40,307 bases of DNA, taken from IMG/VR virus record IMGVR_UViG_3300036781_000574, positions 1 through 40,307 of that record, one strand, 5' to 3'. Below, piece by piece: positions 1-40,307 of the stretch. Source of the stretch: a virus. Position 1 is the stretch's first letter. Each line of letters starts with the position of its first letter. Position numbers and translations under genes: made by a program. The notes under the pieces were generated by a model that was given only the letters and a program-made list of their open reading frames with translations, was not told the origin of the DNA and did no database searches.

Positions 1-127
1 GGCGGCCAACGTCCGGATCGCCCGGGTGAATCCGATCACCCGCCTCAACCCCTTCACCGATACCAGCATCGCCTGGCACACCAACCCCAACCCCGATCGC
101 CTCGACGCGATGCTCGTGCTCTCTCCG
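1..127. repeat. 127-bp terminal overlap, left copy
   Basis: Bases 1-127 are identical to 40181-40307. The repeat lies inside one continuous reading frame (the glycosyltransferase), so it is not a biological long terminal repeat with gene boundaries. 127 is a common largest k-mer in short-read assemblers, which points to a circular contig written out with its overlap. The unique genome is therefore 40,180 bp. Confidence 0.95.
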
Positions 128-1057
128 CTCCAGAGCCATTGCAGCCGCGTTCCGACGAGGATCCCCCGCCTCATCTCCGTCTTCTACGACCTCATCCCCG
201 AAGTCCTGCCCAACGACTATTTCGACAATCCCGATTACGAGGCGGCGCACCACGGGTATATCCACGCGCTGAGGCGCTATGACGCCTTGCTGACGATGAG
301 CCGGCATGCGCGCCTCGACCTCTGCCGCCGGCGTGGGTTCGACGCCGAGAAGATCACGGCCGTGGGATCGGCCGCGAGCCCGCACTTCGGGCCAGCACTC
401 TGGAAGAGCGAACACCTTGAGGACCTGGAGATCCTCCGGGGGCTCGGCGTCCTCGAGGAGGGTTATGTCCTCAACGTCGGCCACGAAGACCCCAGGAAGG
501 GCTCCGCCGTCCTCGTCAGGGCGTTCGCCCAGCTCCCGGAGTCGATTCGGTCGACGACGCGTCTCGTGTTCGCCTACAACGCCAGCGAGGCGCACAAGGC
601 GGAGGTCCGCTCCCTGGGCTCGACGCTGGGCATGCCCCATGCCGTTGGCGAGCCGGAGTTGCTCCACGAGCTGGGCATGTCTCCGGCGATCCACTTCACC
701 GGCTGGTGCGACGATCGGGCGTTACGGGCGCTTTATCGCCATGCGGCCGTGATGGTCTTCCCCTCGCTTTACGAGGGCTTCGGCCTTCCCCTCCTCGAGG
801 CGATGAAGTGCGGTTGCCCCGTCGTCGCCGGCGACAACTCCAGTCAGCCCGAGGTGGTGGGTGAGGCTGGCATCCTCGTGGACGCCGGCGACCCCGAGGA
901 CGTCGCCTCGGGGATGCGGCGAGTACTCGGCGAATGGGGCCTGGCGGCGGAGATGCGACGGCTCGGCCGGGAACAGGCGGGGCAGTTCAGTTGGGGTGAA
1001 ACGGGCCGGTTGGCCCTGGACGCGATCCGGGCGGCGGTGCTGGCCGATCGGGCGTAG
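1..1057 (+). CDS. GT4-type glycosyltransferase, 3' part (gene crosses the circular junction)
   Basis: Joined across the circle with 40017-40180 this gives a 406-residue protein of normal GT4 length. Visible family features are a short glycine-rich N-terminus (GIGRYSRDLL, encoded at the other end), a DLIP acceptor-side motif, a VGHEDPRKG loop that starts the nucleotide-sugar domain, and the GT4 signature EGFGLPLLE with the two glutamates eight residues apart (about residues 313 and 321). Such enzymes transfer a sugar from an NDP-sugar, usually in the cytosol. In a phage the product could alter the host surface (receptor masking, lysogenic conversion) or glycosylate virion proteins; the sequence does not decide. 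It is the last gene of the late rightward operon and its end overlaps the convergent gene at 987-1376 by 71 bp. The in-frame ATG at position 26 is internal and is not the start. Confidence 0.9.
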   Translation, partial: AANVRIARVNPITRLNPFTDTSIAWHTNPNPDRLDAMLVLSPLQSHCSRVPTRIPRLISVFYDLIPEVLPNDYFDNPDYEAAHHGYIHALRRYDALLTMSRHARLDLCRRRGFDAEKITAVGSAASPHFGPALWKSEHLEDLEILRGLGVLEEGYVLNVGHEDPRKGSAVLVRAFAQLPESIRSTTRLVFAYNASEAHKAEVRSLGSTLGMPHAVGEPELLHELGMSPAIHFTGWCDDRALRALYRHAAVMVFPSLYEGFGLPLLEAMKCGCPVVAGDNSSQPEVVGEAGILVDAGDPEDVASGMRRVLGEWGLAAEMRRLGREQAGQFSWGETGRLALDAIRAAVLADRA

Positions 1058-1376
1058 ACTCGAGGACCTCGAGGAGCCCGTTCAGCGTGGCGAGGGCCGC
1101 GGCCGCGGCCGCCAGCTTGGCCTGACAGTCCGGGCAGACGAGCTGGACGGTCCACTGCATCCGACGCCGTCGCGGAGAGTAGTCGGGAACCGTCCGATCC
1201 GTCCATCCCAACCCGTGGGCGATGGCCAGGGCGGCGTCGCGGGCCCTCCAACCGGTCCGGCCGGGTTGGATCGACTCGAGGCAAGTGGCCTCACAGAGCT
1301 CGCACGCGGCGATCGAGTAGTTGAGAGACGGGGATTTGGACACCCGATTTCGCACCGTCAACATCATCGGCGTCAC
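987..1376 (-). CDS. Small CxxC...CxxC protein, hypothetical
   Basis: This encodes 129 residues. Two cysteine pairs (CELCEATC near residue 25 and CPDC near residue 80) could form one zinc-ribbon-like site. Between them is a short segment with RTGWRARDAALAIAHGLGW. The tail is proline-rich and covers the stretch antisense to the end of the glycosyltransferase. The start codon overlaps the stop of the gene at 1373-2005 by four bases (ATGA), which supports both genes and translational coupling. I do not recognise the family. The proline-rich end may be poorly conserved because of the convergent overlap. Confidence 0.6.
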   Translation of the reverse strand: MTPMMLTVRNRVSKSPSLNYSIAACELCEATCLESIQPGRTGWRARDAALAIAHGLGWTDRTVPDYSPRRRRMQWTVQLVCPDCQAKLAAAAAALATLNGLLEVLESTPDRPAPPPGSRPGPTGPFHPN

Positions 1377-2005
1377 TGCCTCTCCGGGGTCCGGGCAGTG
1401 AACGCGCGCTCGAGGTCCTCGACGAGTCGCTTCTCGTCGGCTCCCGACAGCCCGGGCAGGGTTGACCCCTTGGCAAACTCCAGCGTCCAGACGTCATTGC
1501 CGCGCATCGGGAAGAACGCTGGCGACGACGGATCGTCGGAGCTGAACGCGGTCGGCACGCCGTCGGCCAGGCGGAGCCCGATCTTCGCGGCCAGCCGCTC
1601 GGCGAACCGCCGCGATTTCTCTGGGATCGAGAGCAACGCCCAGATCATCCCCTCCCACTGGACGGCCCGGTACTCGAAGTCGACGTTGCGGGGCGTCCGC
1701 GGAGGGAAGTAGACCAGCTCGAGCTGGCGGGTGAACTGGTAGACGCCGGGACGTTCGCCCAGCGCCACCAGATGGAGACGGCCGCTGTGTCGGGCCAGCT
1801 CCTCGAGACAACGGTAGTCAGGATACTTGATGAGCCCGAGCTCGTTGCCGACGGTGCGATATTCCAGCACCGCCCAATCCAGCGTGAGCGCAAACTCATC
1901 GTGGATCCGATCCTTCGCCTCGTCGCGCACCAGGCACCCCCTCCCCTTCCGGGACAGGTCCCATCCCTGTTCCGACGGCCCTTCCATGAGAGTATATCCG
2001 TCCAT
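1373..2005 (-). CDS. Hypothetical protein, 210 aa
   Basis: No family is recognised. The protein is soluble, of mixed composition, rich in aromatic and charged residues, with no membrane segment or obvious catalytic motif. The C-terminal part (LSGADEKRLVEDLERAF) looks helical. The start at 2005 lies inside a 14-bp palindrome; an alternative ATG is at 1987. It overlaps the next gene by ATGA, so the pair is a small leftward operon that faces the late operon. Its place between the integrase region and the end of the late genes is typical for lysogeny-expressed accessory genes, but no function can be assigned. Confidence 0.65.
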   Translation of the reverse strand: MDGYTLMEGPSEQGWDLSRKGRGCLVRDEAKDRIHDEFALTLDWAVLEYRTVGNELGLIKYPDYRCLEELARHSGRLHLVALGERPGVYQFTRQLELVYFPPRTPRNVDFEYRAVQWEGMIWALLSIPEKSRRFAERLAAKIGLRLADGVPTAFSSDDPSSPAFFPMRGNDVWTLEFAKGSTLPGLSGADEKRLVEDLERAFTARTPERQ

Positions 2006-2016
2006 CGGGCCCGATG
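2003..2016. promoter_or_regulatory. 14-bp palindrome overlapping the start codon at 2005
   Basis: CATCGGGCCCGATG is a perfect palindrome covering the start codon of the leftward gene 1373-2005 and lying in the 85-bp gap to the rightward RHH gene at 2091. A dimeric RHH repressor is the natural candidate to bind it, but this is inference from position only. Confidence 0.35.
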
Positions 2017-2090
2017 TTCAAGTGGGCAGAGGGACATGGCCGATGAACGGTCGGGCGTCCGGACGTAATGTCGCGTGGAGGGTCAGACGC

Positions 2091-2354
2091 ATGGCGGCTC
2101 GCAAGAACCCGATGGATCTGCGCACCAGACGGGAGGAAGTGAAGAGGGATGGGCGGAAACACACCCGGAAGCACAAATGCACAATCATCCTCTCCGCCGA
2201 GGCGCATTACCTCCTGGAGGCCCATAAATCCGGGTCGGGCCGGGAGCGGTCGGCGATCGTCGACGAGCTGATCCGGACGCATTGCCGGCGATATACGATC
2301 CACGACAACGGCGAGCCGATGGGGCAGCCAGCGGGGGATTCGGCGGCGGCGTGA
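2091..2354 (+). CDS. Ribbon-helix-helix type DNA-binding protein
   Basis: This encodes 87 residues. The basic N-terminus (residues 1-30, many Lys/Arg) is followed by a pattern fitting an RHH fold: a short beta strand (CTIILSAEAHYLLEAH), a turn rich in Gly/Ser, then helix 2 (ERSAIVDELIRTHCRRY). RHH proteins bind palindromic operators as dimers and often act as phage repressors, Arc-like regulators or excisionase-like factors. It lies between a divergent two-gene operon and the end of the integrase gene, so control of integration or of the 1373-2005 operon is plausible. The ATG at 2091 follows a GGAGGG element; a longer in-frame extension upstream has no support. Confidence 0.65.
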   Translation: MAARKNPMDLRTRREEVKRDGRKHTRKHKCTIILSAEAHYLLEAHKSGSGRERSAIVDELIRTHCRRYTIHDNGEPMGQPAGDSAAA

Positions 2355-2385
2355 TGGGGGGGGAAGGGGAGTGGTGGGATCGGCC

Positions 2386-3468
2386 TCACATGAACCGGGG
2401 TTGCCGCGACCAACTCGGCCGAGGGAGGACGTGCGACCGCCGAGCTGCTCGAGCAGCTCGGGGCCGGCCCTCGCCGTGGAAGTCAAATCCCTGGACGAGC
2501 TCAGCGAGGTTCGCGACGTCCGGATGCACGTAATGCTCCTGAGTGCGCTCAGTCGTGTGCCGGAGAATGAGCTGGATCTGACGAGGCTCGAGGCCCCAAT
2601 AGCCGGCCAAGTGGGTTGCGAGTGAATGACGGAGCGACTGGGGCGTGAACCCCTCGACGCCGCAGGCCTGGCCGGCGAGCTTCAACCGGTCGGTCGGACG
2701 CCGGCCGATCGAACCATCGAGCCAAGGTCCCTCGCGATCCAGACGAGGGAAGACCCACTCCGAGCCGCAGCGGTCGATCCAGGGCCGTAGAATGCGGGCC
2801 AACGCCTTGGGGAGGGGGACGGGCGCCTCGGACCCCGGAGTCTTGAGGGGTCGGCCGTTCGGATGCACGAAGACGACATTCTGTGCGAAGTCGACATCCG
2901 TGACGCGGAGCCGGAGTCCCTCGACTTTCCTGACACCCGTGTAGCAATAGAGCGAGCCCAGGGCGTAGAGCCGCCCCCCGTCCCAGCTCTCAGAGCCTTC
3001 CCGGAGATGCTCGAGGACCTGGAGGATCTCGGCCCGGCCGTGGTGACGCTTCCTCGGCGGATCCACCGTCGCGGGCGTCCAGATCGCTTCCTCGAGTCCT
3101 GAGATGTCGAGCCAGGATTTCGCCGCGGCGAGCTTGCACGCTGCCCGTAATGACGACAGAAGCCCCTCGGTGGTCGAGGACCGGCCGGGACGTCCCGCGA
3201 AACGCTTGACCAGGTCGGTGGTGAGGTCGGCCGTCGTCGAGTCGACCTCCGCCAGGGCGCACGCCTCTCGGAGGGCCTGGCCCATCCTGGTCCGCGTGGT
3301 CCGTCCTCGTGACCGATATTCAGCGAGGATCTCGTTACGCCATCGACTCAGGGGGACTGGAGTTATTTCCCGGCCGACCAGCTCGGCGAGCTGGGCGACC
3401 AGGAAGGACACTCGATCTCGATCGCTACGTGAGCTGGAGATGGGCGCGAATTCATTCAGGCCGTGCAT
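2386..3468 (-). CDS. int: Tyrosine recombinase, phage integrase
   Basis: This 360-residue protein has the usual phage-integrase length. A core-binding domain spans about residues 40-125 and a catalytic domain about 140-325. Catalytic residues visible are R180 (YTGVRKVEGL), K209 (GRPLKT), R280 (TPQSLRHSLATH), H304 (ILRHTTERTQ) and the nucleophile Y313 (EHYVHP). The first histidine of the usual HxxR box is a glutamine here (Q277), an uncommon substitution. It should catalyse site-specific recombination between attP and the host tRNA gene. The attP half-tRNA lies only 119 bp upstream of the start codon, the standard arrangement. The C-terminal 30 residues are basic and low in complexity. Confidence 0.93.
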   Translation of the reverse strand: MHGLNEFAPISSSRSDRDRVSFLVAQLAELVGREITPVPLSRWRNEILAEYRSRGRTTRTRMGQALREACALAEVDSTTADLTTDLVKRFAGRPGRSSTTEGLLSSLRAACKLAAAKSWLDISGLEEAIWTPATVDPPRKRHHGRAEILQVLEHLREGSESWDGGRLYALGSLYCYTGVRKVEGLRLRVTDVDFAQNVVFVHPNGRPLKTPGSEAPVPLPKALARILRPWIDRCGSEWVFPRLDREGPWLDGSIGRRPTDRLKLAGQACGVEGFTPQSLRHSLATHLAGYWGLEPRQIQLILRHTTERTQEHYVHPDVANLAELVQGFDFHGEGRPRAARAARRSHVLPRPSWSRQPRFM

Positions 3469-3586
3469 CTTAGGGGTCCTATACGCCGGAGGAGAGTCAG
3501 CCGGACAAAGACCGGCCTAGTTCCCCTACGGTACATATAGCCCCCAAGTTCACAAGATGATCAACCGGTGTTCAAATATCCCAACC

Positions 3587-3633
3587 TACCCCTGATAAGG
3601 GTGAGGTCCGAGGTTCGAATCCTCGTGCGCCCA
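3587..3633 (+). other. attP: attP: 3' half of a tRNA-Ile(GAT) gene
   Basis: The sequence folds as the 3' half of a tRNA. Anticodon stem 3587-3591/3599-3603, anticodon loop CTGATAA with GAT at 3594-3596, variable loop AGGTC, T stem-loop CGAGG-TTCGAAT-CCTCG, acceptor strand TGCGCCC and discriminator A at 3633. No D-arm or 5' acceptor strand precedes it, so it is not a gene. It is the identity segment a phage uses to restore a host tRNA after integration. The T27-G43 wobble at the left edge suggests the shared core starts at 3588. The host gene should begin with GGGCGCA. Confidence 0.88.
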
Positions 3634-3692
3634 CTGGCGCGGTGAACCTTCCTGATGGCGGGGGATCTGACGCCGATAGCCTCGATGTGTCA

Positions 3693-3721
3693 TTGAAGTG
3701 TACGCAAGTGCATGCTACAAT
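3693..3721 (+). promoter_or_regulatory. Sigma70-type promoter for a short transcript
   Basis: TTGAAG (3693-3698) and TACAAT (3716-3721) are separated by exactly 17 bp. No reading frame of reasonable size follows before the strong terminator at 3751-3795, so it appears to drive a short untranslated RNA. It lies just downstream of attP. Confidence 0.6.
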
Positions 3722-3727
3722 GGCTCC

Positions 3728-3796
3728 GTCGGGGTAAAGGATTCTCCAGGCCCTTCCCGGGGTAAGCTGCCAGGCCAGCCCCGGGAAGGGTTTTTC
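3728..3796 (+). ncRNA. Predicted small RNA of about 65-70 nt
   Basis: A well-spaced promoter ends at 3721 and a perfect intrinsic terminator ends at 3795, bracketing a transcript of about 65-70 nt. The 5' part is CCGTCGGGGTAAAGGATTC and the rest is the terminator hairpin. There is no start codon with a ribosome site. It could be a regulatory RNA, an antisense RNA acting elsewhere, or a protective transcript beside the integration site. Unlike a tRNA leader it is separate from the attP fragment. It rests on sequence signals only. Confidence 0.45.
3751..3796 (+). terminator. Intrinsic terminator, rightward
   Basis: A perfect 12-bp stem (CCCTTCCCGGGG / CCCCGGGAAGGG) is followed by TTTTT. In the prophage it would also end transcripts reading from the restored tRNA into the phage. 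The bases after it (TTTTTCATGCGC) recur exactly after the hairpin at 8888-8920. Confidence 0.85.
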
Positions 3797-3812
3797 ATGC
3801 GCGCCATTAACG

Positions 3813-3849
3813 CAAAAGACCTCCCAGGCTCGAGGCCGGGGAGGTCTTG
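3813..3849 (-). terminator. Intrinsic terminator, leftward, end of the replication operon
   Basis: On the minus strand AAGACCTCCC and GGGAGGTCTT form a 10-bp stem followed by TTTTGCG. It lies directly after the last gene of the leftward operon (3881-4093) and back to back with the rightward terminator at 3751-3796, insulating the integrase/attP side from the replication side. Confidence 0.85.
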
Positions 3850-3880
3850 GGTAGATTCCAGATCAAGAGAGTGATCACTC

Positions 3881-4093
3881 TCAGATTGCTTCTCGCTTCT
3901 TCTCCTGATCCGGGTAGGCGATCAAGAACCGTTCAAGTAAGCCATGATGCTTCTCTTGAACGAGTCCATTGAGCCAGTCCGACGCCTCCTCGGCAGTCAA
4001 CTTCACCCCTCGTTCGCCCCGGGATTGGTCGGCCGGGTCGCCAGGTTTCCGAGGGTCGGGATCCGGTGATTCAGTGGTTGGGAACGTGCTCAT
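3881..4093 (-). CDS. Small hypothetical protein, 70 aa
   Basis: The protein has an acidic, proline-rich N-terminus (TESPDPDPRKPGDPADQ) and a helical C-terminus (TAEEASDWLNGLVQEKHHGLLERF). The ATG at 4093 is preferred because GGAGGACTCG precedes it; an in-frame ATG at 4129 would add twelve residues. It is the last gene before the leftward terminator, downstream of the iteron region, so it may be transcribed with the DUF3987 gene or from its own promoter within the repeats. No family recognised. Confidence 0.55.
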   Translation of the reverse strand: MSTFPTTESPDPDPRKPGDPADQSRGERGVKLTAEEASDWLNGLVQEKHHGLLERFLIAYPDQEKKREAI

Positions 4094-4171
4094 CGAGTCC
4101 TCCGGTAAAGTGAACGAAGCCGGGCCCACGCGAGCCCCGGACGACGTTCTGGAAAACAGAGACCCCCCTTT

Positions 4172-4398
4172 GGATCCACGAAATCCACGCTATTCGTAAA
4201 CCCTTGAGGTGGCCCGAGTTGCAAATCGACGTTAATTCAACCTGGATCCACGTAATCCACGCTATTCGGGCGGCTACTGTACGGGCGAACGGGTCCGTCG
4301 GCGAATAGCGTGGATTACGTGGGCCCGACTCGAATTAAGGCGCAGACGCAAGTCGTTGCGTGCCAACGTCTCCAGAATAGCGTGGATTACGTGGATCC
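4172..4398. repeat. ori: Dyad of four 25-bp iterons, candidate replication origin
   Basis: Copies of GGATCCACGTAATCCACGC-TATTCG lie at 4172-4196 and 4244-4268 on the plus strand, and at 4302-4326 and 4374-4398 on the minus strand. The outer-to-inner offset is 72 bp on both sides, so all four copies are symmetric about 4285. The spacers also share GAnTTGC and TTAATTC at the same mirrored positions. The rightmost copy is read through as coding sequence for MDPRNPRYS near the C-terminus of the DUF3987 protein. Iterons beside a replication ATPase typically bind an initiator; operator function is the alternative. Confidence 0.7.
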
Positions 4399-6554
4399 AT
4401 TCGGGGGTCAGAGAAGAGTCGTGGGTTGATCTCGAAGCCCTGGGAAGGGGTCCGTCCACGGCTCTTGGGGGGCGACGGAAGACGCCGGATGCAGTGCCGT
4501 TTGGTGAGCCAGTCGAGGGCTTCCTGGGAGTATTCCGGGTGGTCCTTGAACCGGACCCGGAACACGTCGTTCACGTCGCGTTCGGTGAACCGGGGTTTCG
4601 CCCGATTAAGCAGCCACTCGAGCATGTCGCGGGCGTGCCGGTTATCCCCCTTCGTCCCCTGGATGGAGCCGATGACGCGGCGGAAATGGCTCTTGAAGTA
4701 GTCGATCAGCCGGGCCGCTCCCTCCACGCTGGTCCCAGTGACGTCGCGCATGGTGTCGTCATGGGGGCAGTTGTAGGCCCATCGCAACTGGTCGAGGACG
4801 AGGGCGAGACGGGCGCACCCTGATTGCATCTTCTTCCAGGGTCCCTCGAGCTCTTCGCGTGGGAAATCGGCGTGACGCGTCTCGGCCTTGTGGGCGATGA
4901 TCCACGCTTCCCAGGCCTTCCTGGCCGAACCATCGAAGGCGACCACGGTTGGTCCTCCCTGACCCAGGTCGTCGAGCGCCATGGGGCGGTTCTGGAGCCG
5001 CTTGAATGCGGCGGTCCAGGCGGCCAGCGGACCGGGCGCGACCGAATCCCAGGTCCAGTCGTCCGCCACCTCGTCCGGGTAGCTGTAGAAGAACCGGTCC
5101 ATGAAACCGTCGTCACGGGTCCGGCCGGAAGCGTCCTGGGGAAGCCGGTAGAGCTTCGAAGGGGTCAAGGCTCCCGTGGCCCCGAAGAACGGCAGTCTCA
5201 CGTAGACCGGTAGCCCGTCGAGCTTGCCCTTGCGGTTTGTCTTCACCGGCGCGCCGTTCCAGAGCGACATGTAGAACTCGCGGTCGTCGCCGTCGCCCCC
5301 CTTGTATTGACCGAGCGCGTTGATGAACCCGGACAGCTCGTCGCGGACCATCATGACTCCCCGGGGGTTTAAGAACAGGAGCTCGCCCACGGCCTCGCGC
5401 GTGGTATCGGAGACGACGATCTCCTGAAGGGCAGGCAACGCCAGGTCCTCGTCGTCGGAGAGAAGACAGGCTCCCTTGACCCGACGCTCGGCATCCCTCT
5501 GTCTTTTCCGCTTTTCATGTTCCTCGCGGGAGAGGATGCAGGCGGTCATCATCTCTTCCTGGACCCTCCAGATCGGCCGGGTGGCGATCGTGAGCGCCGG
5601 GGACTTGGCGGTCCCGGGGCGGCCGACGATCGCCGTGAAGAGGTTGGGGATCTCGCTCCACCCCTCCTTGATCCGGAGAGCGACGGACTTGCCGATCGCC
5701 ACACCAGCCAGGGTCATGATGGGCACGGCCAGGAAATCGGGGGCGCAGGGAATGCACCGGGCCGCGTCATGGATCAGCTCGACCAGCCGCCTCGGGAAGA
5801 CGTCGAGGGGAAAGGCTTCGACCGGCACCGAGGCCTCCAGGGCCGGCTCCTGCCAGTCGGAATAGGCCTCGATCCGTAACAGGGGGGAAACCACCTCCTC
5901 GATCCGGGCCGCCAGCTCGGAGCCGCTGAGCTTGCCGACCTTGACCAGCCGCATGACCCGCTCGCCCACCTCGAGCGCCGAACGCTCATACGACTTTTGC
6001 GCGACCAGCTCGGCCAGGCCTCGGGCCTGAGCGACGTCGACGCCGGCGTCGAGGATCTTCGCGAGCAGCTCCTCTCGTTGCGGCTCCTCCTGGCCGATGC
6101 GCGTCAGCGCATCCTCGAGGTGGGCACGCGTCGCCGGCTTCCCCTCTCCGTGCTGGTCGACCAGCGTCCGGAAGAGGATCCGGTGCGCCTCGACGCAGAG
6201 GTCCTCCGCGCGGAGGACCTCCACCACGGCCGGGATCGTCGCCGTGTCGGCCGCCATGCAGCCCAGCACGCCCAGCTCGGCATGCAGGCTCATCCGGGTA
6301 GGGGAAGTGGCGGGAGGGTTCTGGCCCGGGGCCTTGGGATCGCCCTTGGGGAAGATCTTGAGCGTGGCCTGGCCATCCTCATCATCGGGGATGGGGATCT
6401 CATGTCGACCAAGCCAGCGCGCCGAGCGAAGTGCGTCCTGCGTCGGCATCCCGTCGGCGTTCTTCTCCTTCACCACTTCCAGGTGGGCGTCGATCTCTTC
6501 CTGCCTGGGAACATCCTTGGGGGGTTCGGATCCGCTTGTACCGGCGAGGCTCAT
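4335..6554 (-). CDS. DnaB-N-like / DUF3987 replication ATPase
   Basis: This 739-residue protein shows, in order, a charged N-terminus, a helical region at about 88-205 resembling the DnaB N-terminal domain (SLHAELGVLGCMAAD, then paired helices), and a DUF3987-type P-loop domain at about 240-640. Walker A is GRPGTAKS (311-318) and a Walker B-like strand is VMMVRDELSGF (400-410, D405/E406). DUF3987 proteins are phage and plasmid helicase- or primase-like enzymes, so a role in replication of the circle is likely. Its start overlaps the stop of the preceding gene (ATGA). Its last codons run through an iteron, placing the candidate origin directly at its 3' end. Confidence 0.82.
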   Translation of the reverse strand: MSLAGTSGSEPPKDVPRQEEIDAHLEVVKEKNADGMPTQDALRSARWLGRHEIPIPDDEDGQATLKIFPKGDPKAPGQNPPATSPTRMSLHAELGVLGCMAADTATIPAVVEVLRAEDLCVEAHRILFRTLVDQHGEGKPATRAHLEDALTRIGQEEPQREELLAKILDAGVDVAQARGLAELVAQKSYERSALEVGERVMRLVKVGKLSGSELAARIEEVVSPLLRIEAYSDWQEPALEASVPVEAFPLDVFPRRLVELIHDAARCIPCAPDFLAVPIMTLAGVAIGKSVALRIKEGWSEIPNLFTAIVGRPGTAKSPALTIATRPIWRVQEEMMTACILSREEHEKRKRQRDAERRVKGACLLSDDEDLALPALQEIVVSDTTREAVGELLFLNPRGVMMVRDELSGFINALGQYKGGDGDDREFYMSLWNGAPVKTNRKGKLDGLPVYVRLPFFGATGALTPSKLYRLPQDASGRTRDDGFMDRFFYSYPDEVADDWTWDSVAPGPLAAWTAAFKRLQNRPMALDDLGQGGPTVVAFDGSARKAWEAWIIAHKAETRHADFPREELEGPWKKMQSGCARLALVLDQLRWAYNCPHDDTMRDVTGTSVEGAARLIDYFKSHFRRVIGSIQGTKGDNRHARDMLEWLLNRAKPRFTERDVNDVFRVRFKDHPEYSQEALDWLTKRHCIRRLPSPPKSRGRTPSQGFEINPRLFSDPRMDPRNPRYSGDVGTQRLASAP

Positions 6555-6889
6555 AGATCACCCCCTTCTTCGGGGTCGACGAGTGGCAGCGTGGGCCCGT
6601 CCGTGGGGTAGATCCTGAAGGTCTGCTCTTGAGGGCGGGGACCGATCGCGAACTGGACCTCGTCCGTCCAGCCGGCCCAATCGGAGGGCTTGGCCTGCGT
6701 ATCACCGGAGGTCCGGGCGTCGGTCCACCCTGCCCAGGTCTCGGCCGCCTCGACGAGGCGCGGGCCGGGCCTGGGATGGAGAGCGGCGGTGAACGACAGG
6801 TCGGGGATGTTGCGGCGGCGCGACGGGGGACGTCGGCGCGCGGGGGCAGGTGGGGACGGACCGTCCCCGTGCCGGGATGGGAGCGACAT
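6551..6889 (-). CDS. Hypothetical protein, 112 aa, proline-rich N-terminus
   Basis: The N-terminal third is rich in Pro and Arg and probably disordered. The rest contains the twice-repeated element AGWTD (near residues 53 and 72) and an acidic C-terminus. GGAGAAG sits 8 nt before the ATG, and the stop overlaps the start of the DUF3987 gene by ATGA, so the two are translated together. It may be a partner or loader for that ATPase, which is inference from the coupling alone. Confidence 0.65.
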   Translation of the reverse strand: MSLPSRHGDGPSPPAPARRRPPSRRRNIPDLSFTAALHPRPGPRLVEAAETWAGWTDARTSGDTQAKPSDWAGWTDEVQFAIGPRPQEQTFRIYPTDGPTLPLVDPEEGGDL

Positions 6890-7008
6890 TTTCGGCTTCT
6901 CCAGGGTTTGCCTTCCCGGTCGTCGGAGCTGCCAGGCCAGACGACACGTTGGGCGGTGCTTACGTCTTCGAACCTATCACCAATCGGGGGGGGGCTCAAT
7001 GCCGGCCG

Positions 7009-7728
7009 TCAATCGCCAGCGACCTCCTGGCTCTCGAGCCGGGCGAGCTTCCGCCGCGCCTCGGCCAGGGCGAGGACCACCTGGCCGGGATCCCAGTCGA
7101 CCATGCGGCCGGGGAAATCCTGCAACCGGGCCCAGCTATTGAGGTACTTGATCAGGCCGACGCCGTGCTTCTGCTCCATCTCCTTGCACCACGCCCAGAT
7201 CGCCTTTCCGGTCCTGGGATCGGCGGGGGGACGCCCGTTCGCCGGCTTCGTCGAGTGGTCGGGCCGATGGCCGTTGGTGCCGTTCGCCGCCGGCCTGGCC
7301 GGCTCGGGGGCGGGTGTCTCGACCGGAGCGATCGCCGGCGACGGCGATCGCTCCTGGATGAAGCTGGGGACGCCGTCGCGGTAGAGGTAGCGCGCCACGC
7401 CGAACTTCACGGCCGCGCGCTTGAACGCGTCCGAGTAACCGGACTTGTCGTCATCCCCCGAGTCGGCCATCCCGGCGTAACCGCCCGCGTCGGATTTGGT
7501 CAACGTCGAGCCATCGGGCAGGCGGACGGTGAGCTCGCAGAGCACGCTGTTCTCTCCGGGCACGAACCGATCCCACCAGTTCTCAGGGCCGAGCACGCCA
7601 TCGAGCCGGTTCATCACGGTCCGCGCGGTGATGTAGTGGAGCTGCCGGCCGCTCTGGGTGCGGATCTTCAATTCGTTCTGGTCAAAGGGGGCGGCCAGGG
7701 CCGCCCAGAGGTCGGGGTGTTGGGTCAT
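7009..7728 (-). CDS. Rad52-like single-strand annealing protein
   Basis: This 239-residue protein carries a Rad52/Rad22-type core in residues 1-125, including LHYITARTVMNRLDGVLG and the family helix SDAFKRAAVKFGVARYLY (99-116). A Pro/Ala-rich linker follows (about 127-165), then a helical C-terminal domain that may bind a partner. Such phage proteins anneal complementary single strands, often with SSB and an exonuclease, in recombination-dependent replication. I saw no accompanying exonuclease. The ATG at 7728 is preferred because AGGAG lies 10 nt upstream; the longer frame to 8136 runs over another gene. It belongs to the leftward replication operon. Confidence 0.85.
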   Translation of the reverse strand: MTQHPDLWAALAAPFDQNELKIRTQSGRQLHYITARTVMNRLDGVLGPENWWDRFVPGENSVLCELTVRLPDGSTLTKSDAGGYAGMADSGDDDKSGYSDAFKRAAVKFGVARYLYRDGVPSFIQERSPSPAIAPVETPAPEPARPAANGTNGHRPDHSTKPANGRPPADPRTGKAIWAWCKEMEQKHGVGLIKYLNSWARLQDFPGRMVDWDPGQVVLALAEARRKLARLESQEVAGD

Positions 7729-7748
7729 GGGAATGGCTCCTGAAGGAG

Positions 7749-7773
7749 GGCCCGGCACTTTGAGGACCGGGCC
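7749..7773 (-). promoter_or_regulatory. Intergenic hairpin before the Rad52-like gene
   Basis: GGCCCGG / CCGGGCC form a 7-bp stem with an 11-nt loop. On the minus strand it is followed by CTCCTTCAGGAGCC and the ATG at 7728. The same hairpin-then-Shine-Dalgarno layout precedes the gene at 7785-8159. It lacks a T-tract, so it is not an ordinary terminator. Confidence 0.5.
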
Positions 7774-7784
7774 TCGTCCCATCG

Positions 7785-8159
7785 TCACTTGGTGAAGTCG
7801 CCGGCCGTCAGGTAGGCGGCCGTCCGCTTGGCACCGTCCAGCTCGTCGGCGAATTCGGTCAGCTTCACGCCGAGGTCGACCGCGGAGTCCATCGCTTCCC
7901 GGAAGGGGACGTGACAGTCCTTGAACGCCGCCGTGATCGACGCCAGGTCGCCGGCGTCGAGAGGGATCATCAGCTGGCACTTGGCGATCAATGCGATCAG
8001 CCCATCGACGCGCCAGACGACATCGGAGGCATGGTCCCTGGCCGCCTTGGCGTGCTTGCGGAGATCCTCGACCGCCTCCGCCAGCTCGACCTGGGCGCGG
8101 GCTTGGCGTTCCTCGGGCGTGCGATCGGGGGGCCACTTCTCACCGGATTCCACAGACAT
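7785..8159 (-). CDS. Hypothetical helical protein, 124 aa
   Basis: The protein is almost entirely alpha-helical and charged, with a basic N-terminal third (TPEERQARAQVELAEAVEDL) and an amphipathic middle. AGAGGAGC precedes the ATG by a normal distance. It is the second gene of the leftward replication operon, just ahead of the Rad52-like gene. No conserved motif is recognised. Its place is typical of small recombination accessory proteins, but no function can be claimed. Confidence 0.7.
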   Translation of the reverse strand: MSVESGEKWPPDRTPEERQARAQVELAEAVEDLRKHAKAARDHASDVVWRVDGLIALIAKCQLMIPLDAGDLASITAAFKDCHVPFREAMDSAVDLGVKLTEFADELDGAKRTAAYLTAGDFTK

Positions 8160-8177
8160 GGGTCGCTCCTCTGTGAG

Positions 8178-8201
8178 GGCCCGGCCGGCGACGGCCGGGC
8201 C
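8178..8201 (-). promoter_or_regulatory. Intergenic hairpin before the gene at 7785-8159
   Basis: GGCCCGGCCG / CGGCCGGGCC is a perfect 10-bp stem with a 4-nt loop. On the minus strand it is followed by CTCACAGAGGAGCGACCC and the ATG at 8159. It is the second member of a repeated hairpin plus ribosome-site module within this operon. Confidence 0.55.
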
Positions 8202-8216
8202 TGGTCCACCGATCGA

Positions 8217-8864
8217 TCAGAGCAGGTTCTCGAAGGTGAAATAGTCGGCACGCGCCTCGTCTTCCACCCTGTACCGATCACTCCGCCAGTAGGCACCATA
8301 AGCCGGATCGTCGGCCGCGTCTTCCCACGCCGCGCGAAGCGCCGCCTCGTCCTCGAGGTAGTCGTCCACCGACTGCGATCCGAACCGCTCGCAGTCGTTG
8401 GCCTGCTTGAGGATGTAGAAGGCGCAGAGGCTCGCCAGCTCCGTGCCCATCGCGAGGTACTCGGTGACGACGTCGTCCAGCCGGAGGGCGACCTGGCTTT
8501 TGCGGCGATCGGGAACGGCCAGGGCGTCCAGGTCGACCCGGTAGGCCTCGGTGAAGCGGCTGCGGACCATCTCGCCGACCGACCGCGCCTTGTGGAACTC
8601 GATCGAGGTCCGCAAGCGGCTCAAAGCGCCCACGACCAGGGACAGCTCCTCGGGCCCCCCGTCCTCGCACTGGAAGCCGTGCCAGGCTCGCTGCGTCTCG
8701 ACCCAGTCCCGCATCGACTGGCAGGGTTCCGAGGGGGGCGGAAGGGTTGCGGTGGGGGCGTGGTAGTCGCGTTCGTAGCGCTCGTCCTCCCTCGAGGGAG
8801 CGAGGTCGAGCTCGTCTGCGAATTGCCAGTGGACCGAATGATCACTCAATGATAGGCTAGACAT
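8217..8864 (-). CDS. Hypothetical protein, 215 aa, first gene of the replication operon
   Basis: The protein is soluble and acidic, with a proline-rich patch near residues 33-47 and then helices (MRDWVETQRAWHGF; LDDVVTEYLAMGTELASLCA). No family is recognised. The ATG at 8864 has GAAGGGA upstream; an in-frame ATG at 8906 would place the start within a strong hairpin and is less likely. It is the promoter-proximal gene of the leftward operon that contains the Rad52-like and DUF3987 proteins, behind the promoter at 8962-8990. Confidence 0.7.
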   Translation of the reverse strand: MSSLSLSDHSVHWQFADELDLAPSREDERYERDYHAPTATLPPPSEPCQSMRDWVETQRAWHGFQCEDGGPEELSLVVGALSRLRTSIEFHKARSVGEMVRSRFTEAYRVDLDALAVPDRRKSQVALRLDDVVTEYLAMGTELASLCAFYILKQANDCERFGSQSVDDYLEDEAALRAAWEDAADDPAYGAYWRSDRYRVEDEARADYFTFENLL

Positions 8865-8887
8865 GCAACGTGTCCCTTCGGGGGCTG

Positions 8888-8925
8888 GCCCTCGTGAGTG
8901 TCGCAAGCACTCCCGGGGGCTTTTT
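8888..8925 (+). terminator. Strong hairpin with T-tract; leader element on the opposite strand
   Basis: GCCCTCGTGAGTG / CACTCCCGGGGGC pair at 12 of 13 positions (one a G-T pair) around a 7-nt loop and are followed on the plus strand by TTTTT. As a rightward terminator it would only stop antisense transcription from within 8217-8864. On the minus strand it lies in the untranslated leader of the replication operon, between the promoter at 8962-8990 and the ATG at 8864. The flank TTTTTCATGCGC is identical to that after the terminator at 3751. Confidence 0.6.
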
Positions 8926-8961
8926 CATGCGCCAGATGGGCCATTCCCACCTGACTAATAC

Positions 8962-8990
8962 AGTATAGACTTTATTGACCTAAATGGCAA
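8962..8990 (-). promoter_or_regulatory. Early leftward promoter of the replication operon
   Basis: On the minus strand TTGCCA (8985-8990) and TATACT (8962-8967) are separated by exactly 17 bp. Transcription would start near 8955, giving a leader of about 90 nt before the ATG at 8864. The -10 with its flank, GTCTATACT, recurs in the opposite direction at 9067-9075, so the two divergent early promoters may share control. Confidence 0.7.
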
Positions 8991-9001
8991 TAGCGTCTTG
9001 A

Positions 9002-9025
9002 CTCGAGATCTAGTATTTTCTCGAG
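9002..9025. promoter_or_regulatory. Paired CTCGAG palindromes, candidate operator
   Basis: CTCGAG occurs at 9002-9007 and again at 9020-9025, 18 bp apart, between the divergent early promoters. Spaced palindromes like this suit a dimeric RHH repressor, for which the product of the adjacent gene at 9118 is the obvious candidate. CTCGAG is common in this GC-rich genome, so support is modest. Confidence 0.3.
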
Positions 9026-9066
9026 GACGGTGTACAATGCCTCAAGTGGTGAGTGTTCCGCTTTCG

Positions 9067-9075
9067 GTCTATACT
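9067..9075 (+). promoter_or_regulatory. Rightward -10 element before the RHH gene
   Basis: GTCTATACT is the exact inverse of the leftward -10 region at 8962-8970. A TATACT -10 here would serve the RHH gene at 9118. The -35 position (TGGTGA) is weak, as expected if the promoter needs activation or is kept low. Confidence 0.35.
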
Positions 9076-9117
9076 CAGGGCGTGACTGTTTTCGAAGGGA
9101 GGCGGGGCGTGCCCACT

Positions 9118-9339
9118 ATGGCCGAGCCAAAGAAGCGACGTAAGCCGGGAGCCGGCCGCCCGAAAGGGGAAAGGCCACCTCGAGAGATGGTTTGCTCCTT
9201 CAAGGGCTATCCTGAATTCCAAGAGTGGGTGCGAGAGCTGGCGGCAGCGCGGAGGTTGCCGGTCTCCGTAATGATCGAGCATGCGTTGATGCTTTATGCT
9301 GAGCATCACGAATTTCCGAAGAAGGCGCCGGAACGCTGA
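9118..9339 (+). CDS. RHH-like DNA-binding protein, candidate early repressor
   Basis: This encodes 73 residues. The N-terminus is very basic (EPKKRRKPGAGRPKGERP). A beta-strand element (EMVCSFKGYPEFQEWV) and two helices follow (VRELAAARRLPVSVMIEHAL), which fits an RHH or CopG-like fold. It is divergent from the replication operon, with two facing promoters and paired palindromes between them, as in phage genetic switches. GTG at 9109 is an alternative start with a better-placed AGGGAGG; the ATG is chosen for its position at the basic domain. An upstream frame extension to 8998 lies within the promoter region. Confidence 0.6.
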   Translation: MAEPKKRRKPGAGRPKGERPPREMVCSFKGYPEFQEWVRELAAARRLPVSVMIEHALMLYAEHHEFPKKAPER

Positions 9340-9416
9340 ACCACCCGCTTGATCGATAGGGATCGGGCGTATAGGCTGGATCCCATCGATCGTGACCGCC
9401 AGCACGATTCACCGGA

Positions 9417-9474
9417 TTCGGGGTTCGGCCCCGAAACTCGCCCTCGCAGGTGCCTGGCGGCGCCTGTGAGGGCG
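9417..9474 (+). promoter_or_regulatory. Two tandem hairpins before the gene at 9496
   Basis: TTCGGGG-TTCGG-CCCCGAA (9417-9435) is a perfect 7-bp hairpin. It is followed by a longer one, CGCCCTCGCAGG / CCTGTGAGGGCG (about 9439-9474), then TTTCATTTGAGGAGGG. The second could act as a terminator for the RHH gene at 9118-9339, or as another hairpin plus ribosome-site leader like those in the leftward operon. Confidence 0.45.
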
Positions 9475-9495
9475 TTTCATTTGAGGAGGGAATGG

Positions 9496-9870
9496 ATGGG
9501 TACCTCGACATCAACCGTCCCCACGGTGCAGGAGCTGCTCGAGCTCCGCAACAACTGCCGGGTCAAACTCGCCGGTCGTAGGATGAGACACGTTCCGACG
9601 TCGCGCGAGTTCCGCTGCTATGCGAGCGAATGGATCGATGGCAGCGATCCGCTGAGGCTGAAGATCTACCTCCCCCCGGATCCGCCCTACGAAGACGTGA
9701 GCCAGGTGATCGGGCGGGTGCGGTTCGTCGACATGTGCGACATCCCTCGCGACCGGCCTGAGCCGGAATGGGTGCCCCCCTCGGAGTGCATCCTTCTCGA
9801 GGAATGGCCGGTCGCTTGTTGTGAGCCGAGCCGACGCTTCCCGGTAGAGTTCGAGTCGCCGGCAAGCTGA
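9496..9870 (+). CDS. Hypothetical protein, 124 aa
   Basis: The start at 9496 has an excellent GAGGAGGG five bases upstream. The protein has a helical N-terminus (VQELLELRNNCRVKLAGRRM), then beta-rich sequence and a Pro-rich stretch with EWVPPSECILLEEW. No motif is recognised. It is the second gene of a short rightward early operon (9118-10640). Confidence 0.65.
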   Translation: MGTSTSTVPTVQELLELRNNCRVKLAGRRMRHVPTSREFRCYASEWIDGSDPLRLKIYLPPDPPYEDVSQVIGRVRFVDMCDIPRDRPEPEWVPPSECILLEEWPVACCEPSRRFPVEFESPAS

Positions 9871-9887
9871 AAGGTGTCGGAATTATC

Positions 9888-10163
9888 GTGAGGGAATACT
9901 CGATCGAGCTCTTGGATGGGCCGGAAGACGGCGAGGTCCTGGACATCATCGTCAGGGCGGCTAATGCGAAATCGCCGTATCCGCCGAGGCTTTACGCATC
10001 TCAAGAGCAGAGGCGGCAGATCTGCACACTCGACGCGCTGATCGGTTGGGATCCGGAGACGATCGCCGACGGGTTCCACGAGTATCATTTGACCGACGTC
10101 ATCGGCAGGGACAACCGCCGGATTTATGTCTACCTCGGGGCGGACGGCCGGGATCATGAGTGA
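9888..10163 (+). CDS. Hypothetical protein, 91 aa
   Basis: It begins with GTG at 9888, after AAGGTGT. The sequence REYSIELLDGPEDGEVLDII then alternates strand-like and polar segments, ending in RRIYVYLGADGRDHE. The opening ELLDGPEDGE pattern resembles many small uncharacterised proteins of GC-rich bacteria and phages. The function is unknown. It is in the same orientation and spacing as its neighbours. Confidence 0.6.
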   Translation: MREYSIELLDGPEDGEVLDIIVRAANAKSPYPPRLYASQEQRRQICTLDALIGWDPETIADGFHEYHLTDVIGRDNRRIYVYLGADGRDHE

Positions 10164-10193
10164 GCGTGAGTCAGTGACTTGAGGCAGCTAAAT

Positions 10194-10640
10194 ATGAGCG
10201 ATGTCATCAAGCTCAAAGACGCCCTGCCCCGGGTCGCGTTTGCGAGCGGTTGCGTGGTCGGCTGGTTGGGTCACGAAGATCAGTACGTCCTGTTCCGCGA
10301 GCTGCTCAAGATCAGGGACCGTTACGCCCACCCGTTCTCGCGGGAGCAGGCGATCCGGTCGAGGATCGAGAGGGTGGCCGAGGAGAGCGGTCTGACGGCA
10401 TGGTTGACGCAGCTCGGCGTCGGCCTGGGCGACGTCGAGTGGCGGCTCGTCGCCGAGGGCGTCGACACGCTGGAGGAGGTCCGGACGAGCGAGCGATCCC
10501 GTCTGATCAAGCAGGCATTTCAGCGGCAACCCCCGGGGCGTCGACTCACACCCGAGGAGCAACGGGCCTGGGAGGAGGAGCTGGGGTTCCCCATGCGGCC
10601 GTATCCCGAGGAACCCGAACCGGGCGGGCCGGCGACGTGA
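10194..10640 (+). CDS. Hypothetical protein, 148 aa
   Basis: The ATG at 10194 has GAGG at 10181-10184 upstream; a TTG at 10179 is possible but less likely. The N-terminal half is hydrophobic-amphipathic (LPRVAFASGCVVGWLG), the middle is helical with many charged residues, and the C-terminus is Pro/Glu-rich (RPYPEEPEPGGPAT). No catalytic motif is seen. It is the last gene of the early rightward operon and converges with the leftward operon ending at 10669. Confidence 0.65.
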   Translation: MSDVIKLKDALPRVAFASGCVVGWLGHEDQYVLFRELLKIRDRYAHPFSREQAIRSRIERVAEESGLTAWLTQLGVGLGDVEWRLVAEGVDTLEEVRTSERSRLIKQAFQRQPPGRRLTPEEQRAWEEELGFPMRPYPEEPEPGGPAT

Positions 10641-10668
10641 TGACTCCCCCTTCGTTGGTTTCGGGCGC

Positions 10669-10944
10669 CTATCTGACGAGTGGCCAGTGACCGCCCGCGG
10701 CCATGAGCAGGTCCATGCACTGACCGCAGTAGAGACGGTCAGGACGATTTCTGCGAGTGTGCCCGAACCAGGAACAGACCGTGAGTTCCCGATAAAACGT
10801 CTTTAAGCCGCACGCGGTCATCTGTTCGACGCCCAGGTCATTGACCACGGCATTGATGACGACGTGGGTCACTCCTCCCCGTAAGCTCCACATCACGGGA
10901 CGATCCATCCAGGGCTTACGCTCGGGGGGAGCCTTGTGCATCAT
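10669..10944 (-). CDS. Small putative zinc-binding protein with a paralogous fragment elsewhere
   Basis: This encodes 91 residues. The N-terminal motif PWMDRPVMWSLRGGVTHVV is followed by Cys/His positions (TACGL; CSWFGHTRR; YCGQCM) that could hold one zinc ion. It overlaps the upstream membrane-protein gene by ATGA and is the last gene of the leftward operon 10669-13563. A 38-residue reading frame at 13941-14057 repeats the N-terminal motif but lacks the cysteine part. The family is not recognised. Confidence 0.65.
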   Translation of the reverse strand: MMHKAPPERKPWMDRPVMWSLRGGVTHVVINAVVNDLGVEQMTACGLKTFYRELTVCSWFGHTRRNRPDRLYCGQCMDLLMAAGGHWPLVR

Positions 10945-11171
10945 GACTTGATCTCGTCATCACCCTCGGTGAGCGTCCTCGCCGCCCAGAACACCCACTC
11001 AATGAAGATCAAGAACAGGGTAATCGGGCCGACGTATGACCAGACGACCACGAAGGTCTCGAACGCCATGCGCAATCGGCTGCCGTAGAGGATGTGGATC
11101 CAGCACGCGAGAATCGAGGCGACGATGGAGTTGACGGCGTACGCGTGCTGGCGGGGCGTGGGCCCTCTCAT
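10941..11171 (-). CDS. Small membrane protein, 76 aa, two TM segments
   Basis: Two hydrophobic stretches, about residues 12-30 and 37-65 (including VWSYVGPITLFLIFIEWVFW), flank a short basic loop (YGSRLR), and the tail is acidic. It lies one base after the small membrane gene 11173-11337 and overlaps the next gene by ATGA. Two adjacent small membrane proteins in an early, operator-controlled operon could serve in superinfection exclusion. A holin role is less likely because the operon is not late. Confidence 0.7.
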   Translation of the reverse strand: MRGPTPRQHAYAVNSIVASILACWIHILYGSRLRMAFETFVVVWSYVGPITLFLIFIEWVFWAARTLTEGDDEIKS

Positions 11172-11172
11172 C

Positions 11173-11337
11173 TCAGAGGATCCTCTTCGCGACGTATCCC
11201 AGGAACAAGCCGAGCGACCATCCCACCAGAGCCGTCCTGATGAGCCAGAGGGTGATCGCCTTGACGGAGGCCTGCTCCCAGGTGAACCCGGGCCCGAAGA
11301 AGTACTCAGGGAGGGGCGTGGGATCTTGAGTGCTCAC
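11173..11337 (-). CDS. Small single-TM protein, 54 aa, GTG start
   Basis: Translating the minus strand from GTG at 11337 gives a 54-residue protein starting MSTQDPTPLPEYFFGPG. It has one hydrophobic helix (about residues 30-49, LIRTALVGWSLGLFLGYVA) and a basic end (KRIL). The GTG overlaps the stop of the gene at 11334-11585 (GTGA), and one base separates its stop from the next ATG, so it is firmly embedded in the operon. No homology is recognised. Confidence 0.7.
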   Translation of the reverse strand: MSTQDPTPLPEYFFGPGFTWEQASVKAITLWLIRTALVGWSLGLFLGYVAKRIL

Positions 11338-11585
11338 GGCTTATCCTCTGGCTGATCGGCCGACTCGGCACCATTGCCGCCAATCGCCGAGACCAGGCCC
11401 GGTATGTTGTTCACCACCCCGCCGCCGATTGCGTCACCGTCGATCAGGTCGTCGGTGTCCTTCTCGGCCTCGAGCGTGCCTACCAGCTCGCCCAGGTGCC
11501 GCACGGCGCGGAGCACGTTGGGCGTATCGTTGGTCAGATGGTGCAAGGCGGCGTTGAGCTTCTTGATGATGGCTTCGGTCTGCAT
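11334..11585 (-). CDS. Hypothetical protein, 83 aa
   Basis: GGAGG lies 7 nt upstream of the ATG at 11585, which is preferred over an in-frame ATG at 11636. The N-terminal 45 residues are helical (QTEAIIKKLNAALHHLTND). The C-terminal half is Gly/Asp-rich with GDAIGGGVVNNIPGLVSAIG, which could be a short hydrophobic or amphipathic element. It is coupled to the downstream membrane-protein gene by a GTGA overlap. Function unknown. Confidence 0.65.
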   Translation of the reverse strand: MQTEAIIKKLNAALHHLTNDTPNVLRAVRHLGELVGTLEAEKDTDDLIDGDAIGGGVVNNIPGLVSAIGGNGAESADQPEDKP

Positions 11586-11652
11586 GAGAGGCCTCCGGAG
11601 TCGTCGCGGGAAGACGCTCCCCTCTACACTACTCAAACGCCCGAGGATTTTT

Positions 11653-11958
11653 TCAACCCCGGGGGATTTTCTTGGCGCGTCCTTGACCGTCGGCCTTCAC
11701 CTCAACCCGCGAGTAGACCCGGGCCCGGAACCGGCCGACGTGCCGCATGTACTCGTTGCGGTGAGTCAGCTCGGCGGTCCTCACCCGGACCCGGCCGTCA
11801 GTGACCAGCTCCTTGAGCAGCTGCTCGAGTATCGTCGTGGAGATCGCCCCGGCCAGGCCGAGCCAGATCGACGACGCCGGCGACTCTCCCTCGCGATGGA
11901 GATAGTCCAGGATGAGCAGAGACCATTGCTCGAGCTGCTCGCGGGTGTAGGCGGCCAA
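11653..11958 (-). CDS. Hypothetical protein, 101 aa, possible winged-helix fold
   Basis: The order of elements (helix REQLEQWSLLILDYLHRE, helix TTILEQLLKELVTDGRVRVR with a following strand pair, basic C-terminus) resembles a winged helix-turn-helix domain. The end (RVEVKADGQGRAKKIPRG) is basic. A DNA-binding role within the leftward operon is possible but unproven. The stop of the upstream gene is 4 bp away. Confidence 0.6.
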   Translation of the reverse strand: MAAYTREQLEQWSLLILDYLHREGESPASSIWLGLAGAISTTILEQLLKELVTDGRVRVRTAELTHRNEYMRHVGRFRARVYSRVEVKADGQGRAKKIPRG

Positions 11959-11962
11959 GACG

Positions 11963-12172
11963 TCACTCCCCCGGCATCTTGAACGTGTCCGCCAGGTCCT
12001 CAGTCATCTGGCGAATCGCCGCGGGCTGGTCGAGGATCTCGCGTACCACGTCGTCGACGCGCCTCTCGAGCCGCTCGAGGCTCGCCAGGGCGAACGCTCC
12101 CTTGGCCGTGGCATGCACCTTCTGACCTCGCCTCATCTGGTCCACCAACTGAGCCAGCTCAACCATGTCCAT
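11963..12172 (-). CDS. Hypothetical helical protein, about 69 aa
   Basis: Two possible starts, ATG at 12172 and 12166, give MDMVELAQLVDQM or MVELAQLVDQM; both overlap the end of the preceding gene. The protein is mostly helical with a coiled-coil-like stretch (LERLERRVDDVVREILDQ). The longer frame reading back to 12346 runs through another gene and is not used. Function unknown. Confidence 0.55.
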   Translation of the reverse strand: MDMVELAQLVDQMRRGQKVHATAKGAFALASLERLERRVDDVVREILDQPAAIRQMTEDLADTFKMPGE

Positions 12173-12380
12173 CGGTCGTCTCCTGTCCGCAGACGCCTTC
12201 CCCCGTGCAGTAGCTAGTCCCGCAGCACAAGCACTGATAGTGCATGTGATGCATCCCCGCCGAGGGGATCGCGTACAAGCAAAAATGCTGACAGCCGCAT
12301 TCGCAGAGATAAAGTCGCGCCTCCTGCGACCGGCCTTCCCCGTCATGGACCACGACGTCTTTCATTAAGAGCTCGCTCAA
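12159..12380 (-). CDS. Cys/His-rich zinc-ribbon-like protein
   Basis: The segment YLCECGCQHFCLYA, a His-Met loop (GMHHMHYQ), and CLCCGTSYCTGEGVCG carry nine cysteines and two histidines in about 45 residues, enough for two zinc sites. A TTG at 12380 directly behind GGAGGAG is the most likely start (73 aa). ATG at 12407 or 12365 are alternatives. It overlaps both neighbours. It is one of five small putative zinc proteins in this operon. Confidence 0.6.
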   Translation of the reverse strand: MSELLMKDVVVHDGEGRSQEARLYLCECGCQHFCLYAIPSAGMHHMHYQCLCCGTSYCTGEGVCGQETTDGHG

Positions 12381-12394
12381 TGGCTCCTCCGTAA

Positions 12395-12808
12395 TCACTG
12401 AACACATTGAGAACATAGATTGGGTTCGACCCATGAACAACCCTCGGGACACCCGAGATCGTCAGTGCAGCCGCATCGCCGGCAGCTCGGCGGACCGGGT
12501 TGCTCGAGGGTGAAGTCGAGCACCCGCCAGCTCTCGCTGATGCCGCCTCGCTCGGGGCCTCCATCCTTCTCGACGACGACGACGACGCCGATCCAGCCGG
12601 CGTCGGAGACGAAGACCATCGCGTCCTCTTCGCTGGAACAGCCGAGCAGCTCGAGGAGCATGTTCCGCGCGTGGAACGGCGTCGCGAGCTTCCCCTCCAT
12701 CCAGGTCGCGAAGGACCTGGCGGCCGGGGGCATCTGGCAGCAGCCCCATTTGCCCTGGCTCTGGGGAAGCGAGAACCGGCACACGCGCTTGGCCTGGAGG
12801 GCGGTCAT
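12395..12808 (-). CDS. Hypothetical protein with C-terminal Cys-rich module, 137 aa
   Basis: The N-terminal two thirds form a mixed alpha/beta region (KLATPFHARNMLLELLG; AMVFVSDAGWIGVVVVVEK). The C-terminus carries CRRCGCTDDLGCPEGCSW followed by CSQC. I recognise that dense cysteine pattern as a recurring small module in phages and bacteria, usually attached to uncharacterised proteins. It probably binds zinc. The molecular role is unknown. Confidence 0.68.
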   Translation of the reverse strand: MTALQAKRVCRFSLPQSQGKWGCCQMPPAARSFATWMEGKLATPFHARNMLLELLGCSSEEDAMVFVSDAGWIGVVVVVEKDGGPERGGISESWRVLDFTLEQPGPPSCRRCGCTDDLGCPEGCSWVEPNLCSQCVQ

Positions 12809-12825
12809 TCTGGAACCTCGGTCGC

Positions 12826-13161
12826 TCAGTTCAAGACCTTCTCATCCAGGTAATAAACCGTGACATCTTGCGCCAGGATCGGCAATCCGTGCTCGGGATC
12901 GTCGAGGAGACGCTCAACCTCGGCCTGTGAGCTTCCGGTCCCGGCCATGTAAGTCAGGAACCTCCGTCGCTGGTCGCGGGTCAGCGCCGACGTTCTGACT
13001 CGGTAGCAGTGGGCGACCTCGGGTCCCGGCGCGGGGAACGAGGCGAGGTGAGGCACGTCCGTTTCGATCGGCACGCAATCGGAATGGTAGACAAGGAGCC
13101 AGAAATTCCGCCGGGGGCAATCCTTGTGGATCCTTGCATAGGGGATCTTCATCGCATTCAT
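12826..13161 (-). CDS. Hypothetical protein, 111 aa
   Basis: The ATG at 13161 overlaps the upstream stop (ATGA), which selects this start over one at 13200. The N-terminal part has IHKDCPRRNFWLLVYHSDC. The middle has a helical TRDQRRRFLTYMAGTG and a C-terminal strand-rich end (DVTVYYLDEKVLN). No known motif is seen beyond two isolated cysteines. It sits in the operator-controlled leftward operon. Confidence 0.62.
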   Translation of the reverse strand: MNAMKIPYARIHKDCPRRNFWLLVYHSDCVPIETDVPHLASFPAPGPEVAHCYRVRTSALTRDQRRRFLTYMAGTGSSQAEVERLLDDPEHGLPILAQDVTVYYLDEKVLN

Positions 13162-13322
13162 GCCTTCGGCTGGGATAAGTAGGCTCTTCTCAAGAGGCAC
13201 TCGACGTGGACGAGGCGGCCTGACTCGATGTGGATGTTCTCGTCGCGGACGTCCTCGAGGAGGATCGGCTGACCGCAGTAGGGGCAGTCCTCTCCAGGAG
13301 GATTAGAGGTGCCATTCGTCAT
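13158..13322 (-). CDS. Small zinc-finger-like protein, 54 aa
   Basis: CPYCGQPI near residue 12 and a later HVEC form a C2-HC ligand set across a loop of about 25 residues, a compact treble-clef-like arrangement. The start at 13322 overlaps the end of the preceding gene by 20 bp, and the stop overlaps the next start (ATGA). Such tiny proteins are often anti-repressors, anti-defence or host-takeover factors in phages, but nothing specific can be said here. Confidence 0.62.
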   Translation of the reverse strand: MTNGTSNPPGEDCPYCGQPILLEDVRDENIHIESGRLVHVECLLRRAYLSQPKA

Positions 13323-13563
13323 CGTCGGTCTCCGTCTCGAGGTCCTCGGACCATTCTGAGCAGTCATGCATGAAGAGGTGCGGTTCTCCATCGTGGTGCT
13401 CGAGGTCGAAGGCGAGCGGCGGCGTCGCCTGGTTGAATACCCAGACCCGGGAACCGCACGTCACGCAGCTCGCCTCGGCCAGCGGTTCGGATTCCACCCG
13501 GAGCGTCTCGGTGATCGGTCGGGGCATTTCGGGGATATCCCCGAACTCGCTCGGTCCATCCAT
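13303..13563 (-). CDS. Small Cys/His protein, 86 aa, first gene of the leftward operon
   Basis: GGAGGG lies 8 nt before the ATG at 13563. The protein has CVTCGSRVWVF near residue 33, then HHDGEPHLFMHDC, giving candidate zinc ligands, and a strongly acidic tail (EWSEDLETETDDDEWHL). The acidic end resembles DNA-mimic or protein-sequestering tails, which is speculation. It is the promoter-proximal gene behind the operator at 13617-13645. Confidence 0.62.
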   Translation of the reverse strand: MDGPSEFGDIPEMPRPITETLRVESEPLAEASCVTCGSRVWVFNQATPPLAFDLEHHDGEPHLFMHDCSEWSEDLETETDDDEWHL

Positions 13564-13604
13564 CGTCGGTCCCTCCTGTGTGCGGGTGTCCATTGCCTAT
13601 CAGT

Positions 13605-13633
13605 AGTCTAAGTCGGTGGGTATACCCTGTCAA
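13605..13633 (-). promoter_or_regulatory. Near-consensus leftward promoter
   Basis: On the minus strand a consensus TTGACA (13628-13633), a 17-bp spacer and TAGACT (13605-13610) form the strongest promoter visible in the window. It drives the operon 13563-10669. The spacer and -35 are covered by the operator palindrome, so it should be tightly repressible. Confidence 0.75.
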
Positions 13634-13645
13634 TTGGTATACCCA
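13617..13645. promoter_or_regulatory. Operator: 10-bp inverted repeat over the promoter
   Basis: TGGGTATACC and GGTATACCCA are perfect inverted 10-bp arms separated by 9 bp. Each arm contains the self-palindrome GGTATACC, so two dimers could bind side by side. The site overlaps the -35 and spacer of the leftward promoter and lies upstream of the divergent RHH gene (13748), its likely regulator. A third partial copy (GTCTACCCA) follows at about 13654-13662. Confidence 0.65.
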
Positions 13646-13747
13646 GTGTGCTAGTCTACCCAGTGCGTCCGGCATGAATGGAGCCCACGAACCGGCGGTG
13701 TTAGAGTGGACGGGACCCCCAGCTCACTCACTCGTCGGAGCCCCAAC

Positions 13748-13939
13748 GTGACCGAGCCCGAGAAACGCCCACGCAACCCGCATGTCAGGATGGAAGCCGC
13801 TCTCTACGCCAAGGCGAAGAAGCTCGCCGCGTTGCGAGGGGTTAACCTGAGCGACATGATCGCGGAGGTCGTCCGGCCTTGGGTCGACCGCGAGTGGTCC
13901 AAGGAAGTGAAGAAGCTGAAGGAAGAAGAGGGGACTTGA
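13748..13939 (+). CDS. RHH-type repressor, divergent from the 13563-10669 operon
   Basis: This encodes 63 residues from GTG at 13748, with GGAG upstream. The pattern is typical of RHH proteins: basic arm (EPEKRPRNPHVRMEAAL), helix 1 (YAKAKKLAALRG), turn, helix 2 (LSDMIAEVVRPWVDREW) and a charged tail. Together with the facing promoter and perfect operator it forms a complete repressor/operator unit. It probably keeps the small-gene operon silent in the prophage. Confidence 0.7.
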   Translation: MTEPEKRPRNPHVRMEAALYAKAKKLAALRGVNLSDMIAEVVRPWVDREWSKEVKKLKEEEGT

Positions 13940-13940
13940 G

Positions 13941-14057
13941 ATGAAGACGCGACTCGGCGCCGTGTCCCACGAACCCTGGATGGGCCGGCCCGTGATGTGG
14001 GGCACCTGGGCCGGCGTTCGTCACGTCGTCACGAATACCGCTGTGATCGGGGCCTGA
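13941..14057 (+). pseudogene. Truncated paralogue of the protein at 10669-10944
   Basis: The frame starts at ATG 13941, two bases after the RHH stop, and gives 38 residues ending at TGA 14055-14057. PWMGRPVMWGTWAGVRHVV matches PWMDRPVMWSLRGGVTHVV of the gene at 10669-10944 almost position by position. The cysteine-rich second half is missing. It may be a decayed copy, or a short functional protein coupled to the RHH gene. Duplication within the genome or independent acquisition would both explain it. Confidence 0.6.
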
Positions 14058-14101
14058 GTCGGCCAGACCTTCCCCAGCGATCAGTCTTCGGCCATTCCCC
14101 A

Positions 14102-14473
14102 TCAGGCCGGCGGCGCGGGTTCGGCTCCCTCAGACGCGGGCAGCACGGCGAACCGATGGCGGCTCTGGTACCAAGCCAGTGCGTCCCGCCTCAGTTGCTC
14201 ATACTGGCCGACTCCGATGAGGCCACTCTCACACCAGTGCTTCCACCGGGTGAGTCTCTTCTCGAGGACCCTGTCGGAAGCCAGGTAAAGGTACAGCGGC
14301 CCGATTGGCAGCATGAACCCCGCCGAGAACCAGACGACAGAACTCGCGTGGGCAGCCTGGCTCGCGAAGACCGCCAGGCTGCCGCACGACAGGCAGGCGG
14401 CCCCGTACATTGAGACCGCCTCGACTAGCCCGGCCAGCACGCGGCCACGGGAGGCGAACCAGTTTTCAGGCAT
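14102..14473 (-). CDS. Membrane protein, 123 aa, two TM segments
   Basis: Hydrophobic segments lie at about residues 12-34 and 46-66 (VVWFSAGFMLPIGPLYLYLA). A basic amphipathic helix (RVLEKRLTRWKHWC) and a soluble tail follow. It overlaps the preceding gene by 8 bp and is the last gene of the recombinase operon. With the coiled-coil membrane protein encoded just upstream it may form a membrane complex. No family recognised. Confidence 0.65.
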   Translation of the reverse strand: MPENWFASRGRVLAGLVEAVSMYGAACLSCGSLAVFASQAAHASSVVWFSAGFMLPIGPLYLYLASDRVLEKRLTRWKHWCESGLIGVGQYEQLRRDALAWYQSRHRFAVLPASEGAEPAPPA

Positions 14474-15026
14474 GTTCGGGGTGCACCAGAGCGGCCATCA
14501 GGAAGGTCGGTAGAGCGCCGGCCAAGAACCCCGCCCAGAGCGGGCCGAGGGCCAGGGCCGATGCTAGGAACATCCCCGCCGAGCCAACTGTCATGACGAG
14601 TGCCCCGGCACTGTGGTAGCGATCGAGGCCATCAAGGTGAAGACGGAAACGACCCCAGACGCCCGGTACAGACTTCGGGTATTGTGTGTTCTCCTGCTCG
14701 ACTACCGGAAGGATCTCGGCTTGTAGCTTGGATCGCTTGATCCGCTCGCACTGCTCCAACTGCTCGATCTGCTCGACAAGCATTTTCCGCTCGTTGTCCA
14801 GCACGGCAAGCTTGGCCTTCAGCGCGATCGGGTAGATCGTCCCAATCCGCGTGCGATTGGCGAACTCGGTCAGCTTGGCCAACTCGTCCTGCACCGTGGC
14901 CAGCCTGAACGTCAGTAATTTCAGCTCCTCGGCCAGCCGCCTGGCCGATAACGACCCGGTCATTCCGTCGCTCTTCAGGCCGAAGGCCGGCCCTTTTGCA
15001 GCTCTCTTGCGCCTTCTGTGGGCCAT
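14466..15026 (-). CDS. Coiled-coil membrane protein, 186 aa
   Basis: The start at 15026 follows GGAAGGA and lies just after the end of the recombinase gene. The order is a basic N-terminus (AHRRRKRAAKG), a long coiled coil (about residues 25-110, including LDNERKMLVEQIEQLEQCE), a linker, and two hydrophobic helices (about 140-160 and 163-182). A cytosolic coiled coil anchored at the membrane next to two recombinases is an unusual association. A role in segregation, anchoring or exclusion is conceivable, with no direct evidence. Confidence 0.68.
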   Translation of the reverse strand: MAHRRRKRAAKGPAFGLKSDGMTGSLSARRLAEELKLLTFRLATVQDELAKLTEFANRTRIGTIYPIALKAKLAVLDNERKMLVEQIEQLEQCERIKRSKLQAEILPVVEQENTQYPKSVPGVWGRFRLHLDGLDRYHSAGALVMTVGSAGMFLASALALGPLWAGFLAGALPTFLMAALVHPEHA

Positions 15027-15030
15027 GCGC

Positions 15031-15648
15031 TTAGTCCTTCCAGAACCCCTTGAACCGGTCCGAGGCGAGGGCAGTGTATTTGACGGTGTGCTGGATGTTA
15101 CGGTGCCCAAGATACTGCTGAATGGACCGGGTATCCTGCCCGTCGTTTGCCAATTTGAAGCCGGTCGCGTGCCGAAGCATATGGGGGTGGGCAGGGAAGG
15201 GAAGCCCAGCGGCCACGCCGGCGCGAGCCACGATCTTCCGGAACCCCGATTCGCTCATCGGTCCATCGCGTTCGCTGGCGAAAACATAGGGACCTTCCGG
15301 GTGTTCCCGGAGCACTTTCCTCAAAGCCCGGATCGCCCATCCGGCGAGTGGATGTGTCGAAGGGATTCCTCTCTTGGCCCGGCGGACATGGAGCTGCCCT
15401 CCCTCGAGGTCGACCTGGTCGCGCCTTAGTGCCACCAACTCACTGACCCTTAAGCCATGGCGGGCGGCCAGACGGACCATAAGTGCATCGCGGGTGCCGT
15501 GGCGGCCCAGCTCAGCCGCAGCCTTGGCGAGGCGCTCGACCTCCTCAGGTGTCAGATGTTCTCGACCGCGGACCTCGACGTTGGGCCGACGGAGAGGCGG
15601 CGAGGATCTCGCCGGCACGGTCTCGCCGACTGGTTTCTTCACGCCCAT
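15031..15648 (-). CDS. Tyrosine recombinase, catalytic-domain-only (FimB/FimE size class)
   Basis: This encodes 205 residues, with no core-binding domain. The full catalytic set is present: R67 (HGLRVSEL), K92 (RAKRG), H156 and R159 (HPHMLRHATG), H182 (YLGHRNIQHT) and Y191 (VKYTAL). FimB/FimE-like enzymes of this size invert or resolve DNA at short inverted arms. A perfect 13-6-13 palindrome lies 93 bp upstream. A copy of one arm overlaps the ribosome-binding region (15650-15662), which suggests the enzyme also controls its own expression. It is in one operon with the larger recombinase at 15844-16860. Confidence 0.88.
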   Translation of the reverse strand: MGVKKPVGETVPARSSPPLRRPNVEVRGREHLTPEEVERLAKAAAELGRHGTRDALMVRLAARHGLRVSELVALRRDQVDLEGGQLHVRRAKRGIPSTHPLAGWAIRALRKVLREHPEGPYVFASERDGPMSESGFRKIVARAGVAAGLPFPAHPHMLRHATGFKLANDGQDTRSIQQYLGHRNIQHTVKYTALASDRFKGFWKD

Positions 15649-15649
15649 G

Positions 15650-15662
15650 GAAACTTTCCCGT
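15650..15662 (+). repeat. Isolated half-site GAAACTTTCCCGT
   Basis: This 13-bp sequence is repeated exactly at 15738-15750 as the outer part of the left arm of the palindrome. It lies immediately upstream of the start codon at 15648 (minus strand) and includes the GGGAAAG that would serve as its ribosome site. It could be an accessory or regulatory binding site for the recombinase. Confidence 0.5.
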
Positions 15663-15740
15663 TTTGGATGGTCGGGGTGGGTCGGAGCTGCTCACTCGTG
15701 AAGCGGCCCCGATCCTTTCTTCGATATTACCTTGGCAGAA

Positions 15741-15772
15741 ACTTTCCCGTAAATGGCCTTTTACGGGAAAGT
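15741..15772. other. lox/dif-like palindromic site, 13-6-13
   Basis: ACTTTCCCGTAAA, the 6-bp asymmetric centre TGGCCT, and TTTACGGGAAAGT form two perfect 13-bp inverted arms. This matches the layout of tyrosine-recombinase core sites (loxP 13-8-13, dif 11-6-11). It lies in the 195-bp gap between two tyrosine recombinase genes. No T-tract follows on either strand, so it does not look like a terminator. I noticed no second full copy elsewhere. A single site per circle fits multimer resolution or integration at a host dif-like site. Confidence 0.62.
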
Positions 15773-15843
15773 CTCCTTTCCCGGCGCAAGACGAGGGGTC
15801 GCAACGCATCTAGGAATGGCTTATATGACGCGCCGGGCAACGT

Positions 15844-16860
15844 CTATTTCCCAGCGCCGCGGCCCCTTCGCTTCGGCGTTCCCATCGACCGCGTAATGTC
15901 GCCCCCGACGTCCTTTCTCCGGTCGTCGTAAATTAACACCGTGTCGATCTTTCCATGCCTCGAGAAGGACCGGACGTCTCGGACATCCCAGCCTCCATCG
16001 AGCGCCTCGGTGATCGCCTGGTGTCTGAGGCCGTGCGCGCGTACCGTGCGCCCCACTTTGGCACGCACCGCGAGCGCTTTGACCAGCCGATTGACCGACT
16101 CGCCGGTGAGACGGCCGGATTCGACTTGCGCCCGATCGGTGCGGAGGAAGAGCGCGCCGGGAAACTCGCCACGCACGGAGAGCCACTTGGCGATCGCCGC
16201 GGTGGTCCGCGCGTTGATGGTCAGCCACTCCTTCTGTCGGCGACCCTTCCCGAGGACCTGCACCGCGGGACGGGTCGGATCGAAATCGTCCGGATGATCG
16301 AGCGTGACCACTTCCCCTCGTCGGAGGGCTCGATCGTGGAGCAGGAGGAGCACGGCCAGGTCCCGGATCGGTTGCGACCCGCCGTCGGCTGCCTCGCGCT
16401 CGGCCAGCTCGAGCAGCTTCTTCCAACCCGCAGTCCCCGGGCCTGAGCAATCCCGGAACGCCTCCGCCTTGGGTGGGTCAAGCTCCAACTTGAGCGAGGT
16501 CAGCCCGACGATCCGGCCCCGATCCGTCGCGCGACGCAGAGCCGCCAGCCGTCGCGCGATCGTCGCCGGCGAGAGCTTATGCGCCTCCATCTCGGACTGG
16601 TATGCGAGAACCAGGGCATTCGCCGCCCCTTGCTCGAGCCGGTACAGATGCAAGAGAGCTGCCTGGCCGTCGAGCTCGCCGGTGAACGCGGCGAAGGCGC
16701 GATAATCCTTCGTGTAGCCCGCCGCTGACTGTGGGGACAGCCCCGTCAGGATTAGGCCCAAGAGGTCGAGGGACGGGGCGACAGGCAACGCGCAAACTTC
16801 ACCAGAGCGCCTAACCAGACCATTACAGGCTTTGTCTGGCTCTCCCCATTCTGATATCAT
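15844..16860 (-). CDS. Tyrosine recombinase, two-domain
   Basis: This encodes 338 residues. A SAM-like core-binding domain spans about 38-125 (SPQSAAGYTKDYRAFAAFTG; TIARRLAALRRA) and the catalytic domain about 140-325. Visible residues are R180 (RALRRGEVV), K205 (LGKGRRQK), H276 and R279 (AHGLRHQAIT), H302 (FSRHGKIDT) and Y311 (VLIYDD). The architecture is XerC/D- or Cre-like. It overlaps the upstream gene by ATGA and precedes the palindromic site and the smaller recombinase. With a separate integrase at 2386 beside attP, this pair probably serves another reaction. Confidence 0.88.
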   Translation of the reverse strand: MISEWGEPDKACNGLVRRSGEVCALPVAPSLDLLGLILTGLSPQSAAGYTKDYRAFAAFTGELDGQAALLHLYRLEQGAANALVLAYQSEMEAHKLSPATIARRLAALRRATDRGRIVGLTSLKLELDPPKAEAFRDCSGPGTAGWKKLLELAEREAADGGSQPIRDLAVLLLLHDRALRRGEVVTLDHPDDFDPTRPAVQVLGKGRRQKEWLTINARTTAAIAKWLSVRGEFPGALFLRTDRAQVESGRLTGESVNRLVKALAVRAKVGRTVRAHGLRHQAITEALDGGWDVRDVRSFSRHGKIDTVLIYDDRRKDVGGDITRSMGTPKRRGRGAGK

Positions 16861-17381
16861 GCCGACGCTTTCCGCCGGCGATCGCGGCGATGATCGATCA
16901 GGACCGGGTGACCCCAGATCATCACGGGTTCGCCGGACCAGGTATCGAGCAGGTACTTCGGGGCCATCATGGGATCGGGTTGGGACACCGGATCGGCGAC
17001 CAGCTCAGGGAAGGGGAGACGGCACCCTCGCGCGTGCTTCGGGAGCACCACGCAATCCGACCCCTTGCCCTCCATCACCCAGAACGGCACCTCGAGCTCG
17101 GCACCGTCCTCGACCTCCATCCGCTCGTCGATCTCAACGCCGAGGATGTAGGCGCCCCATTCCGACAGGGTGACCAGGTCCTCTTTGAGCCCCGGCCCGA
17201 CGAGTGGTTCCCACCGGGCCGCCAGGTCGAGCGCGAGCAGCTCGGCGATCGTGTCGCCGGCGACACCCGACAGCTCGAGCGCCGTGACCGAGCTCCACGC
17301 TTCCTCCCCCTCGACGATCGCCTCCAGTGCGGCCCACTGGTCGACCGTCAAAGCTCCCCTCACTTGCGTCGCCAGCTCCAT
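16857..17381 (-). CDS. Hypothetical protein, 174 aa, first gene of the recombinase operon
   Basis: The N-terminal 75 residues resemble a small helical bundle or winged helix (LTVDQWAALEAIVEGEE; GVAGDTIAELLALDLAARW). The second half is strand- and proline-rich (EVPFWVMEGKGSDCVVLPKHA) and ends in a basic tail. The stop overlaps the start of the recombinase gene (ATGA). It may be a regulatory subunit or directionality factor for the recombinases, judging only by position. Confidence 0.62.
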   Translation of the reverse strand: MELATQVRGALTVDQWAALEAIVEGEEAWSSVTALELSGVAGDTIAELLALDLAARWEPLVGPGLKEDLVTLSEWGAYILGVEIDERMEVEDGAELEVPFWVMEGKGSDCVVLPKHARGCRLPFPELVADPVSQPDPMMAPKYLLDTWSGEPVMIWGHPVLIDHRRDRRRKASA

Positions 17382-17671
17382 CGCCGAGACTCCCTTCGTC
17401 CAGGGGTGAAGGGAGCCACTGTACGGGCGAGCTTATAACCATGTGGAGACCACATCCGGTCTGTTGGATTTGATTGCGCGTCAGGCGCCCCACGACGTCA
17501 TTTTTGGGAATTTGCTCATCCCCGTCGACCGCACGGACTTGGGAACGACTCACGGGTGATGAATGTCATTGAGCTCATGACACGGAGGCGCAATCTGAGC
17601 CCATAGGGTAGACACCCGTGATCGCCGCGACGACGCGGCCCAACTCACGAAGACGAGAGGGATCGACGACG
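17382..17671. promoter_or_regulatory. Divergent control region between recombinase operon and late operon
   Basis: This 290-bp stretch has no convincing gene. A TATAAG -10 candidate for the leftward operon lies at 17432-17437 (minus strand) without a good -35. Next to it is the perfect palindrome ATGTGG-AGA-CCACAT (17441-17455). An imperfect palindrome GTCAT...ATGAC lies at 17565-17581. ACTGTACGGGCGA at 17418-17430 also occurs at the centre of the iteron dyad. The late rightward promoter must be here or just downstream, but no consensus form is seen, which suggests that it needs an activator. Confidence 0.5.
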
Positions 17672-17941
17672 ATGAGCCTCGCACACACCCTTCTCCGGCC
17701 CGAGCCGGCCGGTTCTCCGACCGGCCGTCGCGGACGTGTCCGGGTCGACCAGTCCCCCGAGCAACGGCAGCTCCATATCGCCTGCGCGTCGGCTCGCTTG
17801 CTCTACGGCAAGTCGGTCGCCGACTGCGCAGCCGCGTTCGACATCAGCGCTCGCACCGTCCAGCTCTGGACGGCCAAGGCCCTTGGTTATGAGGGTCCGA
17901 TGGCCGACGTGCTCCGACGTGCCCAGGCGCTGCTCAACTGA
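17672..17941 (+). CDS. Helix-turn-helix protein, first gene of the late operon
   Basis: This encodes 89 residues. A basic N-terminus leads to a clear HTH at about residues 43-70 (LLYGKSVADCAAAFDISARTVQLWTAKALG), of the kind found in small activators and terminase small subunits. GAGAGG precedes the ATG at 17672; an in-frame GTG at 17618 is possible. As the first gene of the 23-kb late operon, which lacks a visible consensus promoter, it is a candidate late activator. Its stop overlaps the next start by one base. Confidence 0.62.
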   Translation: MSLAHTLLRPEPAGSPTGRRGRVRVDQSPEQRQLHIACASARLLYGKSVADCAAAFDISARTVQLWTAKALGYEGPMADVLRRAQALLN

Positions 17942-18141
17942 TGTCGGAGCTATCCCGGCTGAAGGATCATGCGCGCTGGCTGCGCCGAGAGGCCCGGCTC
18001 GAGCTGATCTGGATTACCAACCTCAAGCGGAACCAGGCCCCCGACGAGCTGCTCGCCGAGCACCACACCCGCAAGGCCAAGCTCGAGCGGACCGCCGCCG
18101 CAGCCGAGGCCCGCATTGCGGAGCTTTCCGAGGTCGCCTGA
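17941..18141 (+). CDS. Small helical protein, 66 aa
   Basis: The protein is entirely helical and charged (SRLKDHARWLRREARLELIW; KAKLERTAAAAEARIAELSE), probably a coiled coil. It starts at the TGATG junction with the HTH gene. It could be a partner of that protein or an adaptor in virion assembly; there is no specific evidence. Confidence 0.62.
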   Translation: MSELSRLKDHARWLRREARLELIWITNLKRNQAPDELLAEHHTRKAKLERTAAAAEARIAELSEVA

Positions 18142-18145
18142 TCCC

Positions 18146-18259
18146 ATGCGCAAGCGACGGGCCGTCGACCTCCTTCTCGATCCGATTCTCCATCTGGTCG
18201 TCTTCGCCCTCGTCTTCGCGTTGTGGATCGCCACCCTCTCCGAAAGCATCGAACCATGA
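18146..18259 (+). CDS. Single-TM miniprotein, 37 aa
   Basis: The reading frame gives MRKRRAVDLLLDPILHLV and continues through one hydrophobic helix (about residues 12-30) to a short polar end (SESIEP). The basic N-terminus predicts N-in topology. The stop overlaps the next start (ATGA), and it lies four bases after the preceding gene. The size and topology fit a pinholin- or spanin-like component, but nothing proves it. Confidence 0.6.
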   Translation: MRKRRAVDLLLDPILHLVVFALVFALWIATLSESIEP

Positions 18260-18657
18260 ACCCGCATGAGAACCGGCCCACGCCGGTCATCGTCCCGATC
18301 GAACTCGTCCTGGTCGTCGTGGCCCTGGTCGGCCTCTTCGCCGTGGTCGGCTACGCCGTCCCGCCGCGGCCCTCGGTCCCCCACTCCATCCAGATCGCGG
18401 CCGAGATGCCCACGGCGCCCGTGGCTCCGGTCGTGGCAACGGAACCGGAACGTGCCCCCACGGCCGAGCCGGAACCTGCTCAGGAACCCGTACCCAGTTT
18501 CGCCGACCTCGAGATCGCCGGCCGTCCCGACCGTGATCGGCCGGGTGGCCAGCGTCCCCAGTCCCGCCCATCGCAGGGCGGTGGTTGCTATATCGGCCCG
18601 GGTGGCCGTCAGGTCTGCCCGCCGGCCAACGGCTCATTCCTCTTCCGACGCAGGTGA
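18256..18657 (+). CDS. Membrane-anchored proline-rich protein, 133 aa
   Basis: One TM helix lies at about residues 13-35 (IELVLVVVALVGLFAVVGYA), N-in. It is followed by an exported Pro/Glu-rich stretch (about 36-90) and a Gly/Cys end (GGGCYIGPGGRQVCPP) with two cysteines that could form a disulphide. The layout resembles inner-membrane spanin-type proteins, although the outside part is proline-rich rather than a coiled coil. It sits between two other small membrane genes and directly upstream of the exported protease. Confidence 0.62.
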   Translation: MNPHENRPTPVIVPIELVLVVVALVGLFAVVGYAVPPRPSVPHSIQIAAEMPTAPVAPVVATEPERAPTAEPEPAQEPVPSFADLEIAGRPDRDRPGGQRPQSRPSQGGGCYIGPGGRQVCPPANGSFLFRRR

Positions 18658-18660
18658 CCA

Positions 18661-18909
18661 GTGCCCTTACCCTTCAAGATCGTCCCGCCCCCGATGCCCG
18701 AGATCCATTTCCTCGGTGAGCGCCTTCCGGGCGTCAAAGCCGCCGTCGAGATGGCGTTCACCGGTGGGTTCGAGGCCGGGTTGGGCCAGGGCTTCCAGGG
18801 CGGATTGTCAGTCGGCATCCTCCTCGGCGTCACAGCCACGGCGATCATCGCCATCGTTCTGATCTTCGCCCTCCTCCGCTTTACCAGCCGCCCCCGGAGT
18901 TCGCCGTGA
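18661..18909 (+). CDS. Small membrane protein, 82 aa
   Basis: The start is GTG at 18661. The N-terminal half is soluble with a Gly-rich stretch (MAFTGGFEAGLGQGFQGGL). A strongly hydrophobic helix follows at about residues 48-72 (GVTATAIIAIVLIFALLRF) with a short basic tail. It overlaps the protease gene by four bases (GTGA), so the two products are made together. A holin-like or protease-partner role is possible. Confidence 0.6.
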   Translation: MPLPFKIVPPPMPEIHFLGERLPGVKAAVEMAFTGGFEAGLGQGFQGGLSVGILLGVTATAIIAIVLIFALLRFTSRPRSSP

Positions 18910-20087
18910 GACACGTCGCCGTTGCAGTGGTTGCCCTCCTGTCCCTCCTGCCCAGCCCCGCCCGTGCCGACATCGGCAAGCCCTGGCAGGTCGCGGTCAG
19001 GGTCAAGGTCATTGGCGAGCAGACGTCGTTGGGATCTGGGACCGTCGTCGCATCCGGTACGCAGTTCTCCTACATACTAACCTGCGCTCATATCTTTTCC
19101 GAAGCGACCAAGGACAGCCAGATCGTGGTCGACCTGTTTGACGGGAAGATGGTCGATCAACAAGTCCACTACAAGGAAAGCTTCCAGGCCAAGGTGATCG
19201 ACTTCGATCCTGACCTCGACGTCGGGCTGGTCGTGATCAGTCCGCGAAAGCTCCTCCCCGCGGCCCCAGTCGTCCCGCTCGGCTGGCTTCCCGCTCAGAA
19301 TGAGAGACTGGTCGCAACGGGTTGCGGCTCCGGCGAGGACTCGATCATCTGGTCGACGAATGCCCTGCGTCTTACTCGAGTAGGCAAGGGGAATTACGTT
19401 GGGCTGGAGTGCTCCCAGGAGCCACGACAGGGCCGCTCCGGAGGCGGTCTCCACCGATCCGACGGGAGGGTTTGCGGGGTTCTCGATTTCGGATCGGACT
19501 CGACCGACTCGGGCATCTATGCAGCCCCCGACTCGATCCACCGGTTGCTCAAACGCTGCAAGCTGCTCGAGTTGTGCACCGCAGATCCGACTCAGTACCA
19601 GCCAGGCTCGGCGGCTCCCAAAGCAAAGCCCAATCCGACGGCCAAGCCAGCCTTGCCCCGGCCTCCGAGCCAACCCGTCACGGACCCCGCGCTACAGCTC
19701 GGGCAACCTGCCGAGGTCGCAACGGTTCCGACTCCGACCCCGCCAGCGAAGGGCTTCGACGCTTCGGATCCGATGCACTGGGTTGCGATCGGCACCATCA
19801 TCGGGATCCTTCTCCTCGCATGCCTGATCGCGGCCCGCAACCCGGCCAACCGCGTCCAGTTCTCCCCAATGGCAACCGCCTTCCACCGCCCGCCGCCACC
19901 GACCTCTGAGGACGTCGTCACGATCTACCGCGACTATGAGCGGCGGATCCTAACCCTCGAAGAGCATAAGAGGCAGGAGCGGGAGAAAACCGCACGGGAC
20001 GAGGCGGACCTGGTCAAGGCCGAGGAAGCACGTCTCCGCGTGATCGCTGAGGAAGCGACGCCGGCCGAAGCAGCCCCAAAAGCCTAA
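18906..20087 (+). CDS. Exported, membrane-anchored trypsin-like serine protease
   Basis: This encodes 393 residues. A signal peptide (1-21, ending PARA) leads into a chymotrypsin-fold domain (about 25-220) with the triad H62 (YILTCAHIF), D105 (DPDLDVGLVV) and S178 (RQGRSGGGLHR). A Pro-rich linker (230-285), one TM helix (291-309) and a cytoplasmic charged coiled coil (335-380) follow. The protease would act outside the inner membrane, tethered to it. Host-like trypsin-type proteases are unusual in a phage late operon. With three small membrane proteins encoded just upstream and no endolysin recognised, a role in lysis or egress is suggested. Host-protein processing or superinfection control are alternatives. 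Confidence 0.82.
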   Translation: MRHVAVAVVALLSLLPSPARADIGKPWQVAVRVKVIGEQTSLGSGTVVASGTQFSYILTCAHIFSEATKDSQIVVDLFDGKMVDQQVHYKESFQAKVIDFDPDLDVGLVVISPRKLLPAAPVVPLGWLPAQNERLVATGCGSGEDSIIWSTNALRLTRVGKGNYVGLECSQEPRQGRSGGGLHRSDGRVCGVLDFGSDSTDSGIYAAPDSIHRLLKRCKLLELCTADPTQYQPGSAAPKAKPNPTAKPALPRPPSQPVTDPALQLGQPAEVATVPTPTPPAKGFDASDPMHWVAIGTIIGILLLACLIAARNPANRVQFSPMATAFHRPPPPTSEDVVTIYRDYERRILTLEEHKRQEREKTARDEADLVKAEEARLRVIAEEATPAEAAPKA

Positions 20088-20088
20088 A

Positions 20089-20104
20089 GCCGCGGCGCCG
20101 CGGC
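20089..20104 (+). promoter_or_regulatory. GC-rich palindrome after the protease gene
   Basis: GCCGCGGCGCCGCGGC is a perfect 16-bp palindrome directly after the protease stop codon. It could form a short hairpin that weakens read-through or protects the mRNA end. No T-tract follows. Confidence 0.35.
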
Positions 20105-20153
20105 CTCGGCACCTGGTCCATCTATCTGCATCCACTCGCGAGGGAACTTCTCA

Positions 20154-20534
20154 ATGCGTTACGAGTTCGGCCCAACCTGCGACTATACACCACCTGCCCC
20201 CATTGCGGCCTCGAGCTCGACGCAGAAGTCAGACCCCCAGATCAGCCACAAGGGATGGTCGGGGAACGTGGCGATGTTCACGGTCCACCCCTATGACCTC
20301 GCGACCTCCAATAAGCTCTGCGAGGTCCGTATCTACCTGGTCAAGGAAGGCGATCCGACCATCCCCAACGCCGCCTCCGGCTACACAAACGATAAGACAC
20401 GGCCGTTCGGCCATGCCGACGTGAGCGGCCTCAGCGGCCTCCAGTCGGACGTCGACGCCACCGTCACGGCCCCCGCCGTGGACGACATCGCGGCGGCCTA
20501 CAAAGCCCAGTACATCCTCGGCTACGACCTATAA
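20154..20534 (+). CDS. Hypothetical protein, 126 aa
   Basis: The protein has a beta-rich core (WSGNVAMFTVHPYDLAT; KLCEVRIYLVKEGDPTI), then an element with FGHADVSGLSGLQSDVDATV typical of phage fibre or decoration proteins, where short left-handed repeats precede trimer contacts. A virion surface protein is plausible. It lies between the protease and the packaging genes. Confidence 0.6.
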   Translation: MRYEFGPTCDYTPPAPIAASSSTQKSDPQISHKGWSGNVAMFTVHPYDLATSNKLCEVRIYLVKEGDPTIPNAASGYTNDKTRPFGHADVSGLSGLQSDVDATVTAPAVDDIAAAYKAQYILGYDL

Positions 20535-20537
20535 GCC

Positions 20538-20744
20538 ATGAGTGGCGACGAAGCCGAATCCGACGAGCAGAGCGAGCATTGGCGAGACACGCAACGGCTC
20601 TGGGCCTTGAGCGACTTCCTCAAGGCCGAGGTGCATCTCCCTCGCGATCCTGACGGCCGGCTCAATCTCAAGTCGTTGGTAGATCACGCCGCGGCCTTCC
20701 AGGAGGCTTGCGAGGCGGTTCGACGGATCGCGTCGAGATCCTAG
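20538..20744 (+). CDS. Small helical protein, 68 aa
   Basis: It is acidic and helical (SEHWRDTQRLWALSDFLKAE; VDHAAAFQEACEAVRRI). It is four bases after the previous gene and upstream of the terminase small subunit. No family recognised. It may be a packaging accessory protein. Confidence 0.58.
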   Translation: MSGDEAESDEQSEHWRDTQRLWALSDFLKAEVHLPRDPDGRLNLKSLVDHAAAFQEACEAVRRIASRS

Positions 20745-20765
20745 GGTCACAAATCGCTACAAAAT

Positions 20766-21290
20766 GTGCCTGCACATCTTTCACCCGAACAGCTCGAACG
20801 CGCGTTGGAACTCCAGCGCAAGTTCTGGACTCATGAGCGGATAGCGACTGAGATCGGCGTCCATCGGACGACCGTCTCCCGCACGCTGGCCAAGCATAAT
20901 CGGCGATCTTTGAAGCGTCTCGAACGCCAAACCGCCGCAATCAAGGCGCAGCAGCTCGCCCAGCTCGAGTGGCTGGCCGAGCAAGCGGCCGAGGCATGGG
21001 AGAAGTCGCTCGACGATGAGGAGACGCGAAAGAGCGTCGAGGGCTTCGTAGGCGACAAGATGACTGACAAGGAAGAGAAGGTCATCAAGGGCCAGAGCGG
21101 CAACCCGGCACTGCTGAGAGAAGCCCGGGGCGCCCTGGCCGACGCTCGCAAGATCCTCGGTCTCGACGCGGCGCCTCCCCAGCCCGAGCCCGAGTTCGAC
21201 ATCTCGCAACTCACCGAAGAAGCCGAGCGGGATGCCGCCACCTATCGACCCGACGAGCGTCCGGGCACGCCTGACACGCCTCCTGGCTGA
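20766..21290 (+). CDS. terS: Terminase small subunit
   Basis: This encodes 174 residues from GTG at 20766. The N-terminal HTH (about 10-45, EQLERALELQRKFWTHERIA, then VHRTTVSRTLAKHN) recognises DNA. A helical oligomerisation region follows at about 50-140 and an acidic C-terminus contacts the large subunit. The position, directly before the large terminase and overlapping its start by 59 bp, supports the assignment. It would recognise the packaging start site. No cos-type site was identified nearby, so headful packaging is as likely. Confidence 0.75.
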   Translation: MPAHLSPEQLERALELQRKFWTHERIATEIGVHRTTVSRTLAKHNRRSLKRLERQTAAIKAQQLAQLEWLAEQAAEAWEKSLDDEETRKSVEGFVGDKMTDKEEKVIKGQSGNPALLREARGALADARKILGLDAAPPQPEPEFDISQLTEEAERDAATYRPDERPGTPDTPPG

Positions 21291-22746
21291 GTGCCGCGAC
21301 GATCCCGCGAAGTTCAATCACGTCTTCCTGAAGCGGGCTCCTTACTGGTGGCGGCAGGTCGAGATCTGCCGCTCGCTCGTCCGCTACAAGACGACGGTGG
21401 TCGTCAGCGGCAATGCAACCGGCAAGGATTACATCGTCGGGGGGATCGTCCCGTGGTGGCTTTGGACGCGACATGAAAGCCTGATCTTCGCGACCGGCCC
21501 ATCTCAGACGGTGCTCGGCACGGTCACGTGGAAGGAGATCCGCAAGGCGATCGACAAGGCCCGGTTCCCGATGGGAGGCCGGGTCTCTCAGGGTGCCAAG
21601 GCCAGCCCCCTCGTGGTCGACCTGGGCTGCGGCTGGCAGGCCCTGGGTTACTCGACGACGTCGATCGAGCGAGCGAGCGGCCAGCACGAGAAGAACCTCC
21701 TGGTCATCGTCGAGGAGGCCTCGGGTGTCGACGATGAGGTGTTCGAGGCAATCCGCGGCCTGAACCCGGCCAAGCTGCTCGTCATCGGCAACCCGCTCAA
21801 GGCCGGCAACCGCTACCACAAGCTCTACAAGCGGGCCCTGAAAGAAGCCAAAGACCCGAGGATCCCCGACGACGAGAAGGTCAACGCGGTCGTCATCCCC
21901 TCGACCGACAGCCCCGACATCCACCTGGCCCGGTCGCTCCGCGGCCTGGCCGATCGGGGGTTCCTGGACGAGGCCGAACGCGAATACGGCCGCGACTCGC
22001 TTTGGTGGCTGACCCACGTCCTCGCCCAGTTCCCCGATGCCTCCCATGACGGCCTGCTGAAGCCGGACTGGGTCGATCGGATGGGGACGGTCGCCCGATG
22101 CACTCGGAGCCGGCCCGGACCGCGGTGGATGTCGGTCGACCTGGGCGAAGGGGTCGGACGCGACCGCACGGTCATCATGATCGGCGACTCGCTGGGCATC
22201 CTCTACTGCGAGGTGAAGAACGATCGCGGTATCCCCGAAGCGGCGGTTGCGATCAATCGGCTGATGCAACAGTGGGGCGTGGGGCAGGACCGGATCGTCT
22301 ATGACGCCGGCGGCCGAGGCAAGGACCTCCCTCGCTTCCTCGAGCAGTTCAACATCACGGAAGCGATCCCTTATCACGGCGGGACGCGCCTCGCGAAGAA
22401 GTACACGAACAAGCGGAGCAAGATGGCCTGGAAGCTCCGCCAGCGACTCGACCCGAGGCGGCCCGAGCGGCTGCCGGACCCGACGCCGGAAGACGAAGAC
22501 GCCCGACGGTCGGCCTTCTATGTGGCACCCCCCGAGCCGGTCGCCGACATCCAGCCGCCGTTCACGATCCCCCCTGAGCATGATTGGTGGCCCTCGCTCG
22601 AGGAAGAGCTGAAGGCCCTGCGATACAGCCAGGAGGGGGACAAGATCGCCCTCGAACTTAAGGAAGACATGGCCCGGGCGCTCGGCCGATCGCCCGACAT
22701 CCTGGACGCCCTGCTGATGAGTTTCGCACTGGAGGACGACGACTGA
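21232..22746 (+). CDS. terL: Terminase large subunit
   Basis: This encodes 504 residues. The ATPase domain has Walker A GNATGKD (60-66) and Walker B LLVIVEEASG (156-165, E161/E162). The C-terminal RNase H-like nuclease shows the acidic triad positions D303 (SVDLGEG), D358 (IVYDAGG) and D489/D492 (SPDILDALLMSFA). It powers DNA translocation into the procapsid and cuts the concatemer. The start at 21232 overlaps the small subunit by 59 bp; a later internal start is possible. Confidence 0.93.
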   Translation: MPPPIDPTSVRARLTRLLAECRDDPAKFNHVFLKRAPYWWRQVEICRSLVRYKTTVVVSGNATGKDYIVGGIVPWWLWTRHESLIFATGPSQTVLGTVTWKEIRKAIDKARFPMGGRVSQGAKASPLVVDLGCGWQALGYSTTSIERASGQHEKNLLVIVEEASGVDDEVFEAIRGLNPAKLLVIGNPLKAGNRYHKLYKRALKEAKDPRIPDDEKVNAVVIPSTDSPDIHLARSLRGLADRGFLDEAEREYGRDSLWWLTHVLAQFPDASHDGLLKPDWVDRMGTVARCTRSRPGPRWMSVDLGEGVGRDRTVIMIGDSLGILYCEVKNDRGIPEAAVAINRLMQQWGVGQDRIVYDAGGRGKDLPRFLEQFNITEAIPYHGGTRLAKKYTNKRSKMAWKLRQRLDPRRPERLPDPTPEDEDARRSAFYVAPPEPVADIQPPFTIPPEHDWWPSLEEELKALRYSQEGDKIALELKEDMARALGRSPDILDALLMSFALEDDD

Positions 22747-23297
22747 TGCAGTTGGAGAGGATCAAAGAGTTTCGCGAGCGGCTGCTGAAGCCCAACATCC
22801 TCGTGGCGACGGGCCAGGGTGTGGCCAGGTGCGTGACGATGGAAGAGGTCTATGCCTTCGTTTCGGACATCGATGCGATGCTTGCCATCGTCGGCGTGGC
22901 CGAGATCGAACGAGACAACGCCCAGGTCCTGCAGCGCGAGGCGACCCGGCAACGCGACCAGCTCCGCGACGAGCTCGACAAGGCCCGGATCTACCTCGGC
23001 GAGGCCCGGGGCGCCCAGGATCAGGCCGAGTTCGAGGTCGAGGCGCTCAAGGCCAGCGTCGAAGGCTGGCGATCCGACTTCGAGTGCTGCGAAGCGGGCC
23101 GCGCGACCGACGCGCAGAAGGCGAAGGAAAAGCTCGCCCGCCTGGTGTGCCACCGTGACGAGCTGCTCGAGCGGCTGGACGCGGCCAGCCAACGAATCGA
23201 CCAGCTCGAGCGCGCCGCCCAGCATCGCAACGATCTCTGCGCTCGGCTCCGAAGCGTGTTCAAGGACCTCTACGGGTTACCCCTCGAGCCAACATGA
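22746..23297 (+). CDS. Coiled-coil protein, 183 aa
   Basis: Residues about 55-170 form a nearly uninterrupted coiled coil (AEIERDNAQVLQREATRQRD; LLERLDAASQRIDQLERAAQ). It starts at a TGATG junction with the terminase gene and overlaps the next gene by four bases. It could be an assembly chaperone or scaffold-like factor. The known scaffold position (after the portal) is occupied by another gene. Confidence 0.68.
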   Translation: MQLERIKEFRERLLKPNILVATGQGVARCVTMEEVYAFVSDIDAMLAIVGVAEIERDNAQVLQREATRQRDQLRDELDKARIYLGEARGAQDQAEFEVEALKASVEGWRSDFECCEAGRATDAQKAKEKLARLVCHRDELLERLDAASQRIDQLERAAQHRNDLCARLRSVFKDLYGLPLEPT

Positions 23298-23563
23298 CCC
23301 ACACGCGCACCGTCTGCTCTTGCGGCACGATCATCACCCAATGCCGCTGTCCCGGCCATCCCGTGGTCGAGACCGTCGTCCCCAACGGGTGTGAGCGCTG
23401 CAAACGCCACGCCCCCACGGCCGTCTTCGCCGCGTGCCCCGATTGCGGCCGGTCGAAGACTCGGTATTACACCCTCCTCGAGGCGAACGAGCGATGCGGA
23501 TACGGCAAGTCCACCTGCCGTACTTGCTGCCTCACTGACATCGAGAGAATGCCGCTCCTATGA
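23294..23563 (+). CDS. Zinc-ribbon protein, 89 aa
   Basis: Several cysteine pairs are seen: CSCGTIITQCRCPGH, then CERCKRH, CPDCGRSK, and CRTCC near the end. Two or three zinc sites are possible. The start and stop both overlap the neighbours (ATGA). The function is unknown; small multi-zinc proteins in late operons may be virion or assembly cofactors. Confidence 0.65.
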   Translation: MTHTRTVCSCGTIITQCRCPGHPVVETVVPNGCERCKRHAPTAVFAACPDCGRSKTRYYTLLEANERCGYGKSTCRTCCLTDIERMPLL

Positions 23564-23766
23564 ACCGCATCAAGAAGCTGGTGGCTATCGCCAAATCCGG
23601 CCTGGCTTATGTCGTCCTGGCGCTGATCATCGCTGTCGCGATCCCCGTCACGCTGGGCGGGGTCGCCGCCTACTGCCTTGGAGGAGCCTACGAGGTCGCC
23701 TCGTTGCTCTTCGACGCCGGCCGCCTCCGGATGAACTCCGCGATCACTCGGGCGGTTGCCAAGTAA
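23560..23766 (+). CDS. Small membrane protein, 68 aa
   Basis: A long hydrophobic region (about 14-42, GLAYVVLALIIAVAIPVTLG) and a second weaker one follow a basic N-terminus (NRIKKLVAIAKS). It lies among packaging genes, joined to both neighbours by overlapping codons. A holin is conceivable, but no adjacent endolysin is seen. Confidence 0.6.
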   Translation: MNRIKKLVAIAKSGLAYVVLALIIAVAIPVTLGGVAAYCLGGAYEVASLLFDAGRLRMNSAITRAVAK

Positions 23767-24038
23767 TGGCTCAGTATCGCAAGAGGCCGGTCGTCGTCGA
23801 AGCCGTTGAGCTTGACCCGACCGGGGTTCATCGGCTGAGCCTCCCTGATGGCGTCATTGGCGTGCCATCGCCTGGAGCCGACAACTGGGCCTATGAAGGA
23901 TGCCGATTCTTCATCGCCACCCTCGAAGGCCGCATGGAGGCGATGCCCGGTGATTACATCGTCACCGGTGTGAAGGGCGAGCGCTATCCCTGCAAGCCCG
24001 AGATCTTCGGGCTGACTTATGAGCGGGTCGATGCCTGA
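23766..24038 (+). CDS. Conserved phage protein of the MAQYRKRPVVVEA type
   Basis: This encodes 90 residues. The opening AQYRKRPVVVEAVELD and the closing PGDYIVTGVKGERYPCKP with IFGLTYE match a small protein found in very many tailed phages, whose function is not established. The start shares a base with the preceding stop (TAATG) and the end overlaps the portal gene by 8 bp. Confidence 0.75.
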   Translation: MAQYRKRPVVVEAVELDPTGVHRLSLPDGVIGVPSPGADNWAYEGCRFFIATLEGRMEAMPGDYIVTGVKGERYPCKPEIFGLTYERVDA

Positions 24039-25659
24039 CGCTTTCGACGAGAACGCGACCGACGTCCAGCTTTCACTCGACTCGATCGAGGCCGAGATCA
24101 AAGCAGGGTTACCCAACCACTGCGATCGGATCGTTCGCGCCTACATCAACGAGGAATACTACGCGTGCCGAAACGCGGCCTTCCTCCAGCCGAGGGAGAG
24201 CGAGGACTGGCGCGACTTCGTCAAGCGCCCCAAGCGGACCTCGAAGCTGACCAGGAAGGTCGTCCGCAAGCTCTGCGAGCACCTGTATGCCCCCGGTCCA
24301 ACCCGGACGCTCAAGAACGGGGCGGCCGAGGACTCGTTCCTTCAGGACGTCTACAAGCAGAACTCGATCAACGCGGTGATGGCGACCGCCGACCGCAAAT
24401 GCACGCTCAACGGGGCGGCGCTCATCGGCGCAGTGGCGACCGGGCGGCCGGAGAAGCCGATCAGGCTCTATGTGTGGGGCGCTCACGAGTTCGTGGCCTG
24501 GTCCCGGCCCGACGACCCCACCGAAGTTTGGGCGGTCGTCACGATCAACCGGGAGCACAAGAGCGAGGGCGGATTCTCGAAGGAACGCCTCGTCTATGAA
24601 GCGTGGTCCGCTAAAGAGCATCGGGTGTATCACGGCGAATGGAAGGATTGCCTTCCGGAGCGGACCCCGGGCCTAGCCTGGATGTGCTACCGCAACCTCT
24701 TCTGTTGCACCGCCACCTATCAGCCCAACCTCAGCGGCTACTCGGAGGCGGGCGAGCGACTGGAGGGTTCCAACCCTTACGGTCGGGTCCCCTTCGCCGT
24801 CATCAGTGACGAGACGAGGGTCTCCTCCATTTACGAAGGGGGCATCGGCGATCCGCTCCGGGAATGTAACGCCGAGATCGACCGCGAGCTCACCGAGCTG
24901 GCCGCCCACGTCTTGGAGTTCATGGACCCCGACAGGTTCCTTCGAAACGTCGGGGCGAAGTTTCGACGGGAGAAGAATCGGAGTCGATGGCAGCCTCTCC
25001 CCGCGGTCCAGGGTTCCAAGGACGGCGAGAACAACCTCGAGCCCGACGCCTTCCTGGTCCAGGCCCAACTGAAAGCGGAAGAGGTCTGGGGCGACATCAA
25101 GTCGTACGCCGACAGCACGATCGAGGAGCTCGACGTTCCTCTCGTCGCCATCCGGATGGACTCCAGCACGGATCTGTCCGGCGTCGCGATCGTCGGCAAG
25201 ATGCTCCCCCTTCTCCAGCGCACCAAGCAACGTCAGGCCGACCCTTTCACTCAACACGAGTCTGACGTCGCATCGCTGGTCCTGATGGTCCACGGGGCGT
25301 ATTACAGCGACGCTCGCACTCTCGCCGCGGGGAGCGACCCCAATCTCGACCTCGTTTGGCCAGAGCCGGCTTTCCCACTGCCGACTCCCGAGCGGGACGC
25401 CGAGGACCAGGCCGACATCGACGCCGGCCGGAAGAGCCTCGCCCAGGTGGTGGCCGAACGCAACGGCATGACGATGGATCAGGCGTGGGACCATCTCGAC
25501 CGCGTGCTCGAAGATCAGAAGCGTTATGGGGAGATGCTCAAGGCGAAGGGGATGACACCACCGGAGCCGGCGGCCGCCCCGATCAACTCCACCGAGACGC
25601 CGGCGACGATGGCCGGCTCCGAAGTCGAAGACGACCCCTTCAAGGAACCTGACGAATGA
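24031..25659 (+). CDS. Portal protein, SPP1 gp6-like
   Basis: This encodes 542 residues. It has the helical wing and stem features of the SPP1-type portal family, including a region around ADRKCTLNGAALIGAVATG, HVLEFMDPDRFLRNVGAKF, the long stem-like segment with SYADSTIEELDVPLVAIRMD, and a Pro/Asp-rich C-terminus. It forms the dodecameric DNA gate at one capsid vertex. ATG at 24019 is an alternative start. Position after the terminase and before the scaffold agrees. Confidence 0.85.
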   Translation: MPDAFDENATDVQLSLDSIEAEIKAGLPNHCDRIVRAYINEEYYACRNAAFLQPRESEDWRDFVKRPKRTSKLTRKVVRKLCEHLYAPGPTRTLKNGAAEDSFLQDVYKQNSINAVMATADRKCTLNGAALIGAVATGRPEKPIRLYVWGAHEFVAWSRPDDPTEVWAVVTINREHKSEGGFSKERLVYEAWSAKEHRVYHGEWKDCLPERTPGLAWMCYRNLFCCTATYQPNLSGYSEAGERLEGSNPYGRVPFAVISDETRVSSIYEGGIGDPLRECNAEIDRELTELAAHVLEFMDPDRFLRNVGAKFRREKNRSRWQPLPAVQGSKDGENNLEPDAFLVQAQLKAEEVWGDIKSYADSTIEELDVPLVAIRMDSSTDLSGVAIVGKMLPLLQRTKQRQADPFTQHESDVASLVLMVHGAYYSDARTLAAGSDPNLDLVWPEPAFPLPTPERDAEDQADIDAGRKSLAQVVAERNGMTMDQAWDHLDRVLEDQKRYGEMLKAKGMTPPEPAAAPINSTETPATMAGSEVEDDPFKEPDE

Positions 25660-26309
25660 GTGATACCGCCCTGGCCGCCCTGCAAACCCGCATCGACCAG
25701 TTGACGACCGACAACACCAACCTCAAGGCCGAGGCCAAGGACCGTCGCCACAAGGGGGCGGAACTGAAGAAGCAGAACGAGAAGCTGACCAAAGACCTCG
25801 AGACTATCACCGTCGAGCGGGACGACCTGAAAGTGTCGGCGACCAAAGGGCCGAAAGAGCTCAACGACAAGATCGCCGACCTCGAGGGCAAGCTGCGCTC
25901 AAGGGACCACCGCGACGCCTTCGCCAAGGTGAAGGAGTTCAAGGTGAAGGGCGAGGGCGAGGGCGATGACGCCAAGGAGGTTGTTTACACCCTCAACGAA
26001 GGCGTCGACATCCCCGCCGTCTGGAAGCACCTCGAATACAAGGCCGAGGGGGACGCCCCCGATGAGGCCAAGATCACTGGGCTATTGGCAGGGGCGATCA
26101 AGACCTCTTCGTTCCTGTTCAAGCCCAAGGGCGATGCGCCCGAGTCCGAGGCGGGAGCCTCAAAGAACCCGATCACGACCCAGCGGCGCGAGCCAGGGCC
26201 GGGGAGCGGGACGCAACCCAACAAACCGGCTTCGGAACGCCCCAGCCTCTCCGCCACGATCGCGACCGACTACGCGAAGACCGGTCGCACGATCCCCGGA
26301 CGGCTGTGA
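25656..26309 (+). CDS. Scaffold protein
   Basis: This encodes 217 residues. An N-terminal coiled coil (about 5-90, many Lys/Glu heptads such as KKQNEKLTKDLETITVERDD) leads to a middle domain and a basic, Pro-rich C-terminus that would bind the capsid protein. The order portal-scaffold-capsid with ATGA coupling is the classic phage head operon. There is no serine-protease motif, so it is probably a plain scaffold rather than a maturation protease. Confidence 0.78.
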   Translation: MSDTALAALQTRIDQLTTDNTNLKAEAKDRRHKGAELKKQNEKLTKDLETITVERDDLKVSATKGPKELNDKIADLEGKLRSRDHRDAFAKVKEFKVKGEGEGDDAKEVVYTLNEGVDIPAVWKHLEYKAEGDAPDEAKITGLLAGAIKTSSFLFKPKGDAPESEAGASKNPITTQRREPGPGSGTQPNKPASERPSLSATIATDYAKTGRTIPGRL

Positions 26310-26332
26310 GCCCTTGAGAAAGATTTGCTCGC

Positions 26333-27271
26333 ATGAGCAATAACCTAGCAGCATTTCAGCCGGAGATCTGGTCGAACCGGCTGGTCATGAACCTCGACCA
26401 GATCAACGTCGGCAAGAACCTCGTTAACACCGAGTGGGAAGGAGACCTTCGATTCAACCCCACCGTCCACGTCCGGACGCTGGGCAATGTGTCGATGAAC
26501 GCCTACACCAAGAACTCGACCACCATCTCCTACCAGGATTTGGCCCCGGTCGACGAGGATTTCACGGTAGACGATTCGACCTACTTCGCCTTCAAGGTCG
26601 ACGACGTCGACAAGGCGCAGTCTGACATCAACGCCCTGGACGCCTACACTCGCCGCGCCGCAGTCTCGATGTCGAACGAGGTCGAGGCCAAGATCTTCTC
26701 CTGCTATAGCCAGGCGCTTACGGCGAACAAGATCTCCGCGTCGGGAAGCCCGATCACCCTCGACTCAAGCTCCACGGCCACGGGATCGACCCGCGGAGTT
26801 TACCCGGTCATCAGCTCGCTCGCCGAGGCGTTGAGCCTCCAGAGCGTGCCCGAGATCGGCCGGTTCCTGGTGGTCGACCCGAAGATCCGGACCTTGCTCT
26901 GGAACGATACCGCCCACTTCATTCGCGCGAGCGACCTGGGCGACTCCATCGTCATGTCGGGCAGGTTCGTGGATGGCAAGGGAACCCCGGCCAATCAGGC
27001 CCCGGGCTTCATCGGGACCATCCTCGGTTTCGACGTGTACATGGTGACCCACCTGCCCACGACCAGCGCGGGCAGCCCCACTATCGTCTCGAAGTACATG
27101 GTCGCCGGCACCCGCGACGCGATCACGTACGCCGCCCAGATCACGGAGATCGAGGCCATTCGGCTCCAGGACTCGTTCGCCTCGGCGATTCGGGGACTGC
27201 TGTTGCACGACGCCACGACCTTCGCTGAAACCTCAAAATGCCTGGCAACCGCTCAGGTGCTCGGAGGCTGA
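26333..27271 (+). CDS. Major capsid protein, P22/HK97 fold family
   Basis: This encodes 312 residues. The sequence shows the P22-coat-like layout: N-arm (WSNRLVMNLDQINVGKNLVN), E-loop region around VHVRTLGNVSMNAYTK, spine-helix region DALDAYTRRAAVSMSNEVEA, and A-domain strands near GTILGFDVYMVTHL. No long cleavable delta domain is seen, in line with a separate scaffold. A strong hairpin follows the gene, as expected for a highly expressed product. Confidence 0.88.
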   Translation: MSNNLAAFQPEIWSNRLVMNLDQINVGKNLVNTEWEGDLRFNPTVHVRTLGNVSMNAYTKNSTTISYQDLAPVDEDFTVDDSTYFAFKVDDVDKAQSDINALDAYTRRAAVSMSNEVEAKIFSCYSQALTANKISASGSPITLDSSSTATGSTRGVYPVISSLAEALSLQSVPEIGRFLVVDPKIRTLLWNDTAHFIRASDLGDSIVMSGRFVDGKGTPANQAPGFIGTILGFDVYMVTHLPTTSAGSPTIVSKYMVAGTRDAITYAAQITEIEAIRLQDSFASAIRGLLLHDATTFAETSKCLATAQVLGG

Positions 27272-27276
27272 GTTCC

Positions 27277-27310
27277 CGCCACGCCGCCTCCTGGCCGGGG
27301 CGGCGTGGCG
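27277..27310 (+). terminator. Hairpin after the capsid gene, probable partial terminator
   Basis: CGCCACGCCGCC / GGCGGCGTGGCG form a perfect 12-bp stem with a 10-nt loop, followed by TGGCTTTCGG. The weak T-run suggests an attenuator or mRNA-stabilising element that raises the capsid to downstream gene ratio rather than a full stop. Confidence 0.6.
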
Positions 27311-27419
27311 TGGCTTTCGGGGTGTGCTCCTGGGAGAGCAGCCGGGTTCCAACCTCGGCCCATAGGGTTCGACTCCTTACACCCCGGTTTGACTGACCCC
27401 GTGTCCCTTCGGTGATTCG

Positions 27420-28577
27420 ATGTCGACCAGCTTCGCAAAGACCCCAAACAACGTCTCCGCCAAGGTCGGCCCGTCCGGCTACACGGCCGGCTCGAGCACG
27501 CTGACGCTCGTCGCCGGCGACGGGGCGAAGTTCCCGGAGCTGGCGGACGGCGCGTGGCTGCGAGTGACCCTGATCCGGGCGGCCGTCGCCTACAGCCCGG
27601 CAGCCGACCCCGCGGAGGACCTGACCATCCGCAAGGTGACGGCGATCGCCGGCGACGTCCTCACCATCGAGGACGGGACGCTCGAGGGGACGCTCGATCG
27701 CAACTATGCGTCGGGCGACGTGGTCGAGTGTCGAGTCACGGGGGGCGAACTGGGAGACATTCATTCGGCGGTCAACGCCGCCGAAGCCACCATCGCGACC
27801 AACACGGCGGCGATCGCGACGAACGCCTCAGCCATCTCCGCCTTGAGCGCCATCGCAGTCGTCACCACGACCAGCTACGCCAATCCGTCCTGGATCACGA
27901 GCCTGGCCGGCTCCAAGATCAGCGGCAACATCAGCGGCAACGCCGGATCGATTACCGGGTCGATCACCGAGAGCCAGGTCACTGGACTGACGACCGACCT
28001 GGCGGCCAAGGCCCCGCTCGCCTCGCCGGTCTTCACCACTCAGATCACCACACCGATTGTCTACGGCGGTTCGACTGCCGCGGCCGATCTCCACCTCACA
28101 TCGACCTCGCACGCCACCAAGGGAAACGTCTACCTGAATGACACCTGCATCCTGACGGCCGACGACATTCTTTGCATCGGCACACTGACCCCACCCACCG
28201 ATGCGAAAGTCCTGGTCAACGGCAGCGTCCGGATCGCCACCTCCAGCAAGCTCTTTTTTGAGTCCGTAGGCACGAACAACTGGATTGGCCGTGACGGCGG
28301 CACTGGCGACACTATCATCAGCACTGCGGTCGGTTTTCAGTTCAACGCTGGCGCAAACACCTTCTTGTCCATCGATAGTCTTGGCAGCGTGATCGTCGGC
28401 AAGGCCGCGAAGTCGACGACGGCCACCGATGGCTTCCTCTACGTTCCCACTTGCGCGGGGACACCGACAGGAACCCCGACTGCTCACGCTGGAACGGTTC
28501 CCATGATTGTGGACTCCAGCGGCAACAAGGTCTGGTACTACGTCGGCGGTTCGTGGAAGTTCACGGCCCTCTCTTGA
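27420..28577 (+). CDS. Fibre-like protein, probably head fibre or decoration protein
   Basis: This encodes 385 residues. A compact beta N-domain (1-115) is followed by a coiled-coil trimer element (AAEATIATNTAAIATNASAI, about 121-146), low-complexity Gly/Ser/Thr repeats (ISGNISGNAGSITGSITESQ), a beta-rich middle, and a C-terminal tip with TDGFLYVPTCAGTPTGTPT and WYYVGGSWKF found on many phage fibres. Its position directly after the capsid protein favours a capsid-attached fibre over a tail fibre. The part around 28130-28400 is visibly richer in A/T than its surroundings, which suggests exchange of the tip domains. Confidence 0.72.
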   Translation: MSTSFAKTPNNVSAKVGPSGYTAGSSTLTLVAGDGAKFPELADGAWLRVTLIRAAVAYSPAADPAEDLTIRKVTAIAGDVLTIEDGTLEGTLDRNYASGDVVECRVTGGELGDIHSAVNAAEATIATNTAAIATNASAISALSAIAVVTTTSYANPSWITSLAGSKISGNISGNAGSITGSITESQVTGLTTDLAAKAPLASPVFTTQITTPIVYGGSTAAADLHLTSTSHATKGNVYLNDTCILTADDILCIGTLTPPTDAKVLVNGSVRIATSSKLFFESVGTNNWIGRDGGTGDTIISTAVGFQFNAGANTFLSIDSLGSVIVGKAAKSTTATDGFLYVPTCAGTPTGTPTAHAGTVPMIVDSSGNKVWYYVGGSWKFTALS

Positions 28578-28590
28578 GACTCGAGCTCCA

Positions 28591-29013
28591 ATGTACATCC
28601 TCCTCTCCAGCTACACGTTCCCCACCGACGCCGAAGCGACCGAAAATGCGGTCGCCTATGTGTCATACATCGGCGCCGACGTCTGGGACGGCTCGAGCGG
28701 CCGGGTCGACCTGTGGCTCTATCGGAGCTTCGAGCTGGCGAACGTGTCTCCGTCGCTGACGGCCGCCGACAAGTTCATCGTCAGGTGCGGGGAAATCATG
28801 GTCCACGCCGTTGCCGCCCAACCTGACGCATCGCCACCAATCGAAGCCGTTGAAGAGGTCCGGTTCCCGGATGTCCTCACGATCGACGCCGAGGCAGCGC
28901 AAGTCATCGCGGCCAATCCCAGCCTGAGCCCGATGAGGGCCATCGGCGCCGTGATCTACAGCCACCTGGTCAATCACCCGCGGCTCGTCGGCGCGTCGCT
29001 CGTTACCTCATGA
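28591..29013 (+). CDS. Hypothetical virion-region protein, 140 aa
   Basis: The protein starts at the ATG 28591 and has an N-terminal beta region (YILLSSYTFPTDAEATENAV), then a domain with RVDLWLYRSFELANV and a helical C-terminus. It sits between the fibre and head-tail genes, overlapping the next gene by ATGA. No family recognised. Confidence 0.6.
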   Translation: MYILLSSYTFPTDAEATENAVAYVSYIGADVWDGSSGRVDLWLYRSFELANVSPSLTAADKFIVRCGEIMVHAVAAQPDASPPIEAVEEVRFPDVLTIDAEAAQVIAANPSLSPMRAIGAVIYSHLVNHPRLVGASLVTS

Positions 29014-29228
29014 ACTTCGGCATCATCAATGGAGCCACGTTCAACGGTGGCCCCAACCTCGCATCCCTGAACCCGGCCTCGGGCCCCGACCCACTGCTCG
29101 GCACGGTCGCCGACGTCGGCGCCTCGCCGGCATGGGGCACGCTCGCCCGGACCGGGCCTGATGCTGCCGCGGGCACGCTGACTCGGACCGGCCCTGATCC
29201 CCTCCAAAGCACCCTGACGCGACTCTGA
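29010..29228 (+). CDS. Small repeat protein, 72 aa
   Basis: The sequence consists of loose repeats of GPDPLLGTVADVG and GTLTRTGPDPLQSTLTR, with little hydrophobic core. It is joined to its neighbours by an ATGA overlap and a 5-bp gap, so it is likely to be translated. It could be a short linker or plug peptide in the virion. It could also be a rapidly evolving remnant. Confidence 0.5.
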   Translation: MNFGIINGATFNGGPNLASLNPASGPDPLLGTVADVGASPAWGTLARTGPDAAAGTLTRTGPDPLQSTLTRL

Positions 29229-29233
29229 GCGAC

Positions 29234-30070
29234 ATGGACACCTTCACTGCCTTCCAGGGCCGCGACGCCGGCTTCGTCGCCCAGCTCGTCGCCGAGGGGG
29301 GCGCGGCCTATACCGGCTACTCGGGCACCGAGCCGATCACGGCCAATTTCTGGGCGGGCAATGAGACGTCGCCAATCGCCGGCGTCGCGACGGCGACCTG
29401 GGCGTCAGCCGCCGCCGGTACGGTCGACGTGGCGATCGCCGGGTCCAACACCGGAGCCCTTGTCCCAGGGACCTACGACGTCGAGCTGGTGATCGGCAAC
29501 GTCACGGTTTGGCGCGCGTTTATCAATCTCGAGTCGTCGCCCGGCAACTCCGCCGGCCGAACGGCCAAGGTGACGCTCCGGCATTTGAGGAAGCATTATC
29601 GCCGGGTGGACAAGCTGCTCGCGTCCGCCGACTTCAGCGACGACCCCACCGCGCTCGAGGCTCGAGCCGACGCCTGGGACTGGTTTCAGGACCTGCTCCA
29701 CCGGCACTACCGCGGCGGTGGCTGGATCGGTGGTGACTACTCGTTTGGCCCTCTCATCACGATGGGGCTCTACGGCCCGGGTTACTACCGCTCCGGTCGC
29801 CGGTCCAAACACCTTCAGGATTGGCTCGACGCCGGTCGGCTGGACCTCACGACGTCCGTGCTCGACGCCATGGCCCTCTACGCCCTCTCGCAGATCCTCG
29901 GCGGCATGGTCGCTCTCGAGGGCAAGGGTGGGTATGGCGAGCTGGCCTGCCAGTTCGCCGTCCGGGCCGAGACGCTCGTTGCGACCATCACGGCCGAGAT
30001 CGATTCGGACGGCGACGGTGTGAATGACCGGGTCATCCGGCTCGACGTCGCGGACACCCTCGAGGGCTGA
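29234..30070 (+). CDS. Head-tail connector with an Ig/beta-sandwich N-domain
   Basis: This encodes 278 residues. Residues 1-105 look like a small beta-sandwich of the type seen in virion and baseplate adaptors (ITANFWAGNETSPIAGVATA; GTYDVELVIGNVTVWRAFI). The remainder is helical (TAKVTLRHLRKHYRRVDKLL; ALYALSQILGGMVAL), consistent with a gp6/gp15-type head-tail connector. A DSDGDGVNDR calcium-binding-like loop lies near residue 255. Its position between the capsid and tail tube genes supports a neck role. Confidence 0.62.
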   Translation: MDTFTAFQGRDAGFVAQLVAEGGAAYTGYSGTEPITANFWAGNETSPIAGVATATWASAAAGTVDVAIAGSNTGALVPGTYDVELVIGNVTVWRAFINLESSPGNSAGRTAKVTLRHLRKHYRRVDKLLASADFSDDPTALEARADAWDWFQDLLHRHYRGGGWIGGDYSFGPLITMGLYGPGYYRSGRRSKHLQDWLDAGRLDLTTSVLDAMALYALSQILGGMVALEGKGGYGELACQFAVRAETLVATITAEIDSDGDGVNDRVIRLDVADTLEG

Positions 30071-30071
30071 C

Positions 30072-30575
30072 ATGGCTGTCACTGGCACGCTCGCGCTCCC
30101 CGATGGATCGCGGGCCAAGGTTTACCGGGCGATCGTCGCCATCCTGAAGGCCGACCCGGTGCTCAAGCGAGTTTTCGGGTCGAACTGGTCGGTCATGTCG
30201 GGCGATCCGGATGATGTCGCCGACCTGTCCGAGGCCGAGGCACCCGCCATCGTGCTCATGCCTTCGTTGGGCCCGATGTCGTGGTGGTCACCTGATGCGT
30301 TCATCGGGCCTCTGGCCATCAGCTTCGAGGTCCTCATCGACGGCCTCAACGCCTCGGACGTCCTGAACCTTCAGGACGCGATCGAGCGGGCCCTCTATCC
30401 CGCCGACCATGACGCGGCCCACGCCCAGGAGCGCGCCCTGGTGGCGCTCGGGGCTGAGACCGGCCAGGCAGACTTCGCCATGCCCGTGAACGACGACGGC
30501 AAGGGCTGGGGCGCCAACCAGCAGCACCTCCGCGGCCAGATCATCATGCAGGTCAAACGTTCCATCAACAATTAA
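30072..30575 (+). CDS. Probable tail terminator or neck protein, 167 aa
   Basis: The mixed alpha/beta sequence (VYRAIVAILKADPVLKRVFG; FIGPLAISFEVLIDGLNASD; RGQIIMQVKRSI) matches the general form of small tail-completion proteins that cap the tube. It lies directly before the tail tube gene. Assignment rests mainly on gene order. Confidence 0.6.
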   Translation: MAVTGTLALPDGSRAKVYRAIVAILKADPVLKRVFGSNWSVMSGDPDDVADLSEAEAPAIVLMPSLGPMSWWSPDAFIGPLAISFEVLIDGLNASDVLNLQDAIERALYPADHDAAHAQERALVALGAETGQADFAMPVNDDGKGWGANQQHLRGQIIMQVKRSINN

Positions 30576-30587
30576 GGGGGCCTGTAT

Positions 30588-31538
30588 ATGCCCGTCCGCG
30601 AGTTCCTCGACATCACGGTGGAGAGCGCGTATAAGACCGCGAAAACCTCTCCCGTCCTCAACACCGATCGGTTCGTCATCCGCCTCGACGCTGACAACTC
30701 CTTCACGATGCGGCCCGATCCGCAAGCCATCACCATGCCCTATGGAGGTGGCTTCGCGGTTGACGCTTTCGACGTCTCCGACACGGTCGAGATCAAGGGC
30801 AGCCTCACGGTGAAGCCCACCTATACCCAGATGGTCGCGCTCCTCGGCCTGGGCCTGGTCCAGATCAACGCGGACCAGGATTCGCCGTGGGTCACCACCG
30901 AGCCGATCGGGGACCTGGCGTCGGTCTCGATCCGCCACGCGATCTACCAGGACGACACCGGTACGTACAAGCGGAAGGCTTACCGGGGGGTAAAGAACCT
31001 GGGGGGCAAGTTCGACATCTCGCGGGAGAGCAAGGTCGCCACGCTCCAGCTCGACCTTCAGGCCGCCTCGGTCGACGGCTCCGATCCGGACGGGACCGCC
31101 TTTCCTGTTCCCGGAGACACGAACTACACCACCGACCTCATCAAGTTCAGCCATTCGACCCTCAGCCTCGGGGCCTCCATCACGGAGTACGAGAGCCTCT
31201 CGTTCGCCTGGCAGAACAAGTTCGACGCTCTCTGGTTTGCCTCGCCCAACCTCGCCAAGATGCGGCTCCTCGGACGGACCAGCAGCCTCACGGCAGGCCT
31301 CGTCTACAACTCCACCCCGGACTTCCGGGCCGCCTACGAGGCCCTGACGGTCAAGGCCGCCAGCCTGGCATTCGACGGAGGGGCGCTCTCCTTTGCCCTC
31401 GATTACCAGGGGAAGAACCGGGTCAAAACGGTGGAGGACGTCCTGGCTCAGATGAAGGTCTACCGTCAAACGGTGACCCTCGAGTCCCGGTACGACACCG
31501 CCACCAGCACCGACTTCGCCCTCACCTTTGGGACCTGA
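30588..31538 (+). CDS. Major tail tube protein
   Basis: This encodes 316 residues after AAGGGGG. It is beta-rich, with typical tail-tube segments (FLDITVESAYKTAKTSPVLN; AFDVSDTVEIKGSLTVKPTY; TLSLGASITEYESLSFAWQN), and belongs to the group of phage tail tube proteins built from a duplicated beta-barrel. Its position before the tape measure region and its size are normal. It indicates a long-tailed virion. No sheath gene is seen, so the tail is non-contractile. Confidence 0.78.
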   Translation: MPVREFLDITVESAYKTAKTSPVLNTDRFVIRLDADNSFTMRPDPQAITMPYGGGFAVDAFDVSDTVEIKGSLTVKPTYTQMVALLGLGLVQINADQDSPWVTTEPIGDLASVSIRHAIYQDDTGTYKRKAYRGVKNLGGKFDISRESKVATLQLDLQAASVDGSDPDGTAFPVPGDTNYTTDLIKFSHSTLSLGASITEYESLSFAWQNKFDALWFASPNLAKMRLLGRTSSLTAGLVYNSTPDFRAAYEALTVKAASLAFDGGALSFALDYQGKNRVKTVEDVLAQMKVYRQTVTLESRYDTATSTDFALTFGT

Positions 31539-31553
31539 TTGATCCTCCGAGCG

Positions 31554-32858
31554 ATGGCAGCTCGCAACATCAAGCTCACGGCCGCGGAGTTCGCTCCGAA
31601 GGGCCGTGCCTGGGACGACGCGCCTCCTGCTCTGCGGAGGCGCTACTGGAACCGGTTCGCCGAGCTGGCGATCCGGATCAAGCGGGACGAGATCCGGCGG
31701 GGCATTGGCGTCGACGGCAAGGGCTTCGATCCGGTCCAGCCGGCGAGCCGACCCGACGGAGCCGACGGCAAGCCCCTCGATCCTCACTACGCCGAGTCGC
31801 GGACCTACCGGCTGCTTGCCGCCCAGGTCCACGGCGACGGCGTCACTTTGTTTTGGCGGGGACACGGGCGGAAGTCGTGGGCGACCATCCTCGGGTATCA
31901 CGCCGATGGGTTGGTCACCGGAGCCCCGAAGCGGAATACAATCGGTATCTCGCCGCGCGGCACAAGCAAGCTGAAGCGCGAGGCGGGTGACTTCTGGCGG
32001 ATCATCTCGCGATCGCCGGCGACGGCCGTCACACCAGCGAAGCCCGCAGCCGCTCCGCCGGCCAAACCGTCCAGGGCCGCCGCGGCCAAGCCGCCAGCAC
32101 CGCCGAGGCCTGCGCCTCCTCCAACACCTCTGTTCGTCTCACACCATCCCCGAGTGGTGGTGTTGAAGCCCGGGCAGAAGTTCGACCCGCGATCGAAGTC
32201 GACGAAGATCTTCGTCAAGGTGACGCCCGATCGCTCGCCGAAGCCGGCCGTCCCGAAGCCGCCAGCATCGCCCAGGCCGCGGCCCGTCACGAGCGTCGCC
32301 CGCCGGCTCGATCCCCTCGAGGCGATCGCCGCGGCGCCCCAGTCGAAGGCCGCGGCTCCCAGGGCCGATCAGACCGCGATTCAAAAGGCGGTCGCCTACG
32401 CCAACAAGCACAGTGTCGAGATCGAACCCAATGGGTACGACCTGATCCTGAAGGCTTACGGGAGTCCCGAAAAAGCCGCGACGGTCCACGCGGTCTATGA
32501 GAGCAAGCGTAAAAAGATCTTCATCAATCAGAATTCGGACTACTGGCAGAATCCGGAGAAGGTCGCCGGCCGTTGGCGATCGAGCAACTTCACGAGCACC
32601 GACGCCGCGGATCACGCGATCGTTCACGAGGTCGGGCACGCGCTGCACCATCGAGCGGATGAGGCGAAATACTCGGAGCTGCGAAAGCAGGGGTTCAGCG
32701 AAGCTCAGAAAACCAAGATCGAGCAGACGGTGGGCCGGTACGCGTCGACGAACCCCGTGGAGCTGGTCGCGGAGGTGTACGCCGGCCTGCAAAACGGCAA
32801 GAGCTACGATAAGATCATCATGGCCTATTACGACAAACTCAAGGGACCGAGGCCCTGA
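31554..32858 (+). CDS. Virion morphogenesis protein fused to a zincin metalloprotease domain
   Basis: This encodes 434 residues from ATG 31554 (a TTG at 31539 is possible). The N-terminal 150 residues resemble gpG/HK97 gp10-like morphogenesis proteins (RIKRDEIRRGIGVDGKGFDP). A long Pro/Ala linker follows (about 155-275), then a C-terminal domain with the zinc protease motif HEVGH (about 358-362) and a downstream NPVELVAEVY that supplies the likely third ligand glutamate. It could process virion proteins or act on the host envelope at entry. Such domain fusions are known in phage minor head proteins. Confidence 0.72.
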   Translation: MAARNIKLTAAEFAPKGRAWDDAPPALRRRYWNRFAELAIRIKRDEIRRGIGVDGKGFDPVQPASRPDGADGKPLDPHYAESRTYRLLAAQVHGDGVTLFWRGHGRKSWATILGYHADGLVTGAPKRNTIGISPRGTSKLKREAGDFWRIISRSPATAVTPAKPAAAPPAKPSRAAAAKPPAPPRPAPPPTPLFVSHHPRVVVLKPGQKFDPRSKSTKIFVKVTPDRSPKPAVPKPPASPRPRPVTSVARRLDPLEAIAAAPQSKAAAPRADQTAIQKAVAYANKHSVEIEPNGYDLILKAYGSPEKAATVHAVYESKRKKIFINQNSDYWQNPEKVAGRWRSSNFTSTDAADHAIVHEVGHALHHRADEAKYSELRKQGFSEAQKTKIEQTVGRYASTNPVELVAEVYAGLQNGKSYDKIIMAYYDKLKGPRP

Positions 32859-32862
32859 TGCG

Positions 32863-33066
32863 ATGCAAACGCCGCAATGCTTCCAATGCAAGCACTTCCG
32901 CGACACGCCGGGCAAGATGACCTGCGACGCGTTCCCTGAGCGGATCCCGGACGCGATCGTCGAGAGTCGACACGACCACAGGCAGCCGTACCCGGGCGAC
33001 GGCGGCATCCTGTACGAAGAGGGCGAGCCGCAAGCGCCAGTGAATCAACCGAACCCCGAAAGTTGA
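32863..33066 (+). CDS. Small Cys-motif phage protein, 67 aa
   Basis: CFQCKHFRDTPGKMTCDAFP followed by ERIPDAI fits a small conserved pattern (CxxCKHF...CxAFPxxIP) seen next to head-morphogenesis genes in phages. The cysteines could bind a metal ion. It starts four bases after the preceding stop. The function is not established. Confidence 0.68.
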   Translation: MQTPQCFQCKHFRDTPGKMTCDAFPERIPDAIVESRHDHRQPYPGDGGILYEEGEPQAPVNQPNPES

Positions 33067-33069
33067 CCC

Positions 33070-33225
33070 ATGCTTGGTGATCTGATCGGCTGCGGCATCC
33101 TGCTGGTCGCTCTGCTCGCGTTCGCGGATGCGTTCATTTTGAGCCGGAACTTCCTGTACGCTGAAGAACACGCGCCGAGCTGGATGCGGGTGGTCGCATG
33201 GCTCTGGAGTTCGCGTAGGGACTGA
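33070..33225 (+). CDS. Single-TM miniprotein, 51 aa
   Basis: Reading from ATG 33070 gives MLGDLIGCGILLVALLAFAD with one hydrophobic helix (about residues 5-26), then a polar end (WMRVVAWLWSSRRD). It lies three bases after the previous gene, and the next start follows within a few bases, so it is part of the operon. A holin-like or virion membrane peptide is possible. Confidence 0.6.
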   Translation: MLGDLIGCGILLVALLAFADAFILSRNFLYAEEHAPSWMRVVAWLWSSRRD

Positions 33226-33228
33226 TTG

Positions 33229-33738
33229 ATGCGAGCTCGAGTCTACTGGCCGCCGAGTCCCGCCCTGGTCAAACGGCTCGACGACATCCAGGCGGCCGCC
33301 GGTCCCAACAGTCGCTCCACCAACCGGGTGAAGGGCGATATCAGGCAGATCGTGATCAGCGACAACACCGAGAAGCTGCTCGGCCGCGGCAACCTCGAGG
33401 GGGTCGATCGACACGGCCGTCCCTTGGCTCCGATGGCGCCCTCGACTTACCAGAACCCGAGACGAGGCCTCGGTCCGGTCCTGGCGCCTCGAGGGCTTCT
33501 CTCGCGGGCCATCACCGCCTTCCGTGCCACCTGGCAGGGAGGCCTCCTCGTCATGGGGTGGGTGGGCATCCCCTGGATCGCCTACCACCTGACGGGCTGC
33601 CCCAAGGGAAGCAACGCTCGCCGGCCGAACTGGTCGCTTCCTCAGCGTGATATCGCAGGGACGACCCCTCAAGGGTTTGCCCGGATCAAGGCCAGGCATT
33701 CCCAGTACGCCCAGGACGTCCTCAAGGGCGAGCGCTGA
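33229..33738 (+). CDS. Virion morphogenesis protein, gpG/tail-completion like
   Basis: This encodes 169 residues. RHGRPLAPMAPSTYQNPRRG and LPQRDIAGTTPQGFARIKAR are characteristic of the phage virion morphogenesis family, whose members join head and tail. A helical N-terminus includes DNTEKLLGRGNLEGVD. ATG at 33229 is preferred over the TTG three bases upstream. It occurs after the zincin fusion, whose N-terminus is related in type. Confidence 0.7.
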   Translation: MRARVYWPPSPALVKRLDDIQAAAGPNSRSTNRVKGDIRQIVISDNTEKLLGRGNLEGVDRHGRPLAPMAPSTYQNPRRGLGPVLAPRGLLSRAITAFRATWQGGLLVMGWVGIPWIAYHLTGCPKGSNARRPNWSLPQRDIAGTTPQGFARIKARHSQYAQDVLKGER

Positions 33739-34071
33739 TCACGAGCCGTTGAGGTAGCGAAGCGCGCGATCCTCTTCCTCGCTGGCAGGAGGGGGCTCCG
33801 GCTCCGGCTCGGGTTCCGGTACCAGGCCCCAGTCGTCCGGCATTTCGCCGGGCATCAGCGTCCTCGACCGCCGGGTTGCGCCTGCGGGCCGGGCCTTCGG
33901 CTGAGGCTTGGCCGGGAGCAAGACGAGCACGAGGATCCCGATCGGGCCGAAGATGCCACCGATGATCGCCCCCTGGCCAGCGTCCCGGTTCTTCTCACCG
34001 GCGATCCAGGCGCCAAAGCCAGCGAACAACGCGATGCCCAGGGTGATCGAGATCAGCACGATTGCGAGCAC
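33739..34071 (-). CDS. Reversed membrane protein in the tail operon, moron candidate
   Basis: Read from GTG 34071 (AGAGG 6 nt upstream), this encodes 110 residues. It has two TM helices (about 1-21, LAIVLISITLGIALFAGFG, and 33-50, GAIIGGIFGPIGILVLVLL) separated by a short loop (GEKNRDAGQ). A long cytoplasmic tail is basic, then Pro/Glu-rich (PEPEPEPEPPPASEEE). It is the only leftward gene inside the late block and lies between tail completion and tape measure genes. An in-frame ATG at 34134 would overlap the tape measure start. The position is typical of a gene expressed in the prophage, such as one for superinfection exclusion. Confidence 0.66.
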   Translation of the reverse strand: MLAIVLISITLGIALFAGFGAWIAGEKNRDAGQGAIIGGIFGPIGILVLVLLPAKPQPKARPAGATRRSRTLMPGEMPDDWGLVPEPEPEPEPPPASEEEDRALRYLNGS

Positions 34072-34132
34072 CTGACACCTCTGTTTCCTGCCGATCCATC
34101 TTCGCAAACCTTGAGCCGAGTGTAATCCAGTC

Positions 34133-36127
34133 ATGGCCAGCACGGAAGATGTCGCACGCCTGAGCCTCGAGGCCGAGACCCAGGGCTTCGAGGAAGCCAA
34201 GTCACAAATCTACGGCTTTGCGGACGATGTGCAAGCGGTGGCGGCCAAGTCATCCGAGGCGATGGAGCACGTCGGGCAGCAAGTGGAGGTCGACGCACAG
34301 GCCTTTGTCGGTGCCAAAGCCGAGGCGTACGGTTTCGCCGACGCGGCGGTTGCATCCGGCAGCAAGGCGGCCGGTGCCTACGACCTGGTCGAGAGGGAGA
34401 TCCGGGACGTCGCGACGGCCGCCTCAGCCGGCAAGAGTGCCGTAACGCTCGCGATGGAGGAGATCGCGGCGAGCGGCCGGAAGGCCGAAGCATCGCTCAC
34501 ACGGGTCGCGTCTGCATCCGCATCGACCGGCAACCGCTCGCAGGCCGCGGCACGCGGGATCGTCGATCTCTCTCGAGGGCTCGAGGACTTTTCGACGGGG
34601 GGCTTCCTTGGGATTCTGAACAATATCCCGGGCATGTTCACCAACCTCGGCGCCGCACTCGGGATCGCGAGGACGGCCCTGCTCGCTTGGACGGGTATCG
34701 TCTCGCTCGCCGCCACCGGCCTGTATGTGCTCTACAAAAACTGGGGCAACATCAGGTCCGCGTTCACTGAGCAAAACCCATTCCCCCAGGCCGCCCACGA
34801 CGTCGATGCCCTCAAGCAGGAGCTCGACAAGGCGAAGGACGCGATGAAGGAGCTGGAGAAGAACTCCAGCCTCACCGGCGAGCAGCTCAAGGAATACAAC
34901 GCCCTGCGAACCAAGACGGCGGAGATCGAGGCGCGCGTCACCGCCGAGCAAGCGAGGCAAAAGGACCTCAAGGATATCCTCGAGGCGAAGTCCAAGGAGG
35001 ACACCGAACGCGGATCGGCCTTCATGGGAGCCGCCGGCGGCAAGGGCGGCCAGCTCCGCCAGGATCTGCTCGAGGCTGAGAATAAGCGGCGCGACTTCGA
35101 GCTGGCGCAAGAGAAGATCGCGATGGACAATCGCATCCGTCAATACATGCTCGAACAGCATAATATTGACGAGGTGATCGCCTACACGAAGAAGGAGCAG
35201 GAACGGTTCAAGGCCATCAGCAACAAGGAGGGTATCCCCGAGCTCGTCGACGACCTCCTGGTTGCTCTCAAGCGGGGAGAGGCAACCGCCTTCGCTCACC
35301 TCGAAAACCTCATGAATGCAGGGACCGGCGTCCTCATTGGGGGCGACGGGTTCCGCGCCAAGCTCGAGGAAGCGATGCCCGCCGCGAAGGCCGCGAAGAA
35401 GGCGAAAGACAAGGATGCGAAGGAGTGGGCGGCCGAGGCCAAGGAGATCGACGACGCGGCTGACGAGATCTGGAAAGCGGAACTCAAAGCAATCAAGGAG
35501 GCGCTCGAGGAAGTGGTCAAGGGCAAGGACGTCGCCGACTACTCCGCCAGGGTCAATCGGGCCGTTGCCACGACCGGGGCCACAGGTGCCGAGGCCTTCC
35601 GTCTCTCGCGGGACACGGTCGAGAAGGAGATCCGCAAGCGGCTCTCCGATCGCGGAGTGACCGCAGGCCAGCTCCTGACGGGCAAGGACGCGATCGAGTC
35701 CGCGGCTTCGACCGTCGTGGGCCAGGGCGCTTCGCAGGTCAAGCGTGAGGACACGAGCGCCAGGACCTCGAGGACTGCCGCTGAGCGGAAGGCCGCGGCC
35801 GAAGCCAAGGCCGCGGCGACGCCGGCAGCCGTCGAGAAGCGCCGGCTCGACAGCCTGGCCAACCAGGTCTTCCAGCGGGGCCAGGGCGACTTCACCCGCG
35901 AGCAGGCGGCGGAGATCGCGAAGAACTCGATCAAGAAGCAGAAAGAGGGGCTCGACGTCAACCGGGCCACGCTCGCCGCCATGAGCGAAGCCTACCAGGC
36001 GATGCAGCAGCTCGCCCTCCAGGCCCAACAGCAAATCGCGATCGCCGGCCAGATGCAACAGAACTTCCGCACCTTCGGCCGTCAGGTCCAGATGAACACC
36101 CCCACCAACCTCCCAATGGGACAATAG
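34133..36127 (+). CDS. Tape measure protein
   Basis: This encodes 664 residues. It is mostly helical with long coiled coils (residues about 1-150 and 210-620) and a hydrophobic region at 160-202 (LGIARTALLAWTGIVSLAAT) as expected for tape measures that reach the host membrane. The repeated QIYGFADDV / EAYGFADAA near residues 25 and 65 indicates a duplicated N-terminal unit. The length suggests a tail of about 100 nm by the usual 1.5 angstrom per residue rule. Confidence 0.82.
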   Translation: MASTEDVARLSLEAETQGFEEAKSQIYGFADDVQAVAAKSSEAMEHVGQQVEVDAQAFVGAKAEAYGFADAAVASGSKAAGAYDLVEREIRDVATAASAGKSAVTLAMEEIAASGRKAEASLTRVASASASTGNRSQAAARGIVDLSRGLEDFSTGGFLGILNNIPGMFTNLGAALGIARTALLAWTGIVSLAATGLYVLYKNWGNIRSAFTEQNPFPQAAHDVDALKQELDKAKDAMKELEKNSSLTGEQLKEYNALRTKTAEIEARVTAEQARQKDLKDILEAKSKEDTERGSAFMGAAGGKGGQLRQDLLEAENKRRDFELAQEKIAMDNRIRQYMLEQHNIDEVIAYTKKEQERFKAISNKEGIPELVDDLLVALKRGEATAFAHLENLMNAGTGVLIGGDGFRAKLEEAMPAAKAAKKAKDKDAKEWAAEAKEIDDAADEIWKAELKAIKEALEEVVKGKDVADYSARVNRAVATTGATGAEAFRLSRDTVEKEIRKRLSDRGVTAGQLLTGKDAIESAASTVVGQGASQVKREDTSARTSRTAAERKAAAEAKAAATPAAVEKRRLDSLANQVFQRGQGDFTREQAAEIAKNSIKKQKEGLDVNRATLAAMSEAYQAMQQLALQAQQQIAIAGQMQQNFRTFGRQVQMNTPTNLPMGQ

Positions 36128-36131
36128 TGAT

Positions 36132-38678
36132 ATGGCCTCGGCTCTCACGATCGACGGGACCTTGATCGACCGCGACCAGTTCATCCTCGTCTCGGCCACC
36201 CTCTACGGCCGAGGCGAGCAACCCTCGCTCCGCTTCCTCCAGCGTGGAGGTCCTCTGTCCGGCTTCAGCAACTGGGCGAACAAATCGGTGCTGCTCGAGC
36301 AGGACGGGACCGCGATCTTCGCCGGCGACACGACGAGCTATACAGACCGCTTCGATGGGACGTATGGATGGGTCCGGGAGTGGACCGCGATCGGCCTGAT
36401 CAATCGCGCCAATCGCGTGCCGGTCACCGATTCGATGTCGCTCACGGATACGATCACCTACAACCTCCGCGTGGAGGATGGGGCGGACTATATCCCCAGC
36501 CGCGCGGGCCGGACGGTCGCCCAGATCGTCCAGGACGTGCTCGAGATGGTCGCCAACGCCACGGCCCTGAATGCGAAGGGGATCGGCGGCTACAGTGGGC
36601 TGCCGAGTGCCCCGGCCCTGTCGGCGACGACGCTGAGCGACATCGCAGGGATGACGATCGTCCCACCCCAGAGGGTCACGATCAGCGGCGAGCGGATCTT
36701 GCAGTCGCTCGAGAGCTTTGTGCAGATCTACTACCCCAATACCTTCAATCACCTCGACCCCGACGGCACGATCCGGTTCCACGACCCGAGGACCTGGTCC
36801 GCGGATATCACCCTCACGCTCGACGGCTCCGACGCCCGGGTTGGCAAGCCGACCCTGACGAGGGAGTGGGGGTCGTGCTCGTCGCGGGTCGTTGTGCGGG
36901 GAGATCAGCAGGTCCGGGGGCTGACGTTCGGTCTCGTGCCCTGGCCGGGATCCACGGCGACCGACGGCGGCGCGACGGAGTCCTTTTCGCATGACGGCCT
37001 GTCGAACACCGATGCCAAAAGCAAGTTCACCGCGGCGGACTGGAACCAGCCCGGGCAGAGCTGGGGGCAGGCCAGCGCTACGGCCTCACTCAGCACGGGG
37101 GCGGTGAACTCGTTCACGGTCACGAACCAGGGGTACGGCTATACCTCGGCGCCGTCGGTCCTGATTACCGGTGGCGGAGGCAGCGGCGCCACGGGAACGG
37201 CCGTCTTGACCGGAGACAAGGTCACCTCGATCACCAAGACGGCCGGCGGCTCGGGTTACACCACCGCCCCCACTGTGACGTTGACGGCACCGGGCGTCGG
37301 TCAGTCGGTGATCGGCACCTGCACCATGCCGGATACATTGACCGTTACGATCACGCCGAGCGATGGCAAGGTCCAGTGGCCCACGGACTACTGGGACCAG
37401 ACCTCGAGCGGACACCAGGGATACGTGGTCCTGTACTCCAACTCGGTCACAGGCATCGAGCAGCTCTGGCCGGCACGGATCGTCTCCTGTACCTCGCTCA
37501 GTCCGGGGGGGACATGCGACCTGACCATCGACGCGGCCGCCCCCTCGACGGCTTACGACTCGTTCCAGTTGTATGGCCAGGGTGGTGGCAACGGGGTGGT
37601 CTGGCGTCGGTACGCGATTGCCTCACCCTTCGGATCGCTGATTCAACAGTCCTTCCCTTACGAGGTTCCGTTTCGTCGCGGCTCCGAGCTGTCGGAAACT
37701 CTGGTCTCGACGCCTCAAGCCACCGTGTTCTTCAGCACCTCGGGGAACCCGCCCTACCAGGTCTCGTCGGTCGGCATTTCAGCGATCGATCCGGACGCCG
37801 GCACGGTCACTTTGACGAAGCCCAGCGCGCTCGTCTTCTCGCCGAATGGCACGACCATCGTCCCCCCGAACGACGTTCAGTTCTTCTTGCCCATCGCGGT
37901 GGGCACGTTAGAAGTTGTCTACCCGGCCGACCTCGCCGGCGTCCCCCAGTACGCCGGGACGAGCTTCTCGGTCGAGGGGGTGGAGGAAACGAAGTACGTC
38001 ACCTGCAAGGAATGGCGCGACGGGTCCAACTCGGCGAACATGCTGGCCTGGGCGCAGGAGATCCACGGGTCGATGAGCGACACCGTGGTCGAGGGAGACG
38101 CGACCTACCTCGGCCTGCTGACTGACGCGCTGCTGCCGGGCCACGCCATCAATTTGCCCGGCGAAGGCTATACCAGCGGCTGGGAGTCGATCGACATCCC
38201 GATCGCCCGTTGCGGCCTCGAGTTCAATGACGGCAAGGCGGCGGTCCCCGTGACGACCAGCGTCCACCTCAGCAACCGCCGCATGCCCTACTCGGGCGAG
38301 GCGTTCTTCCGGCCCTCGCAGGTCGGCCTCCCCGTGGGTCTCATGAGCGGGTTCTTCTCGTTCTCCTCAGCCGCGGCCGAGGAGGGCATCGCCGCGTCCA
38401 ATCAGGTCGCCGGCGAGGCACTCGATCGAGGTGTCTCGGACTACGGCTATGACTCGACGCCGGTGACTTCCGCCGCACCGCCTGACTCGGGCTTCACCTT
38501 CGCCGACACGCTGGCCGCCGGCCAGGACAACGGCGCGGGCATCCGCGACCGGGACAGCGCGCCGCGCGGCAAGTACGGCGACTCCCGGCCGCCGCTCCCG
38601 GCCTCCCAGAAGTTCGATCGCCAGGGCCTGGACGATTACATCGCCGAGCAGCTCGAGCAAATGGGAGACGAGGCATGA
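36132..38678 (+). CDS. Tail hub/baseplate protein with glycine-rich repeat insertion
   Basis: This encodes 848 residues. The N-terminal half has the beta-rich layout of siphovirus distal tail or tail-associated hub proteins (LRFLQRGGPLSGFSNWANKS; DTITYNLRVEDGADYIPSRA). An insertion near residues 330-395 has two repeats of the type NQGYGYTSAPSVLITGGGGS and GGSGYTTAPTVTLTAP, a module found in surface and receptor-binding proteins. The C-terminus is Pro/Asp-rich and ends in a short helix. It follows the tape measure directly. Confidence 0.72.
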   Translation: MASALTIDGTLIDRDQFILVSATLYGRGEQPSLRFLQRGGPLSGFSNWANKSVLLEQDGTAIFAGDTTSYTDRFDGTYGWVREWTAIGLINRANRVPVTDSMSLTDTITYNLRVEDGADYIPSRAGRTVAQIVQDVLEMVANATALNAKGIGGYSGLPSAPALSATTLSDIAGMTIVPPQRVTISGERILQSLESFVQIYYPNTFNHLDPDGTIRFHDPRTWSADITLTLDGSDARVGKPTLTREWGSCSSRVVVRGDQQVRGLTFGLVPWPGSTATDGGATESFSHDGLSNTDAKSKFTAADWNQPGQSWGQASATASLSTGAVNSFTVTNQGYGYTSAPSVLITGGGGSGATGTAVLTGDKVTSITKTAGGSGYTTAPTVTLTAPGVGQSVIGTCTMPDTLTVTITPSDGKVQWPTDYWDQTSSGHQGYVVLYSNSVTGIEQLWPARIVSCTSLSPGGTCDLTIDAAAPSTAYDSFQLYGQGGGNGVVWRRYAIASPFGSLIQQSFPYEVPFRRGSELSETLVSTPQATVFFSTSGNPPYQVSSVGISAIDPDAGTVTLTKPSALVFSPNGTTIVPPNDVQFFLPIAVGTLEVVYPADLAGVPQYAGTSFSVEGVEETKYVTCKEWRDGSNSANMLAWAQEIHGSMSDTVVEGDATYLGLLTDALLPGHAINLPGEGYTSGWESIDIPIARCGLEFNDGKAAVPVTTSVHLSNRRMPYSGEAFFRPSQVGLPVGLMSGFFSFSSAAAEEGIAASNQVAGEALDRGVSDYGYDSTPVTSAAPPDSGFTFADTLAAGQDNGAGIRDRDSAPRGKYGDSRPPLPASQKFDRQGLDDYIAEQLEQMGDEA

Positions 38679-38806
38679 GCCCCTTCGAGGCTGAACTCCG
38701 AGCGGCGATCGCCAGACTGACTCAGCAATCCAACCGCATCGCCGTCCTCGAGGCGAAGGTGAAGCAGCTCGAGCAGGCGCTCCGCGACGCTCGGGGGGGG
38801 TCGTGA
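38675..38806 (+). CDS. Coiled-coil miniprotein, 43 aa
   Basis: The frame MSPFEAELRAAIARLTQQSN continues as one helix (RIAVLEAKVKQLEQALRDA), a trimeric or dimeric coiled coil. It overlaps both neighbours (ATGA before, GTGA after). The first residues resemble the start of the next protein (MSPYESELRELIRRLQ), so it may be a split or duplicated N-terminal oligomerisation unit of the tail-tip protein. Confidence 0.62.
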   Translation: MSPFEAELRAAIARLTQQSNRIAVLEAKVKQLEQALRDARGGS

Positions 38807-39660
38807 GCCCTTACGAATCCGAGCTCCGCGAGCTCATCCGCCGGCTTCAGCTCAACGACGATCGGCTGCTGAGCGTCAACCGCCGGGTCGTGGCGATCGG
38901 CCAGGGCGTGCGCGACTTGCAGGCGTTCGGGGGCAGCCCGATCACCAACATCGTCAGCGCCAGCCTCAACCTCCAGGTGGTGGGATGTCTGGCCACGCCG
39001 ACGCCGCTCCCCAATTCAACCATCGACATCGTCGGTCACACGACGGGGAACGACTATGGCAGCCACACCCTGGCCGCCGGCACCCTGGCTCTGACTCTGT
39101 TCCTGGACCCGGCCGACACGTCGCTCGACTTCTACGCTGGTGGGCCAGGCGTTCGGTTCGGGACAGCGCCCGTCGACACCCGCGCGCTCACGACGTCGCT
39201 CATCAGCCTGAGCGCCTTTCCGGCGAGCGGATATCACTGCCATCCGTTGTGGAACTACCCGATCAACGACTCGTTGGTGCGAGTGGACTCGGTGTACGGT
39301 ACGCGTACCCAGACGTGGGCCGTGGTGGGCAGTGATGTCGGGCACTTCGGGCCACCGACCTCGATCACGGCGGCGGCTTCAGGGCTCTGCCCCGGCGGAT
39401 CGACCACGCTGACCGAGTTCTTCGGCCGCGTGAGCACCCGTCTCCAGTACCGACTGTCCAGCGCGGCGTCCGGGACGCTTTGCCCGGGACCAGGTGGAGG
39501 ACCGACCACGCTGGGTGCCGCCGACGCACTCCTGACGGTGACGACAGCGCCCACAGCCACGGCCAAGCTCGACCTGATCTGGAACATCCCGGGCACGGGC
39601 AGTCCGGCGAACCAGCTCTACGGCGGATCATCGGCCACCGTCAGGATCTTCGAGCCATGA
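38803..39660 (+). CDS. Probable tail tip or fibre protein, 285 aa
   Basis: It starts with GTG at 38803. A helical N-terminus (1-37, SPYESELRELIRRLQLNDDR) precedes a Gly/Ser/Thr-rich beta domain with few charged residues (SLNLQVVGCLATPTPLP; FFGRVSTRLQYRLSSAASG) ending in SSATVRIFEP. The composition and position at the end of the tail module fit a receptor-binding or fibre protein. No known fold can be named. Confidence 0.6.
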   Translation: MSPYESELRELIRRLQLNDDRLLSVNRRVVAIGQGVRDLQAFGGSPITNIVSASLNLQVVGCLATPTPLPNSTIDIVGHTTGNDYGSHTLAAGTLALTLFLDPADTSLDFYAGGPGVRFGTAPVDTRALTTSLISLSAFPASGYHCHPLWNYPINDSLVRVDSVYGTRTQTWAVVGSDVGHFGPPTSITAAASGLCPGGSTTLTEFFGRVSTRLQYRLSSAASGTLCPGPGGGPTTLGAADALLTVTTAPTATAKLDLIWNIPGTGSPANQLYGGSSATVRIFEP

Positions 39661-39962
39661 CGACGACGACACGGAGCTGCTCTTGCGATCACGGGTTCCC
39701 CCTCTGCCTCTGCCGGGCCGGGATCACCGGCGACGCTCTGTTACACCGCTCGCGCATGGCCAGTGCGCACGCCGGCTGGCCGGGCCGGCTCGAGTCTGAG
39801 CTGGTCGCCGCGCATGACGCGAGGATGGAGCGGGAGCGACTGGCGATCGCCGACGCCGCTCGCCGGCGACGGGAGTCCAAACCGCGGATCCCACTGGGGA
39901 CCAGACTGGCGCGGCCAGTTCCCGTTGCCGACATCGCCGGCGATTGCGGCTGTGGCAAGTGA
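39657..39962 (+). CDS. Small protein with N-terminal Cys cluster, 101 aa
   Basis: It starts at the ATGA overlap with the tail gene. CSCDHGFPLCLCRAG near the N-terminus could bind one metal ion. The rest is a charged helix (HDARMERERLAIADAARRRR) and a basic C-terminus ending GDCGCGK with two more cysteines. Function unknown. It is the last gene before the hairpin and the glycosyltransferase. Confidence 0.62.
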   Translation: MTTTTRSCSCDHGFPLCLCRAGITGDALLHRSRMASAHAGWPGRLESELVAAHDARMERERLAIADAARRRRESKPRIPLGTRLARPVPVADIAGDCGCGK

Positions 39963-39974
39963 GCCCTCCCCATG

Positions 39975-39998
39975 CGATGATGCCGAAAGGCATCATCG
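39975..39998 (+). promoter_or_regulatory. GAAA-capped hairpin in the glycosyltransferase leader
   Basis: CGATGATGCC-GAAA-GGCATCATCG is a perfect 10-bp stem with a GNRA tetraloop, 18 bp before the ATG at 40017. GGGGGA between them can serve as ribosome site. There is no T-tract, so it is more likely an mRNA-stabilising or processing element than a terminator. Confidence 0.55.
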
Positions 39999-40016
39999 AT
40001 CCGGGGGACTGACCGC

Positions 40017-40307
40017 ATGCGTATCGGCGTCGACTGCTATCCCATCCAGGACCCCGCCTCGGCCGAGCGCGGGATCGGCCGCTACTCTCGCGACCTGCTC
40101 AGGGCCCTCCTCGACCACGCGCCGGAGGACCAGTTCGTCCTCTACCTGGTGAACGGGATGGACGACGCCGGCGTGCCGGCGGCGGCCAACGTCCGGATCG
40201 CCCGGGTGAATCCGATCACCCGCCTCAACCCCTTCACCGATACCAGCATCGCCTGGCACACCAACCCCAACCCCGATCGCCTCGACGCGATGCTCGTGCT
40301 CTCTCCG
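40017..40307 (+). CDS. GT4-type glycosyltransferase, 5' part (continues at position 1 region)
   Basis: Starting at ATG 40017 the protein begins MRIGVDCYPIQDPASAERGI and continues through GRYSRDLLRALLDHAPEDQF, the glycine-rich N-terminal strand-loop-helix of GT4 enzymes. The frame enters the 127-bp overlap at 40181 and continues unbroken from position 2 to the stop at 1055-1057. It should be counted once, as a 406-residue protein. Confidence 0.9.
   Translation, partial: MRIGVDCYPIQDPASAERGIGRYSRDLLRALLDHAPEDQFVLYLVNGMDDAGVPAAANVRIARVNPITRLNPFTDTSIAWHTNPNPDRLDAMLVLSP
40181..40307. repeat. 127-bp terminal overlap, right copy
   Basis: This is identical to bases 1-127. It is the same genomic segment written a second time, because the contig is circular. 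Confidence 0.95.

Follow-up and report, generated by a model that had tools for sequence, protein, structure and literature searches.

Among the described tyrosine recombinases, TnpI is a protein of ~280 amino acids. Cre is a two-domain enzyme, and its target, loxP, consists of 13-bp arms and an 8-bp spacer with no accessory half-site; Xer systems rely on host-encoded two-domain enzymes and on dif sites with arms of ~11 bp, again without such a half-site; and the FimB/FimE-type recombinases are proteins of ~200 amino acids that comprise the catalytic domain only. The TnpI/IRS sites of Tn4430 and Tn5401 contain an inverted-repeat core, IR1-IR2, and the directly repeated accessory elements DR1 and DR2, and are located upstream of and close to the gene; the system resolves cointegrates, and expression is modulated when the site is bound (PMC7157771). 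Among 190 Tn3 elements in one survey, only three were recorded as having TnpI (PMC7157771). In P1, the recombinase Cre keeps the circular phage genome monomeric (PMC2409434). Searches of the open literature recovered descriptions of TnpI, TnpS/T, Xer, and Cre but no system with three half-sites.

The window, by which we mean the whole viral sequence of 40,307 bp analysed here (IMG/VR record IMGVR_UViG_3300036781_000574), carries at its ends an exact 127-bp direct repeat (positions 1–127 and 40181–40307, no strand assigned), recognized by sequence identity. With this repeat, the record closes to a circle of 40,180 bp. The repeat length of 127 bp is also a common assembler k-mer length, and the glycosyltransferase gene at 26–1057 lies across or adjoins the circle junction rather than being in host DNA.

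The original prediction reported a 13-6-13 palindrome between two tyrosine recombinase genes, and this is present as described: the plus strand reads ACTTTCCCGTAAA-TGGCCT-TTTACGGGAAAGT at 15741–15772, between the gene for a 338-amino acid (aa) recombinase (15844–16860, minus strand) and that for a 205-aa recombinase (15031–15648, minus strand). Read on the minus strand, to which the predicted core recombination site is assigned, it comprises an upstream arm, ACTTTCCCGTAAA (15772–15760), a 6-bp centre, AGGCCA (15759–15754), and a gene-proximal arm, TTTACGGGAAAGT (15753–15741). The centre had been called asymmetric, and so it is, albeit at just one base pair: since its inner GGCC is likewise palindromic, 15 of the 16 base pairs of the 32-bp core are symmetric, the exception being a single T/T pair. 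The assignment as a core is based on its uniqueness, its matrix rank, and the homologous cores near relatives described below. The palindrome is the sole match in the window at ≤3 mismatches and did not appear in any of 100 shuffles; with a matrix built solely from Calothrix and Geminocystis half-sites, its arms occupy ranks 1 and 2 of 80,590 positions. No core with 11-bp arms was found in IMG/VR beyond the record itself, and a putative fourth half-site at 15775–15787 scored at background with the half-site matrix.

The extra half-site that had been noticed at the ribosome-binding region of the smaller recombinase gene also proved to be real. It is located at 15653–15665 and reads AAAACGGGAAAGT on the coding (minus) strand (15665–15653) and ACTTTCCCGTTTT on the plus strand, overlapping the ribosome-binding region just ahead of the start codon of the 205-aa gene. 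It is a direct repeat of the gene-proximal arm, positioned 88 bp downstream (start to start, minus strand). Taken alone, as an arm match with 3 mismatches, this third half-site is no better than chance over 40 kb; it is significant because of its direct orientation at 88 bp, which was equalled in only 2 cases when the local region was shuffled 500 times, and because an identical 13-mer, lying 79 bp from its core, occupies the equivalent place in L012, the locus of the closest plasmid homologue. Furthermore, it ranks 7th of the 80,590 positions with the Calothrix/Geminocystis matrix and has equivalents, spaced at 77–79 bp, in 12 other loci, annotated or viral.

The 205-aa protein is a single-domain tyrosine recombinase (PF00589, E = 8.8e-40), in which the PF00589 match spans residues 31–195 and thus essentially the catalytic domain alone. 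Its catalytic set, R67/K92/H156/R159/H182/Y191, is fully conserved among its relatives, and the R, K, HxxR, H, and Y motifs of the 338-aa protein (PF00589) are present by inspection, in line with the earlier statement that both enzymes retain all catalytic residues. The best relatives of the 205-aa protein are recombinases of ~200 aa encoded on plasmids, with the best records being 62%–65% identical; a tblastn search with the protein matched 1,368 plasmid records. The 338-aa protein represents a second plasmid-linked group, with relatives on plasmids near RepA (Azospirillum, 45% identity) or ParA/ParB (pANL) and further members in Desulfomonile and many cyanobacteria.

A common layout recurs near the ~200-aa relatives, namely, a 32/33-bp inverted-repeat core accompanied by one directly repeated half-site 77–79 bp away, which was found at 13 related loci distributed over plasmids, Tn3 elements, and viral contigs. 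The cores include ACTTTGCCTAGTT-N7-ATTTAGGCAAAGT upstream of the recombinase in Nostoc (L018), ACTTGCCCATTTT-N6-TTTATAGGCAAGT in Geminocystis (L019), ACTGTTACACTTC-N6-GAACCGTAACAGT in the viral contig L002, and ACTTTCCCCAAAA-GATCCC-TTTTTGGTAAAGT in Hydrogenophilus (L012). The L012 site, ~880 bp upstream of the recombinase and ahead of other genes, is by itself within the shuffle range and convinces solely through the sequence identity that it shares with the site in the window. In a blind search for inverted arms with a direct copy, in which each locus was compared with 40 shuffles, the three-part element was the top hit and outscored every shuffle for the window and for 10 homologous loci; the sites of L012, L020, and L060 were found with less significance, and no three-part element was detected in L013, which has a degenerate recombinase, in L015, or in the more distant L061–L064. 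Palindromes of the ATGTCCGCTT type in L002 and L003 were rejected as candidate sites, since they are present in more than one copy per contig and remote from the recombinase.

In L014 and L019, the third half-site lies ahead of the start codon; in Tn3-linked and other relatives, it falls within the recombinase coding sequence. Its position therefore tracks the core, not the start of the gene. In L016, L018, and L021, all of the Tn3 type, it lies within codons for Phe-Ser-Ala-Lys, so that protein and site sequences are jointly constrained. The spacing of 88 bp in the window, and of 87 bp in the viral contig L089, is one helical turn above the common 77–79 bp.

Relatives that keep the recombinase and lose the palindrome had been named as the observation that would refute the proposal, and we searched for them among viruses. 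A profile of the 205-aa group recovered 80 viral loci. When spacings of 50–120 bp were allowed at 61 of these, 28 best hits fell at 76–78 bp, against 2.6 expected, and shuffled and reverse-strand controls showed no such peak (binomial p ~1e-22, with some inflation from near-duplicate contigs, for example, L100/L101 and L121/L122). When only spacings of 76–79 and 87–88 bp were admitted, 30 of 57 viral loci outscored each of the 40 shuffles made from them. Roughly half of the viral relatives thus have the site in place, far above the controls; the other half, approximately, have no significant site near the gene, which counts against a role in resolution, and in these, other genes may separate the site from the recombinase, as in L012, or the site may be truly absent. 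The 38.1-kb phage contig L089, with its site at 2790–2821 and the 87-bp spacing, encodes a terminase and a ParA-family protein and is likely a phage-plasmid. Terminase matches were found in 9 of the 22 viral contigs examined, and 3 of 10 tested close as circles through terminal repeats.

The arms and centres of these cores evolve differently. Both arms are identical between L002 and L003 and their 6-bp centres are unrelated; across the five loci with this type of arm, identity is 88%–100% in the outer arms and 33% in the centre. The ACTTTCC group displays the same pattern, although only its low centre similarity (39%) is informative, because the members were chosen by arm similarity. Retained arms around a free centre would be the pattern expected for a tyrosine recombinase core. 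Comparison of the loci establishes, at the level of sequence, a three-part site with fixed spacing that co-occurs with the 205-aa group and has conserved arms and free centres.

With respect to the described systems, the closest resemblance is to TnpI/IRS: the window encodes a tyrosine recombinase with a complete active site and has an inverted-repeat core upstream of its gene. However, a single accessory half-site, at 77–79 or 87–88 bp across the loci, takes the place of DR1 and DR2, and no Tn3 transposase (TnpA) was found among the 29 window proteins, a subset of the ORFs, that were scanned with Pfam, whereas several relatives in cyanobacteria directly adjoin Tn3-family transposase genes. 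Because these 2 features differ, we refer to the system as TnpI/IRS-like and do not consider it a member. The protein itself, ~200 aa long and without the usual N-terminal DNA-binding domain, also differs from TnpI. The layout with one accessory site is apparently new, as judged by comparison with a secondary description of TnpI. The position of the site in the Tn3-linked relatives is that of the res/irs sites of the Tn3 family (PMC7157771), and since only three elements were listed with TnpI in the above survey, the cyanobacterial Tn3 elements with small recombinases appear to have gone uncounted there.

Like Cre/lox, the locus combines a single phage-encoded tyrosine recombinase with a near-palindromic core present once per circular genome, but the core is 13-6-13 rather than 13-8-13 and is accompanied by a conserved third half-site. 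A tyrosine recombinase, a 6-bp centre, and the proposed multimer resolution are the points of likeness to XerC/XerD-dif and XerH-type systems. The FimB/FimE-type enzymes are similarly small and restricted to the catalytic domain; they act on two inverted sites and flip the segment between them, whereas the window has one site per genome.

We consider it likely that the palindrome and the third half-site form a TnpI/IRS-like resolution site of the 205-aa recombinase and probably also serve in autoregulation. The resolution part of this reading is favored because there is one core per circle and because the site of the Tn3-linked relatives is at the position of a resolution site; autoregulation is probable because the third half-site covers the ribosome-binding region. 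The original suggestion of multimer resolution as in P1 is thereby retained as the best fit, with TnpI/IRS rather than lox or dif as the nearest analogue. Likewise, the idea of a second recombination system apart from the integrase is upheld, the palindrome being very probably a tyrosine recombinase core site, but the best fit assigns this core to the 205-aa enzyme and not to both recombinases.

From this arrangement, we infer binding, cleavage, a bias toward resolution, autoregulation, and a benefit to the phage. Two 205-aa protomers would occupy the 13-bp arms and cleave the DNA where these adjoin the 6-bp centre, and a further protomer on the third half-site, which is in direct orientation and at a helical phase close to that in the relatives, would act as an accessory element, biasing the enzyme toward a pair of sites in direct repeat within a single circle. 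With one core per 40,180-bp circle, two cores would meet solely in a dimer or cointegrate, and recombination would resolve such phage-genome dimers or cointegrates to monomers. Occupancy of the third half-site would probably repress the recombinase gene. Besides the viral relatives with no significant site, further observations speak against resolution: the window has an integrase and no ParA/RepA-type domain match among the 29 proteins scanned, which leaves a plasmid phase putative; the L012 site taken singly does not exceed its shuffles; and the spacing in the window departs from the common one.

An outside chance remains for the two elements being operators only, bound by the 205-aa protein or another regulator and controlling the recombinase promoter without recombination. 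The position of the site upstream of the gene and over the ribosome-binding site in the window fits this possibility, as do the half-sites ahead of the start codon in L014 and L019, and TnpI binding at its own site is regulatory in Tn5401 (PMC7157771). Yet the location of the L012 site far upstream, ahead of other genes, and of the third half-site inside the coding sequence of Tn3-linked and other relatives would be odd for an operator, and conserved arms around a free 6-bp centre suit a crossover core. Operator and recombination roles would be compatible rather than exclusive.

That the 338-aa recombinase uses the site, whether alone or jointly with the 205-aa enzyme in the manner of XerC/XerD, seems quite improbable. 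The end of the 338-aa gene is 72 bp from the site, the enzyme is catalytically complete, and its group is found on plasmids near replication and partition genes; on the other hand, none of five 338-aa relatives has an equivalent palindrome or three-part site nearby, nor do they share a convincing palindrome, whereas 205-aa relatives have the site without an adjoining 338-type gene, and the symmetry of the arms fits a single enzyme. The 338-aa enzyme probably uses another site.

Two further roles, integration at a chromosomal target (dif-like, as put forward in the original prediction, or lox-like) and participation in an inversion switch, which was likewise put forward there, are highly improbable. 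The core is of suitable size, and some phages do integrate at dif. However, the 18 outer bases of the core were matched 7 times across 84,980 genomes, about the number expected by chance and with none of the matches retaining the inner arm bases, so that no matching chromosomal site was seen in the sampled species, outside which the phage's host may fall; and with a single core copy in the window, there is nothing for a switch to invert. Integration can, moreover, be attributed to a separate system, since a dedicated integrase exists elsewhere, as had been stated: a 360-aa phage integrase (2386–3468, minus strand; PF00589, phrog_1), upstream of whose gene a sequence resembling a tRNA 3′ end, GGTGAGGTCCGAGGTTCGAATCCTCGTGCGCCCA (3600–3634, plus strand, read directly from the sequence), is the probable attP core. 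Finally, a hairpin functioning as a terminator or in hairpin-telomere resolution is scarcely credible despite the symmetry of 15 of the 16 pairs and a strong single-strand fold at the palindrome (z −4.0), given that promoter and terminator scans returned nothing at the core, that homologue centres are asymmetric, that the contig closes as a circle, and that telomere resolvases belong to a different, larger family.

Searches with the 338-aa protein, terminase, capsid, and helicase as queries identified no close phage relatives. The Chloroflexota genomes searched contained no close relative, the best match being ~39% identical, and Methylomirabilota yielded 4 matches at E ≤ 1e-30, some of them partial. 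Elsewhere in the window, a repeat of ~24 bp, GGATCCACG(T/A)AATCCACGCTATTCG, occurs four times (2 direct, 2 inverted) at 4172–4398, flanking the 3′ end of a DUF3987/DnaB-N helicase-primase gene; arm sites of the integrase, origin iterons, or the site of another recombinase are candidate roles. A near-perfect palindrome, GGGTATACC...GGTATACCC, at 13616–13648, upstream of minus-strand ORFs, is operator-like. A protein with a Rad52/22-like domain (7009–8136) is a probable single-strand annealing protein, a 393-aa phage protein (18906–20087) has a trypsin-like protease domain and a predicted signal-like start, and a tRNA-Trp (CCA) gene (27317–27388) is located directly past the major capsid gene.

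Whether the resolution site of the 205-aa recombinase exemplifies something broader is, in our judgement, evenly balanced: single-domain recombinases of ~200 aa and resolution sites with three half-sites may constitute a widespread and apparently undescribed minimal class, shared across phyla by plasmids, Tn3 transposons, and many phages, in which an accessory half-site at a helically quantised distance (77–79 or 87–88 bp) would alone act as the topological filter. If true, this would give a site and a job to the common small genes vaguely annotated as "tyrosine-type recombinase/integrase" and would explain a second recombinase in a phage that already has an integrase. With just one accessory half-site, such a resolvase would provide a simple model for how tyrosine recombinases sense DNA topology, for which two spacings one helical turn apart offer a direct phasing prediction, and the many pairs of arms and recombinases may be a source of orthogonal recombination sites.
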